Assembly: GCA_030682175.1 (NCBI GenBank)
Contig: JAUXOM010000015.1
Coordinates: 1-49,901, forward strand
Direction of reading: 5' to 3'
Origin: Rhodocyclaceae bacterium
GTDB lineage: Bacteria; Pseudomonadota; Gammaproteobacteria; Burkholderiales; Rhodocyclaceae
DNA: 49,901 nucleotides
Each line of letters starts with the position of its first letter. The stretch's first letter is position 1. The translations under genes were made by a program, and so were the position numbers. The notes beneath the pieces were generated by a model. It made no database searches, was not told the DNA's origin, and worked only from the letters and a program-made list of their open reading frames with translations. Below are positions 1 to 49,901 of the stretch, piece after piece.

Positions 1-1319
1 ACGTCGCAGGAGGCGATGATGGCGTACTGCGGCGAAGTTGAGGTATGCATCAGGTAGGCTTCGTTGAACACGTCGCGGTCGAGCTTCTGGTGCGCCGCGT
101 CCTGCACCAGGATCTGTGACGCCTGGCTCAAGCCGGCCAGCAGTTTGTGCGTGGATTGCGTCGAGAAGATCATCGATTCCTGGCAGCGCGGCCGGTCGGC
201 GCCAATGGCATGGTAGTCGCCATAAAAATCGTGGAAGGCGGCGTGTGGCAACCAGGCTTCGTCGAAGTGCAGGGTGTCGATGTGACCGTCGAGCATCTGC
301 TTGATGTCCTCGACGTTGTACATGATGCCGTCGTAGGTGCTCTGGGTGATGGTCAGCACGCGCGGCTGGGCGTTCTTGTCGGTGGCGAAGGGATGGGCGG
401 CGATCTTCTTCTGGATGTTCTCCCAGAGGAATTCCTCGCGCGGAATCGGCCCGATGATGCCGTAATTGTTGCGCGTCGGCATCAGGAAGACAGGAATCGC
501 CCCGGTCATCATGATGGCGTGGAGGATCGACTTGTGGCAGTTGCGGTCCACCACCACGACGTCGCCGGGCGCCACGGTGGAGTGCCAGACAATCTTGTTC
601 GAGGTCGACGTGCCGTTGGTGACGAAGAACAGATGGTCGGCGTTGAAAATGCGCGCGGCATTGCGCTCGGAGGCCGCCACCGGACCGGTATGGTCGAGCA
701 ACTGACCAAGCTCCTCGACGGCATTGCAGACGTCGGCGCGCAGCATGTTTTCGCCGAAAAACTGGTGGAACATCTGGCCGACCGGGCTCTTGAGGAAAGC
801 CACACCGCCGGAGTGGCCGGGGCAGTGCCACGAATACGAGCCGTCGGCGGCGTAATGCGTCAGCGCGCGGAAGAAGGGCGGCGGCAGCGAGTCGAGGTAG
901 CTCTTCGCTTCACGCACGACATGGCGGGCGATGAATTCCGGCGTGTCTTCATACATGTGGATGAAACCATGCAGTTCGCGCAGGATGTCATTCGGAATGT
1001 GCCGGCTGGTGCGTGTTTCACCGTGGAGGAAGATCGGGATCTCGGCGTTCTTGTAGCGAATCTTCTCGACGAAGGCGCGCAGTTCGGCGATGGTTTTCAC
1101 TTCGTCATTGGCCAGTTCCTCGTCATCCAGCGACAGGATGAAGGCCGAGGCCCGGCTCTGTTGCTGGGCGAATGAGGTGAGGTCGCCATAGCTGGTCACG
1201 CCCAGCACATCCATGCCTTCCTTTTCAATGGCGTCGGCCAGCACACGGATGCCGAGGCCGGAGGCATTCTCGGAACGGAAATCCTCGTCGATGATGATGA
1301 TGGGAAAGTGGAAACGCAT
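1..1319 (-). CDS. Orn/Lys/Arg decarboxylase, 5' part (runs off left edge)
   Basis: PLP-dependent basic amino acid decarboxylase of the large fold-type I (wing-domain) family; it converts arginine, lysine or ornithine to a polyamine-type amine in the cytoplasm. About 439 codons are present, from an ATG at 1319 with a GGAG box just upstream, and the frame stays open to base 1, so roughly 300 C-terminal residues are missing. The N-terminal wing-like domain begins MRFHFPIIIIDEDF. The PLP-binding core is visible as HCPGHSGG, then TNGTSTSNK, HFDEAW and the Schiff-base lysine motif STQSTHK close to the edge. Which of the three substrates is used cannot be read from this part. It lies co-directionally behind dcd, separated by a long hairpin repeat. 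Confidence 0.9.
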   Translation of the reverse strand, partial: MRFHFPIIIIDEDFRSENASGLGIRVLADAIEKEGMDVLGVTSYGDLTSFAQQQSRASAFILSLDDEELANDEVKTIAELRAFVEKIRYKNAEIPIFLHGETRTSRHIPNDILRELHGFIHMYEDTPEFIARHVVREAKSYLDSLPPPFFRALTHYAADGSYSWHCPGHSGGVAFLKSPVGQMFHQFFGENMLRADVCNAVEELGQLLDHTGPVAASERNAARIFNADHLFFVTNGTSTSNKIVWHSTVAPGDVVVVDRNCHKSILHAIMMTGAIPVFLMPTRNNYGIIGPIPREEFLWENIQKKIAAHPFATDKNAQPRVLTITQSTYDGIMYNVEDIKQMLDGHIDTLHFDEAWLPHAAFHDFYGDYHAIGADRPRCQESMIFSTQSTHKLLAGLSQASQILVQDAAHQKLDRDVFNEAYLMHTSTSPQYAIIASCD

Positions 1320-1340
1320 GGATAACTCCAAAATCAATTA

Positions 1341-1405
1341 ACCACGGAGAGCACGGAGAGAAGACCCAATATGTCTTTCTCCGTGCTCTCCGTGTCCTCC
1401 GTGGT
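1341..1405. repeat. ACCACGGAG-type inverted repeat hairpin
   Basis: The left arm begins ACCACGGAGAGCACGGAG and the right arm ends CTCCGTGTCCTCCGTGGT. The arms pair almost completely, except that the left arm lacks one 8-nt ACGGAGGA-like unit. It fills the gap between the dcd stop and the decarboxylase start. Repeats built from CACGGAGA units are common intergenic elements in many bacterial genomes. Here the hairpin could attenuate read-through from dcd. Confidence 0.8.
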
Positions 1406-1413
1406 GAAAGCCC

Positions 1414-1983
1414 TTAGATCTTGGGCAAGGTTACTCCAACCTGCCCCTGATACTTGCCGCCGCGGTCCTTGTAGGAGGTCTCGCAGACTTCGTCGGCCTC
1501 GAAGAAGATCACCTGTGCGCAACCTTCACCGGCGTAGATCTTGGCCGGCAGGGGCGTAGTGTTGGAAAATTCCAGCGTCACATAACCTTCCCATTCGGGC
1601 TCGAAGGGCGTGACATTGACGATGATGCCGCAGCGAGCGTAGGTGCTCTTGCCGAGACAAACGGTCAGGACACTGCGCGGGATGCGGAAGTATTCGAGGG
1701 TGCGGGCCAAGGCGAAGGAGTTCGGCGGAATCACGCAATAACCCTTGCCCGAAACCTCGACAAAGGAGTTCGGGTCGAAGTTCTTGGGATCGACGATGGT
1801 CGAGTTGATGTTGGTAAAGACGCGGAATTCATCGGCGCAGCGGATATCGTAGCCGTAGCTCGACGTGCCGTAGGAAACGATTTTCTCGCCATTCACCTCA
1901 CGCACCAGATCGGGCGAGAAGGGCTCGATCATGCCGTGCTCAGCCGCCATGCGGCGAATCCATTTGTCAGACTTGATGCTCAT
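1414..1983 (-). CDS. dcd: dCTP deaminase
   Basis: Deaminates dCTP to dUTP, feeding thymidylate synthesis; cytoplasmic, homotrimeric in the family. The protein is 189 residues, the usual length for the E. coli-type enzyme (about 190). Family signatures are present: [15 protein letters not shown] in the N-terminal half, GKSTYARCG, and the nucleotide/catalytic segment [19 protein letters not shown], whose conserved Glu residues include the catalytic base. It ends with the family-typical [11 protein letters not shown] tail. ATG at 1983. The gene follows mrp on the same strand, separated by a strong terminator, so it probably has its own promoter within about 100 bp. Confidence 0.96.
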
Positions 1984-1994
1984 TGCCAGCCGCC

Positions 1995-2027
1995 AAAAAA
2001 GGGAAAGAGCGGATTATCCGCTCTTTC
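1995..2027 (-). terminator. Rho-independent terminator after mrp
   Basis: On the minus strand GAAAGAGCGGAT pairs with ATCCGCTCTTTC (2003-2014 with 2016-2027), followed by CCC and six Ts (1995-2000). It lies 54 bp past the mrp stop and before the dcd start, so it separates the two genes. Confidence 0.85.
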
Positions 2028-2080
2028 GGGGGGGGGTCAATACGCGTCAGGGCGGCGCAAGTCCGCCCCGCAGCTGCAGG

Positions 2081-3172
2081 TCAGGTGTTCTGAATCACGA
2101 TACTCGGGAATTTCGCGCTGTGATCCTTGGCCTGGTCGGCGATCTTGACGGCGATGCGGCGGGCGATGCCTTTGTAGATTTCCGCCACGCGGCCAGCGGG
2201 TTCGGCAACGACGGTCGGCTTGCCGCCATCGACCTGCACCCGGATCGACATGTCGAGCGGCAAGGCGCCAAGCATTTCGACTTCGTAGTCCTTGCACATC
2301 TTGTCGCCACCGCCGGAACCGAAGATGTGCTCCTCGTGGCCGCACTTCGAGCAGATGTGGATGCTCATGTTCTCGACGATGCCGAGGATCGGAATGCCGA
2401 CCTTCTCGAACATCTTCAGCCCCTTGCGCGCATCGAGCAGGGCGATGTCCTGCGGCGTGGTGACGATCACCGCGCCGGTCACCGGCACCTGCTGCGCCAG
2501 GGTCAGCTGGATGTCGCCCGTGCCGGGCGGCAGATCAACCACGAGGTAATCGAGGTCCTGCCAGTTCGTGTCGCCGAGCAACTGGTTCAGCGCCTGCGTC
2601 ACCATCGGGCCGCGCCAGACCATCGGCTGTTCGGGATCGATCAGGAAGCCGATCGACATGGCCTGGATGCCGTGCGCCGTGAGCGGCTGGAGTTTCTTGC
2701 CGTCGGTGGATTCGGGTTGCTTGTCGGCGATGCCGAGCATTTGCGGCTGCGACGGGCCGTAGATATCGGCGTCGAGGATGCCGACGCTGGCGCCTTCGGC
2801 CGCGAGCGCCAGCGCCAGGTTCACGGCGGTGGTCGATTTGCCGACGCCACCCTTGCCGGAGGCGACAGCGATGATGTTCTTCACGCCCGGCACCAGCTTG
2901 ACGCCTTTTTGCACGGCATGCGAAACAATCTTCTGATACACGTTGACCGCGACATTGCCGACGCCGGCCACGCCCTTGATGGCCGCGATCACGGCCTGCC
3001 GGATCGGCTCGATCTGGCTCTTGGCGGGGTAACCCAGTTCGACGTCGACTGAAACATCCGCGCCGCTGATCTTGATGTTCTTGGCGCTGCGGGTAGTGAC
3101 GAGATCCTTGCCGGTATTGGGATCGACCACCGTTTGCAGGGCCGTCTGGATGGATTGTTCGGTGAGAGACAT
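2081..3172 (-). CDS. apbC: Mrp/ApbC-type Fe-S cluster carrier ATPase
   Basis: P-loop ATPase that carries and delivers [4Fe-4S] clusters to apo-proteins in the cytoplasm. The 363-residue protein starts at the ATG at 3172, preceded by AAGAGG; a longer in-frame reading exists but has no comparable ribosome site. An N-terminal DUF59/MIP18-like domain (about residues 1-90) is followed by the deviant Walker A GKGGVGKSTT near residue 105, the DADIYGPSQP switch region and the DLPPGTGD motif. A C-terminal cluster-binding CxxC sits in HICSKCGHEEH. It is transcribed away from the ykgJ-like gene, and the terminator behind it ends the unit. In many betaproteobacteria mrp lies close to dcd and metG, as here. 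Confidence 0.95.
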   Translation of the reverse strand: MSLTEQSIQTALQTVVDPNTGKDLVTTRSAKNIKISGADVSVDVELGYPAKSQIEPIRQAVIAAIKGVAGVGNVAVNVYQKIVSHAVQKGVKLVPGVKNIIAVASGKGGVGKSTTAVNLALALAAEGASVGILDADIYGPSQPQMLGIADKQPESTDGKKLQPLTAHGIQAMSIGFLIDPEQPMVWRGPMVTQALNQLLGDTNWQDLDYLVVDLPPGTGDIQLTLAQQVPVTGAVIVTTPQDIALLDARKGLKMFEKVGIPILGIVENMSIHICSKCGHEEHIFGSGGGDKMCKDYEVEMLGALPLDMSIRVQVDGGKPTVVAEPAGRVAEIYKGIARRIAVKIADQAKDHSAKFPSIVIQNT

Positions 3173-3306
3173 GTAAAAAACCTCTTGGTGGACGTGGTGG
3201 GAAATTGCCTGAGCGATTTTATCAGGCGCGAATTGCCACCAATTGGGGGCGTCAGTCGCAACATTCAAGACTGGCATCTATCTGCCCGGGGAGAGACAAT
3301 GGCGCC

Positions 3307-3591
3307 ATGCAATCCGGTCATCTGATAAAAGTCGGCTCTGGCGATACGGCGTTGGCCTGTCGACCAGGCTGTGCAGCGTGCTGCATCGCCCCGTCGATCT
3401 CGTCGCTGGACAAGCCGGCCGGGGTCGCCTGCCGCCACCTGACCGGTGAACTTCTCTGTGGATTGTTTGGCCGGCCGGAACGGCCCACCTGTTGTGCGGG
3501 ACTGCAGCCGTCTGCAGAAATGTGCGGCGCAACGCGCGAACAAGCACTAGCGTGGCTGGCTGCGCTCGAAAACGCAACCTGCCCGACCTGA
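3307..3591 (+). CDS. YkgJ-family Cys-cluster protein
   Basis: Small 94-residue cytoplasmic protein of the YkgJ/UPF0153 zinc- or iron-chelating family, whose function is not firmly known. The core shows CRPGCAACCIAPSIS, then VACRHL, LLCGLF, PTCCAGL and AEMCG, giving the eight-plus cysteines expected for metal binding. The chosen ATG at 3307 leaves about 17 residues before the first Cys motif. Most of those residues (IKVGSGDTA) are encoded by a degenerate copy of the dispersed repeat found across the window. Alternative starts upstream lack support. It is divergent from mrp. Confidence 0.85.
   Translation: MQSGHLIKVGSGDTALACRPGCAACCIAPSISSLDKPAGVACRHLTGELLCGLFGRPERPTCCAGLQPSAEMCGATREQALAWLAALENATCPT
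3328..3351 (+). repeat. Degenerate copy of the dispersed repeat inside a gene
   Basis: AAAGTCGGCT then CTGGCGATACGGCG differs from the short-form consensus at only three positions. It lies in frame in the 5' end of the YkgJ-type gene. Confidence 0.55.
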
Positions 3592-3643
3592 CCGGCAGCC
3601 TTGCGGCTGCACTGGGTCAGGGTCAGGCTAAATAGCGGGAAAC

Positions 3644-3967
3644 TCAGTTGGTCGGTGCGGTGGCCGGAACGTGAATCCGGTCACGGTCGCGGTCGCGTGT
3701 CTGTGTCGGCTGTCCGGTTGTGTTGCCCACCTGGTCGCGCGTCTGGGTGCGGGTTTGCGTGCCCTGACCGCTGCCTTGACCCTTTTGGTTACGGTACTGA
3801 TTTTCATATTGGGATTGCGACTGCGTGGCCTGACCAGAACCTTGGCCCATGCCGCCGCCGCCCATGCCACCGCCACCGCCACCGCCGCCACCACCGCCCC
3901 GGGCAAAAGCCGCCGTGGCCACGCTGGCGGAAACCAGCACGATTGCCAATGTTTTCAATGAATTCAT
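3644..3967 (-). CDS. Secreted Gly-rich / TQTR-repeat protein
   Basis: Small 107-residue protein of unknown function. An N-terminal signal peptide (MNSLKTLAIVLVSASVATAAFA) is followed by a run of 11 glycines and GMGGGG, then a polar stretch rich in Q, R and T (QYENQYRNQKGQGSGQG, TQTRTQTRDQ, TQTRDRDRDR). The ATG at 3967 has an excellent AGGAGA box. It follows the next Gly-rich gene by 32 bp on the same strand, so the two probably form an operon. The mature chain is low-complexity and likely unstructured in the periplasm or outside. No enzyme motif is visible. Confidence 0.75.
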   Translation of the reverse strand: MNSLKTLAIVLVSASVATAAFARGGGGGGGGGGGMGGGGMGQGSGQATQSQSQYENQYRNQKGQGSGQGTQTRTQTRDQVGNTTGQPTQTRDRDRDRIHVPATAPTN

Positions 3968-3999
3968 GATGTTTCTCCTCTGGATTGAATGAAATGTCG

Positions 4000-4407
4000 T
4001 CACCGCCCACGGCCACCACCGCCACCACCGCCACCACCCCTGCCACCGCCGCCGCCACTGCCGCTGGCGCTGCTGCCGCCACCGCCACTGCTGCCAGCGC
4101 CTGAGCCTCTGCCGCGCTCACCGTTGCCCCAGCCCGCGCCGTCCCCCGATTTCTTTTCACGCTGGCGAGCTTCGTAACCGCTGCCGTAGGGTAGACGCCC
4201 AGATTCCGGTCGCAGATTGCGTGCCACCGTGTCATCCACCACTTCGCCCATGAAGGGGGCAGGGGTCGAGCGGATGACATCCTTTGGCAGTGAAAGATTC
4301 AAGGGACGTGCAGCCGGGGCCTCGGTCGCCGCCGGGGAATCCTGTCCCCAGGCGGGCAGCGTCAGCGCCAGCAGCAATAGTTGAAGGGTGAAAGTTCTGG
4401 TATTCAT
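4000..4407 (-). CDS. Secreted protein with Gly/Ser-rich tail
   Basis: 135 residues. The signal peptide ends near LPAWGQD. A short ordered-looking region (about residues 35-85: LNLSLPKDVIRS, EVVDDTVARNLRPESGRLPYG) is followed by a C-terminal half made almost only of G, S and R. It lies directly upstream of the other Gly-rich gene and divergent from the ompR-type regulator, with a shared 148-bp promoter region, so control by that two-component pair is plausible. No homologous family is recognised by eye. Confidence 0.7.
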   Translation of the reverse strand: MNTRTFTLQLLLLALTLPAWGQDSPAATEAPAARPLNLSLPKDVIRSTPAPFMGEVVDDTVARNLRPESGRLPYGSGYEARQREKKSGDGAGWGNGERGRGSGAGSSGGGGSSASGSGGGGGRGGGGGGGGGRGR

Positions 4408-4555
4408 GGTGTCCGTGTTCCGGTGTTCTCATCATCTGTGCGGTGCGTAACAGTGCCATGTCTCGCCCGTCTCTGACTGTTTCCGTTTGTTTCCATGGGT
4501 ATCGCTGCGTATCCGGCTGATCTGGCCGGCCAGCCCAGGCGTTACACTTGGCCGC

Positions 4556-5290
4556 ATGGCCACTCCAGAGCTTCCGCGCATTCTCATCGTCGACGACGAC
4601 CCGGCCCTGCGGGAATTGTTGAGCACCTATCTGGTCGCGAACGGTTTTGACGTCGCGGCGGTCGGCGATGGTACGGCAATGCGTGCCGCGCTGGCCGAGG
4701 GCATGCCCGACGCCATGGTCCTCGACCTGATGCTGCCGGGCGAGGATGGGCTGGCGCTGACGCGCCTGCTGCGCGCCCAGTCGACGGTGCCGATCCTGAT
4801 GCTGTCGGCGCGCGGCGAAGAAGTGGATCGGGTGATCGGCCTCGAAGTCGGCGCCGACGACTATCTGGCCAAGCCGTTCGGCCCGCGCGAATTGCTGGCC
4901 CGCCTGCGCGCCCTGTTGCGGCGCGGCCAGTCCGTGCCCGCCGCACCAACCGCAGACGCGGCACCACAAGCCCAACAGAAGTTCGGCCCATTCAGCCTCG
5001 ACCTCGCCAGTCGCCGCCTGCTGAAGGACGGCGTGGAAATCCGGCTGACGGGCGCCGAATTCGACCTGCTCGCCGCCTTCCTCGCCCGACCCAACCGCGT
5101 GCTCTCGCGCGACACGCTGGTCGACCTGCTGAAGGGCTATGACCGCGACCCCTTCGACCGCAGCATCGACATCCGCGTCACGCGCCTGCGCCGCAAGATC
5201 GAAGCCGATCCGTCCGCGCCCGCCTACATCCGCACCGTGCGTGGCGAGGGCTATCTGTTCACGCCGCGCGGCGATCAACCAGGGTCATGA
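4556..5290 (+). CDS. OmpR-type response regulator
   Basis: DNA-binding response regulator of 244 residues. The receiver domain shows the acidic pocket DDD (ILIVDDDPALRELL), the phospho-acceptor Asp in VLDLMLPGEDGL, Ser/Thr in LMLSARGEE and the lysine in YLAKPF. A winged-helix output domain (about residues 140-240) ends with RIRTVRGEGYLF-like sequence (AYIRTVRGEGYLFTPRG). LPGEDGL and GEEVDRVIGLE-GADDY closely resemble OmpR. I chose the ATG at 4556 (MATPELPRILIV), since the extra 23 residues of a longer reading look non-coding. It overlaps the sensor kinase gene by 4 bp (ATGA). Confidence 0.93.
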   Translation: MATPELPRILIVDDDPALRELLSTYLVANGFDVAAVGDGTAMRAALAEGMPDAMVLDLMLPGEDGLALTRLLRAQSTVPILMLSARGEEVDRVIGLEVGADDYLAKPFGPRELLARLRALLRRGQSVPAAPTADAAPQAQQKFGPFSLDLASRRLLKDGVEIRLTGAEFDLLAAFLARPNRVLSRDTLVDLLKGYDRDPFDRSIDIRVTRLRRKIEADPSAPAYIRTVRGEGYLFTPRGDQPGS

Positions 5291-6663
5291 ACAGGCCAAC
5301 CAGCCTGGCACGACAGAACACGCTGCTGCTCGCTGCTGCTTTCATATTGATCGAGTTGCTGGCCGCACTCGCCCTGTCGGTGTACCTGATTTTGCCGCTG
5401 GCGCGGCGTTCGGCCGACGACCTGGCGAGCCTGATGATCCTGTCGGCGCAGACCTGGGCCGAATTACCGCCACAAACACGGGTCGATTTCGAGTTCGAAC
5501 TGCTGGCCAACCACGCGCTGGCGCTACGCGCCGAGTCACCTGGCGTGGGAATCGATGAATGGCACCCACCTTACTTCTATCTGCTGGAAGATGCGCTGGC
5601 ACACCGCAGCGGCACGCGACAGCATCTGGTGCGCGAAAACGTCGGCGACGCAACTTGGTACTGGGCATACCTGCCGGCGGGCCACGGTCATCTGGCGGTA
5701 GGTCTGTCGCAGCAACGCATCGGCGCCCAGCCGTGGGCCGCCCTGCTGATTGCACTGCTCGGCGGATTGGCGTTGGCCAGCGGTGTTGCCGTTTGGCTGG
5801 CGCGTCGCATCACGGCGCCGCTGGCGCGGCTGGAAGAAGCGGCCAAGCGCATCGGCCAGGGTGAAAGTCCGGAATTGCTGCCGGAAACCGGTCCGACGGA
5901 ATTGGCGGCGCTGGCCGACCGCTTCAACGCCATGGCACGTCAGGTGCGCGAACTGCTGCAGGCCCGCACCACCTTGCTGGTCGGCGTCTCGCATGATCTG
6001 CGCACACCGCTGGCGCGCATGCGCCTGGCGCTGGAACTGCTGAAGCTCGCCCCGACGCCGGCGCCAAGAAACTCGCCGGGCCGCCCCAAGAGCTTCTTGC
6101 CCCTTGAGGGGGGAACCGAGCGCAGCGAGGGTTTGCGGGGTGGGCTCATTACGCAACTGGAAAACGACATCGACGAAATGAACGGGTTGATCGGTTCCTT
6201 GCTCGATCTGGCGCGGGGACTGGAGCGCGAACCGCCAGTCACGCTTGATCTCGTCGAGTGGTTGAGCGATCTCGCCGCCGACTTTTCAACGCCAGAGCGC
6301 GCTGTCTCGGTACACTGTCCGCCCTGCCAGCGTGCCGTACCGCCACGGGCCTTGCGGCGCGCCATAGGCAACCTGCTGCAAAATGCGCTGCGCCATGCTC
6401 CCGCTGCACCGGTGGAACTGGTCTGCGAAGCCGATGACACACAATGCCGCATCGGCGTGCTCGACCGTGGCCCGGGCATCCCGCCCGACCAGATCGAGGC
6501 GATGTTCCAACCCTTCCACCGCCTCGATCCGTCACGCAACCCGGCCACCGGCGGCGCCGGACTCGGACTCGCCATCGTGCGCGAACTGGCGCGCGCCAAC
6601 CACTGGGAGGTCCGGCTTGAACCACGGCCGGGCGGCGGTCTGGCGGCATGGCTGTGTATGTAA
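5287..6663 (+). CDS. EnvZ-type sensor histidine kinase with repeat-encoded insert
   Basis: Inner-membrane sensor kinase, 458 residues, partner of the upstream OmpR-type regulator (ATGA overlap). TM1 lies at about residues 12-37 and TM2 at about 150-172 (ALLIALLGGLALASGVAVWLA), followed by HAMP. The phospho-acceptor His is in VSHDLRTPLARM (about residue 235). Downstream are the N box NLLQNALRHAP, G1 DRGPGIPP and G2 GGAGLGLAIVRELA. The two helices of the HisKA dimerisation domain are interrupted by about 30 extra residues (about 257-286) coded by an intergenic-type repeat (see 6056-6145). EnvZ-like kinases have only about ten residues at this turn. The stop codon TAA is the first three bases of a dispersed repeat copy. 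Confidence 0.9.
   Translation: MNRPTSLARQNTLLLAAAFILIELLAALALSVYLILPLARRSADDLASLMILSAQTWAELPPQTRVDFEFELLANHALALRAESPGVGIDEWHPPYFYLLEDALAHRSGTRQHLVRENVGDATWYWAYLPAGHGHLAVGLSQQRIGAQPWAALLIALLGGLALASGVAVWLARRITAPLARLEEAAKRIGQGESPELLPETGPTELAALADRFNAMARQVRELLQARTTLLVGVSHDLRTPLARMRLALELLKLAPTPAPRNSPGRPKSFLPLEGGTERSEGLRGGLITQLENDIDEMNGLIGSLLDLARGLEREPPVTLDLVEWLSDLAADFSTPERAVSVHCPPCQRAVPPRALRRAIGNLLQNALRHAPAAPVELVCEADDTQCRIGVLDRGPGIPPDQIEAMFQPFHRLDPSRNPATGGAGLGLAIVRELARANHWEVRLEPRPGGGLAAWLCM
6056..6145 (+). repeat. Intergenic-type repeat inserted in frame in the kinase gene
   Basis: The segment reads GGCCGCCCCAAGAGCTTCTT, then GCCCCTTGAGGGGGGAACCG and AGCGCAGCGAGGGTTTGCGG. It contains the palindromic CCCCTTGAGGGG and encodes SPGRPKSFLPLEGGTERSEG. 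I recognise this pattern as a repeat common between genes in Burkholderiales and Rhodocyclales genomes. It keeps the kinase reading frame open. Confidence 0.7.
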
Positions 6664-6686
6664 AAGTCGGCGCTGGCGGGACGGCG
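6663..6686 (+). repeat. Dispersed repeat, short form
   Basis: AAAGTCGGCG then CTGGCGGGACGGCG, preceded by TA so that its first bases form the stop codon of the sensor kinase gene. CGCTGGCG and CGTCAGCC around a GGACGG loop can form an imperfect stem. Confidence 0.85.
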
Positions 6687-6770
6687 TCAGCCGTTGCGCA
6701 GCTCACACAAGGGCCGCGCCAGCCCGGCCCCGCTGCTAGAATTGCCCCATAAATTCACCATCCCGCTGCC

Positions 6771-8900
6771 ATGAACCCCCGCCAGATTCTCGTCACCTCC
6801 GCCCTGCCCTACGCCAATGGCGCCATCCACCTCGGCCACCTCGTCGAATACATCCAGACCGACATCTGGGTGCGCTTTCAGAAGCTGCGCGGCCATGAAT
6901 GCTGGTATGTCTGCGCCGACGACACGCATGGCACGCCGATCATGCTGCGCGCCGAGAAGGAAGGCATTTCGCCGGAGGCATTGATCCGCCGCGTGCATGG
7001 CGAACACCTGCGCGACTTCACCGGCTTTCATGTCGCCTTCGACAACTACCATTCGACGCACTCGGACGAGACGCGCTTCTATGCCGAAGACATTTACCGG
7101 AAGCTGCAGGCGGCCGGCCTCATCGAGGTGCGCTCCATCGAACAGTTTTACGACCCGGTCAAGAAGATGTTCCTGCCGGATCGCTACATCAAGGGCGAAT
7201 GCCCGAAATGCGGCGCGGCGGATCAGTACGGCGACAGTTGCGAAGCCTGCGGCGCCGCCTATGCGCCCACCGACCTGAAGAATCCACTCTCGGCCGTTTC
7301 CGGCGCCAAGCCCGAACTCAAGTCGTCCGACCACTATTTCTTCAAGCTCTCCGACCCGCGCTGCCAGACGTTCTTGCGGCAATGGACGCAGCAGGGCCGC
7401 CTGCAAAGCGAGGCCTCCAACAAGCTGCAGGAGTGGTTGGGGGTCGAAGGTGAAAACAAGCTCACCGACTGGGACATCTCGCGCGACGCGCCCTATTTCG
7501 GCTTCGAGATTCCCGACGCGCCGGGCAAGTATTTTTACGTCTGGCTCGATGCACCGATCGGCTACATGGGCTCGTTCAAAAATCTCTGCGAGCAGAAGGG
7601 GCTGGATTTCGACGCCTGGTGGAAGCCCGATTCCAGCGCCGAGCTGTACCACTTCATCGGCAAGGACATCCTCTACTTCCACGCCCTGTTCTGGCCGGCC
7701 GAGCTGCAGCACGCCGGCTACCGCACGCCGACCAACGTGTTCGCCCACGGCTTTCTGACCGTCGATGGCGCCAAGATGTCGAAGTCGCGCGGCACCTTCA
7801 TCACCGCCGAGTCTTACCTCGCCCAGGGCCTGAATCCAGAATGGCTGCGTTACTACTTCGCCGCCAAGCTCAACGGCTCGATGGAAGACCTCGACCTCAA
7901 TCTCGACGACTTCGTCAGCCGCGTCAATTCCGACCTCGTCGGCAAATACATCAACATCGCCAGCCGCGCCGCCGGCTTCATCCAGAAACGCTTTGCCGGC
8001 AAGCTGCTGCATGCGCACCTGAATGACGCATTCGCCACCGACTTGCCCGGCCTCAGGGAAGCCGCCGAGGAAATCGCCGGCTACTACGAAGCGCGCGATT
8101 ACGCCCGCGCCCTGCGCCGCACCATGGCGCTGGCCGACCAGGTCAACCAGTACGTCGACCAGAACCAACCCTGGGTTTTGGCCAAGGCGCCGGAGAATGA
8201 AGAGCGGCTGCACCATGTCTGCACCGTGCTGATCAGCGCCTTCCGCCTGCTGACGCTGTATCTCAAGCCGGTGCTTCCCAAGCTCGCCCAGCGCGCCGAG
8301 GAGTTTCTCAACGTCGCGCCGCTGCACTGGGCCGACGCCGTTCACCTGCTGCCGCCCGGCCATCTCATCAACGCGTATGAACACCTGATGACGCGCATCG
8401 AGGCCAAGCAGATCGAAGCGCTGCTCGCCGCTAATCGCGAATCATTGGGCGCAACTGGGGCAACCCCAGCGGCACCCGCCACAGCGACCCCTAAACCGCA
8501 GTCGGAGCAGCGCCACGCCCAGCATCAACAGCAGGCCGAGGACAAGGCGCAACAATCTGCCGCGCACATCTCCATCGACGACTTCGCCAAGGTCGACCTG
8601 CGCATCGCGCGGATCGCCGACGCCAGCCACGTCGAAGGCGCCGAGAAGCTCCTGAAGCTCACCCTCGACCTCGGCCCGCTCGGCACCCGCCAGGTATTCG
8701 CCGGCATCAAGTCAGCCTACGACCCGGCCACGCTGGTCGGTCGCCTCACCGTGATGGTTGCCAACCTCGCACCGCGCAAGATGAAATTCGGCATGTCCGA
8801 AGGCATGGTGCTCGCCGCCTCCGACCCGATCGGCGCAACGCCGGGCCTGTTCCTCCTGTCGCCGGACAGCGGTGCGACGCCCGGCATGAAAGTCAAATGA
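6771..8900 (+). CDS. metG: Methionyl-tRNA synthetase
   Basis: Class I aminoacyl-tRNA synthetase charging tRNA-Met; cytoplasmic, 709 residues. The HIGH-type motif is HLGHLVEY, the zinc knuckle is [18 protein letters not shown], and the KMSKS loop is intact ([10 protein letters not shown]). After the anticodon-binding helical domain comes a low-complexity linker rich in A, T, Q and H (about residues 565-600). The C-terminal EMAP/Trbp111-like tRNA-binding dimerisation domain follows ([12 protein letters not shown] ... [15 protein letters not shown]). ATG at 6771. It overlaps the acylphosphatase start by 4 bp, which suggests translational coupling. Confidence 0.98.
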
Positions 8901-9178
8901 GCGAAGTACGCCACCTCGTCATCACCGGCCGCGTGCAAGGCGTCTGGTACCGCGCCAGCATGGCGCAGGAAGCCGAGCGCCTGGGCGTCACCGGCTGGGT
9001 GAAGAACCGCAGCGACGGCAGCGTCGAAGCCATGGTCGCCGGCACCCCCGAACAGGTGGCCGCCATCATGAACTGGGCGCGGCGCGGCCCGCCTGCGGCG
9101 CAAGTGGCGCATGTCGCCGTCGAGATCGGCAGCGCCCAGGAGGTAGCCGGGCTCAGCGGATTCGAGCAGCGCCGCTAA
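8897..9178 (+). CDS. acyP: Acylphosphatase
   Basis: Hydrolyses acyl-phosphates; small cytoplasmic ferredoxin-like-fold enzyme, 93 residues as in the family. The phosphate loop and catalytic Arg are in [12 protein letters not shown], and the catalytic Asn is in [14 protein letters not shown]. It starts inside the metG stop (ATGA). The C-terminal portion ([19 protein letters not shown] ... GFEQRR), together with the repeat after it, recurs as a degenerate fragment 2.2 kb downstream. Confidence 0.95.
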
Positions 9179-9183
9179 GAATA

Positions 9184-9207
9184 AAAGTCGGCGCTGGCGG
9201 GACGGCG
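9184..9207 (+). repeat. Dispersed repeat, short form
   Basis: Exact short-form core starting 5 bp after the acyP stop. It is followed by ATTCGGGGAGTTGAGGGA, which is nearly identical to the sequence after the copy at 11421, so these two copies share a longer unit. The rest of the gap to 9299 holds a small direct repeat (ATTTATGCCCC / ATTTATGACCCC). Confidence 0.85.
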
Positions 9208-9299
9208 ATTCGGGGAGTTGAGGGAAGGGATTCCGGGGTCTGAGCCCTATTTATGCCCCATTTATGACCCCCCGCTTGGTAAGCCCCAGCAGCAATTCC

Positions 9300-9779
9300 T
9301 CACTTGGCCACAACGGATGCCACGGCCTCATTCAGGTCATCGCCTGCCATCCCCATCACCTCGGCGATGGTGCCACCGAACATCATGCCCAGAAGTCCGA
9401 CATTGAGTTGTGAGACAAATACCTGCCCTTTCTTGTCTTCGTAGACCCCTATAGCTAACGGCATCAATGACGTAACCCCGCGGTCAGCATCGTTGGCCAG
9501 GATTTTTGAGGCGTAGCGCGGATTGCAGATATTCATACTGCCAACTCGCTCCATGTCGCCGAAAGCTGCCGTAGCCTTCTGATAGTCATTCACTGTCAGC
9601 ACCCGCCAGTCCTGTTTCTTCGCCAGAGCATCACTTATCGCCGCATCGGTGTCATCGTAGCTTCGATTGCTCTTCTGCTCGATCAGCATAAGCGAGGGCA
9701 TCGTAAACCATACCAACAACCCCATCAGAAGCATCCCAACAACAATCCAGCCAGCTGCATAAAATACGTTTGTTTTCAT
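9300..9779 (-). CDS. DUF302-family membrane-anchored protein
   Basis: 159 residues. One N-terminal membrane segment (about residues 8-28, AAGWIVVGMLLMGLLVWF) is followed by a DUF302-like domain whose typical core is seen as VGSMNICNPRYASKIL and TSLMPLAIGVYEDKKGQVFVS. The C-terminal stretch is GTIAEVMGMAGDDLNEAV. The DUF302 fold is a small alpha/beta domain of unknown function, often in redox or metal contexts. The ATG at 9779 has AGAGG about 10 bp upstream; longer readings upstream look non-coding. It stands alone on its strand. Confidence 0.8.
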   Translation of the reverse strand: MKTNVFYAAGWIVVGMLLMGLLVWFTMPSLMLIEQKSNRSYDDTDAAISDALAKKQDWRVLTVNDYQKATAAFGDMERVGSMNICNPRYASKILANDADRGVTSLMPLAIGVYEDKKGQVFVSQLNVGLLGMMFGGTIAEVMGMAGDDLNEAVASVVAK

Positions 9780-10039
9780 GGCGGCCGCCTCTTGAGAGTA
9801 ATGATTGGCTATAACCCTATCCCAATATAGGCTAATAACATTGCAGGGGCCGCTAGTTTGCAGCGTAGCTGCTCGATAGCGAACCTCCCACCACATTCAG
9901 GAGTCGTCTAGTCCAAGTTCATTGCATCCATCGCCGGCGCCAGTGGCTGCAGGCTGCTCCTGATCCCCGACCCCGTCCAGCTCTTGATTCCGGGTTTATC
10001 GGCCGCATCTACTCTGCAAGCAGACAACGGAGTTACGCC

Positions 10040-10273
10040 ATGAATGTCCTCTTCAACAACCCGCTACTTTACGTGATCGATTACCCGGGGCTTGACGCCC
10101 TGGAGATTCTCGACAAGCGCCATGGACGGATGGGTTTGTTGCGTGGCGCGACAGCCGACCGCATGCGCGGTGAATTCGAAACTTTCCTGACGCAAGAACA
10201 CAATCAGGAGGAATTCGAAGACTTCATTGATTCCTACAAGGCCATCCTTGATCATTCGGTCATGCAGCACTGA
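10040..10273 (+). CDS. DUF3567-type small betaproteobacterial protein
   Basis: 77 residues starting MNVLFNNPLLYVIDYPG, with LEILDKRHGRMGLLRGATAD in the middle and an acidic EEFEDFIDSYKAIL end. The order YEI/LEI-DK, then an IDDFI-like helix and a final hydrophobic strand resemble the DUF3567 family of betaproteobacteria, whose function is unknown. An ACGGAG box precedes the ATG. Assignment is by pattern memory, not a search. Confidence 0.65.
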   Translation: MNVLFNNPLLYVIDYPGLDALEILDKRHGRMGLLRGATADRMRGEFETFLTQEHNQEEFEDFIDSYKAILDHSVMQH

Positions 10274-10455
10274 TCCTGCCCGGGTGGTCCCGGCAAGAAA
10301 TGACAAGCTGCTTGTCTGGCGGCCACAAAAGACTATGTCATGCAGACGCCAAGGGCGCTGGCTGGAGCTTGCCGTAGGCTGATGGCGTCGATCAGTTGGG
10401 GATTTCGCGGCAACCGCGAATCCGCCACTCAAGGAGACACTCAAGGAGCCACATC

Positions 10456-11277
10456 ATGGGCGCCAGCGAAGAACCCGGCCTGCAAATTCCCGCCAAGCGC
10501 ACCGACCCCGGCCGTGGGGAAAAATGGACCATCGAGCGCATCATGTCGATCCGCTACTGGACGTCGAGCCTGGTGTCCTTCCGCACCACGCGCTATCGCA
10601 GCTTCCGCTTCACGCCGGGGCACTACACGCGGCTCGGGCTGGGCGCGGCAGACGACCTGGTCTGGCGCCCCTTCTCCGTGGCCTCGGCGGCCTATGACGA
10701 CTTCCTCGAATTCATCGCCGTGCTGGTGCCGGGCGGCGCGTTCTCGGAACAACTGAAGCACTTGCGCATCGGCGACGCGCTGTGCGTCGAGAAGGGCAGC
10801 TATGGCTTCCTCACCGTCGATCAGCTGGCTCCCGGCAAGAACCTCTGGCTGCTGTCCAGCGGCACCGGGCTCGGGCCCTTCCTGTCGATACTCCAGGATC
10901 CGGCCGTCTGGCAGAACTACGAACGCCTGATCGTGGCACACAGCGCGCGCCACTCGTCCGAACTGGCCTGGCGCGACGAAATTGCCGGCATACCGCAGCG
11001 CGAACTGTTCGCCGACGCGAAAGCCACCCTCACCTATCTGCCGATCGTCACCCGTGAGCCGGGCGCGACCCCGCTCGCCGAACGCATCCCGCTGTTGCTC
11101 GCCGATGGCCGCCTCGAAGCTGCGGCCGCCTGCCCACTCGACGTCGCCACGTCGCGCGTGCTGGTCTGCGGCAATCCAGAAATGGCCCGCGCGTTGCGCC
11201 AATCGCTGGCGGCGCGAGGTTTCGCTACCAACCGCCGCGGCATTCCGGGCCAGATGGCCTTCGAAAAATACTGGTAA
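10456..11277 (+). CDS. fpr: Ferredoxin-NADP reductase
   Basis: FAD enzyme passing electrons between NADPH and ferredoxin or flavodoxin; cytoplasmic, 273 residues. The FAD-binding motif is RPFSVASAAYDD (the family RxYS/T type), preceded by FRFTPGHYTRLGL. The NADP-binding motif is LLSSGTGLGPFLSIL, and VLVCGNPEMARAL lies nearer the end. The C-terminus GQMAFEKYW matches the usual aromatic terminus of bacterial Fpr. The ATG at 10456 is preceded by CAAGGAG. Fpr proteins are linked to redox-stress responses and Fe-S assembly, but no dedicated partner lies beside it. Confidence 0.92.
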   Translation: MGASEEPGLQIPAKRTDPGRGEKWTIERIMSIRYWTSSLVSFRTTRYRSFRFTPGHYTRLGLGAADDLVWRPFSVASAAYDDFLEFIAVLVPGGAFSEQLKHLRIGDALCVEKGSYGFLTVDQLAPGKNLWLLSSGTGLGPFLSILQDPAVWQNYERLIVAHSARHSSELAWRDEIAGIPQRELFADAKATLTYLPIVTREPGATPLAERIPLLLADGRLEAAAACPLDVATSRVLVCGNPEMARALRQSLAARGFATNRRGIPGQMAFEKYW

Positions 11278-11317
11278 GCCAAGTTCTTTCGCTTCAACTC
11301 ACGGCTGACCCACCGAA

Positions 11318-11415
11318 CCCGGCGCGCGCGGAACGGCCCGCCCCCAGCGCAGGTCGAGCATGTCCTCGTAGAGACCGGCAGCGGTGAATTCAACGGATTT
11401 GAACACCACCGGAAA
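11318..11415 (+). pseudogene. Acylphosphatase 3' fragment (decayed duplicate)
   Basis: Reading frame RNGPPPAQVEHVLVETGSG then EFNGFEHHRK aligns with the C-terminus of acyP in this window ([19 protein letters not shown] ... GFEQRR). It is followed, after AAGAATC, by the same repeat and flank that follow acyP (compare 9184 and 11421). No 5' half of the gene (GRVQGVWYR) is present, and the frame runs on through the repeat to a TAG near 11469. Confidence 0.75.
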
Positions 11416-11420
11416 GAATC

Positions 11421-11444
11421 AAAGTCGGCGCTGGCGGGACGGCG
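11421..11444 (+). repeat. Dispersed repeat, short form
   Basis: Exact short-form core, with downstream flank ATTCGGGAAGTTGAGGGA shared with the copy at 9184. Confidence 0.85.
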
Positions 11445-11569
11445 ATTCGGGAAGTTGAGGGACGGGTAGTCGGCCTTTTGCGGCCGGTCGTCATTTTCAG
11501 ATCGATATCCGCTTTCCTAAACCGTTGTTGCCCTTCGTGCCGTCACCAGCTGAAAGACAGGTATTGTTT

Positions 11570-11646
11570 AGGGTTGTGCGATGCCTGCCATCACGCGCAT
11601 GTGATGCAGGGCGTGACGCGGCCTGAGGCTGGCGTCGCACAACCCT
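11570..11646. repeat. 77-nt perfect-arm hairpin near the IS91 transposase end
   Basis: AGGGTTGTGCGA (11570-11581) pairs exactly with TCGCACAACCCT (11635-11646), extended by GCC/GGC after one mismatch. The loop holds a second stem, CATCAC/GTGATG. Its position beyond the 3' end of the transposase gene fits a rolling-circle origin or terminal recognition site, but this is inference. Confidence 0.7.
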
Positions 11647-11921
11647 CGGGGGAGGAAACCGCGGAATGCATCGTGGCGGCTGATCAGGCCGGCCAGGCTA
11701 TGGGGATTTGAGGTTTTGTGATCGTCCGGGTGACACGGTGTGGACCACCCAGCGGGAAGCGAAGCGTCGCCTGCACGCGAAAGCGACGCGCATTGAAGCG
11801 TTGTTGCAGGAAATCGGCAATGGGGAAACCGGGCTCTGGCGGTGATAGGCACAAGCGTCCCCTATCGGCGCGACGTGCCGCATAGCCGACAGAAGTTGAT
11901 GGATGGAATGGCGAATGACAC

Positions 11922-13103
11922 TCATGTGGCACCGCGCTGCTGGGGTGGTCCGCGGATGCAATGGCCACGCACGAAGGTCTCCACCACAATCATTGCCGCG
12001 CCACAGGCGGGACAGACGAAGCTTGGCGGCACGCTGGTCGCCACCTCGGCAGGCGCGGGCTCTGCGTCGGGTACAACATTCAGCAACGCGCGCACGCGTG
12101 CCAGATTCTCCCGGCGCCCGGCATTGGCGAACAACCCGTAGTGGCGAATGCGGTGGAATCCGCCGGGCAGTACATGCAGGAGAAATCGGCGCATGAACTC
12201 GTCGGCCGCGAGCGTCATCGCCTTGTGGCGTGTCCGTCCCTTCGCCCGATAGTCCTTCCAGCGGAAGGTCACACCCCGCGCATCCATCGATACGAGGCGC
12301 CGGTTCGAGATCGCCACACGATGGGTGTAGCGCGACAGATAGGCCAGCACCGCCTTTGGCCCGGCAAACGGGCGCTTGGCATAGACCACCCACTCGCACT
12401 TGCGCAGCGGTGCCAGCCACTTGGCGAAAGCCACTGAATCGGCAAGCTGCTCATACTCGCCGAAGAACCGCAACTGCCCGAGTTGATGCAGCCGGGCCAG
12501 CTCCGCCAGGAACCGCCGTCGGAACAGTCTTGAGAGTACCCGCACCGGCAGGAAGAAACCCGGCTTGCAAGCAACCCACCGCTCCCCATCGGGCGACAGC
12601 CCGCCACCCGGAATGATTCCATGCACGTGCGGATGATGTGTCAGCGCGGAACCCCAGGTATGCAGTACCAGCGTGCTCCCGATCTGCGCGCCCAGATGCT
12701 TCGGGTCACCAGCAATGGTCCGCAGGGTCTCGGCGGCCACATTGAACAGCAGATCGTAGATGGCGGCCTTGTTGTAATACGCGATGGCACTGATCGGCGC
12801 CGGCAGGGTGAAGACGACGTGGTAATACGCCACCGGCAGCAGATCCGCCTGCCGGGCATCCAGCCAGCGTTGCGCAGCCTTGGCCTGGCATTTCGGGCAA
12901 TGCCGGTTGCGGCAGGAGTTGTAACTGATCTCCTGGTGGTCGCAGGCATTGCAACGCAGCGCATGTCCTCCCAGCGCTGCGCTGCGGCACTGTTCGATGG
13001 CCGACATGACCTTGAGTTGGCCCAGGCTCAAGGGTTGTGACTGACGCCACGCGGGTCCGTGGCTGCGGAAGATGTCGGCGACTTCCAGGGCGGAGCGCCC
13101 CAT
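11922..13103 (-). CDS. IS91-family transposase
   Basis: 393-residue rolling-circle (HUH, single-Tyr) transposase. The N-terminal zinc-binding region shows LRCNACDHQEISYNSCRNRH followed by CPKC. The HUH motif is HPHVHGIIPGGGL, and the catalytic-Tyr region is YLSRYTHRVAISNRRL. A C-terminal CxxC pair is in FVCPACGAAM. Length and motif order match the IS91 Y2/Y1 transposases. It starts 6 bp after the recombinase stop, so the two are co-transcribed. It appears intact. Confidence 0.93.
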   Translation of the reverse strand: MGRSALEVADIFRSHGPAWRQSQPLSLGQLKVMSAIEQCRSAALGGHALRCNACDHQEISYNSCRNRHCPKCQAKAAQRWLDARQADLLPVAYYHVVFTLPAPISAIAYYNKAAIYDLLFNVAAETLRTIAGDPKHLGAQIGSTLVLHTWGSALTHHPHVHGIIPGGGLSPDGERWVACKPGFFLPVRVLSRLFRRRFLAELARLHQLGQLRFFGEYEQLADSVAFAKWLAPLRKCEWVVYAKRPFAGPKAVLAYLSRYTHRVAISNRRLVSMDARGVTFRWKDYRAKGRTRHKAMTLAADEFMRRFLLHVLPGGFHRIRHYGLFANAGRRENLARVRALLNVVPDAEPAPAEVATSVPPSFVCPACGAAMIVVETFVRGHCIRGPPQQRGAT

Positions 13104-13109
13104 GAAAGG

Positions 13110-13985
13110 CTACGCCGGGTGCAGATTCTCCAGAGGGCTGACGACTTCGCGCAGGATGTCGGTGGCGACCTGCGCATAGAGTGCCGTGGTATCCAGTTTC
13201 TTGTGGCCGAGCAAGACCTGGATGACGCGAATGTCGACCTTCTGCTCGAGCAGGTGAGTGGCAAAGCTGTGCCGCAGGGTGTGCATCGAGACGCGCTTGT
13301 CGATCTTTGCATCCGCCGCTGCGGCATGGATGGCGCGGTTGAGTTGGCGGGTACTCAATGGCTCGACCGGGTTCAGTCCGGGAAACAGCCAGCCACCGTC
13401 GAGCATCTTGCCCTGCGCATGCGCGACGCGCCACCAGACGCGCAGGCGTTCCAGCAGCACCGGTGACAGCATCGCGTAGCGATCCTTCTGCCCCTTGCCC
13501 TGTTCGATGCGCAGGGTCATGCGCTGGCTGTCGATGTCGCCGACCTTCAGCGTAGCGACTTCGCTGGCGCGCAAGCCGGCACCGTAGGCCACCGAGAGTG
13601 CCGTCTGGTGCTTGAGATTCCCGGAGGCAGCAATCAACCGTGCAACTTCTTCACGGCTCAATATCACTGGCAGGGTGCGCGGCACGCGCACCGGTTGCAT
13701 CTTCGCCATGAGTTTGGGTTGATCGAGCGTGACGTCGCAGAAGAACTTGAGCCCAGTAATGGCCGCGTTGAGCGAGACCGGCGAGATGCCGTGATCGACC
13801 AGGTGCAACTGGTAGTTGCGCAGGTCCTCGACGCTGGCGGTGTCGGGCGAACGGCCCAGATACTTGGCGAACTGTCGTACCGCCCGCAGGTAATGGGTCT
13901 GGGTCTTGTCGCACAGCTTGCGCATCCGCATGTCGTCGATCATGCGTTGACGCAACGGGGTGATGACTGGGGTCGTGGTAGCCAT
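13110..13985 (-). CDS. Tyrosine recombinase accompanying the IS91 transposase
   Basis: 291-residue XerD-like phage-integrase-family protein. The N-terminal SAM-like DNA-binding domain (TPLRQRMIDDMRMRKLCDKT) is followed by a catalytic domain with GAGLRASEVATLKVGDID (Arg I), HTLRHSFATHLLE (HxxR) and the nucleophile region LGHKKLDTTALYAQV. The ATG at 13985 has an AGGAG box. Such integrases pair with transposases in some IS91 elements and are thought to assist integration. It seems complete. Confidence 0.92.
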   Translation of the reverse strand: MATTTPVITPLRQRMIDDMRMRKLCDKTQTHYLRAVRQFAKYLGRSPDTASVEDLRNYQLHLVDHGISPVSLNAAITGLKFFCDVTLDQPKLMAKMQPVRVPRTLPVILSREEVARLIAASGNLKHQTALSVAYGAGLRASEVATLKVGDIDSQRMTLRIEQGKGQKDRYAMLSPVLLERLRVWWRVAHAQGKMLDGGWLFPGLNPVEPLSTRQLNRAIHAAAADAKIDKRVSMHTLRHSFATHLLEQKVDIRVIQVLLGHKKLDTTALYAQVATDILREVVSPLENLHPA

Positions 13986-14387
13986 GGCTTGCTCCTGTCA
14001 AAGTCGAGGCGGATTGCCTCGTCTCCAACATCGGCAGTTTCATGGCCTGTGCAAAACTACCACCGCTTCCGTCACCCACCTCTGCCTGCACTTCCTTACC
14101 GCGCGAGCGGTTTAGTCCCCTGGCCGGGGGCAGAAGTCGATCTTGATATAGCCAGCGACCGCAACGACCGAAAATCGGCCGGACAGCATCAATCCACAAA
14201 AAGCGCTTCAGAATCACTTGCCGCCGCCGGCGACCCCCAGCCTCGTTGCTGGCGGTATTCTTGGTGTTCTGAATAGCTGCTTTGGCAACGGCACGTTGAA
14301 TAAGCAATCATCGGCCGCACTTGAAAGTTTGCGCCCATGCCGCATGGACGATCTATCCCACACCTCAACCCGACGGGAATTCAAACG
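13986..14387. other. Non-coding stretch between IS91 genes and old yellow enzyme
   Basis: 402 bp. It contains a hairpin CGAGGC-GGATT-GCCTCG (14005-14021) just before the recombinase start. No convincing gene is present. On the minus strand a short frame near 14100-14150 (GYIKIDFCPRPGD, then stop) might be an IS-derived remnant. The start-proximal part must hold the promoter of the old yellow enzyme gene. Confidence 0.5.
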
Positions 14388-15458
14388 ATGACCAATTTGT
14401 TCAGCGAACTTCGCCTGGGTGCGATTACGACACCCAACCGGATCTTCATGGCGCCATTGACCCGCTGCCGCGCCGGTAGTGAGCACGTCGCCAATGACCT
14501 GATGGCGGAGTATTACGCGCAGCGCGCCAGTGCTGGCCTGATCATTGCCGAAGCAACCATGGCGATGGCGGGTAACTCGGCCTTCTGGATGGAGCCCGGC
14601 ATCCATTCACCGGCCCAGGTTGCTGGATGGAAGCTGGTTACCGACGCGGTCCATGCGGCGGGTGGCCGCATCTTCCTGCAGATCTGGCATGGCGGGCGTG
14701 CCTGCCATCCACTGCTGAATGGTGGTGCTCAGCCGGTCAGCGCCAGTGCCATCGCCATCACCGGCGATGAGGTGCTTACCCCGGAGGGGAAAAGGCCTTA
14801 TGTGATGCCGCGCGCGCTGCGCGATGATGAAATTCCCGGCATTGTCGCGGGCTTCAGGCAGGCGGCTGAGAATGCCAAGGCGGCCGGCTTTGATGGTGTC
14901 GAGATTCATGGTGCGAATGGTTATCTGCTTGACCAGTTTCTGCGCGACGGCAGCAACCAGCGTAACGGTGCCTATGGCGGCAGCCTGGAAAATCGTGCGC
15001 GCCTGTTGTTCGAGGTTGTCGCGGCGACGTGCGAGGTCTGGGGCAGCGACCGCGTGGGTCTGCGGATATCGCCCCTGAATAGCTACAACGACATGATCGA
15101 CAGCGATCCCATCGGCCTGGCGACATGGCTTGCAGGTGAGCTGAACCGCTTCGATCTGGCCTATCTGCACCTGATGCGTGCGGACTTCTTCGGAAAACAG
15201 CAGGGTGATGTCGTCACTCCGGTGCGGGCCAACTACAAGGGTGTGTTGATCGGCAACATGGGCTATACGCCCGAGGAAGCCGCAGCGGCGGTCGCAGCGG
15301 GCACGCTCGATGCCGTTGCCTTTGGTACCGGCTTTCTCGCCAACCCTGACCTGCCGGCCCGGATCAAAGCCAAGGCGCCACTGAATCAGGCGAATCCGGC
15401 AACGTTCTACACACCCGGTCCCGAGGGCTATACGGACTATCCCGTTCTGACAAAGTAG
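14388..15458 (+). CDS. Old yellow enzyme / alkene reductase
   Basis: FMN-dependent ene-reductase (NemA/OYE family), cytoplasmic, about 356 residues. It acts on alpha,beta-unsaturated carbonyls, nitroesters and similar electrophiles in the family. Visible motifs are NRIFMAPLTRCRA at the N-terminus, LQIWHGGRACH, the substrate-binding His/Asn pair and Tyr in EIHGANGYLLDQFLRDGSN, YGGSLENRARLLFEV, and LIGNMGY with VAFGTGFLANPDLP for phosphate binding. The ATG at 14388 follows a weak GGGAA; an upstream in-frame start would add 17 residues. It is convergent with the sugar dehydrogenase gene. Confidence 0.93.
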   Translation: MTNLFSELRLGAITTPNRIFMAPLTRCRAGSEHVANDLMAEYYAQRASAGLIIAEATMAMAGNSAFWMEPGIHSPAQVAGWKLVTDAVHAAGGRIFLQIWHGGRACHPLLNGGAQPVSASAIAITGDEVLTPEGKRPYVMPRALRDDEIPGIVAGFRQAAENAKAAGFDGVEIHGANGYLLDQFLRDGSNQRNGAYGGSLENRARLLFEVVAATCEVWGSDRVGLRISPLNSYNDMIDSDPIGLATWLAGELNRFDLAYLHLMRADFFGKQQGDVVTPVRANYKGVLIGNMGYTPEEAAAAVAAGTLDAVAFGTGFLANPDLPARIKAKAPLNQANPATFYTPGPEGYTDYPVLTK

Positions 15459-15514
15459 GGAACGAGATTGTCCGCAAGGTGGCAGCTTGGTCTATTCAAG
15501 GCCAGACTTGCACT

Positions 15515-15534
15515 CCCGGCCAGGGCTGGTCGGG
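15515..15534. terminator. Hairpin between convergent genes
   Basis: CCCGGCCA-GGGC-TGGTCGGG (one mismatch) lies between the old yellow enzyme stop and the sugar dehydrogenase stop. It has no clear T-run on either side, so terminator function is only plausible. Confidence 0.45.
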
Positions 15535-16788
15535 TTAATCCGGTACCGCGGTAGAAGCAGAAGGCACAAGGCGAATCAATTTGCCGTTGGCACTATCGGT
15601 AACAACATAGATGAAGCCATCCGGCCCCTGGCGTACATCACGAATCCGTTCACCGAGCGCTTCGAGCAGGCGGGTTTCCTTGACGACCTTGCCGGCAAAG
15701 GGGCGCTCCAATTCGAGGCGTGCCAGGTGGGTGAATTTCAACGAGCCGACCAGCAGATTGCCCAGCCAGGCTTTACCGTATTTTTCGGTGGTCACGAATG
15801 TCATGCCTGAAGGCGCAATCGACGGCGTCCATTGATGCAGTGGCTGTTCAGTGCCGGCTTTGGCGGAGCTGCCGTCGCCCACGGCCGTGAGGTCATAATT
15901 CCTGCCGAAGCTGACCAGCGGCCAGCCGTAGTTGCCGCCGGGCTGGGGCAGGTTGATTTCGTCACCGCCACGCGGACCATGCTCGTGCATCCAGAGCACG
16001 CCTTGCGGACTCAGCGTTGCCCCTTGCGGGTTGCGATGCCCGAAGCTCCAGATTTCGGTGAGCGCACCGGGGCGGCCAACGAAAGGGTTGTCCGCTGGAA
16101 CGCTGCCATCCTTGTTGATGCGGATGACTTTGCCGTGGTGGTTATCCAGTGTCTGGGCATCATCACGCCGGTTGAAACGTTCGCCCAGGGTCAGGAACAG
16201 TTTGCCATCGGCCTGCCCCTGGGCATTTTTGCTTTCGACGATGCGGCAGCCAAAATGCAGTTCGCTGGCTGTTTTGGGACGCTGGGAAAACAGGAGGCGC
16301 AGCCCCTCAAGCTGGCGCAGGTCGGCAGACAGTCTGGCGCTGGCCAGGGCGGTGCTGTTGCCATTGCCCCGGCTGGCCGGTTCGGCATAACAGAAGTAGA
16401 GCGTGCGGTTACGCAGGAAATCACTGTCGAGCACCACATCCAGCAGGCCACCCTGGCCACCCACGGCAATGGCCGGGAGCCCGCCGACCGGCGGGCCGAT
16501 CTTTCCGTCAGGCGCCACCACCCGAAACGCAGCGGCGCGCTCGGATACCAGGAAATGGCCGTTCGGCAGAAAAGCCACCGCCCAAGGATGGTTGAGTCCC
16601 TGGGCAATCGTTAGCGGAACGATTTGCTGGCCCAGGGCGAGTGCCGAAACTCCGGACAGGAGCAGCGCACAAAGAAAGCGTGTCGGCCAGAGCCGGCAAA
16701 CCGGATCAGCCCAGGCGGCGGCTTTGCTGTTCCTCAACCGCGTGTTGGCGATCCGGGGCGGCGATCCCCTTGAGTTCATCGGCTTCAC
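15535..16788 (-). CDS. PQQ-type aldose sugar dehydrogenase (YliI-like)
   Basis: Predicted periplasmic soluble dehydrogenase of the GSDH beta-propeller family (E. coli YliI/Asd relatives use PQQ to oxidise aldoses). I prefer a GTG start at 16788, which has AAGGAG nine bases upstream and gives about 417 residues; the ATG at 16779 has no such spacing. The hydrophobic segment FLCALLLSGVSALALGQQ then serves as signal peptide after a long basic n-region. Family motifs are LNHPWAVAFLPNG, GGQGGLLDVVLD, HGKVIRINKDGSVP, EIWSFGHRNPQG, HEHGPRGGDEIN and GGNYGWPLVS. Its 5' end overlaps the preceding small membrane-protein gene. Confidence 0.88.
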   Translation of the reverse strand: MKPMNSRGSPPRIANTRLRNSKAAAWADPVCRLWPTRFLCALLLSGVSALALGQQIVPLTIAQGLNHPWAVAFLPNGHFLVSERAAAFRVVAPDGKIGPPVGGLPAIAVGGQGGLLDVVLDSDFLRNRTLYFCYAEPASRGNGNSTALASARLSADLRQLEGLRLLFSQRPKTASELHFGCRIVESKNAQGQADGKLFLTLGERFNRRDDAQTLDNHHGKVIRINKDGSVPADNPFVGRPGALTEIWSFGHRNPQGATLSPQGVLWMHEHGPRGGDEINLPQPGGNYGWPLVSFGRNYDLTAVGDGSSAKAGTEQPLHQWTPSIAPSGMTFVTTEKYGKAWLGNLLVGSLKFTHLARLELERPFAGKVVKETRLLEALGERIRDVRQGPDGFIYVVTDSANGKLIRLVPSASTAVPD

Positions 16789-17005
16789 CAAACTGATCTC
16801 CTTCCTGGCGACAGCTTGCTGCAATGGCCGTGCTGCGTTGCACACCGCATCTGCCGCTCTTGCAACTGCCCGGGGCAGCCACTTCCACGCCGTCCTGCCC
16901 CATGCTTTTCAAAAGGAAATAGATGGCACCGACAGCAGCAATCAGCACAACGAGGGTTACCAGCGCAACTAGCATGATTTGGGTTGAGGACTGTTGAAGC
17001 GACAA
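16706..17005 (-). CDS. Small single-pass membrane protein with Cys motif
   Basis: Up to 99 residues from a TTG at 17005 (GGTAGG six bases upstream) or 89 from an internal ATG. One membrane segment (MLVALVTLVVLIAAVGAIYFLLK) is followed by GSCKSGRCGVQ and a polar helical tail (QEGDQFGEADELKGIAAPD). The 3' end overlaps the sugar dehydrogenase gene by about 80 bp in another frame, which suggests translational coupling. I do not recognise a family. Hydrophobic pattern and codon choice favour a real gene. Confidence 0.6.
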   Translation of the reverse strand: MSLQQSSTQIMLVALVTLVVLIAAVGAIYFLLKSMGQDGVEVAAPGSCKSGRCGVQRSTAIAASCRQEGDQFGEADELKGIAAPDRQHAVEEQQSRRLG

Positions 17006-17150
17006 CTATAGCCTACCGGCTGCCCTTTGTCGTTTGCAGTCTGCTGTGGTCGAGAACCCGACGCACGCAGCCATCGTGCAAACCATGAACGATCATGCCT
17101 TGAGCGCTGAACTTGGACAGGAATTGTCGTCCCGCGGCGCAACCACGGGC

Positions 17151-19151
17151 TTATTTTGGACTGATGCCGAGGCTTAGCCAGACCATCGGCGAGGTCTGGT
17201 TGACGGGGGTATTGCCATGCAGGGACTGTTCCGCCCGGTCGGCGATTTCCTGATGGCGGCCGCCAAGATTGGTCGCCGTCAATGCCACGGTGACCGCCGA
17301 GGCGCCGAAGCTCATGCCGCGGGCCAAACGCACATCGAACGTCGTATAGGGTCTGGATACATAGGTGCTGGTCGGCACGAAACCCGACCCCCCGGCCAGC
17401 GGGCCCATGTGCAGCGCGGTCAGCGTGCTCGACCAGTTGCCGCCCCAGTCCTGAATCCAGCTCAGGCTGGCGGTATAGGGCGCGGTCATCTGGCGGACCG
17501 ACCGCTCGCTGGAGCCGCGATCGATCAGCGTGTGGCTGAAGAGCAGGCGCGTGCCGGCACGCGGGCTGCTGTCCACCTGGTATTCGATCCCGCGCAGGTT
17601 CACGGCGGAGTTCAGGTTTTCATAGCGGGCCGAGGGCAAGCTGCCGGATAGCAGCGGGGCGGTATCTTCGGGATGCGAAACCCGCGTGATGTAGTCGGCG
17701 ATGCGTTCCATGAACAGCCGCACATCAAGGCGTGTGCGCCAGGTCGGGAATTGGCCCAGGTAGCCCAATTCCAGGCTGTCCATGCGCGGCGCCCGCAAGT
17801 CGGGATTGGGCAGATAGGGATGGACCAGCAATACCCCCTGATAGATGGCACGCACATCGCCATTGCGCTCGAACATAGTGGGTTGCCGCCAGGCGCGGGC
17901 ATAGCCGAAACGCAAGGTATCCGCGGGACTCACCTGCCAGTTGGCGAACATGCGCGGCGAGAACCTGGGGGTATCGCTGTCGAATTTTTCGATCAGGGCA
18001 TTGGCGTTGAGGCTCCAGTCCGGCTTGAACCGCCACTCCAGCAGACCGAAAGCGCGCGTCATGCTGGAGTGCTGATGCGCCGCCCCGTAGTAGAGAAATG
18101 CCGAATCCATCTGGTCATGGCGTGCCTCCAGGCCCCAGACGGCGCGGAGTGAATCCGTCAGCGCAAGGCGATGCTGCAATTCGATATTGTCGCGGACGCT
18201 GCTGCGATTGCGGTCGAGCGGCACCTGGTAATTGAGCGGGGACGGTGCGGTCGCAAACCAGGCTTCGTCGGTACGGTCCTGGTTGCGGTAATAGTGCAGC
18301 AGCCATTCCTCGTTGGGCCCGGGCGTATGCCGCCATTGCAGGTGCAGGGCGGCATTGGTGCTGTCGGCAAGGCGCTCGGCATTGTTGCCGAAGATGGAGT
18401 CGGGATAGCCCAGGCCGCGCCTGCCGTCGCTGGCGGCCAGCCGGAACATCAGCTCGTCGTTATTGCTCAGGCGCTGGTCGCCCCGCAGGGAAAAGACGTT
18501 GTAGCGCATGGCGTCATGCAGGCCGGCAAAGCCTTGGTCGCCCCTGGTCTCGGCATTGAGGCGCAGGCTGCCGGCACCCGCGCTACCGCCCAGCTCCAGA
18601 CTGAGATCGCGGATGCCCCGCGTGCCGGCATCCACTGCCAGCCTCTTGCCCGGGCTGTCGGTGCTGTCCCGCGTGATGATGTTGATCACCCCGAGAAAGG
18701 CATTGGCGCCGTAAGCGGCGGAATTGGTGCCGCGCACGACCTCGATGCGCTCGATTTCCTCGATGGTGATCGGCAAGGCGCTCCAGTCAACGCCATCCAT
18801 GTTTCCGGGAGAATAGACGGAGCGGCCATCGATCAGCACCTGCATCCATGACGGATAATCGTTGCCCATGCCATGGTAGGTCACCCAGTGGCGGCTGCCC
18901 CGTTCCTGGCCAATTTGCATGCCGGGCACCAGCCTGAGCAGGCGTGGTATGTCGCGATAGCCGGTGGCCTTGATCAGTGCGCGATCGATGACCGTCACTG
19001 CCGCCGGCGCCTCGTTTTGCGGCTGCTGCAGGCGTGAGGGAGTCAGGACGATGGGCAAGTCGGCCAGGAAGGGATCTTCCCCGGCTGCGGCGACATGTGG
19101 CCCCAGGCAGAAGAGCGCGCAGCCACCCAAGGCCATGAGGAAGCGTTTCAT
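17151..19151 (-). CDS. TonB-dependent outer-membrane receptor
   Basis: 666 residues from the ATG at 19151 (GGGAGG box), with signal peptide MKRFLMALGGCALFCLG ending near HVAAAGED. The plug domain (about residues 35-150) has VTVIDRALIKATGYRDIPRL, LIDGRSVYSP and the conserved IERIEVVRGTNSAAYGANAF-LGVINIIT segment. A C-terminal beta-barrel ends in an aromatic-poor SLGISPK. Such receptors import siderophores, cobalamin, haem or other scarce ligands with TonB energy. No uptake genes adjoin it, so the ligand is unknown. It is divergent from the HD-GYP remnant/EAL pair, and similar TonB-like receptors are sometimes linked to c-di-GMP genes. Confidence 0.9.
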   Translation of the reverse strand: MKRFLMALGGCALFCLGPHVAAAGEDPFLADLPIVLTPSRLQQPQNEAPAAVTVIDRALIKATGYRDIPRLLRLVPGMQIGQERGSRHWVTYHGMGNDYPSWMQVLIDGRSVYSPGNMDGVDWSALPITIEEIERIEVVRGTNSAAYGANAFLGVINIITRDSTDSPGKRLAVDAGTRGIRDLSLELGGSAGAGSLRLNAETRGDQGFAGLHDAMRYNVFSLRGDQRLSNNDELMFRLAASDGRRGLGYPDSIFGNNAERLADSTNAALHLQWRHTPGPNEEWLLHYYRNQDRTDEAWFATAPSPLNYQVPLDRNRSSVRDNIELQHRLALTDSLRAVWGLEARHDQMDSAFLYYGAAHQHSSMTRAFGLLEWRFKPDWSLNANALIEKFDSDTPRFSPRMFANWQVSPADTLRFGYARAWRQPTMFERNGDVRAIYQGVLLVHPYLPNPDLRAPRMDSLELGYLGQFPTWRTRLDVRLFMERIADYITRVSHPEDTAPLLSGSLPSARYENLNSAVNLRGIEYQVDSSPRAGTRLLFSHTLIDRGSSERSVRQMTAPYTASLSWIQDWGGNWSSTLTALHMGPLAGGSGFVPTSTYVSRPYTTFDVRLARGMSFGASAVTVALTATNLGGRHQEIADRAEQSLHGNTPVNQTSPMVWLSLGISPK

Positions 19152-19458
19152 AGCCTCCCGGCCTAGCATCTCAGGGGCGAAACCAAGCATCACCGCGAAC
19201 ATGCGCTGGCATATCAGGCGACTCATCATTGGAAGGCATGGGAAAGCCGGTCTGCGCGGCGATTGTTATTGTGGTGAGGAAACAGGAATTATTCTAACCA
19301 AACAGCCAAGTAGTGACATGCTATTCGTCGGAGGCCAGTGTTTTGGCGAATCCGGCCATTAAATTCTGGCGCGTTCGTTGCCATGGAAAAGCATCCGATT
19401 GCCGACAGGGGGATAATGGCCGCACACATTACCGACCAAGTATTTTCAGGCGATAGAC
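19152..19458. promoter_or_regulatory. Divergent promoter region, receptor vs HD-GYP remnant
   Basis: 307 bp between divergent starts. It must hold promoters both ways. I see no cobalamin-riboswitch box, no Fur-like AT-rich palindrome that stands out, and no gene. Confidence 0.4.
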
Positions 19459-20003
19459 ATGAAGGAAACCATCTCCACCCGACAAATCGAACAGGGCATG
19501 TTCGTGACTGAACTGGATCGCCCCTGGCTGGAAACGCCTTTCCTGCTCCAGGGCTTTCTGGTCAATGACGCTGCGCAGATCGCCGAGCTGCAGAAATACT
19601 GTGCCACCGTGACCATCGTTATTGCGCCATGCTGCGCCAGCGTGCCTATTCTTCAGCCGTTTCCAGCCAACAGGCGCTGGAGCAACTGATGGCGATGCGC
19701 GACAGGAAGTTCCGCGCGCCGCTGGTCGATCAACTGATCCAGTGTATCGGCCTTTATCCGATCGGCACGCTCGTTGAACTGAACAGCGGCGAGGTCGGCG
19801 TGGTGATCCAGCAGAACCAGGTGCGCCGGCTGAAACCGCGCGTCATGATCGTGCTCGGCCCCGACAAATCCATCGAACGCCGGCCCCGCACGCTTGACTT
19901 GATCATGGAACCCGCCACCGGCACCGGTGCGCCATACCACATCGTCCGGTCATTGCCGATGGATGCCTACGGGATCAATCCGGCCGACTTCTATCTTGGC
20001 TGA
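19459..20003 (+). pseudogene. HD-GYP c-di-GMP phosphodiesterase remnant lacking its catalytic core
   Basis: Two frames carry the two ends of one family. The N-terminal part (MKETISTRQIEQGMFVTELD ... WLETPFLLQGFLVND) is a DUF3391 domain. The part from about 19640 (QRAYSSAVSSQQALEQL, DQLIQCIGLYPIGTLVELNS, GEVGVVIQQNQVRRLKPRVM) matches the segment that follows the GYP motif in HD-GYP proteins. The HD, HDxGK, HH and HHExxxGxGYP motifs in between are absent and the frame shifts by one. The join lies near 19620-19640, where GCGCCA occurs twice four bases apart. An internal deletion of several hundred bp is the simplest reading. Confidence 0.82.
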
Positions 20004-20004
20004 C

Positions 20005-21327
20005 GTGGCGACGAAATCATTGACCGGGTTTGACGACCAGCGCGTCGTCGATCATGTCACCGGGCTGCCCCGCCTGCCTGCCGCGCGGGTCGACATCGCG
20101 CAGCAGGCAAAACAACTCGCGCCCCGGCGCTGCATCGGCATTATCAGTTTTGCCATTCTTCCCGATCCGACCCTGTTCCGTCTTGCGCCCGAAGCCGACC
20201 GCAGCCTGCGCGTCGAGATCACGCGGCAGCTGGCCAACGCGCTGCGGCCGCAAGACAAGCTATATGCGGCAGACCATTGGGAATGGCTGATCATCCTTCC
20301 CGACCTGCCCAGCGGCGCGCCGCTGCTGCTGGGGATGATGAAGTTCGAGGCCCTGTTTGCCCATCCCCTGCCTTTCGGCGTCGACAGTTTCATGGTGCTG
20401 CGGGTCGTCTGCGGCGGTGCCCTGCTTCCCGACGACGGGGAGGACCCGAGACATCTCATCCAGTCATCCCGCATCGCCTGCCTGAGCGCCAAGCGCGCCG
20501 GCAGCGGGCACGCCACATTCGACCCGGCCATGGAGCATATCGACAAAGCCCAGCAGCAACTGCTTGTCGAACTGCCGCGGGCGCTAACAGGTGCGCCGGG
20601 GCTTGCGCTCTACCTGCAACCGCAGATCGATTTGTCCGACGGCAGCTGCATCGGTTGCGAAGCGCTGCTGCGCTGGCAGTCGCAGTCCGGTGAGCAGATC
20701 CCGCCCGATCGTACCCTGGCCGCCGTGGAACACCTTGGGCTACGCAGCACATTCAACCGCTGGATGCTGCAGCAGGCGATCCAGAGTCAGCATCGACTGC
20801 AAGCTGAAAACATCGCCGTCATCCTGTCCATCAACCTTTCGGCCAACGACCTCCTCGACCCCGAGTTGCTCGACCTCATCACACAGACCCTCGCCACCTG
20901 GGAGGTCAGTCCGGAAAGCCTGCTGTTCGAACTGACCGAAACCCAGATGATCGAAGATACCGAACAAGTCATCGATGTCTTGCGCAGCATGCGCAATCTC
21001 GGGTTTCAGTTATCCGTCGATGACTTCGGCACGGGCTATGCAAGCATGAGCTATCTGCAGCGACTGCCCGTTCAGGAAGTCAAGATCGACCAGAGCTTCG
21101 TGCGCCATGCGGAAGCTTCCGCGCGCGACCGGGAAATCATCGCCTCCATCGTGCAGCTCGCCCATCGCCTCGGCATGCTGGTGGTGGCCGAAGGCGTCGA
21201 GACGGCGGAAACGTCGGCCATCGTTGCCCAGCTCGGTTGCGACCGGGCGCAAGGCCATCTCTACGCCCCCGCCATGCCATTGGAGGAATTCATCGACTGG
21301 TGGCGCAGCCTTGCCGCGCACCGCTGA
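20005..21327 (+). CDS. EAL-domain c-di-GMP phosphodiesterase with degenerate GGDEF region
   Basis: About 440 residues; start uncertain (GTG at 20005, or TTG at 19996 overlapping the previous stop). The N-terminal 190 residues (VTGLPRLPAARVDIAQQA ... LYAADHWEWLIILPDL) look like a GGDEF fold whose signature is replaced by ADHWEW. The EAL domain keeps the catalytic set: CEALLRW, SINLSAND, FELTETQM, DDFGTGYASMSYL, VKIDQSFV and VAEGVET. The usual QGYxF is QGHLY. It is therefore probably an active phosphodiesterase hydrolysing c-di-GMP. No membrane segment is seen. It was likely co-transcribed with the HD-GYP gene before that gene decayed. Confidence 0.87.
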   Translation: MATKSLTGFDDQRVVDHVTGLPRLPAARVDIAQQAKQLAPRRCIGIISFAILPDPTLFRLAPEADRSLRVEITRQLANALRPQDKLYAADHWEWLIILPDLPSGAPLLLGMMKFEALFAHPLPFGVDSFMVLRVVCGGALLPDDGEDPRHLIQSSRIACLSAKRAGSGHATFDPAMEHIDKAQQQLLVELPRALTGAPGLALYLQPQIDLSDGSCIGCEALLRWQSQSGEQIPPDRTLAAVEHLGLRSTFNRWMLQQAIQSQHRLQAENIAVILSINLSANDLLDPELLDLITQTLATWEVSPESLLFELTETQMIEDTEQVIDVLRSMRNLGFQLSVDDFGTGYASMSYLQRLPVQEVKIDQSFVRHAEASARDREIIASIVQLAHRLGMLVVAEGVETAETSAIVAQLGCDRAQGHLYAPAMPLEEFIDWWRSLAAHR

Positions 21328-21329
21328 AT

Positions 21330-21353
21330 AAAGTCGGCGCTGGCGGGACGGCG
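21330..21353 (+). repeat. Dispersed repeat, short form
   Basis: Exact short-form core followed by TCAGC, 2 bp after the EAL gene stop and 10 bp before the dnaE stop. It fills the whole convergent gap. Confidence 0.85.
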
Positions 21354-21363
21354 TCAGCAAGGT

Positions 21364-24879
<3,516 letters not shown>

Positions 24880-24932
24880 GAGCGAAGAATTTTACTCCCC
24901 CAGGCGAGCGTGCTGGGGGTGATGCCGCGGCG

Positions 24933-26375
24933 CTATCGTTGCGGCGTGCCTGCCGACTCGATCTGCAGCACCGGCAGGCGAAAGATCACGCACAACCCCC
25001 CTGCTGGCGCCTCGCCAGCGCTGACTTTGCCGCCATGCGCTTCGATGGCGCGGCGCACGATCGACAGCCCCAGCCCATGCCCGCCCGGGTTGTCGACACC
25101 CCGGCCACGGTAGAAGGGCTCGAAAATGGTTTCCAGTTCGTCTGCCGGCACGCCGCCGCCACTATCGCAAACACACAGCGTGACCCATTTTTGCTCTCCC
25201 CGCTCTCCCCGCTGCGTTGGCGCCGCCTTGCAGACTTCGATCGTCACCGTGGCACCAGCGGGGGTATGCAACACCCCATTGCGCACGACATTTTCGAAGG
25301 CGCTGCGCAGCAGTTCCGGCCGGCCGGCCACGATAATATCGCCGCCGGCTTTCAGCTCGATCGTCTTGCCCTGCTGCGTCGCTTCGAAACGGGTATCGGC
25401 GACAACATCTTCGAGCAGTTCGACGAGATTCACGCAATCGTCGCCCAATTCGGCGGGATCAGCCTCCAGCCGCGACAAGGCCAGGGTTTCGCCGAGAATC
25501 CTGTCGAGGCGACCGACCTCGTGCTCGATGCGGTCGAGCATGCGCCCGGTCTTCTCGGGCGACTGGCGCGCCATTTCCAGCGCCACCTGCATACGCGTCA
25601 GCGGCGAACGCAGCTCATGCGAAACATCGTGCAACAGGCGTGTCTTGCCGTCGATGGTCGCTTGCAGGCGTGCCGCCATCTCGTCAAAGTCGTGGGCCAG
25701 ATCGGCCAGTTCGTCGCTGCGGCGGCCAAGCAGCGGAGCCACGCGGATTTGCAGTTCCCCGCCGGCAAAGCGCTGGCTCGCCTCGTGCAAGTGCCGGATC
25801 GGCCGCAACAGATACCACGCCAGGCCCAATGCAAACAGGAAGCTGGCGAGCGTCATCGCCAGGAACTCGATGCGGGAAGAGTTCGGCGTTTGATAGACGT
25901 GCTGGGTTGGCGGGGTCGCCGGCAGCAAGGCGAGCGGCACGAACAGTACATGGGCGCGGCCGTCATGGTCGGTCACGCGGTGCACGGCATTACTGGGGGT
26001 GACGCCTGCCAGCATCTCCTTTGCCTGGGCCAGGGCCGGCAGCGGCACCATGCGTCCGAGAATGTCGCTGCCCCGTTCCTCATCCACCACCAGCACGGGC
26101 AAGGGACGCCGGCCCGACCATTCGAGGAACAGTTGGCGCGTATCGGCCAAACCATCGTGCTGCAAAATTACGGCGACCAGCATGGTCGCCAGTTCGGCAC
26201 GATAGCCCGTGGAAAGATCCGGCGACTTTTGCATCTCGGCCTGAAACAGCGCGTTGACGACGTAATCGACCGTATAGACGAGGCCGCTGATCGCCAGCCA
26301 CAGGGCCAGAAATATCTTCAGAAACAGCCGGCCGGGCAAGGGAAACCACCAACCCAAAAAACGCGCGTTCTTCAT
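24933..26375 (-). CDS. CpxA-like sensor histidine kinase
   Basis: Inner-membrane kinase, 480 residues. TM1 is at about residues 15-38 (GRLFLKIFLALWLAISGLVY), a periplasmic sensor region follows (about 40-185), and TM2 is SRIEFLAMTLASFLFALGLA. HAMP follows. The phospho-acceptor motif LLHDVSHELRSPLTRMQVAL is very like CpxA. ATP-binding boxes are FENVVRNGVLHTP, CDSGGGVPADELE and GGHGLGLSIVRRAIE. It overlaps the regulator gene by 4 bp. As a CpxA-type sensor it may follow envelope or redox state; position suggests control of the adjacent cytochrome module, but that is inference. Confidence 0.9.
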   Translation of the reverse strand: MKNARFLGWWFPLPGRLFLKIFLALWLAISGLVYTVDYVVNALFQAEMQKSPDLSTGYRAELATMLVAVILQHDGLADTRQLFLEWSGRRPLPVLVVDEERGSDILGRMVPLPALAQAKEMLAGVTPSNAVHRVTDHDGRAHVLFVPLALLPATPPTQHVYQTPNSSRIEFLAMTLASFLFALGLAWYLLRPIRHLHEASQRFAGGELQIRVAPLLGRRSDELADLAHDFDEMAARLQATIDGKTRLLHDVSHELRSPLTRMQVALEMARQSPEKTGRMLDRIEHEVGRLDRILGETLALSRLEADPAELGDDCVNLVELLEDVVADTRFEATQQGKTIELKAGGDIIVAGRPELLRSAFENVVRNGVLHTPAGATVTIEVCKAAPTQRGERGEQKWVTLCVCDSGGGVPADELETIFEPFYRGRGVDNPGGHGLGLSIVRRAIEAHGGKVSAGEAPAGGLCVIFRLPVLQIESAGTPQR

Positions 26376-27082
26376 GCCTCGATTGTTAGCAGGAGATAGC
26401 CCGCACCGTGGATGGTCTGGATCGGCGAACGGCCGTCATCGAGATTGCCGAGCTTGCGCCGCAGATTGCTGATATGCATGTCGAGGCTGCGGTCATAGCG
26501 TACCAGCGACCGGCCGAGGGCACGATTGGCGAGGTCCGACTTGGGCACCACTGCGCCGACGTTTTCGTACAAGGCCGCCAGGATGTTGAACTCGCTGCTG
26601 GTGAGGCTGAGCGCCTTGCCGCGCCAGCGGACCATGCGTTGCGCCGGCAACAGTGACAGCAAGCCTTCATCAACCTGCGGCGCCGGCGCCGCACCGGGCG
26701 GCGCGCGCCGGGAACGCCGCAATACGGCATGCACCCGCGCCGTCAGTTCGCGCGGGTTGCAGGGCTTGGGCAGATAGTCATCGGCACCCAGTTCCAGGCC
26801 GAGAATCCGGTCGAGATCGTCACCGCGGGCTGTTAACATCAGGACCGGCAAATCGGCGTCATCGTGGCGAATCTGCCGCAAGATATTGAGCCCGTTGATA
26901 TCCGGCAGCATGATGTCGAGGATCACCAGGTCTATTTCACCGCTGCGAATCTCCCGCAGTCCGGCCTCCCCGGTGTGTGTCGCCAGCGGACTCAACCCTT
27001 CAGCCGCCAGATACTCGATGAGCAACTGACAAAACGGTTCATCGTCATCGACCAGCAATATGTGCGGCTGTCGTTTGTCCAC
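26372..27082 (-). CDS. CpxR-like response regulator
   Basis: 236 residues from a GTG at 27082, with GGAG ten bases upstream. The receiver domain has ILLVDDDEPFCQLL, phospho-acceptor VILDIMLPDINGL, LMLTARGDD and YLPKPCNPREL. The OmpR/PhoB-type winged helix (about residues 145-235) includes LTSSEFNILAAL and SLDMHISNLRRKLG, ending IQTIHGAGYLL. It is divergent from the multihaem cytochrome operon across 479 bp that contain a perfect 9-bp inverted repeat 106 bp from its start codon. Confidence 0.92.
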   Translation of the reverse strand: MDKRQPHILLVDDDEPFCQLLIEYLAAEGLSPLATHTGEAGLREIRSGEIDLVILDIMLPDINGLNILRQIRHDDADLPVLMLTARGDDLDRILGLELGADDYLPKPCNPRELTARVHAVLRRSRRAPPGAAPAPQVDEGLLSLLPAQRMVRWRGKALSLTSSEFNILAALYENVGAVVPKSDLANRALGRSLVRYDRSLDMHISNLRRKLGNLDDGRSPIQTIHGAGYLLLTIEA

Positions 27083-27187
27083 CTGTTCATGTCTCCGTCA
27101 AGCGAGGATTCCAGTCTGCGGGGTATTTAGCAAGGCTATTCGCGGGAATGCAACAAAGTTTCACTTAATCCGGAGCAATTTTCGTAT

Positions 27188-27213
27188 CTTTACATTTGTC
27201 ACGCAATGTAAAG
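27188..27213. promoter_or_regulatory. Perfect inverted repeat, candidate operator
   Basis: CTTTACATT - TGTCACGC - AATGTAAAG: 9-bp arms with an 8-bp spacer. It lies between the CpxR-like gene and the cytochrome operon. TTTAC/GTAAA halves recall CpxR half-sites, but those are direct repeats in E. coli, whereas this is inverted. The remaining 350 bp to the first cytochrome hold one dispersed repeat and no gene I can support. Confidence 0.6.
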
Positions 27214-27255
27214 ACTTATTTTTTTGCTCGGGTAACGAAACCGGGGCTGCCCGGC

Positions 27256-27279
27256 AAAGTCGGCGCTGGCGAAACGGCG
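27256..27279 (+). repeat. Dispersed repeat, short form (perfect-stem variant)
   Basis: AAAGTCGGCG then CTGGCGAAACGGCG, two changes from consensus. In this copy the stem is perfect: CGCTGGCG-AAACGG-CGCCAGCG. It sits upstream of the cytochrome module. Confidence 0.8.
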
Positions 27280-27561
27280 CCAGCGGATCGGCGAATTTCC
27301 ATTATTAAACAATGCGTGGCGTGCCAGTTCACAAAGTCATTTGTAATGACGGCACAGCGGCATCTGACGCAGATTTTTTTCCCTTCGGCAGTCAGTGCGA
27401 ACCGCGACAAGCCGATCACCCCCACCGCCCGTAAAGATACGTCAAGAAAGCGCGGCGGCGCGTTTTTCGACCCGTTGACCGGGATTTCGCATGCGCAGAA
27501 CATCTCGTCCAATCACACTTTGTATGGCATGCCTTTCCTACATCTTGACTGGAGTCGAACC

Positions 27562-27900
27562 ATGAAACTGAAAAAGACCATCCTGCTGCTGAGCGGTTCC
27601 CTGTTCTTTGCGCTGGCCGGCAGCAGCGTTCATGCCGTGGACGAGGCCGATGCCAAAAAGTTGCTGAAAGACAGCCAGTGCGGCAAGTGCCATGACGAGA
27701 ATCGCAACAAGAAAGGGCCGTCCTTCAAGAAGACTGCCGCTGAATATAAGGGCAAGCCGGACGCCATGGCGAAGATCACCAAGAACCTCACCGAACCCCA
27801 TGAAGTCGAGGTCGAGGGCGAAAAGGTCGAGCACGGCGCGGTCAAGACCCGCGATGCGGCGCGCATCAAGAATCTCGCCGAATGGATTTTGTCCCGCTGA
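27562..27900 (+). CDS. Monohaem c-type cytochrome, probable bis-His type
   Basis: 112-residue periplasmic cytochrome: signal peptide MKLKKTILLLSGSLFFALAG ending at VHA, one haem site CGKCH (residues 40-44). It resembles small class I cytochromes (KKGPSFKKTAAEYKGK; final helix AARIKNLAEWILSR). The usual PMPP loop with the axial Met is missing and KVEHGAVKTRD stands in its place. The same His is kept in the paralogue at 33807, so His91 is the likely sixth ligand. GGAG precedes the ATG at 27562. First gene of the electron-transfer cluster, probably a periplasmic shuttle. Confidence 0.9.
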   Translation: MKLKKTILLLSGSLFFALAGSSVHAVDEADAKKLLKDSQCGKCHDENRNKKGPSFKKTAAEYKGKPDAMAKITKNLTEPHEVEVEGEKVEHGAVKTRDAARIKNLAEWILSR

Positions 27901-27958
27901 GCCCTCGGCAAGGCGGGTATCAAGCAGTCTGTATCAATCTCTTTAAAGGGGAAAATCA

Positions 27959-28825
27959 ATGAAACGTTTTGCAGGAATGCTGGCGATCCTGGTTGGATCG
28001 CTGATGTTCGGCACCGCCCAGGCGGCACCGGCGGCCAAGGGAGCACCGGTCGGCGCCCAATGCGTAAGCTGTCACGAAACCGAAGCCAAGGCCCACATGA
28101 AACAGGCCTACCACGGCGACTGCGTCAGCTGCCACACCACGGCAGTCGAGCACGCCAAGGCCGAGGAAGCACGCGAAAGCGCCACCGGCAAGGACAAGCC
28201 GAAAGCCGTTCTGGCCGGCGCCCCGAAATCCGAACAGTGCCTGAGCTGCCACAAGAACGATGCCAAACACGTGAACTTCGCCTTCTCGGACCACGCCAAG
28301 GCCAACGTGCAGTGCAGCGACTGCCACGGCAACCACTCGCCGAAGATCAAGTCGCTCACGGCGGGCATGCATAAAGCCGGCAAGGAAGCCGCCCTTTGTG
28401 TCAGTTGCCACAAGGACGTCGCGGCCAAGTTCAACCTGCGTTCGCACCACCCGCTGAAAGAAGGCGGCGTGACCTGCAAGGACTGCCACGACCCGCATGG
28501 TGGCCAGCAACTGACGCTGGCGGCAAAGACGCAACAATGCACCCAGTGCCACCAGAACGTGCGCGGCCCGCATGGTTTTGAGCACCCCCCGGCAGTCGAA
28601 GATTGCGCCACCTGCCACAACCCGCACGGCACGCCGAACCGCAAGCTGTTGAACCTCGCCGAACCCATGCTCTGCCTGCAGTGCCATTCGGTGCCGGGCA
28701 ACCGCCATGGCAATACGGGCGCTACCGCCAATGGCCAGACCATCTCGGCGACCGCGTTGCGCAACTGCAGCAGCTGCCACAACGCGCCGCATGGCAGCCA
28801 CATGGACCAGCACCTGCGTTATTGA
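27959..28825 (+). CDS. mtrA: Decahaem periplasmic cytochrome, MtrA/MtoA/PioA/DmsE family
   Basis: 288 residues with a signal peptide (cleavage near AQA-AP) and exactly ten CxxCH motifs, at Cys 35, 55, 94, 119, 147, 173, 194, 216, 239 and 270. This number and length fit the MtrA/MtoA/DmsE family, which threads an outer-membrane barrel and conducts electrons across it. The next gene, 25 bp away, encodes the matching MtrB-type barrel. Members work in metal reduction (MtrA), Fe(II) oxidation (MtoA, PioA) or extracellular DMSO reduction (DmsE); sequence reading cannot tell the direction here. The name marks the family only. Confidence 0.93.
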   Translation: MKRFAGMLAILVGSLMFGTAQAAPAAKGAPVGAQCVSCHETEAKAHMKQAYHGDCVSCHTTAVEHAKAEEARESATGKDKPKAVLAGAPKSEQCLSCHKNDAKHVNFAFSDHAKANVQCSDCHGNHSPKIKSLTAGMHKAGKEAALCVSCHKDVAAKFNLRSHHPLKEGGVTCKDCHDPHGGQQLTLAAKTQQCTQCHQNVRGPHGFEHPPAVEDCATCHNPHGTPNRKLLNLAEPMLCLQCHSVPGNRHGNTGATANGQTISATALRNCSSCHNAPHGSHMDQHLRY

Positions 28826-28850
28826 CCGGTTACGAATTGGGAGATATGAA

Positions 28851-31022
28851 ATGAAAGCAAGCAAAATGAGCAAGTATTTCATTCCCTGCCTGACGGTGCT
28901 CGCAGCATCCATCAGCCAGGCCTATGCATCGGACGAAAGCGCCAATGTCGTATCCGGTGAGGTCACGCCCAAGTTGATCTACTTCAACTACAACGGCGGA
29001 CCCGGCGGCGGTTCGCCCCAGTATCTGCAGGCCTTTGGAAGCGAGCGCGGCTGGTCGGGCAACGACAACTCCGGCTTTTACGCCGATCTCGATGTCAACC
29101 TGAAAATCGGCGACCGCTTCAGCCTGGAGCGCGAAGGCTTCGGCCGCGACAGCCACCGTGGCAATATTCAGGGCGGCAACAGCGATTTAGGTTTCAGCGG
29201 CTACTATGGCCACTATCGCTCAGGCAGCAGTGGCTTGGATTACCTGAACCGGCCGGGTACGGCGAACAATCCGGTGGCAACGGGCTATACGGCATCTGGC
29301 AACGGCGGCTACCTGACCCTGTTCAACGACGATACCGGCGGCGTGACCAGTTACACGGTCGAGCGCACTCGCTATGGTGTCGGCGTCAAGTTCAAGCCCG
29401 ACCTGCTTGGCAAAAACACCAGCCTGTCATTGAACTTCGATGGCTACAAACGTGATGGCAACAAGTTTGCTACCTATGTGTTCGGCAACGGCGACGTTAC
29501 CCCCAACAGCGCTGCCCAAAAGCAGGCCCGCTGGCGCGGTTACAACATGCCGGTCGAAGAAAACATGGGGCGCTTCTCGTTGAACTTCACCACGAATCCC
29601 GGTGGGATGTTCCAGTTCGCCTACGACGGCAGTATCGAGAAGTTCAGAAACCAAGCACGGACGGCGTTAGCAACAGATTTCGAGTCTCAGGTTGAAGCTG
29701 TGGTCGGCCTTACTCTCGCTGCAACTAACGACATGCATTTCGTGCCGGATAGCACCTTGATGACGAACGCCTTCCGTCTCTCCAAGACATACGGAAAAAC
29801 AGCGATTGCGGTCGGCTATGGCATGTCTCGCCTGGATCAGGACTCTTTCTCGAACAATCAAGCCGATCCCAATTCCGGATACAGCAAAGGCAAGATCAGC
29901 ACCGACAACGCCTTCTTCAATGCCAACCATCGCCTGTCTTCTTCAGTTGGAATCGAGGGCTTCGTCAAATATGCCAACCGAGAAAATGATTCATCAGGCG
30001 GTTTTGCTGGCGCAGAAATGCTGGATCGTGAAGTGCGCGATTTGTGGGGGGTGCGCATCAAGGATCTCGAGTCGTTGAACTACGGGTTGGCCGCGACCTT
30101 CAACGGTCTGCCTGCTAAATCATCTGTTACGGTGGGCTGGAAGCATCTGGATACCGATCGTGATCTTCAATACAACACCATCCCGGCTAACGGCAACCTT
30201 GGCGCCTGGCCGACGGTCGTGATGCTGCAAGACAGAAGCAAGTCGGACGAGATCTATTTGCGGTGGAATGCGCGACCGATGAAGGATATGACACTGCGTC
30301 TTACGCCATCATGGGTCAGCGCCAGCAAGACCGGCTATGTGACCGAGGCGGAGGATTCGTTCAACCTGAAGGCTGCCCTGGGTTATGCGCTGACCAAGCA
30401 GGCGCACGTCAATGCCTACTATCATTACAAAGACAAAAAGAACGGCGACCAAAGCTTTACCGATACGACCAAGCCGTCCGGCGGTGTGACTTTCCTGGGC
30501 ACGTCATACCAGCAGAAGGCCGATGACACATTCCACGCGGCGGGCTTGTCTGTGAACCACTCGCCCTCCGAGTGGCTCAACTTCAGCGGCAGTCTTGACT
30601 GGGCGCAAAACGATTTCGAGACCTACTTCTTCGGCACTAACGCGCGTCGGTTTGAACAGACCATCGTATTCGACCCGCGGGGTACGTCCGACTACAAGGT
30701 CGATACCCTGTCGCTGTCGCTCAATACCGACTACCAGCCCACCGATCAGTTGAAGCTGCGGGCGACCTATACCTGGTCGGACACCAGCGGTGATCTGGAC
30801 ACGACGAGCACGGCCACTTTGGGGCTCGGCGCTGGAGGTTATTCCGTCAACGACAAAGTCGACAATACCCTGCACAGCCTGGCCTTTGGTCTGGATTACG
30901 CACTGAAGAACAAGCTGACGCTGAAGGGTGCTTATGTCTACGACCGTTACAAAGACAAGGCATTCAGCAACCTGAACGGCAGCCACCACACCCTGATGAT
31001 GGGCGTCTCTGTCGGCTTCTGA
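28851..31022 (+). CDS. mtrB: MtrB/PioB-family outer-membrane beta-barrel
   Basis: 723 residues. Signal peptide ends near SQAYASDES; the rest alternates polar and hydrophobic residues as amphipathic strands (YGVGVKFKPDLLGKNTSLSL, LKLRATYTWSDTS, LTLKGAYVYDRYKD) and ends in the outer-membrane signature MMGVSVGF with terminal Phe. MtrB-like barrels have about 26 strands and sheath the decahaem cytochrome. The CxxC near the mature N-terminus of Shewanella MtrB is absent; the only Cys is in the signal peptide. ATG at 28851 with GGGAG upstream. A strong terminator follows, so cytochrome, mtrA and mtrB form one unit. Confidence 0.92.
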   Translation: MKASKMSKYFIPCLTVLAASISQAYASDESANVVSGEVTPKLIYFNYNGGPGGGSPQYLQAFGSERGWSGNDNSGFYADLDVNLKIGDRFSLEREGFGRDSHRGNIQGGNSDLGFSGYYGHYRSGSSGLDYLNRPGTANNPVATGYTASGNGGYLTLFNDDTGGVTSYTVERTRYGVGVKFKPDLLGKNTSLSLNFDGYKRDGNKFATYVFGNGDVTPNSAAQKQARWRGYNMPVEENMGRFSLNFTTNPGGMFQFAYDGSIEKFRNQARTALATDFESQVEAVVGLTLAATNDMHFVPDSTLMTNAFRLSKTYGKTAIAVGYGMSRLDQDSFSNNQADPNSGYSKGKISTDNAFFNANHRLSSSVGIEGFVKYANRENDSSGGFAGAEMLDREVRDLWGVRIKDLESLNYGLAATFNGLPAKSSVTVGWKHLDTDRDLQYNTIPANGNLGAWPTVVMLQDRSKSDEIYLRWNARPMKDMTLRLTPSWVSASKTGYVTEAEDSFNLKAALGYALTKQAHVNAYYHYKDKKNGDQSFTDTTKPSGGVTFLGTSYQQKADDTFHAAGLSVNHSPSEWLNFSGSLDWAQNDFETYFFGTNARRFEQTIVFDPRGTSDYKVDTLSLSLNTDYQPTDQLKLRATYTWSDTSGDLDTTSTATLGLGAGGYSVNDKVDNTLHSLAFGLDYALKNKLTLKGAYVYDRYKDKAFSNLNGSHHTLMMGVSVGF

Positions 31023-31033
31023 TTCACTGCCTC

Positions 31034-31075
31034 ACGGCCGCCCCCTCCTCCCGGTGGGGGTGGCCGTTTTTTTTT
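31034..31075 (+). terminator. Rho-independent terminator after mtrB
   Basis: ACGGCCGCCCCC pairs with GGGGGTGGCCGT around TCCTCCCGGT, followed by nine Ts. It splits the cytochrome cluster into two transcription units. Confidence 0.92.
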
Positions 31076-31147
31076 GCGCCCTGCCCAAGCGCATGACCAC
31101 GTCGCCCGACCGGTCGGATGCTTAGCCATCCTCATGGAGTTCTGAAA

Positions 31148-33151
31148 ATGCACACCCCGATTCTTGCCATCCTGCCAAAGCGCTGGATGCTGTTTGCCGC
31201 CTTGTTTCTGATCCTCGCTGCCTTGACGGTGGGAAGCCCGGCTCAGGCTGCACCCGCGGAAAAACTCGACAATGCTTCCTGCCTGAAGTGTCATGAGAAC
31301 AAGCATGACAAGATCAAGGTGCCGGTGGTCATCGACGGTGAAGAGGACGAACGCGAGCTGCGCAGCATCGACAAGCGCAAGTTCGCCAAGAGCGTGCATA
31401 GCCAGATGCAATGCCTGGACTGCCACAAGAACATCGTCGATGCCCGGAAAGACCACCAGCTCGACGCCAACGCCCCGCAAGCCAGCTGCATCGGCTGCCA
31501 CGAAGGCCTGTGGGCCAAGGCGCAGCAGGAAGGCAAGACCAAGGACAAACCCCGCCTCGGCGTCGTCTTCCAGAACATCGAGGCTTACAACAAATCCTTC
31601 CACGCCCGCGAGAACAAGGACATCCCCGGCACCCCGCTCGCCAAGTGCGACGACTGCCACAGTTCGCACGACTTCGACGTGCCGCCGCAGGAAAGCGAAC
31701 GGCGCACCGCCTGGCACAAGTCCATCCCCGAGACCTGTGGCCAGTGCCACGAAGACCAGCTCGACATCTGGGGCGGCTCGGTACATGGCGAAGAGGTCAT
31801 CGACAAGGGCAATCTCAAGGCGGCCGTCTGTACCGACTGCCATAGCGCCCACAGCGTCACCGGTACCTCCGGTGATTCCTTCAAGCTCGCCAGCACCGGC
31901 GACTGCGGCACCTGCCACAAGGAAGAGCTGAAAAGCTTCCACGACACCTACCACGGCCAGGTCTCGCGCCTGGGCTGGGCCTACACCGCGCGCTGCGTGA
32001 GCTGCCATGACAGCCACGGCATCAAGGCCGTCGCAGACCCCCAGTCCAAGGTTCACCCCGACAACCGCCTCAAGACCTGCCAGAGTTGCCATGACGGCAA
32101 GAAACTGCCGCTGGCCACCGGTGGCTTCTCTTCCTTCCACCCGCACGCCAACACCCATGACTTCGAAAAATATCCGGTGATGTACGTCACCTCGAAGTTC
32201 ATGATCTGGCTGCTGGTCGGCGTGTTTGCCTTCTTCTGGTTGCACTCCGGCCTCTGGTACTACCGCGAGTGGCAGGACCGCAAGGCCGGCAAGCACCACC
32301 ACCGCATTGACACCACAGGCCTGAACCTCGACGAAGAGAAAATGTTCGTCGAGCGCTTCCACTGGGGCTGGCGGCTTGCCCACCTGGTCTTCGCCCTATC
32401 CACCATGGCCCTGGTGCTGACCGGTACGACCGCACTGTTCGCCCACAGCGACTGGGCGCCGGTGGTTGCCAAGGCGCTCGGCGGGCCGCAAGTGCTCGGC
32501 ATCATCCACCGGGTAGCGGCGGGCCTGTTCGTCGCCATTTTCATGATCCACCTCATCTACGTGCTGCAGAAACTGTTGCGCGACAAGACCTTCAAGTGGT
32601 TCGGCCCGGATTCGCTGGTGCCGAACTGGAAGGACCTCGATGACATGATCGGCATGTTCAAGTGGTTCCTCGGCAAGGGCGAACGGCCCAAGTTCGAGCG
32701 CTGGGCCTATTACGAGAAGTTCGACTACTGGGCGGTGTTCTGGGGCGTCAACGTGATCGGCTGGAGCGGCTTGATGCTGGCCATCCCGCACGTCACGGCC
32801 GAGTATCTGCCGGGCTGGGTATTCAACGTGGCGACGCTGGTGCATGCGGAAGAAGCCTTCCTGGCGGCGGTGTTCCTCTTCACGGTGCACTTCTTCAACA
32901 ACCACTTCCGCCCCGACAAGCTGCCGCCGCCGGATATCGTGATGTTCACCGGCACGCAGTCGCTGCGCGAGTTCCGCCATGACCATCCGGCGCAGTACCA
33001 GCGTCTGGTGGATTCCGGCGAACTCACGAAGCGCCTGGTCTCGGCCCCCTCGCCGGCAATGAAGAAGGCTTCGGTCGTCCTCGGCCTCCTCCTCATCACC
33101 GTCGGCCTGATGCTGCTGGTGATGATTGGGACCGGGTTCTTCAGCGGCTAA
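31148..33151 (+). CDS. Nonahaem cytochrome c - cytochrome b fusion (CbcL-like)
   Basis: 667 residues. Signal peptide or first TM (residues 12-35) is followed by a periplasmic domain with nine CxxCH sites, at Cys 45, 89, 114, 167, 197, 228, 253, 283 and 311. Then come about six membrane helices (near 351-372, 411-432, 452-472, 535-557, 572-592, 640-665). The b-type region has the His-rich helices of the dihaem Ni-hydrogenase/formate-dehydrogenase cytochrome b family (RFHWGWRLAHLVF, IIHRVAAGLF, IFMIHLIYVL, FTVHFFNNHF). This nine-haem plus dihaem-b layout is that of Geobacter CbcL, an inner-membrane menaquinol oxidase feeding external acceptors. Here it probably links the quinone pool to the MtrAB conduit. 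Confidence 0.88.
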   Translation: MHTPILAILPKRWMLFAALFLILAALTVGSPAQAAPAEKLDNASCLKCHENKHDKIKVPVVIDGEEDERELRSIDKRKFAKSVHSQMQCLDCHKNIVDARKDHQLDANAPQASCIGCHEGLWAKAQQEGKTKDKPRLGVVFQNIEAYNKSFHARENKDIPGTPLAKCDDCHSSHDFDVPPQESERRTAWHKSIPETCGQCHEDQLDIWGGSVHGEEVIDKGNLKAAVCTDCHSAHSVTGTSGDSFKLASTGDCGTCHKEELKSFHDTYHGQVSRLGWAYTARCVSCHDSHGIKAVADPQSKVHPDNRLKTCQSCHDGKKLPLATGGFSSFHPHANTHDFEKYPVMYVTSKFMIWLLVGVFAFFWLHSGLWYYREWQDRKAGKHHHRIDTTGLNLDEEKMFVERFHWGWRLAHLVFALSTMALVLTGTTALFAHSDWAPVVAKALGGPQVLGIIHRVAAGLFVAIFMIHLIYVLQKLLRDKTFKWFGPDSLVPNWKDLDDMIGMFKWFLGKGERPKFERWAYYEKFDYWAVFWGVNVIGWSGLMLAIPHVTAEYLPGWVFNVATLVHAEEAFLAAVFLFTVHFFNNHFRPDKLPPPDIVMFTGTQSLREFRHDHPAQYQRLVDSGELTKRLVSAPSPAMKKASVVLGLLLITVGLMLLVMIGTGFFSG

Positions 33152-33168
33152 CAACAAGGAGCTTGCCC

Positions 33169-33777
33169 ATGATGACTGCCTTTCGTATCACGTTTGCCGT
33201 GCTGCTGGGGTTGGGCCTGGCCTCACCCGTAGCAGCGTTGGCGGTGCCCCCGCATGTCAGCAAGATCATCATCGAGCGATGCGGGCTATGTCATGGGCCG
33301 GAAGGAGAGAGCGCCAGCCGCATTTACCCGCGGCTGGCGGCCCAACACCCGAGCTATATGCGCAAGCAGTTGGCGGATTTCCGTGACGGCCGCCGCAAAA
33401 GCGAGGTGATGGGCGAGATGAGCAAGGATCTCAAGGACGGGGACATTGCCGTTCTGGGCGACTTCTACGCCAGTAAACCGGCGGCGGCGAGCCAGCCGGG
33501 CGACCCCGATCTGGCGGCGGTCGGCAGGTACATTTATCACAAGGGCAATACTTACTCCGGCGTTCCATCCTGCGCATCCTGCCATGGCGCGCAAGGTCTC
33601 GGGACCGAGCAATTGCCGCGCCTGGCCGGCCAGCATCCGCGCTATCTGGAATCCCAGTTGCAGGAATTCAACCAACGGGCGCGCACCAACGACAACGCCA
33701 TCATGCACTCGATCGCCGCCAAGCTGACGGAGTTGGAAACCCGCGCCGTCACAGTTTATATCGGCAGCCTGCAGTAA
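33169..33777 (+). CDS. Dihaem cytochrome c4
   Basis: 202 residues: signal peptide to about residue 25 and two class I haem domains with CGLCHG (Cys38) and CASCHG (Cys135). Each is followed by the c4-typical PRLAAQHPSYMRKQL and PRLAGQHPRYLESQL repeats. Axial Met candidates are in EVMGEMSKDL and NAIMHSIAAKL. ATG at 33169 with AAGGAG seven bases upstream, 18 bp after the cytochrome b fusion, so same operon. Cytochrome c4 usually shuttles electrons to terminal oxidases; here it could join the module to aerobic or nitrate respiration. Confidence 0.93.
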   Translation: MMTAFRITFAVLLGLGLASPVAALAVPPHVSKIIIERCGLCHGPEGESASRIYPRLAAQHPSYMRKQLADFRDGRRKSEVMGEMSKDLKDGDIAVLGDFYASKPAAASQPGDPDLAAVGRYIYHKGNTYSGVPSCASCHGAQGLGTEQLPRLAGQHPRYLESQLQEFNQRARTNDNAIMHSIAAKLTELETRAVTVYIGSLQ

Positions 33778-33806
33778 TCCCTTTTCTCGACATCAGGAGA
33801 CTCTAC

Positions 33807-34136
33807 ATGCGCCATTTATCGATTCCCGCTTGCCTCGCGGCGCTTGCGCTGCAGACTACGCCGGCCCTGGCCGCCGATGAAGCAGATGCCATGACGCTAC
33901 TCAAGGATAGCCGCTGCACCAAGTGTCATGATGTCGCGAAACAGAAAGCCGGCCCGCCGTTCGTCAAAATCGCCGCCAAGTACCAGGGAGATGCGGATGC
34001 CAAGGCCAAGCTGACCCGCCACGTCACCGTCGCCAGTGAAGTGGAGATCGACGGCGAGAAGGAACCGCATGGCATCGTCAAAACCCGCGATGCCGCGCGG
34101 ATCGAGAACCTGATCGGCTGGATTCTGACGCGCTAG
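33807..34136 (+). CDS. Monohaem c-type cytochrome, paralogue of 27562
   Basis: 109 residues: signal peptide to about ALAADE, haem site CTKCH (residues 37-41), then KIAAKYQGD and VEIDGEKEPHGIVKTRDAAR before the final helix NLIGWILTR. It aligns along its whole length with the first cytochrome of the cluster. After the haem site there is no methionine at all, so the canonical axial Met is impossible; the conserved His88 (H91 in the paralogue) is the best ligand candidate. It lies 29 bp behind cytochrome c4 with AGGAG before the ATG. Confidence 0.9.
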   Translation: MRHLSIPACLAALALQTTPALAADEADAMTLLKDSRCTKCHDVAKQKAGPPFVKIAAKYQGDADAKAKLTRHVTVASEVEIDGEKEPHGIVKTRDAARIENLIGWILTR

Positions 34137-34151
34137 GGCAAGCTCACCGCC

Positions 34152-34229
34152 GTAGCCTCTTCGGGCCACCTCCGGCCTGACGGCCTCCCCGTAGCCTCTT
34201 CGGGCCACCTCCGGCCTGACGGCCTCCCC
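34152..34229. repeat. 39-bp tandem duplication
   Basis: Two identical 39-bp units (34152-34190 and 34191-34229). The unit starts GTAGCCTCTTCGGGCCACCT and ends ACGGCCTCCCC. They run straight into an inverted copy of the dispersed repeat. GGCC-rich halves can form hairpins, perhaps acting as terminator for the cytochrome operon. Confidence 0.9.
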
Positions 34230-34249
34230 GTCCCGCCAGCGCCGACTTT
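34226..34249 (-). repeat. Dispersed repeat, short form, minus orientation
   Basis: Reverse complement of the short core with one change. Together with the plus-strand copy at 27256 it brackets the cytochrome module in inverted orientation. Confidence 0.8.
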
Positions 34250-34405
34250 ATCGGACTATCCGTACATCGCCCTGCTGTGCGGATTGTCCGATCCGGCACG
34301 ATTTGGCGCGCAAGCGGCCCGGATGGCCTGAACCGCGACTGGCGACGAAGCCGGCAAAACGAATGTACCGACGGGCCCGTATTGGGCGACGTTGAAAATG
34401 ACGAT

Positions 34406-34430
34406 GGGGACACAGTCGAAACTGTGCCCC
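34406..34430. terminator. Hairpin downstream of the tmRNA coding piece
   Basis: GGGG-A-CACAGT pairs with ACTGTG-CCCC around a CGAA loop, with one bulged A. Read on the minus strand it lies past the tmRNA tag region and could terminate or protect that RNA. It has no strong T-run. Confidence 0.5.
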
Positions 34431-34439
34431 CACCGGCTT

Positions 34440-34720
34440 TTCTTTGGTAACAAGGCTCAAGCAGCCTCGGCAAAGGCCTTAAGCGGCGATTGCGAAACGC
34501 TCATCGTTGGCGTTTAGAGATTTGCTTCATTAACGTCGATCGCCTGACGGGTTGCCTGCTCACTTTTGTTCGCCCTGTCGAAGCCAGTGCACCCCCACCC
34601 AAAAATACCCTGATGCTCAACTCGATACGCTTGGGTGGAGGTGGGCGGAATCGAACCGCCGTCCAGAACGCCTCCAGATTGCCGGAGTTACAACCATGCC
34701 CATATTATGGGGTCTTACAG
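34440..34720 (-). ncRNA. ssrA: Permuted (two-piece) tmRNA gene
   Basis: Rescues stalled ribosomes with SmpB. Reading the minus strand, the acceptor piece comes first. Its T-arm GGCGG-TTCGATT-CCGCC is followed by the acceptor strand CACCTCC and ACC (to about 34634). After a 37-nt spacer the coding piece starts at 34596 with GGGGGTGCACTGGCTTCGAC. GGGGGTG pairs fully with CACCTCC (one G-U), so the pieces rebuild one tRNA-like domain in permuted order. The tag frame 34511-34479 reads GCC AAC GAT GAG CGT TTC GCA ATC GCC GCT TAA, giving ANDERFAIAA. CCA is not encoded exactly (ACCC). Outer ends are approximate. Permuted forms are known in alphaproteobacteria, some cyanobacteria and some betaproteobacteria. 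Confidence 0.93.
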
Positions 34721-34951
34721 CATGAGTTTCAAGACCTGATGTGGACCTGATGTGATCTCAGGGGGCCGCGTGGAGGTCGGCGCTGCCGTCAAGGCGCTGT
34801 TGCAGGACAGGGGGTGCGCCAGCCAGCCATCATCCAGGCGATCCTGGCGGGCCAGCAAACCAGGTGATGTGCCTGCCGTGGTTCCTGCGGAACCCGCTGC
34901 CGACCGATTAGATAGCGCAGCGGGCCCGGAGACTATCCGGGCCGTTCAATT

Positions 34952-35027
<76 letters not shown>

Positions 35028-35162
35028 ACGTTGGTCGCGGATTATACCGAAAGAGTGGCCAGTAATCTTGCTTCAGCTGTTGTATCAGCCAGCCAGTCTA
35101 GCTCTCTCAAAAAACGGCCGGCAATTAGCCGGCCGCGTAACCCCTTTGAATCGTTTTGTAGC

Positions 35163-36065
35163 TTACTTGCCGGCGATCTTTTCCAGCTTTTCGGCGCGAA
35201 TCAATTGGCCGTCGAGACCCGCTTCCTTGATCGAACCACCGTAGGCCACATTCAGCAGCTGGGTGTAGTAGACGACGGGCATGTTGAACTTGGTGCCCTT
35301 CTTCTTGTTGATCTCGGATTGATAGATTTCGACGTTGGCCTGGCACAGAGGACAAGGCGTGACGATCAGGTCGGCGCCATGATCGTAGGCGGAGCCGACA
35401 ATGTCCTGAATCAGTGCTTGCGCCTTATCGGGCTCGGAGAAGGCCAGCGCGCCACCGCAACAGGTGACCTTCTGATCGTAGGGCACAGCTTCGGCGCCAC
35501 AGGTTTCGATCATCTTGTCGAGGTATTGCGGGTTCTCAAAAGACTCGCCGGCAATGCCGTACGGGCGATTGGCCTGACAGCCGACATAACCGGCGATCTT
35601 GACGCCGTCCAGCGGCTTGACGACCGGCGCTTTCATGCCTGCGTAGCCGATGTCTTCGATCAGCACTTCGGTGAAGTGGCGCGACTTCGTGTTGAAGTCG
35701 GTGCGAAGCTTCAGGGAAACTTCCTTGAGCGCTTCATTGGCTTCTGCCATCAGGCTCGACGAGTGCTGCAAACGCTCGGTGGCTTCCCGGTTGGCCAGCC
35801 AGCAGGCGGGGCACCCGGAGACGATGTCCTGGCCAGGCAGGTGCTGATCGCTGAGGGCCAGATTACGGGCGCCCATGACGATGCGCGGCAACTCGCCACC
35901 TTCGGCATAGCCAATCGAGGCCGCGCAGCAGTTCCAGTCGGGAATTTCATTGAGCTGAATATCGAGCTTGTCGCAGATCACGCCGAAGGAGGTGATGTAG
36001 TTCGCTGCCGACGCGCCTTTTTGCGAGGAGCAGCCGGGGTAGAACGCGTATTGTTTCTTCGTCAT
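35163..36065 (-). CDS. hdrB: HdrB-like heterodisulfide reductase subunit
   Basis: 300-residue cytoplasmic protein with two CCG domains, which in HdrB bind non-cubane [4Fe-4S] clusters. The first set is C12, C46-C47, C85, C88 (YPGCSSQKG, DWNCCAAS, SGCPACW). The second is C163, C202-C203, C238, C241 (VGCQANRPYG, TCCGGALAF, TPCPLC). It is the last gene of the qmoA-qmoB-hdrC-hdrB operon, 16 bp after hdrC. In this layout HdrBC takes the place of the membrane subunit QmoC, so the complex should be soluble. The natural disulfide or other electron partner is unknown. Confidence 0.92.
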   Translation of the reverse strand: MTKKQYAFYPGCSSQKGASAANYITSFGVICDKLDIQLNEIPDWNCCAASIGYAEGGELPRIVMGARNLALSDQHLPGQDIVSGCPACWLANREATERLQHSSSLMAEANEALKEVSLKLRTDFNTKSRHFTEVLIEDIGYAGMKAPVVKPLDGVKIAGYVGCQANRPYGIAGESFENPQYLDKMIETCGAEAVPYDQKVTCCGGALAFSEPDKAQALIQDIVGSAYDHGADLIVTPCPLCQANVEIYQSEINKKKGTKFNMPVVYYTQLLNVAYGGSIKEAGLDGQLIRAEKLEKIAGK

Positions 36066-36081
36066 ATTTCAGGCTCTCCTG

Positions 36082-36708
36082 TCAGGCCAAGCCGCGGCGG
36101 CGATCTTCAATCTCGCGCGCCTTGGCGATCATTTTGTGGATTCCGCTGGTGTCCTTGCAGGTGTGGCCGCTGATGATCTCCATCGGGTTGAGGCGCCCGG
36201 CTTTCACCAGGCCCAGACCGACGCCTTGCATGGCCAGGGCATTTTTTACGCCCTGCACGAAGCCATCCCGGAAATACATGGCCAGGGAGAACTTGAGCTC
36301 GTTGACACGGCCATATTTGAGCGCGCTTTCCCAGAACAGCTTGGCGATTACCTGGTTCGGCTGGCCCTTGGGGGACAAGCCGAGGCGATAGGCATAGTTG
36401 GCCAGGCCGTGCATGATGTGGGTGATCGGCAGTTCGCGCGGGCAGCGCACCATGCAGTTGTAGCAGGAGGTGCACATCCACATCGAGTCGGACTTCAGGA
36501 CTTCCTCGCGCTTGCCGGCGCGAATCATCATGAAAATCTTCTGCGGTGAATGTTCCCAGTGCGGGCCAAACGGGCAGGAGCCGGCACAAACGCCGCACTG
36601 CATGCACATCTTGACCCAATGGCCTTCCTCGACAGTAGCTTCAACCTCCTTGAGGAAGTTGTTTCTGTACTTCGCGACGGCAGTTTCGTTTGCGGTGGTC
36701 ATCGTCAT
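36082..36708 (-). CDS. hdrC: HdrC-like ferredoxin subunit
   Basis: 208 residues with two classical [4Fe-4S] motifs: C35-C38-C41-C45 (CMQCGVCAGSCPFGP) and C79-C82-C85-C89 (CTSCYNCMVRCPREL). The C-terminal half is helical with no membrane segments, so this is HdrC rather than the HdrC-HdrE fusion QmoC. It relays electrons between the flavin subunits and HdrB. ATG at 36708 lies 10 bp after the qmoB stop. Confidence 0.92.
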   Translation of the reverse strand: MTMTTANETAVAKYRNNFLKEVEATVEEGHWVKMCMQCGVCAGSCPFGPHWEHSPQKIFMMIRAGKREEVLKSDSMWMCTSCYNCMVRCPRELPITHIMHGLANYAYRLGLSPKGQPNQVIAKLFWESALKYGRVNELKFSLAMYFRDGFVQGVKNALAMQGVGLGLVKAGRLNPMEIISGHTCKDTSGIHKMIAKAREIEDRRRGLA

Positions 36709-36718
36709 GCGCTCCTTA

Positions 36719-38968
36719 TTAACCGAAACCCTTCATTGGCGACGGCCCCATCTCGACGAGCTGTGCGACATATTCGTTGATCAGCCCGGCGACGCGCGCG
36801 CCATCGGTAATGGCGATCTCGTAGGTCTGCATCCGCTCCGGCTCCAGACCCATGCCCTTCAGGGTATCGCCGATCTTGCTGAGGCGATAGTAGGCCATCT
36901 CGGAACCCTTGACGAAGTGGCACTGGTAGTTCTCGCCCTTCTGGCAGCCCATCATCATCACGCCGTCGTAGCCGGCGCCGAGTGCGTCGGTGATCCAGAT
37001 GGTATTGACCGAGCCCAGGCAGCGCACCGGGATCACCCGCACGAAGGCTGAATAGGTCAGGCGCTGCATGCCCGCCATGTCGAGCGCCGGGTAAGCGTCG
37101 TTTTCACAGGCCAGGATCAGGATACGTGGCTTTTCTTCGTCCTCGTCGGGGACGTTGACGGCCTTGACCTGCATGCCGACGGTGTCGCAGGAGTAGTTTT
37201 CGAAGGAGATGACACGCACCGGGCAGGCGCCCATGCAGGTACCGCAACGGCGGCAACGCTCTTCATTGAACAGCGGGAAACGCCGCTCGTCCTCGTCGAT
37301 GGCGCCGAACGGGCATTCCACCGTGCAGCGCTTGCACTGGGTGCAACCTTCGAGACGGGCGGTCGGGAACGACAGATCCCAGGCGCGCGGATGGGCGGCA
37401 CGGCCCAGCGCGGCATTTTCAGCCGCCTGGATCGCCTTCATGGTCGCGCCAACCGCGTCTTCGGTGGCTTGATGCATGTCCATCGGGCGGCGCATCGGGC
37501 CGGCGGCGTAGATGCCGGTCCGCCGCGTTTCGTACGGGAAGCAGATGAAGTGCGAATCCGCAAAGCCATACTTGAGCTGTGGAATGTCCGGACCCTGCCG
37601 ATAATTCATGTTCAGCACGGAGATCTTCTGCAGGGCCGTTTTCTTCTCTTTCGCGGCCTCGTCACCGTTATCCGCAGCGGCGACAGTGGCGGTCCAATCG
37701 TCGAGCTCGACGCCCGCGTTCGGCACCTGGCCGGTGGCGAGCACCACCAGATCGGCGGGGATGGTGTTTTCCTCGTCGAGGATCAGGTCCTTGAAGGTCA
37801 CACTGCAACTTTCACCACCGGTTACCTTGGAAGTCTTGCCCTTGGTGAAGGTCACACCCTTGGTCTGGGCACTGCGGTAAAAATCCTCGCCCATGCCGGG
37901 AACGCGCAGGTCATCGAAAATGATAGCGGTGTCGATATCCGGGTTCTGATCCTTGAAGTAGGTCGCCTGCTTGATGCTCGTGCCACAGCAGTGACCGGAG
38001 CAGTAGGGCAGGTGCGTACCGGAATCATCACGCTGGCCGGCGCACTGCACGAACACCACGGATTTGACTTCCTTGCCGTCGGCGCGCTTGATCGGCCCGC
38101 CGTTGGCGGCCTTCGCCAAGGCTTCGAGGCCGGCCTGGTCGACGACGTTCGGCTGGCCGCCGCCCAGTTCTGGCAGCTTGGTGATGTCGTAGGTGCTGAA
38201 ACCGGAAGCCTGAACGATGGCGCCGCAGAGTTCCTCGCTGATGCTGCCTGATTCCTGAGCGATCTTGATGGCGAAACGGCCGGGCGCGCCGGCAGTCTCG
38301 GCAACTGTCGAATTCAGATAGACCTTGATCTTCGGATTGGCGGATACCTGCGCCGCCAGTTCCGTCGCACCGGTCGGCTGGGCATCGGCGTGGGGCGCAT
38401 TGAAGGGCATGCGCTTCCACATCTGGTTGGCAAAACCACCCAGGGCGCCGGTTTTTTCAACGAGGACCACTTCGTAGCCGGCGTCGGCCGCTGCCTGCGC
38501 GGCCGTCATACCGGACATGCCGCCACCGACAACCAGGATCTTCTTGCTCGACGATTCTTTCTTGTTGCCGCCGGGGAGGATCAATTTCTTGACTTCGGCG
38601 CAGCCCATGCGGACGTAGTCCTCGGCCATTTCCTGACGAACCTCGTCATGGTCGGCGCCCTCGGCGACGATCCAGGTCACGCCTTCACGCAGGTTGGCGC
38701 GCGCGACGGCGACGGTCGGGAAGGTGAAGGCTTCGGCCTTGGCGCGACGCGAGCAGGCGGCGATGCACAGGTGGGTCACGCCGTCGTTGGCGATGTCGTC
38801 CTGAATCATCTTCACGCCTTCGGCGTTGCAGAGGAAGGGGTGCGTCTTGATGACCGCCATCTTGCCTTCGGTCTTGGCGACTTTCTCGAGGCCGGCGATT
38901 TTCAGGACATCGCCCAGGCCGCAGCCGGAGCAGATGTAAGCGGCAAATTTATTGGCCGGTGCGTTCAT
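36719..38968 (-). CDS. qmoB: QmoB-like HdrA-MvhD fusion flavoprotein
   Basis: 749 residues. An N-terminal Cys-containing region (YICSGCGLGD, LCIAACSRRAKAEAF) precedes an FAD-binding Rossmann motif at about 144-175 (ILVVGGGMSGMTAAQAAADA). HdrA-type motifs follow (FVQCAGQRDDSGTHLPYCSG). Two ferredoxin clusters lie at about 539-590 (CTQCKRCTVECPFG, CRRCGTCMGACPV). An MvhD/FlpD-like domain makes up about 606-749 (RCLGSVNTIWITDAL, MMMGCQKGENYQCHFVKG). HdrA plus MvhD in one chain defines QmoB. It shares an ATGA overlap with qmoA. Confidence 0.93.
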   Translation of the reverse strand: MNAPANKFAAYICSGCGLGDVLKIAGLEKVAKTEGKMAVIKTHPFLCNAEGVKMIQDDIANDGVTHLCIAACSRRAKAEAFTFPTVAVARANLREGVTWIVAEGADHDEVRQEMAEDYVRMGCAEVKKLILPGGNKKESSSKKILVVGGGMSGMTAAQAAADAGYEVVLVEKTGALGGFANQMWKRMPFNAPHADAQPTGATELAAQVSANPKIKVYLNSTVAETAGAPGRFAIKIAQESGSISEELCGAIVQASGFSTYDITKLPELGGGQPNVVDQAGLEALAKAANGGPIKRADGKEVKSVVFVQCAGQRDDSGTHLPYCSGHCCGTSIKQATYFKDQNPDIDTAIIFDDLRVPGMGEDFYRSAQTKGVTFTKGKTSKVTGGESCSVTFKDLILDEENTIPADLVVLATGQVPNAGVELDDWTATVAAADNGDEAAKEKKTALQKISVLNMNYRQGPDIPQLKYGFADSHFICFPYETRRTGIYAAGPMRRPMDMHQATEDAVGATMKAIQAAENAALGRAAHPRAWDLSFPTARLEGCTQCKRCTVECPFGAIDEDERRFPLFNEERCRRCGTCMGACPVRVISFENYSCDTVGMQVKAVNVPDEDEEKPRILILACENDAYPALDMAGMQRLTYSAFVRVIPVRCLGSVNTIWITDALGAGYDGVMMMGCQKGENYQCHFVKGSEMAYYRLSKIGDTLKGMGLEPERMQTYEIAITDGARVAGLINEYVAQLVEMGPSPMKGFG

Positions 38969-40248
38969 GCGGCCTCCGTGGATGCAGTTTTGTGAATGAC
39001 TTGGATAGAGCGCATGGCGGCTGCCGTTGCGCTCTGAACGGCGCGATTGACATCGAGCGGACTGGCCGCGCTACCGGCGCCGAACATGCCGCCCGACTTC
39101 GAGCCCTCAATGAAATTCGAGGAGTCGAGCACGATGTCCTCGGGCAACTTGACGCCTACGACTTCGGGCTCCATGCCGACCGCCAGAACGACCAGATCAT
39201 GCTCGGTAGCGTAGCGGTGGTAACCCTCGGTATCGACGCCGTGGAGGATCGGGTTGTCGTTCGCCTCATTGAGCGCGACGCGCGCCACCTTGGACTTGAC
39301 GAAGCTGACGTTCGGATCCTTCTGCACGTTCTGGTAGAAGTCTTCCAGACGATCGATGACGCGGATGTCGATGTAATAGACCGTCGACTTCGCTTCGGCA
39401 TTGGCTTCGCGCACATACTGGGTGTGCTTCAGGGTAGCCATGCAGCAGATGCGCGAGCAGTGACGCAGGTGATTCTCGTCGCGCGAGCCGGCGCACTGGA
39501 TGAAGGCGATGTTCTTGGCCTCCTTGCCATCGCCCGGACGCAGGATTTTGCCGCCGGTCGGGCCCTGCGGATCGCAAAGCCGCTCGAATTCGAGGCTGGT
39601 GATGACGTTGGCGAAGCGATCGTAGCCGTAGGGCTGAATCTTGTTCGCATCATACGGACGCCAACCAGTCGCCCAGACCACGCTGCCGACCTTGAGCTCG
39701 AGGGTTTCTTCCTGCATGCCGAGATCGACCGCGCCGAATTTGCAGGCGGCCTTGGCGGCCTCGCCTTCGGGCGTGCCAACGATGGACGGGTCGATGACGT
39801 AGCGCTGCGGATAGGCCATGCCGTGCGGCAGGTAGGCCGCCTTGACTTTGTCGAGTCCGTAGTTCGCCACGTTGGGCACTTCGGCGGTTACCGCCTTGCC
39901 GCAATCGCCGCAGGCCGTGCAGCTCTCGTTGATGTAGCGCGGCTGGACCTTCAGGGTGACGTTGTAATCGCCGCGACTGCCGGTTACGGCGGACACCTCG
40001 GTCATGGTCATCACGCGCACATTGGGGTTGCCGCGGAGACGCCTCAGGTTGATTTCCAGCCCGCAGGTGGGAAAGCACATCTTGGGGAAATAGCGGTAAA
40101 GCATGGAAGTACGGCCGCCCAGCGTGGGGGATTTTTCGACCAGTATTACCTGCTTGCCACACTCGGCTGCCTCGAGGGCCGCCGTCATGCCGGCGATACC
40201 GCCGCCGACGACCAGAATGGTCTGGTTGGTTGCGATTGAAGCCGTCAT
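38965..40248 (-). CDS. qmoA: QmoA-like HdrA flavoprotein
   Basis: 427 residues from the ATG at 40248, which has GGAGG upstream; a longer reading has no such support. FAD motif at the start (ILVVGGGIAGMTAALEAAEC), then FPTCGLEINLRRLRGNP, a CTACGDC Fe-S motif, IQCAGSRDENHLRHCSRICC and the late FAD segment MFGAGSAASPLDVNRAVQSA. Shorter than methanogen HdrA, as expected for QmoA. First gene of the operon. Qmo complexes exchange electrons with APS reductase in sulfur metabolism; no aprBA or sat gene is in the window, so the redox partner is open. Confidence 0.92.
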   Translation of the reverse strand: MTASIATNQTILVVGGGIAGMTAALEAAECGKQVILVEKSPTLGGRTSMLYRYFPKMCFPTCGLEINLRRLRGNPNVRVMTMTEVSAVTGSRGDYNVTLKVQPRYINESCTACGDCGKAVTAEVPNVANYGLDKVKAAYLPHGMAYPQRYVIDPSIVGTPEGEAAKAACKFGAVDLGMQEETLELKVGSVVWATGWRPYDANKIQPYGYDRFANVITSLEFERLCDPQGPTGGKILRPGDGKEAKNIAFIQCAGSRDENHLRHCSRICCMATLKHTQYVREANAEAKSTVYYIDIRVIDRLEDFYQNVQKDPNVSFVKSKVARVALNEANDNPILHGVDTEGYHRYATEHDLVVLAVGMEPEVVGVKLPEDIVLDSSNFIEGSKSGGMFGAGSAASPLDVNRAVQSATAAAMRSIQVIHKTASTEAA

Positions 40249-40363
40249 CAAGCCTCCATGGAGTTGTGCTACCGAAACATAATCCCAGAACCGGCCTGCA
40301 CCCCGTAAAACGGGGGCCATGCCACTACTGGCCGCTACTGAATTGGTGCGAGATTTTAACTGC

Positions 40364-40382
40364 TAAGTTCGGGCCGAACTTA
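40364..40382. promoter_or_regulatory. 19-bp perfect palindrome upstream of qmoA
   Basis: TAAGTTCGG-G-CCGAACTTA, centred about 125 bp upstream of the qmoA start. The gap 40249-40520 also holds a CCCCGT-AAA-ACGGGG hairpin near 40303-40317 (5' leader of qmoA) and one dispersed repeat. An operator for a dimeric regulator is plausible; none is encoded next to it. Confidence 0.6.
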
Positions 40383-40488
40383 TGCGTTAGATCAAATGGC
40401 GGCCAGAATGTTCCTATAGACAAATAGAAGTGGCGAATGCGTTGCGCCGCCCTTTCTCCCCAGATTTATTCGCCCGGCAATCAATTAT

Positions 40489-40512
40489 CGCCGTCCTGCC
40501 AGCGCCGACTTT
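40489..40512 (-). repeat. Dispersed repeat, short form, minus orientation
   Basis: Reverse complement of the short core with one change, 8 bp past the mog stop. Confidence 0.8.
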
Positions 40513-40520
40513 AGTACAAC

Positions 40521-41090
40521 TTATCGCGGACTGCCAGGGCGTTGCGCCGACTTGGGCCGGAACGCCAGGATGACCTCGGCGCGCGTCTCGACATAGGGGC
40601 CGCCAATGAGATCGAGACAATATGGCACTGCAGCAAAGATGCCGTCGAGTGTTTCCTTGATGGCCTTCGGCTGTCCCGGCAGATTGAGGATCAGGGACTG
40701 GCCGCGCGCATGCTGACGTATGACACCGACCTGGCGCGACAATATCGCGGTCGGTACATACTTCAGGCTGACCTGCCGCATCTGCTCGCCAAAACCCGGC
40801 ATGACCCTGTGGGCAACCGCCAGCGTAGCCTCGGGCGTGACGTCGCGCCGGGCCGGGCCGGTGCCACCGGTGGTAAGCACCAGATGGCAGCCCACAGTAT
40901 CGGTCAGCTCGATCAGCGTCTGCTCGATGACGGATTGCTCGTCGGGGATCAGGCGGGTTTCCATGCGCCAGGGCGAGACGAGCGCGGCGTCAAACCAGTC
41001 ACGCAGGGCGGGAATCCCCTTGTCCTCATAGACGCCTCCCGAAGCGCGATCGGAGATGGAAACCAGGCCGACGAGCAGTTCCTCAGTCAT
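40521..41090 (-). CDS. mog: Molybdopterin adenylyltransferase
   Basis: MoaB/MogA-fold enzyme of molybdenum cofactor synthesis that adenylylates molybdopterin; cytoplasmic, 189 residues. Motifs: LVGLVSISDRAS at the start, LVLTTGGTGPARRDVTPEAT for MPT binding, and LNLPGQPKAIKETL. The ATG at 41090 overlaps the yjgA 3' end by 8 bp. Longer than MoaB and of MogA length, hence the name. Confidence 0.93.
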   Translation of the reverse strand: MTEELLVGLVSISDRASGGVYEDKGIPALRDWFDAALVSPWRMETRLIPDEQSVIEQTLIELTDTVGCHLVLTTGGTGPARRDVTPEATLAVAHRVMPGFGEQMRQVSLKYVPTAILSRQVGVIRQHARGQSLILNLPGQPKAIKETLDGIFAAVPYCLDLIGGPYVETRAEVILAFRPKSAQRPGSPR

Positions 41091-41604
41091 GGCTTTCCCT
41101 GGGCTCCTCCGGGCTTTCCGTGGCGGCTTGCAGTTCGCGCAACAGCTTGAACAATTCGCGGAACGCCCGCGGCGGTTTGGCCAGTTGTTGTTCCTTGAGC
41201 GCATTGCGGCGCAACTGCCGCAACAGTTGCAAATCGGCATGCGGATGCGCCGCGGCAATCTCGCCGATGACCGTCTCGTCTTCCAGAAAACGGCTGCGCA
41301 GACTTTCCAGGGCGTGCATGCGCACGGTGGCAGCGGCAGAAACGCCCTTGATATCGTCAAGCGCGGCGCGGATCGGCTCTGCGTCGATCGACCGCATCAG
41401 CTTGCCGATATATTGCAGTTGCCGGCGGTGGGCTTCGTGCTGGGTAATCCGCTGGGCGTCACGTACCGCGAGGCCCAGTTTTTCGGGCAGATCGATTTTC
41501 TTTAACTGATCTTTCGAAAGCGTGACCAATTCGACGCCCAGCGTCTGCAGATCATCCATGGCACGCTTGCGCGCCGACTTGCTGGGTTTTTCTAGGGGTT
41601 CCAC
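41083..41604 (-). CDS. yjgA: YjgA/DarP ribosome-associated protein (DUF615)
   Basis: 173 residues, highly charged and helical, of the DUF615 family that in E. coli (DarP) helps late 50S assembly. Hallmarks are KSARKRAMDDLQTLGVELV, LPEKLGLAVRDAQRITQHEA, RRQLQYIGKLMR and the C-terminal RQLRRNALKEQQ. The 36-bp gap to divergent pmbA is a conserved betaproteobacterial arrangement in my recollection. Co-transcribed with mog. Confidence 0.94.
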   Translation of the reverse strand: MEPLEKPSKSARKRAMDDLQTLGVELVTLSKDQLKKIDLPEKLGLAVRDAQRITQHEAHRRQLQYIGKLMRSIDAEPIRAALDDIKGVSAAATVRMHALESLRSRFLEDETVIGEIAAAHPHADLQLLRQLRRNALKEQQLAKPPRAFRELFKLLRELQAATESPEEPRESHD

Positions 41605-41640
41605 GAGTAAGATTATAGCTTTCCTCCAAGCGTACTTCCC

Positions 41641-42990
41641 ATGTCAGAATTCTCATTTACCCCCGACCAGTTGCGCCAGTTGGCCACCGATGTGCTGCAT
41701 CACGCCAGACAGGGCGGCGCCAGCGCCTGCGAAACCGATGTTTCCGAAGGCTTTGGCCAATCGGTGACGGTCCGCAAGGGCGAAGTCGAAACCATCGAGT
41801 TCAATCGCGACAAGGGCATCGGCGTCTCCGTCTACCTTGGCCAGCAGCGCGGCCACGCCTCCACTTCCGACTTTTCGCCAGCCTCGATCAAGGCCACGGT
41901 GGATGCCGCACTGTCGATTGCCCGCTTCACTGCCGCCGATCCCTGCGCCGGTCTGCCCGCAGCGGAATTACTGGCAACACACGTGGAGGACATGGACCTT
42001 GATCTCTACCATCCATGGCCCTTGCCCGTGGAAGAGGCCATCGCCATCGCCCGCCGCGGCGAGCAGGCCGCCTTTGCCGTCAGCCCGCTGATCAACAATT
42101 CCGAGGGCGCTTCGGTGTCGGCCCATGCCGCCCACTTCATCTCCGCCAACAGTCTCGGCTTCATGGGCGGCTATCCCTCCACGCGGCATTACCTCTCCTG
42201 CGTCCCCATTGCCAGCAAGGGCAAGGACATGCAGCGTGACGACTGGTACTCCGGTTGGCGCGACCCCGCAGACCTGGCAACGCCGGAACAGATCGGCGAC
42301 TACGCCGCCCGGCGCACACTGTCGCGTCTCGGCGCGAAAAAACTCAAGACACGCCAGTGCAAGGTCATGCTCGAAGCGCCGCTGGCCGCCATGTTGCTCG
42401 GCAGCTTTGTCCATGCGGTGAGCGGCGGCAGCCTCTACCGCAAGGCAAGCTTTCTCCTCGACACATTGGGGCAGCGCATTTTCCCCGACTGGTTCTCCAT
42501 CGAGGAACGTCCACACCTGAAAAAAGGCCTGGCTTCCAGCCTTTTCGACGATGACGGAGTGGCGACGCACGACCGGACCGTCGTTGCCAATGGCGTGTTG
42601 CAGGGCTATTTCCTCTCCACCTATACGGCGCGCAAGCTCGACATGCAGACCACCGGCAATGCCGGCGGCAGTCACAACCTCATCGTCGCGCCGAGCCCGC
42701 ATGCACCAGCAGATTTCGCCGGCCTGCTGCGCCAGATGGGCACCGGCCTGCTGGTTACCGAACTGTTGGGCCACGGCATCAACTATGTCACCGGTGACTA
42801 CTCGCGCGGGGCGGTTGGCTACTGGGTGGAAGGCGGAGAAATTGCCTACCCGGTGCATGAAATCACCATTGCCGGCAACCTGCGCGACATGTTCGCCGGC
42901 ATCGAATCCGTCGGCCGGGATAGCGTCACGCGCGGTTCGCGCACGGTCGGTTCCATTGTGGTAAACCGCATGACCGTAGCCGGAAATTAG
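41641..42990 (+). CDS. pmbA: Metalloprotease PmbA (TldE)
   Basis: 449 residues. TldE/PmbA partner of the TldD protease, which degrades or matures peptides such as microcin B17 precursor and CcdA. Typical segments: GFGQSVTVRKGEVETIEFNR near the start, RDKGIGVSVYLGQQRGHAST, and late GTGLLVTELLGHGINYVTGD and YSRGAVGYWVEGGEI. TldE itself lacks the HExxxH zinc site of TldD, as here. tldD is not in the window. ATG at 41641. Confidence 0.95.
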   Translation: MSEFSFTPDQLRQLATDVLHHARQGGASACETDVSEGFGQSVTVRKGEVETIEFNRDKGIGVSVYLGQQRGHASTSDFSPASIKATVDAALSIARFTAADPCAGLPAAELLATHVEDMDLDLYHPWPLPVEEAIAIARRGEQAAFAVSPLINNSEGASVSAHAAHFISANSLGFMGGYPSTRHYLSCVPIASKGKDMQRDDWYSGWRDPADLATPEQIGDYAARRTLSRLGAKKLKTRQCKVMLEAPLAAMLLGSFVHAVSGGSLYRKASFLLDTLGQRIFPDWFSIEERPHLKKGLASSLFDDDGVATHDRTVVANGVLQGYFLSTYTARKLDMQTTGNAGGSHNLIVAPSPHAPADFAGLLRQMGTGLLVTELLGHGINYVTGDYSRGAVGYWVEGGEIAYPVHEITIAGNLRDMFAGIESVGRDSVTRGSRTVGSIVVNRMTVAGN

Positions 42991-43133
42991 GTCGATTCAG
43001 CCTCTCCCAGGCTTTTCTTTAGGTGTAGTATTTCGGCAGCGTTCTGCCGCTGCGGGGCGTTCCCGAAAACGAAGTTCCAGTGAAGGCTAACCTTCCGGTC
43101 ATGCCGTAACTAAAAATACCAAGGAGACGATGT

Positions 43134-44216
43134 ATGGAAAGACGTAAATTTCTGCAAAACGCCGGTATCGCCGGCATTTTGGCGGCTGGTGCCGCCCCGG
43201 CGGTAGTCCATGCCCAGCAGGCAATCCGCTGGCGTCTGGCGTCGAGCTTCCCGAAGGCCCTGGACACCATCTACGGTGCGGCCGAAGCCTTCTCGAAGAA
43301 GGTCAGGGACATGTCGGGCGGCAAGTTCGAGATTTCCGTACATGCCGGCGGCGAACTCATGCCCGCCTTTGGCGTGGTTGACGGCGTCCAGCAGGGCACC
43401 GTGGAGTGCGCCCACACCGCGCCGTATTATTTCTTCGGCAAGGATGAAACCTTCGCCATCGACTGCACGATTCCGTTCGGTCTCAACTCGCGCCAGATGA
43501 CGGCCTGGATGTACCATGGCAACGGCATGAAACTGCTGCGCGAGTTCTATGGCCAGTACAACATCGTCAACTTCCCGATGGGCAACACCGGCGCGCAGAT
43601 GGGCGGCTGGTATCGCAAGGAAATCAAGTCGCTCGCCGACGTCAAGGGCCTCAAGATGCGCATCGGCGGCTTCGGCGGCCGCATCCTGGCGGGTATCGGC
43701 GGCGTGCCGCAGAACATCCCTGGCGGCGAAATCTATCAGGCGCTGGAAAAAGGCACCATCGACGCCACCGAGTGGGTCGGTCCCTACGATGACCAGAAGT
43801 TGGGCTTCTTCAAGGTCGCCAAGTTCTATGCCTATCCAGCCTGGTGGGAAGGCGGTCCCCAGTTGAGCCTCTACGTCAACAACAAGGCCTATGACGCCCT
43901 GACGCCGGAATACAAGGCCATGATCGAATCGGCGGCATCCCACGCCCACGTCGACATGCAGGCCAAGTACGACGCCAGGAACCCGCAGGCACTGAAGGAA
44001 CTGGTTGCCAGCGGCACCAAGCTGTTCCGGCTGCCCAAGGACACCATGGATGCCGCCTTCAAGTTTTCCGAGGCGCATTACGCCGAACTGTCCGCGAAGA
44101 ATCCGAACTGGAGGAAGGTTTACGCCGATTACAAGGCCTTCCGCAAGGAACAGAACCTGTGGTTCCGCTTCGCCGAGGCCGGTTTCGACAACTACATGCA
44201 GGCCCAAAAACTCTAA
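43134..44216 (+). CDS. TRAP solute-binding protein (DctP family), copy 1
   Basis: 360-residue periplasmic binding protein. The N-terminus MERRKFLQNAGIAGIL has the twin-arginine RRKFLQ motif, so Tat export is likely, cleaved near VVHAQQ. The family core is clear: WRLASSFPKALDTIYG, DGVQQGTVECAHTAPYYFFG, GLKMRIGGFGGRILA with the carboxylate-binding Arg, and DATEWVGPYDD. The pattern resembles receptors for 2-oxo acids or lactate (TakP type), but the ligand is inference. AAGGAG precedes the ATG. The TAA stop is also the first three bases of a MITE-like element. Confidence 0.92.
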   Translation: MERRKFLQNAGIAGILAAGAAPAVVHAQQAIRWRLASSFPKALDTIYGAAEAFSKKVRDMSGGKFEISVHAGGELMPAFGVVDGVQQGTVECAHTAPYYFFGKDETFAIDCTIPFGLNSRQMTAWMYHGNGMKLLREFYGQYNIVNFPMGNTGAQMGGWYRKEIKSLADVKGLKMRIGGFGGRILAGIGGVPQNIPGGEIYQALEKGTIDATEWVGPYDDQKLGFFKVAKFYAYPAWWEGGPQLSLYVNNKAYDALTPEYKAMIESAASHAHVDMQAKYDARNPQALKELVASGTKLFRLPKDTMDAAFKFSEAHYAELSAKNPNWRKVYADYKAFRKEQNLWFRFAEAGFDNYMQAQKL

Positions 44217-44330
44217 GGAAGCGCTGATCAAGTCCGTCACACCGGCGTAGGACGGTGTCCAGCTTGTTGATTTTCCTGGATTCCGGCTTTCGCCGGAATG
44301 ACGAATCTGGACTTAATCAGCATTTCCTTA
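44214..44330. mobile_element. 117-bp MITE-like inverted-repeat element
   Basis: Terminal arms TAAGGAAGCGCTGATCAAGT-CC (44214-44235) and GG-ACTTAATCAGCATTTCCTTA (44309-44330) are inverted repeats with three differences in 22. The interior has a nested stem around TTCCGGCTTTCGCCGGAA. No coding capacity. It abuts the dctP gene so that its left end forms the stop codon. Confidence 0.75.
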
Positions 44331-44332
44331 AC

Positions 44333-44362
44333 AAAAAACCGCGACCAAGGTCGCGGTTTTTT
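44333..44362. terminator. Bidirectional Rho-independent terminator
   Basis: AAAAAACCGCGACC pairs perfectly with GGTCGCGGTTTTTT around AA, with A- and T-runs on either side. It serves the convergent dctP copy 1 and dctM. Confidence 0.93.
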
Positions 44363-44383
44363 TGGCCCCTCTGCATGCCAACA

Positions 44384-44437
44384 AAAGTCGTCGGCGTGAC
44401 CGAAGGGAATCCCTTTTTCGGGACTGGCGGGACGGCG
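44384..44437 (+). repeat. Dispersed repeat, long form
   Basis: AAAGTCGTCGGCG, then the internal hairpin GACCGAAGGGAATCCCTTT-TTCGGGA, then CTGGCGGGACGGCG. Same ends as the short form with an extra segment of about 27 bp (plus a TCG duplication). Confidence 0.85.
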
Positions 44438-44450
44438 TCAGCCGACCCCC

Positions 44451-46262
44451 CTACCTGATTTTCTTATCCTTGACGACTTCCTGCATCAACGCCGCAGCGG
44501 GATCGTCCGCCTTGGCGTCCGCCGCCTTGGTATCAACTGGCGGGTCCAGGGAATCAAGAGCGTCGGGTTTCGCATCACCCGCCGCCGGGCCAGTTGGCTC
44601 GTCGCCCCAGCCCGACGGAAGGCCTGGAGTTCCATAGGAAGGATCAACGCCGCCGGCCCCTTCGAACTGAAGACCAACCTCCTCGGCGCTGAGCTTATCG
44701 GTCTTGTCGAGGCTGCCGGTCACTATCCCCGGGAAAGCGATGAGGACGCCGACCATGATGATCTGAATGATGACGAAGGGCACGGCACCCCAATAGATCT
44801 GGCCCGTCGTGATCCGCGCGGTCTTCTTCCTGGTGACCTTGTCAATGTAATCCTCGTGCGGCGCCACACTGCGCAGGTAGAACAGGGCAAAACCGAACGG
44901 CGGGTGCATGAAGGAAGTCTGCATGTTGACCGCCATCAGGATGCCGAACCAGACCAGATCGATACCCAGCTTGTCCGCCACCGGCGCCAACAGCGGCAAC
45001 ACGATGAAGGCCAGCTCGAAGAAGTCGAGGAAGAAGGCCAGGATGAAGATCAGGACGTTGACCACGATCAGGAAACCGATCTGGCCGCCGGGCAGTCCGG
45101 TCAGCAGATGCTCGACCCAGATGTGGCCATCCACCGCCTGGAAGGTCAGGCTGAACACGGTCGCGCCGAGCAGGATGAACATGACGAAGGCGGAGAGTTT
45201 GGTGGTCGCATCCATCGCCTGGGTCAACAGTTTCATGCTGAGGCGGCGGCGTGAAATCGCCATGAGCAGCGCGCCCAGCGCGCCCATGGCGCCCCCCTCG
45301 GTCGGCGTGGCGATGCCGAGGAAGATGGTGCCGAGCACGAGAAAGATCAGCGCCAGCGGCGGGATCAGCACAAAGGTGACGCGCTCGGCCATGCGCGACA
45401 GCAGCCCGAGCTTGGTCGCGCGGTTGAGCATGGCGAGAGTGAAGGCGATGCCGATCCCCACGCACATCGACAGCACGATCGTTTCATCCAGGGGACTGTC
45501 CGCCCGGCTCTTGGCAAACGCCACCGCGCCACCCACCGAAATGAGGAACAGCACCCCCACCGAACGCATGCCGGAACTACCGTTGGCCTCGCGGAAGGTG
45601 CGTGCCTCCGGAGGCAGGGCCGGCGCCATGTTCGGCCTGATGACGGACAGCAGAAACACCCAGCCAACGTACATCAGCATCAGCATGAAGCCCGGGATGA
45701 AGGCGCCGGCATACAGGTCGCCGACGCTGCGGCCGATCTGGTCGGCAATCACGATCAGCACCAGCGAAGGCGGGATGATCTGCGCCAGCGTGCCCGAGGC
45801 AGCAATGACGCCCGAGGCCAGCCGACGGTCGTAGCCGTAACGCAGCATCAGCGGCAGGGAGATCAGGCCCATCGAGATCACCGAGGCGGCGACGACGCCG
45901 GTGGTGGCCGCGAGCATGGCGCCGACGAAAATCACCGCATAGGCGAGGCCGCCGCGAATCGGGCCGAACAGCTGGCCGATGGTGTCGAGGAGATCCTCGG
46001 CCATCCCCGAACGCTCGAGAATCAGCCCCATGAAGGTAAAGAAGGGAATCGCCAGCAGCGTGTCGTTCTTCATGATGCCAAAGATGCGCAGCGGCAGGGC
46101 CTGCATCAGCGAGGCGGGCAGCATGCCGAGCTCGATGCCGATGAAGGCGAAGAACAGGCCGCAGGCCGCCAGCGAAAACGCCACCGAATAGCCCATCAGC
46201 AGAAACATGAACAGCCCCATGAACATCACCGGGGCCATGTTGGCTTGCAGGAACTCGATCAT
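44451..46262 (-). CDS. dctM: TRAP transporter large permease (DctM)
   Basis: Inner-membrane ion-coupled importer subunit, 603 residues against about 430 in compact DctM. Many membrane helices begin MAPVMFMGLFMFLLMGYSVA; signature segments include GGLAYAVIFVGAMLAATTG, ASGTLAQIIPPSLVLIVIAD and LGIATPTEGGAMGALGALL. Extra length comes from a central loop with added helices (about 215-300) and a hydrophilic, Ala/Asp/Lys-rich C-terminal tail of about 95 residues (from GSLDKTDKLSAEEVG on). The start overlaps the dctQ stop by 4 bp. Confidence 0.93.
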   Translation of the reverse strand: MIEFLQANMAPVMFMGLFMFLLMGYSVAFSLAACGLFFAFIGIELGMLPASLMQALPLRIFGIMKNDTLLAIPFFTFMGLILERSGMAEDLLDTIGQLFGPIRGGLAYAVIFVGAMLAATTGVVAASVISMGLISLPLMLRYGYDRRLASGVIAASGTLAQIIPPSLVLIVIADQIGRSVGDLYAGAFIPGFMLMLMYVGWVFLLSVIRPNMAPALPPEARTFREANGSSGMRSVGVLFLISVGGAVAFAKSRADSPLDETIVLSMCVGIGIAFTLAMLNRATKLGLLSRMAERVTFVLIPPLALIFLVLGTIFLGIATPTEGGAMGALGALLMAISRRRLSMKLLTQAMDATTKLSAFVMFILLGATVFSLTFQAVDGHIWVEHLLTGLPGGQIGFLIVVNVLIFILAFFLDFFELAFIVLPLLAPVADKLGIDLVWFGILMAVNMQTSFMHPPFGFALFYLRSVAPHEDYIDKVTRKKTARITTGQIYWGAVPFVIIQIIMVGVLIAFPGIVTGSLDKTDKLSAEEVGLQFEGAGGVDPSYGTPGLPSGWGDEPTGPAAGDAKPDALDSLDPPVDTKAADAKADDPAAALMQEVVKDKKIR

Positions 46263-46915
46263 TTCCGCGCCCCTTCCCTGGACTGGTCGGCGACCATATC
46301 GACGGCATCCTCGACGCGTTGAATGACCTCCGGCGCGACCTCGTGCTTCCTGATCTCTTCAGCCAATTCCTCCTCTGCCGTCTTGGTCTGGATCGGGCGG
46401 GTTGGATCGTCACACAAGCCCTTGAGGAAACCCACGCGCTTGATCAGTTCGGAAAGCCCTTGCAGGCCAAGCAGCGTAAAGCCGATCGGCAGCAGGGCAT
46501 ACACCGGCCAGCGGATCAGGCCGCCGGAGTTCTCGGACATTTCACCGCTGTGATAGGCCTGGATCACCAGCGGCAAGGCCAGTTCGATGACCAGGATCAC
46601 AAAGGGCATCAGGAACACCACGATGCCGAAGATCTCGACCTTGATCTGCGTGCGCTTGGAAAAGCGGCCAAGGATGACGTCGATCTTGACGTGACCCTGG
46701 CGCAGCATGGTATAGCCCGCCGTCAGCAGGAACATGGCGGCGAACAGGTACCACTGGATTTCCAGGAAGGCATTGGAACTGACGTTGAAGGCCTTGCGCA
46801 CGATGGCGTTGGTGGCGCTGATCAGCACGGCAATGAGCACCAGCCAGAGCGCGGCGCGGCCGACCTGCTCAGTCATGCGGTCGATCAGCCGCGAGAATTG
46901 CAGCAGGAAATTCAT
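46259..46915 (-). CDS. dctQ: TRAP transporter small permease (DctQ)
   Basis: 218 residues with four predicted membrane helices (near 17-40, 50-70, 95-118, 138-162), including WLVLIAVLISATNAIVRK and the family segment FLEIQWYLFAAMFLLTAGYT. A soluble charged C-terminal tail of about 50 residues (EEELAEEIRKHEVAPE) is unusual for DctQ. Partner of dctM, with which it overlaps. Divergent from dctP copy 2 across 211 bp. Confidence 0.92.
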   Translation of the reverse strand: MNFLLQFSRLIDRMTEQVGRAALWLVLIAVLISATNAIVRKAFNVSSNAFLEIQWYLFAAMFLLTAGYTMLRQGHVKIDVILGRFSKRTQIKVEIFGIVVFLMPFVILVIELALPLVIQAYHSGEMSENSGGLIRWPVYALLPIGFTLLGLQGLSELIKRVGFLKGLCDDPTRPIQTKTAEEELAEEIRKHEVAPEVIQRVEDAVDMVADQSREGARK

Positions 46916-47126
46916 CTATATTCCTCCTCCGCACGTGGATAGCGATACACCATAATGTGGCTGACCGATCCTGCGGTGTTGTTGTGCGTTAACTGCTTGC
47001 TAGCGAGAGCAAGGGCGCGATATTAATCGTTCAACCGCGGCTTGGCCATAGCATTGTGGAAAACCGCAATGCAATCCAGCGTGGCATGGTTAGCCTGAAG
47101 ATCCTGATTCGAAAAGCGAAAACCTT

Positions 47127-48278
47127 ATGGAAAGACGCAGATTCATCAGTAGTGCGGGCCTGGTCGGCATTCTGGCGACGGGCGCGGCACCGGCCGTGCA
47201 TGCCAAACCGGCGCTCCGTTGGCGACTGGCGTCGAGCTTTCCAAAAACACTGGACATCACCCATGGCAGCGCGCATTTTTTCGCCCGCGAGGTCAGGGAC
47301 ATGTCGGGCGGCAAATTCGAGATTGCCGTCCATTCCGCCGACGAACCATTGCCGGCATTCGATGTGCTGGACGGCGTACAGCGCGGCACTGTCGAATGCG
47401 GGCACACAGCGGCGTATTACTACATTGACCGGGATGAAACCTTCGCCCTCGACTGCGCCATTCCCTTCGGTCTCAACGCCCGCCAGATGGCTGCCTGGTT
47501 GCGCCATGGCAATGGCCTCAATCTGCTGCGCGAGTTCTACCTGAACTACGGCATCGTCAATTTCCCCATGGGCAACAGTGGCGCCCAGATGGGCGGCTGG
47601 TATCGCAAACCCATCAATTCCCCCGCCGACCTCAAGGGACTCAAAATGCGCATTACCGGACTCGGCGGGAAAGTATTCGCCCGGCTGGGCGGGATTCCGG
47701 TCAATCTGCCCGGGGCCGAAATTTATCCGGCACTGGAGCGCGGCATGATCCATGCCGCCGAATGGGTCGGGCCATATGACGACCTGAAGCTCGGCCTGCA
47801 CAAGCTCAAGCTGTATTACGCCTATCCCGGCTGGTGGGAAGGCAGTACGCAACTCTCGCTCTACGTCAATCGGCGTGCCTATGATGCGCTGACGGCCGAA
47901 AACAAGGCGATCATCAAGGCCGCCACCTCGGCAACCCACTGCGACATGCTGACGCAGTACGATGCAAAGAATCCGCTGGCGCTCAAGGAGCTGATTGCCA
48001 TCGGCGCGCGCCTGACGCCCTTCCCCAAAACAGTACTGGATGCCGCCCATCAGGCGGCGGACGAGTTGTATGCCGAACTGGCCGAAAAAAATCCGCATTG
48101 GAAAAGGATATACGGCAGCTATGCTGCTTTTCTCCGCGATCAAACCTGGAGCTGGAGCTACACCGAGATGGCTTTTGAAAACTACCGGCTCCAGCGCTTG
48201 CAGGAGCAGTTAAAGACCCCTGAAGCATCAAGCAGTAAAAGTCGGCGTGACCGAAGGGAATCCCCTGTTCGGGACTGA
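47127..48278 (+). CDS. TRAP solute-binding protein (DctP family), copy 2
   Basis: 383 residues, paralogous to copy 1 over its full length (MERRRFISSAGLVGIL, WRLASSFPKTLDITHGS, GLKMRITGLGGKVF, AAEWVGPYDD). The RRRF motif and hydrophobic stretch suggest Tat export. Against copy 1 it has an extra C-terminus: after MAFENYRLQRLQEQLKTPEA the last residues (SSSKSRRDRRESPVRD) are encoded by the dispersed repeat, which also supplies the TGA stop. Ligand pocket residues differ in places, so the two receptors may feed one permease with different substrates. Confidence 0.9.
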   Translation: MERRRFISSAGLVGILATGAAPAVHAKPALRWRLASSFPKTLDITHGSAHFFAREVRDMSGGKFEIAVHSADEPLPAFDVLDGVQRGTVECGHTAAYYYIDRDETFALDCAIPFGLNARQMAAWLRHGNGLNLLREFYLNYGIVNFPMGNSGAQMGGWYRKPINSPADLKGLKMRITGLGGKVFARLGGIPVNLPGAEIYPALERGMIHAAEWVGPYDDLKLGLHKLKLYYAYPGWWEGSTQLSLYVNRRAYDALTAENKAIIKAATSATHCDMLTQYDAKNPLALKELIAIGARLTPFPKTVLDAAHQAADELYAELAEKNPHWKRIYGSYAAFLRDQTWSWSYTEMAFENYRLQRLQEQLKTPEASSSKSRRDRRESPVRD

Positions 48279-48288
48279 CGGGACGGCG
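48238..48288 (+). repeat. Dispersed repeat, long form, overlapping a coding end
   Basis: AAAGTCGGCG, then TGACCGAAGGGAATCCCCTG-TTCGGGA, then CTGACGGGACGGCG. Deleting the middle 27 bases gives the short form exactly, apart from one base. Confidence 0.88.
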
Positions 48289-48303
48289 CCACTCTTGAGC
48301 TCC

Positions 48304-48939
48304 ATGACTTTGGCTACCCGCCTGTGCGTCGTGCGCCATGGCGAGACCGACTGGAATGCCGGGCGACGTATCCAGGGACATATCGATGTGCCACTGTCGG
48401 TCGTCGGCCACACCCAGGCCCGTGCCGCCGGCAATGCGCTGGCCAACGAAGGTTTCGCCGCCATTTACAGCAGCGACCTGACGCGGGCACGGCAAACCGC
48501 CGAAGCGACGGCCCATCTGGCCCATCTGCCGCTACAGTTGCTGACCGGGCTGCGCGAGCGACATTACGGCGTTTTTCAGGGACTGACCTATGCGGAAGCG
48601 GAAGTGCGGTATCCGGAAGCCTACGCCCGCCACCACGCGCGTGACGATGCGCACTTCGCACCGCCTGGTGGCGAAAGCCTGCATGATCTGGCGACAAGAA
48701 TTGCCGGCGTCTGTGACGACATCGCGCGCCGCCACGCCGGGGAAGCGGTGGCCATCTTCACGCATGGCGGCGTCCTCGACATCCTGCATCGCCGCGCGGC
48801 GGGTAAACCGCTGACGACACCGCGCGACTTCGCCATCCCCAACGCCGCCATCAACTGGATAGAAGCAGCCGACAGGGGCTGGGCGCTCCTGAGCTGGGCC
48901 GAACGCGGGCACCTGACTGATACGCTGGATGAGCTGTAA
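48304..48939 (+). CDS. Histidine phosphatase (phosphoglycerate-mutase-like)
   Basis: 211 residues. The catalytic RHG motif is CVVRHGETDWNAGRRIQGH, the second Arg lies in SSDLTRARQTAEA, the Glu in LRERHYGVFQGLT, and the late His in VAIFTHGGVLDIL. Length and motif set suit a broad-specificity or cobalamin/sugar phosphatase rather than glycolytic GpmA. I start at the ATG at 48304 (weak GAGC box); an upstream GTG at 48247 would add 19 residues coded by the dispersed repeat. Substrate unknown. Confidence 0.88.
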   Translation: MTLATRLCVVRHGETDWNAGRRIQGHIDVPLSVVGHTQARAAGNALANEGFAAIYSSDLTRARQTAEATAHLAHLPLQLLTGLRERHYGVFQGLTYAEAEVRYPEAYARHHARDDAHFAPPGGESLHDLATRIAGVCDDIARRHAGEAVAIFTHGGVLDILHRRAAGKPLTTPRDFAIPNAAINWIEAADRGWALLSWAERGHLTDTLDEL

Positions 48940-49006
48940 ACGGGAGGGGAAGCAGCGCTGAAACGGGGTCCGGCCGCATGATAAAATTGCCGTCCCTCAT
49001 TTCCTG

Positions 49007-49028
49007 AAACAGGCCATGGCCTTGTTTT
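49007..49028 (+). terminator. Possible terminator or leader hairpin before glyA
   Basis: AAACAGGCC-AT-GGCCTTGTTT with one bulged base, followed by TTTT-like sequence, 65 bp before the glyA start. It may end the phosphatase transcript or act in the glyA leader. Confidence 0.35.
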
Positions 49029-49092
49029 GGTTCCGGCATAACGCGCTGCGCGCCTTCGCCTCCACTGAAACATTTCTGAATGGACCCCAAAA

Positions 49093-49901
49093 ATGTTCTC
49101 CAAGAAAAATACCCTCGCCAAGACCGACCCCGAGCTGTTTGCCTCCATTCAGAACGAGAACCGTCGCCAGGAAGATCACATCGAGCTGATCGCTTCCGAG
49201 AACTATGTCTCGTGGGCAGTGCTGGAAGCCCAGGGTTCGCAACTGACCAACAAATATGCCGAAGGCTATCCCGGCAAGCGCTACTACGGCGGTTGCGAGC
49301 ACGTCGATGTCGCCGAACAACTCGCCATCGACCGCGCCAAGAAACTGTTCGGCGCCGAGGCGGCCAACGTGCAGCCGAACTCCGGTTCGCAGGCCAACCA
49401 GGCGGTCTTCATGGCCTTCCTCAACCCCGGCGACACCATCCTCGGCATGAACCTCGCCGCCGGCGGCCACCTGACGCATGGGATGAAACTCAACATGTCG
49501 GGCAAATGGTTCAATGTCGTGCCCTACGGCCTCGACGAAAACGAGGCCATCGACTACGCGGAAGTCGAACGCCTCGCCAAGGGGCACAAGCCCAAGCTGA
49601 TCATCGCCGGCGCCTCGGCCTACGCACTGCGCATCGATTTCGAACGCTTCGCCAAGATCGCCAAATCAGTCGGCGCCATTTTCATGGTCGACATGGCGCA
49701 CTATGCCGGCCTGGTCGCCGCCGGCTTCTACCCGAACCCGGTACCGCACGCCGATGTCGTGACCTCGACGACGCACAAGACGCTGCGCGGCCCGCGCGGC
49801 GGCCTGATCCTGATGAAGGCGGAACACGAGAAAGCCATCAACTCGGCCATTTTCCCCGGCCTGCAGGGCGGTCCGCTGATGCACGTGATCGCCGCCAAGG
49901 C
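49093..49901 (+). CDS. glyA: Serine hydroxymethyltransferase, 5' part (runs off right edge)
   Basis: PLP enzyme interconverting serine and glycine with tetrahydrofolate; cytoplasmic. About 269 codons are present of roughly 415. Motifs: [61 protein letters not shown] and the Schiff-base lysine region [18 protein letters not shown] at 49093 ([10 protein letters not shown]); the initiation region has no strong Shine-Dalgarno. The frame is open at the window end. Confidence 0.97.

Follow-up and report, generated by a model that had tools for sequence, protein, structure and literature searches.

How would the haem proteins encoded in one short gene run of a Rhodocyclaceae bacterium exchange electrons with the outside of the cell, through which quinone enzyme, and in which direction? 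The run lies in the window, by which we mean the whole stretch of 49,901 nucleotides that was analysed, from an assembly of 153 contigs with 4.45% estimated contamination, and its products probably wire the cell to outside electron sources or sinks. As the preliminary description had stated, six consecutive plus-strand genes occupy 27562-34136, with coordinates, order, strand and haem counts as given there; it listed 1+10+9+2+1 CxxCH sites plus an MtrB-type barrel, and our recount in gene order was 1, 10, 0 (the barrel), 9, 2 and 1. Chance is ruled out for the haem motifs of the decahaem and fusion genes because composition shuffles (1000 each) held far fewer, with a mean of 0.12 and maximum of 2 for the decahaem and a mean of 0.03 and maximum of 1 for the fusion. 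We consider it likely that the genes form an Mto-type extracellular electron transfer module, in which a decaA-barB conduit, MtoD and dihaem shuttles and quinone exchange by MtoC would, in the reading we prefer, serve uptake, MtoC having replaced a tetrahaem protein. What the sequences show is the gene content, the family matches, the conserved haem ligands, the clades and the surroundings of the relatives' loci, with the hairpin as a prediction; the localisation of the parts, their partner contacts, the direction, the donor and the order of events are inferred.

A two-component system (24933-27082) lies divergent from the module on the minus strand and consists, according to Pfam, of a sensor histidine kinase with HAMP, HisKA and HATPase domains (24933..26375) and an OmpR-type response regulator (26372..27082). 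Homologues 83% and 71% identical, respectively, stand at the equivalent place in a related locus, L068, and we infer that the system is likely the regulator of the module.

The first gene, mtoD1 (27562..27900, plus strand, 1 CxxCH), encodes a monohaem cytochrome c of the MtoD family, matching PDB 4xxl at E 1.2e-16 with 64 bits over residues 10-111; the three-domain c555 construct 9l08 gave a lower E-value, but with 26 bits per domain. PDB 4xxl is MtoD, whose haem is bis-His (PMC4412085). The distal position holding His instead of Met was kept in 6/6 monohaems of the decaA clusters when aligned by eye, mtoD1 and mtoD2 included, and a distal His probably ligates the haem in both window proteins. 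The second MtoD-like monohaem cytochrome, mtoD2, ends the module (33807..34136, plus strand, 1 CxxCH; 24.6 bits against Pfam Cytochrom_C). Ahead of it is the gene for a PdsA-like dihaem c-type cytochrome (33163..33777, plus strand, 2 CxxCH; the likelier start is ATG 33169, with AAGGAG ahead), which scored 57.2 bits against NCBIfam PdsA without reaching the cut-off of 330 and is by this measure a relative of PdsA only. MtoD1, MtoD2 and the dihaem protein would shuttle electrons through the periplasm. Counting against our preferred reading, MtoD of Sideroxydans lithotrophicus ES-1 was reported to bind neither MtoA nor ImoA, the CymA-like protein of ES-1 (PMC13390432).

The conduit would be formed by decaA (27959..28825, plus strand), an MtrA-like decahaem cytochrome c with 10 CxxCH, and barB (28851..31022, plus strand), a divergent MtrB-like outer-membrane beta-barrel of 723 aa with 0 CxxCH. 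With its ten haems present, decaA scored 182 bits against NCBIfam MtrA (TIGR03508), under the cut-off of 192.2, and matched chain A of PDB 6r2q by sequence (E 4.1e-36). The title of that entry is Structure of the Mtr complex, and we take chain A to be MtrA, the searched copy labelling the chain cystathionine beta-synthase. The barrel passed Pfam PF11854 (MtrB_PioB) with 62.9 bits against a cut-off of 23, did not match NCBIfam TIGR03509 (MtrB) at E 0.001, and found nothing at E 1 when the PDB was searched by sequence with barB alone or with a six-sequence profile. An AlphaFold model of decaA (pLDDT 35.5) was set aside; that of barB, of low confidence (mean pLDDT 51), had 6r2q chain B as its best PDB match (E 6.7e-15, TM 0.50/0.55). 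The pair is thereby like Shewanella MtrAB, decaA by sequence and barB by predicted fold, whereas the window genome has no MtrC over the cut-off and the window cluster no CymA-type gene. Seated inside barB, decaA would carry electrons across the outer membrane without an MtrC-type cap. PioB and MtoB have a 26-strand barrel fold (PMC10654088).

Is this conduit simply MtoAB, given that the preliminary description had favoured an MtoAB/PioAB-like role? The same genome has an MtoAB-like pair on contig C7, away from the module, whose decahaem passes TIGR03508 (259.6 bits, cut-off 192.2) and whose barrel, unlike barB, passes TIGR03509 (313.9 bits, cut-off 240.05). An ordinary mtoDABC operon, as in Dechloromonas aromatica or Gallionella, would contain the same functional parts, namely MtoD, a decahaem, a barrel and MtoC, but where a decahaem shares the gene run of MtoC (7 of 20 genomes), it has 42-60% identity to the decahaem of C7 and just 30-36% to decaA, and decaA with its five relatives forms a clade apart from 35 other decahaems (100/100 support). 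With the NCBIfam cut-offs missed, identities this low and a separate clade, the pair was rejected as MtoAB and such an operon is very improbable; the window pair differs from the MtoAB-like lineage that accompanies MtoC in the sampled genomes, a point missed by the preliminary description. The sequences indicate that the conduit is a rare, distinct MtrAB-like branch, a barB-type barrel having turned up in 1 of the 398 other genomes sampled from the order and in none of 368 taken from the class. Among the literature listings searched, no title or abstract opening names the decaA-barB lineage, which may nevertheless already be in print. Thiobacillus denitrificans has been reported to lack MtoB and the ES-1 CymA, which does not bear on whether it has decaA-barB (PMC3753534).

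The quinone enzyme is encoded by mtoC (31148..33151, plus strand), a nonahaem cytochrome c (9 CxxCH) fused to a six-helix cytochrome b. Its earlier designation as CbcL-like was borne out, the fusion being a multihaem-cytochrome b protein of the MtoC/MtrH/CbcL kind. In a 23-row alignment, nine proximal and nine further His of the N-terminal domain are kept in 22/22 or 23/23 rows having a residue there, and these 18 conserved His would suffice for nine bis-His haems. The C-terminal part is similar to the gamma subunit of formate dehydrogenase (TIGR01583, 24.9 bits, below the equivalog cut-off of 115.85). After the haem domain it has six hydrophobic segments (342-371, 410-433, 446-478, 528-547, 558-583 and 636-667, six being the count after merging two overlapping calls), and H412, H454, H566, H581 and H586 are present in 23/23 rows. 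We propose that MtoC is a quinone oxidoreductase, which would exchange electrons with the quinone pool via its nonahaem domain and b haems. The preliminary description had inferred that this betaproteobacterial module combines two designs. The combination is not new, since mtoC beside mtoAB is already in print (PMC6295460, PMC5566968) and both designs were thus known combined there; the inner-membrane part is an already known type, MtoC.

In a tree confined to MtoC relatives from the sampled genomes, the window protein fell inside a 100/99 clade with copies adjoining mtoAB-like genes, although neighbourhood labels were not clearly clustered when compared with shuffles. Among the 20 other genomes with a fused MtoC, mtoAB-like genes share its gene run in 7, lie 3-5 kb away in 2 more, and are absent from the fetched flank in 11. 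A plasmid collection held no match for the fusion or for barB. A second MtoC in the same genome, 76% identical to that of the window, adjoins an octahaem nitrite-reductase-like gene. This neighbour gives some substance to the octahaem or nitrite-type affiliation that had been named as the finding that would speak against a CbcL-like protein, but the two copies both fall within the MtoC family, so we rejected the fusion as a nitrite-reductase family member and read the octahaem neighbour as partner exchange, not misclassification.

Between barB and mtoC lies a terminator-like hairpin plus T9 (31029..31075, plus strand), with a predicted folding energy of -31 kcal/mol (z -5.3, none of 200 shuffles reaching this value). 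The genes are consecutive and, with this hairpin between them, probably not one simple operon; two or more transcription units are the likelier arrangement. The hairpin also counts against the preferred reading, as barB and mtoC may be expressed separately. We compared six decaA-barB loci, the window plus five relatives (L068-L072), in MAGs labelled Rhodocyclaceae, Thiobacillus, Sulfuritalea and a gammaproteobacterium. Four relatives were folded (L068-L071, L072 being left out), and a hairpin with T tract directly 3' of barB recurs in L068 and L069; L070 has no such hairpin and that of L071 is without T tract.

The gene order in L068 is two-component system, mtoD1, mtoD2-like, NapC/NirT, decaA, barB, hairpin and mtoC, the last cut by the contig end. 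In L069 it is mtoD-like, NapC/NirT, decaA, barB and hairpin with no mtoC, but only 397 bases of this contig precede the first gene, and an mtoC may lie further upstream there. The window has mtoC and no tetrahaem gene in the cluster, in agreement with the earlier claim that no NapC/CymA gene lies inside the module. Three of the six loci then form a series of conduit with a NapC/CymA-type gene, conduit with both, and conduit with mtoC alone (window). It could be argued that decaA-barB stands alone, served by the NapC/NirT protein of contig C93 or by NapC, and that MtoC, the dihaem protein and mtoD2 form a downstream unit unrelated to it with another periplasmic partner, given the hairpin, the 4 of 5 other loci where decaA-barB has no adjoining mtoC (only the window and L068 do, 2 of 6) and the 11 of 20 genomes above. 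We find this unlikely: the order decaA-barB-hairpin-mtoC and the DNA from hairpin to mtoC are common to the window and L068, the window lacks the NapC/NirT gene that adjoins the conduit in both L068 and L069, and no further oxidoreductase frame was seen from mtoD2 to the tmRNA gene at 34388.

Judged from these relatives, our preferred reading suggests that the inner-membrane part was swapped. The conduit, a separate rare MtrAB-like branch that in two relatives adjoins a tetrahaem gene of NapC/CymA type, would in the window lineage have had mtoC placed behind its unit's terminator, and the tetrahaem gene would then have been lost from the cluster. More tentatively, and at somewhat less than an even chance, decaA-barB may be an unrecognised second lineage of trans-outer-membrane electron conduit, accompanied by periplasmic and quinone modules that differ between loci, its relatives showing an MtoC-type enzyme in the act of replacing a CymA-type one; MtoC, also found beside the octahaem reductase in this genome, would then be a plug-in quinone adapter.

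NapC/NirT genes occur at two other places in the genome, in a nap-like cluster and near a PdsA-like dihaem on C93. CymA-like genes thus exist, as would be needed for the CymA plus MtrC set that the preliminary description had weighed against its own proposal, but none is tied to decaA-barB, and its statement that MtrC/OmcA is missing agrees with our genome profile search (TIGR03507, best 19.8 bits, cut-off 209.3). The C93 gene could act for decaA-barB in trans, and the orphan MtoAB-like pair of C7 could be the partner of MtoC, both of which count against the preferred reading. CxxCH matches in DNA numbered 450 (252 + 198) versus 178 for a reversed control pattern, in an incomplete census with positions from the first ~100 matches listed, and the Paired_CXXCH profile marked 10 stretches on 5 contigs. 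Two of these contigs, C95 and C119, carry one further multihaem gene each, so a surface multihaem partner may exist, which also counts against the preferred reading.

As for direction, we prefer uptake, with electrons usually passing from an outside donor to ubiquinone. A genome search that covered menaquinone synthesis by way of menD gave no match over the cut-off, so the pool is perhaps ubiquinone-only and of high potential, and S. lithotrophicus ES-1 is a ubiquinone-only precedent for this direction (PMC13390432). RuBisCO is over its cut-off, and HdrA/B/C-like genes downstream of the module, all under theirs, are read as Qmo of sulfur metabolism; together they suggest a lithoautotroph. These features, and the want of an MtrC-type terminal reductase over the cut-off, weigh against outward flow, in which MtoC would oxidise quinol and decaA-barB pass the electrons on to an acceptor outside the cell, for instance Fe(III), humics or an electrode. 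Outward flow is nevertheless a minority possibility of some weight: the closest MtoC paralogue in the genome adjoins the octahaem nitrite-reductase-like gene, implying that quinol is oxidised, MtrH shares a cluster with mtrABC in Rhodoferax ferrireducens, which reduces Fe(III), and the study reporting this found no feature separating the two directions (PMC6295460).

Compared with known systems, the module shares with published mtoC-with-mtoAB clusters an MtoD, a decahaem, a barrel and a multihaem-cytochrome b MtoC in one cluster, the MtoC of ES-2 also being nonahaem (PMC5566968). Its decahaem and barrel are of another branch (compared via mtoAB-bearing relatives), and it has in addition the hairpin before mtoC, the dihaem gene, a second mtoD and the divergent two-component system. 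The ES-1 Mto pathway (MtoA, MtoB, MtoD, CymA/ImoA), set beside the window by description only, likewise has the MtoD family and a decahaem-barrel conduit but uses a tetrahaem NapC/NirT-family protein where the window has MtoC. CbcL of Geobacter sulfurreducens is by description similar in architecture, with its multihaem domain, cytochrome b and proposed quinone exchange, and is reported to be only 35.4-35.7% identical to MtrH and the two MtoCs (PMC6295460).

Annotation resting on the NCBIfam MtrA/MtrB cut-offs would miss a decaA-barB conduit. The relatives offer natural pairs for the effect of exchanging CymA for MtoC on direction and on the quinone used, two points that sequence by itself has left undecided (PMC6295460). 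If the conduit is real, more organisms, perhaps sulfur-oxidising autotrophs, may exchange electrons with minerals.

The six plus-strand genes at 27562-34136, which the preliminary description had read as a compact electron transfer module, were confirmed as intact and carry 1, 10, 0, 9, 2 and 1 CxxCH motifs in order, separated by gaps of 58, 25, 125, 11 and 29 bases. They encode monohaem MtoD1 (27562-27900), a decahaem cytochrome (decaA, 27959-28825), an MtrB-like barrel (barB, 28851-31022), the fusion MtoC (31148-33151), a PdsA-like dihaem protein (33163-33777, with 33169 the likelier start codon) and monohaem MtoD2 (33807-34136). Shuffling (1000 trials apiece) gave at most 2 CxxCH for the decahaem and 1 for the fusion. 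The module is genuine and its inner-membrane design is already known; what sets it apart is the divergent conduit, together with what looks like a swap of the quinone partner.

The central proposal of the preliminary description, an MtrAB conduit combined with a multihaem-cytochrome b fusion, holds in that the combination is present, but it is not new. PMC6295460 reports that D. aromatica RCB and G. capsiferriformans ES-2 both carry mtoC clustered with mtoA, mtoB and mtoD, a pairing of mtoC with a conduit that the window also shows, and that 7 species have mtrH/mtoC clustered with mtrAB/mtoAB. PMC5566968 describes ES-2 MtoC as a nonahaem protein standing where ES-1 has the tetrahaem CymA, and since these two sources report the combination, the inference had been made before. 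In the window fusion, a nonahaem cytochrome c is followed by a cytochrome b in which six hydrophobic segments are seen. This second part has similarity to the gamma subunit of formate dehydrogenase (TIGR01583, 24.9 bits, below cut-off), a likeness that PMC4245776 also describes for MtrH/MtoC.

Fusion matches (E 1e-20 or better) were found in 26 of 399 genomes of the order. Apart from the window's own genome, 20 of these have a fused copy (one has two copies, and two have copies that are short at the N-terminus), and in the remaining 5 the forms are split or distant. Across 23 aligned fused copies, 18 His of the haem domain are conserved in every covering row, a number that, judging from sequence, would suffice for bis-His ligation of nine haems; the membrane part has five invariant His. 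At haem 5 (31736-31750) the window copy has CxxCH, one residue fewer than the CxxxCH that 12 of the 23 rows have, among them a second copy on contig C3 of the same genome. These two copies are sisters (100/100), nested in a 100/99 clade that also contains MtoC copies sharing a run of genes with mtoAB-like genes. Neighbourhood labels on the tree were not clearly clustered compared with shuffles, so MtoC may swap partners frequently.

The unusual part of the module is the conduit. Among the 20 other fused-MtoC genomes, 7 have mtoAB-like genes in the same run as MtoC (L051, one of the 7, with an extra ten-haem gene in between) and 2 have them at a distance of 3-5 kb; in 11, none were found within the fetched flanks, which reached up to about 8 kb and sometimes ended at contig ends. 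Every decahaem matched in these genomes scored higher against the decahaem of an MtoAB-like pair on contig C7 than against decaA. The C7 pair passes both curated cut-offs (MtrA model TIGR03508, 259.6 vs 192.2; MtrB model TIGR03509, 313.9 vs 240.05), decaA falls below the former (182 bits vs 192.2), and barB had no TIGR03509 match at E 0.001 and exceeds the Pfam MtrB_PioB cut-off (62.9 vs 23). Searches with barB at E 1e-8 recovered only the own genome and genome G145 among the 399 genomes of the order, and the own genome alone among 369 drawn from the class. The decahaem matched in 44 of the 399 at E 1e-15, with identity above 50% in the own genome and G145 (59%) and 33-44% for the other matches listed. 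For the decahaem tree, frames that scored 80 bits or more and carried 9-11 motifs were used and identical tails skipped; removing four duplicated or truncated rows left 41 of 45, and in this tree six decaA-type sequences split from 35 others at 100/100. The predicted barB model (mean pLDDT 51) best matched chain B of the Mtr complex (6r2q_B, E 6.7e-15), followed by TonB-dependent receptors (7e-10).

The assembly has 153 contigs (completeness 99.74, contamination 4.45), and no MtrC/OmcA in it is over cut-off. The C7 pair (L038, 6982-10221) adjoins two-component genes, and the frames listed across 32 kb include neither a NapC-type gene nor any further multihaem gene; its partner is possibly the NapC/NirT-family tetrahaem of contig C93 (L109, 3162-5392), which has a PdsA-like dihaem 1 kb on. 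C3 (L037, 8601-12640) carries a monohaem gene, the second MtoC (76% identical; eight CxxCH and one CxxxCH) and, beside it, an octahaem c552-type nitrite-reductase-like protein of 603 aa (seven CxxCH and one CxxCK; PF02335, 174 bits; NF008339, 99.7 vs cut-off 595), among genes resembling cytochrome c maturation by eye. The quinone module thus recurs on C3, where its likely partner is a reductase. Contig C30 has a NapC-like gene (under cut-offs) in a nap-like cluster, its NapA and NapG/H read by eye. Other multihaem genes are a nine-haem cytochrome on C137 (L039, 6549-8126, minus) with a C-terminal hydrophobic stretch, weakly similar to the MtoC haem domain and with no cytochrome b match, an eight-motif protein on C119 (L120, 1150-1989), and a doubled-CxxCH protein adjoining a cytochrome b-like frame on C95 (L117).

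Five relative loci were obtained by scanning named genomes once, using an alignment of two barrel sequences as the query. L068, from a Rhodocyclaceae MAG, carries a two-component system, mtoD1 (81%), an mtoD2-like gene (57%), a NapC/NirT-family tetrahaem (PF03264, 207.7 bits; TIGR02161, 171.9 vs cut-off 310.6), decaA (80%), barB (82%) and an mtoC truncated where the contig stops. L069, from a Thiobacillus MAG, has an mtoD-like gene just after the contig start, a NapC/NirT-family tetrahaem (TIGR02161, 262.1, below cut-off), decaA and barB, with no mtoC downstream of barB. L070 (a Gammaproteobacteria MAG) and L072, laid out as in G145, have decaA, barB and the dihaem, and L071 (a Sulfuritalea MAG) has an mtoD-like gene, decaA, barB and a protein with four motifs. 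Of the loci folded (the window and L068 to L071), a hairpin with a T tract lies directly 3′ of barB in the window (predicted fold -31 kcal/mol, z -5.3), L068 and L069; L071 has a hairpin without the T tract, and folding found no such hairpin and tract at L070. The DNA from hairpin to mtoC is similar in the window and L068 and dissimilar ahead of the C3 copy. From these neighbourhoods, hairpin positions and common DNA, we propose that the conduit unit originally ended at the terminator, that mtoC would have been added behind it, and that the tetrahaem gene would then have been lost in the window lineage, a tentative order drawn from three loci.

Directly downstream of the module lie a tmRNA (34388-34725, minus; marked with an asterisk by ARAGORN, which we take to mean permuted) and a tRNA-Ala(CGC) (34952-35027, minus). 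Such sites often border acquired DNA. In the two sampled same-genus genomes, neither decaA nor mtoC matched at the limits used (E 1e-15 and E 1e-20, respectively). Further on, 35163-40320 (minus) holds HdrB/HdrC-like and two HdrA-like genes matching HdrA/B/C models under cut-offs, which in our interpretation encode Qmo for dissimilatory sulfur metabolism.

In the mechanism we propose, decaA inside barB would form the outer-membrane passage to an electron donor or acceptor outside the cell, MtoD1, MtoD2 and the dihaem would make up the periplasmic part as candidate shuttles, and MtoC would exchange electrons with quinone. According to PMC4412085, the haem of ES-1 MtoD has bis-His ligation and a potential of +155 mV, and PMC13390432 reports that this MtoD bound neither MtoA nor ImoA. 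RuBisCO is over cut-off in the genome and menD is not (best 73.7 vs 244.2; 7 of 14 controls passed). We prefer inward electron flow, as the host resembles an autotroph that uses ubiquinone. The sister copy on C3, adjoining a nitrite-reductase-like gene, nevertheless suggests that the MtoC family also runs outward.
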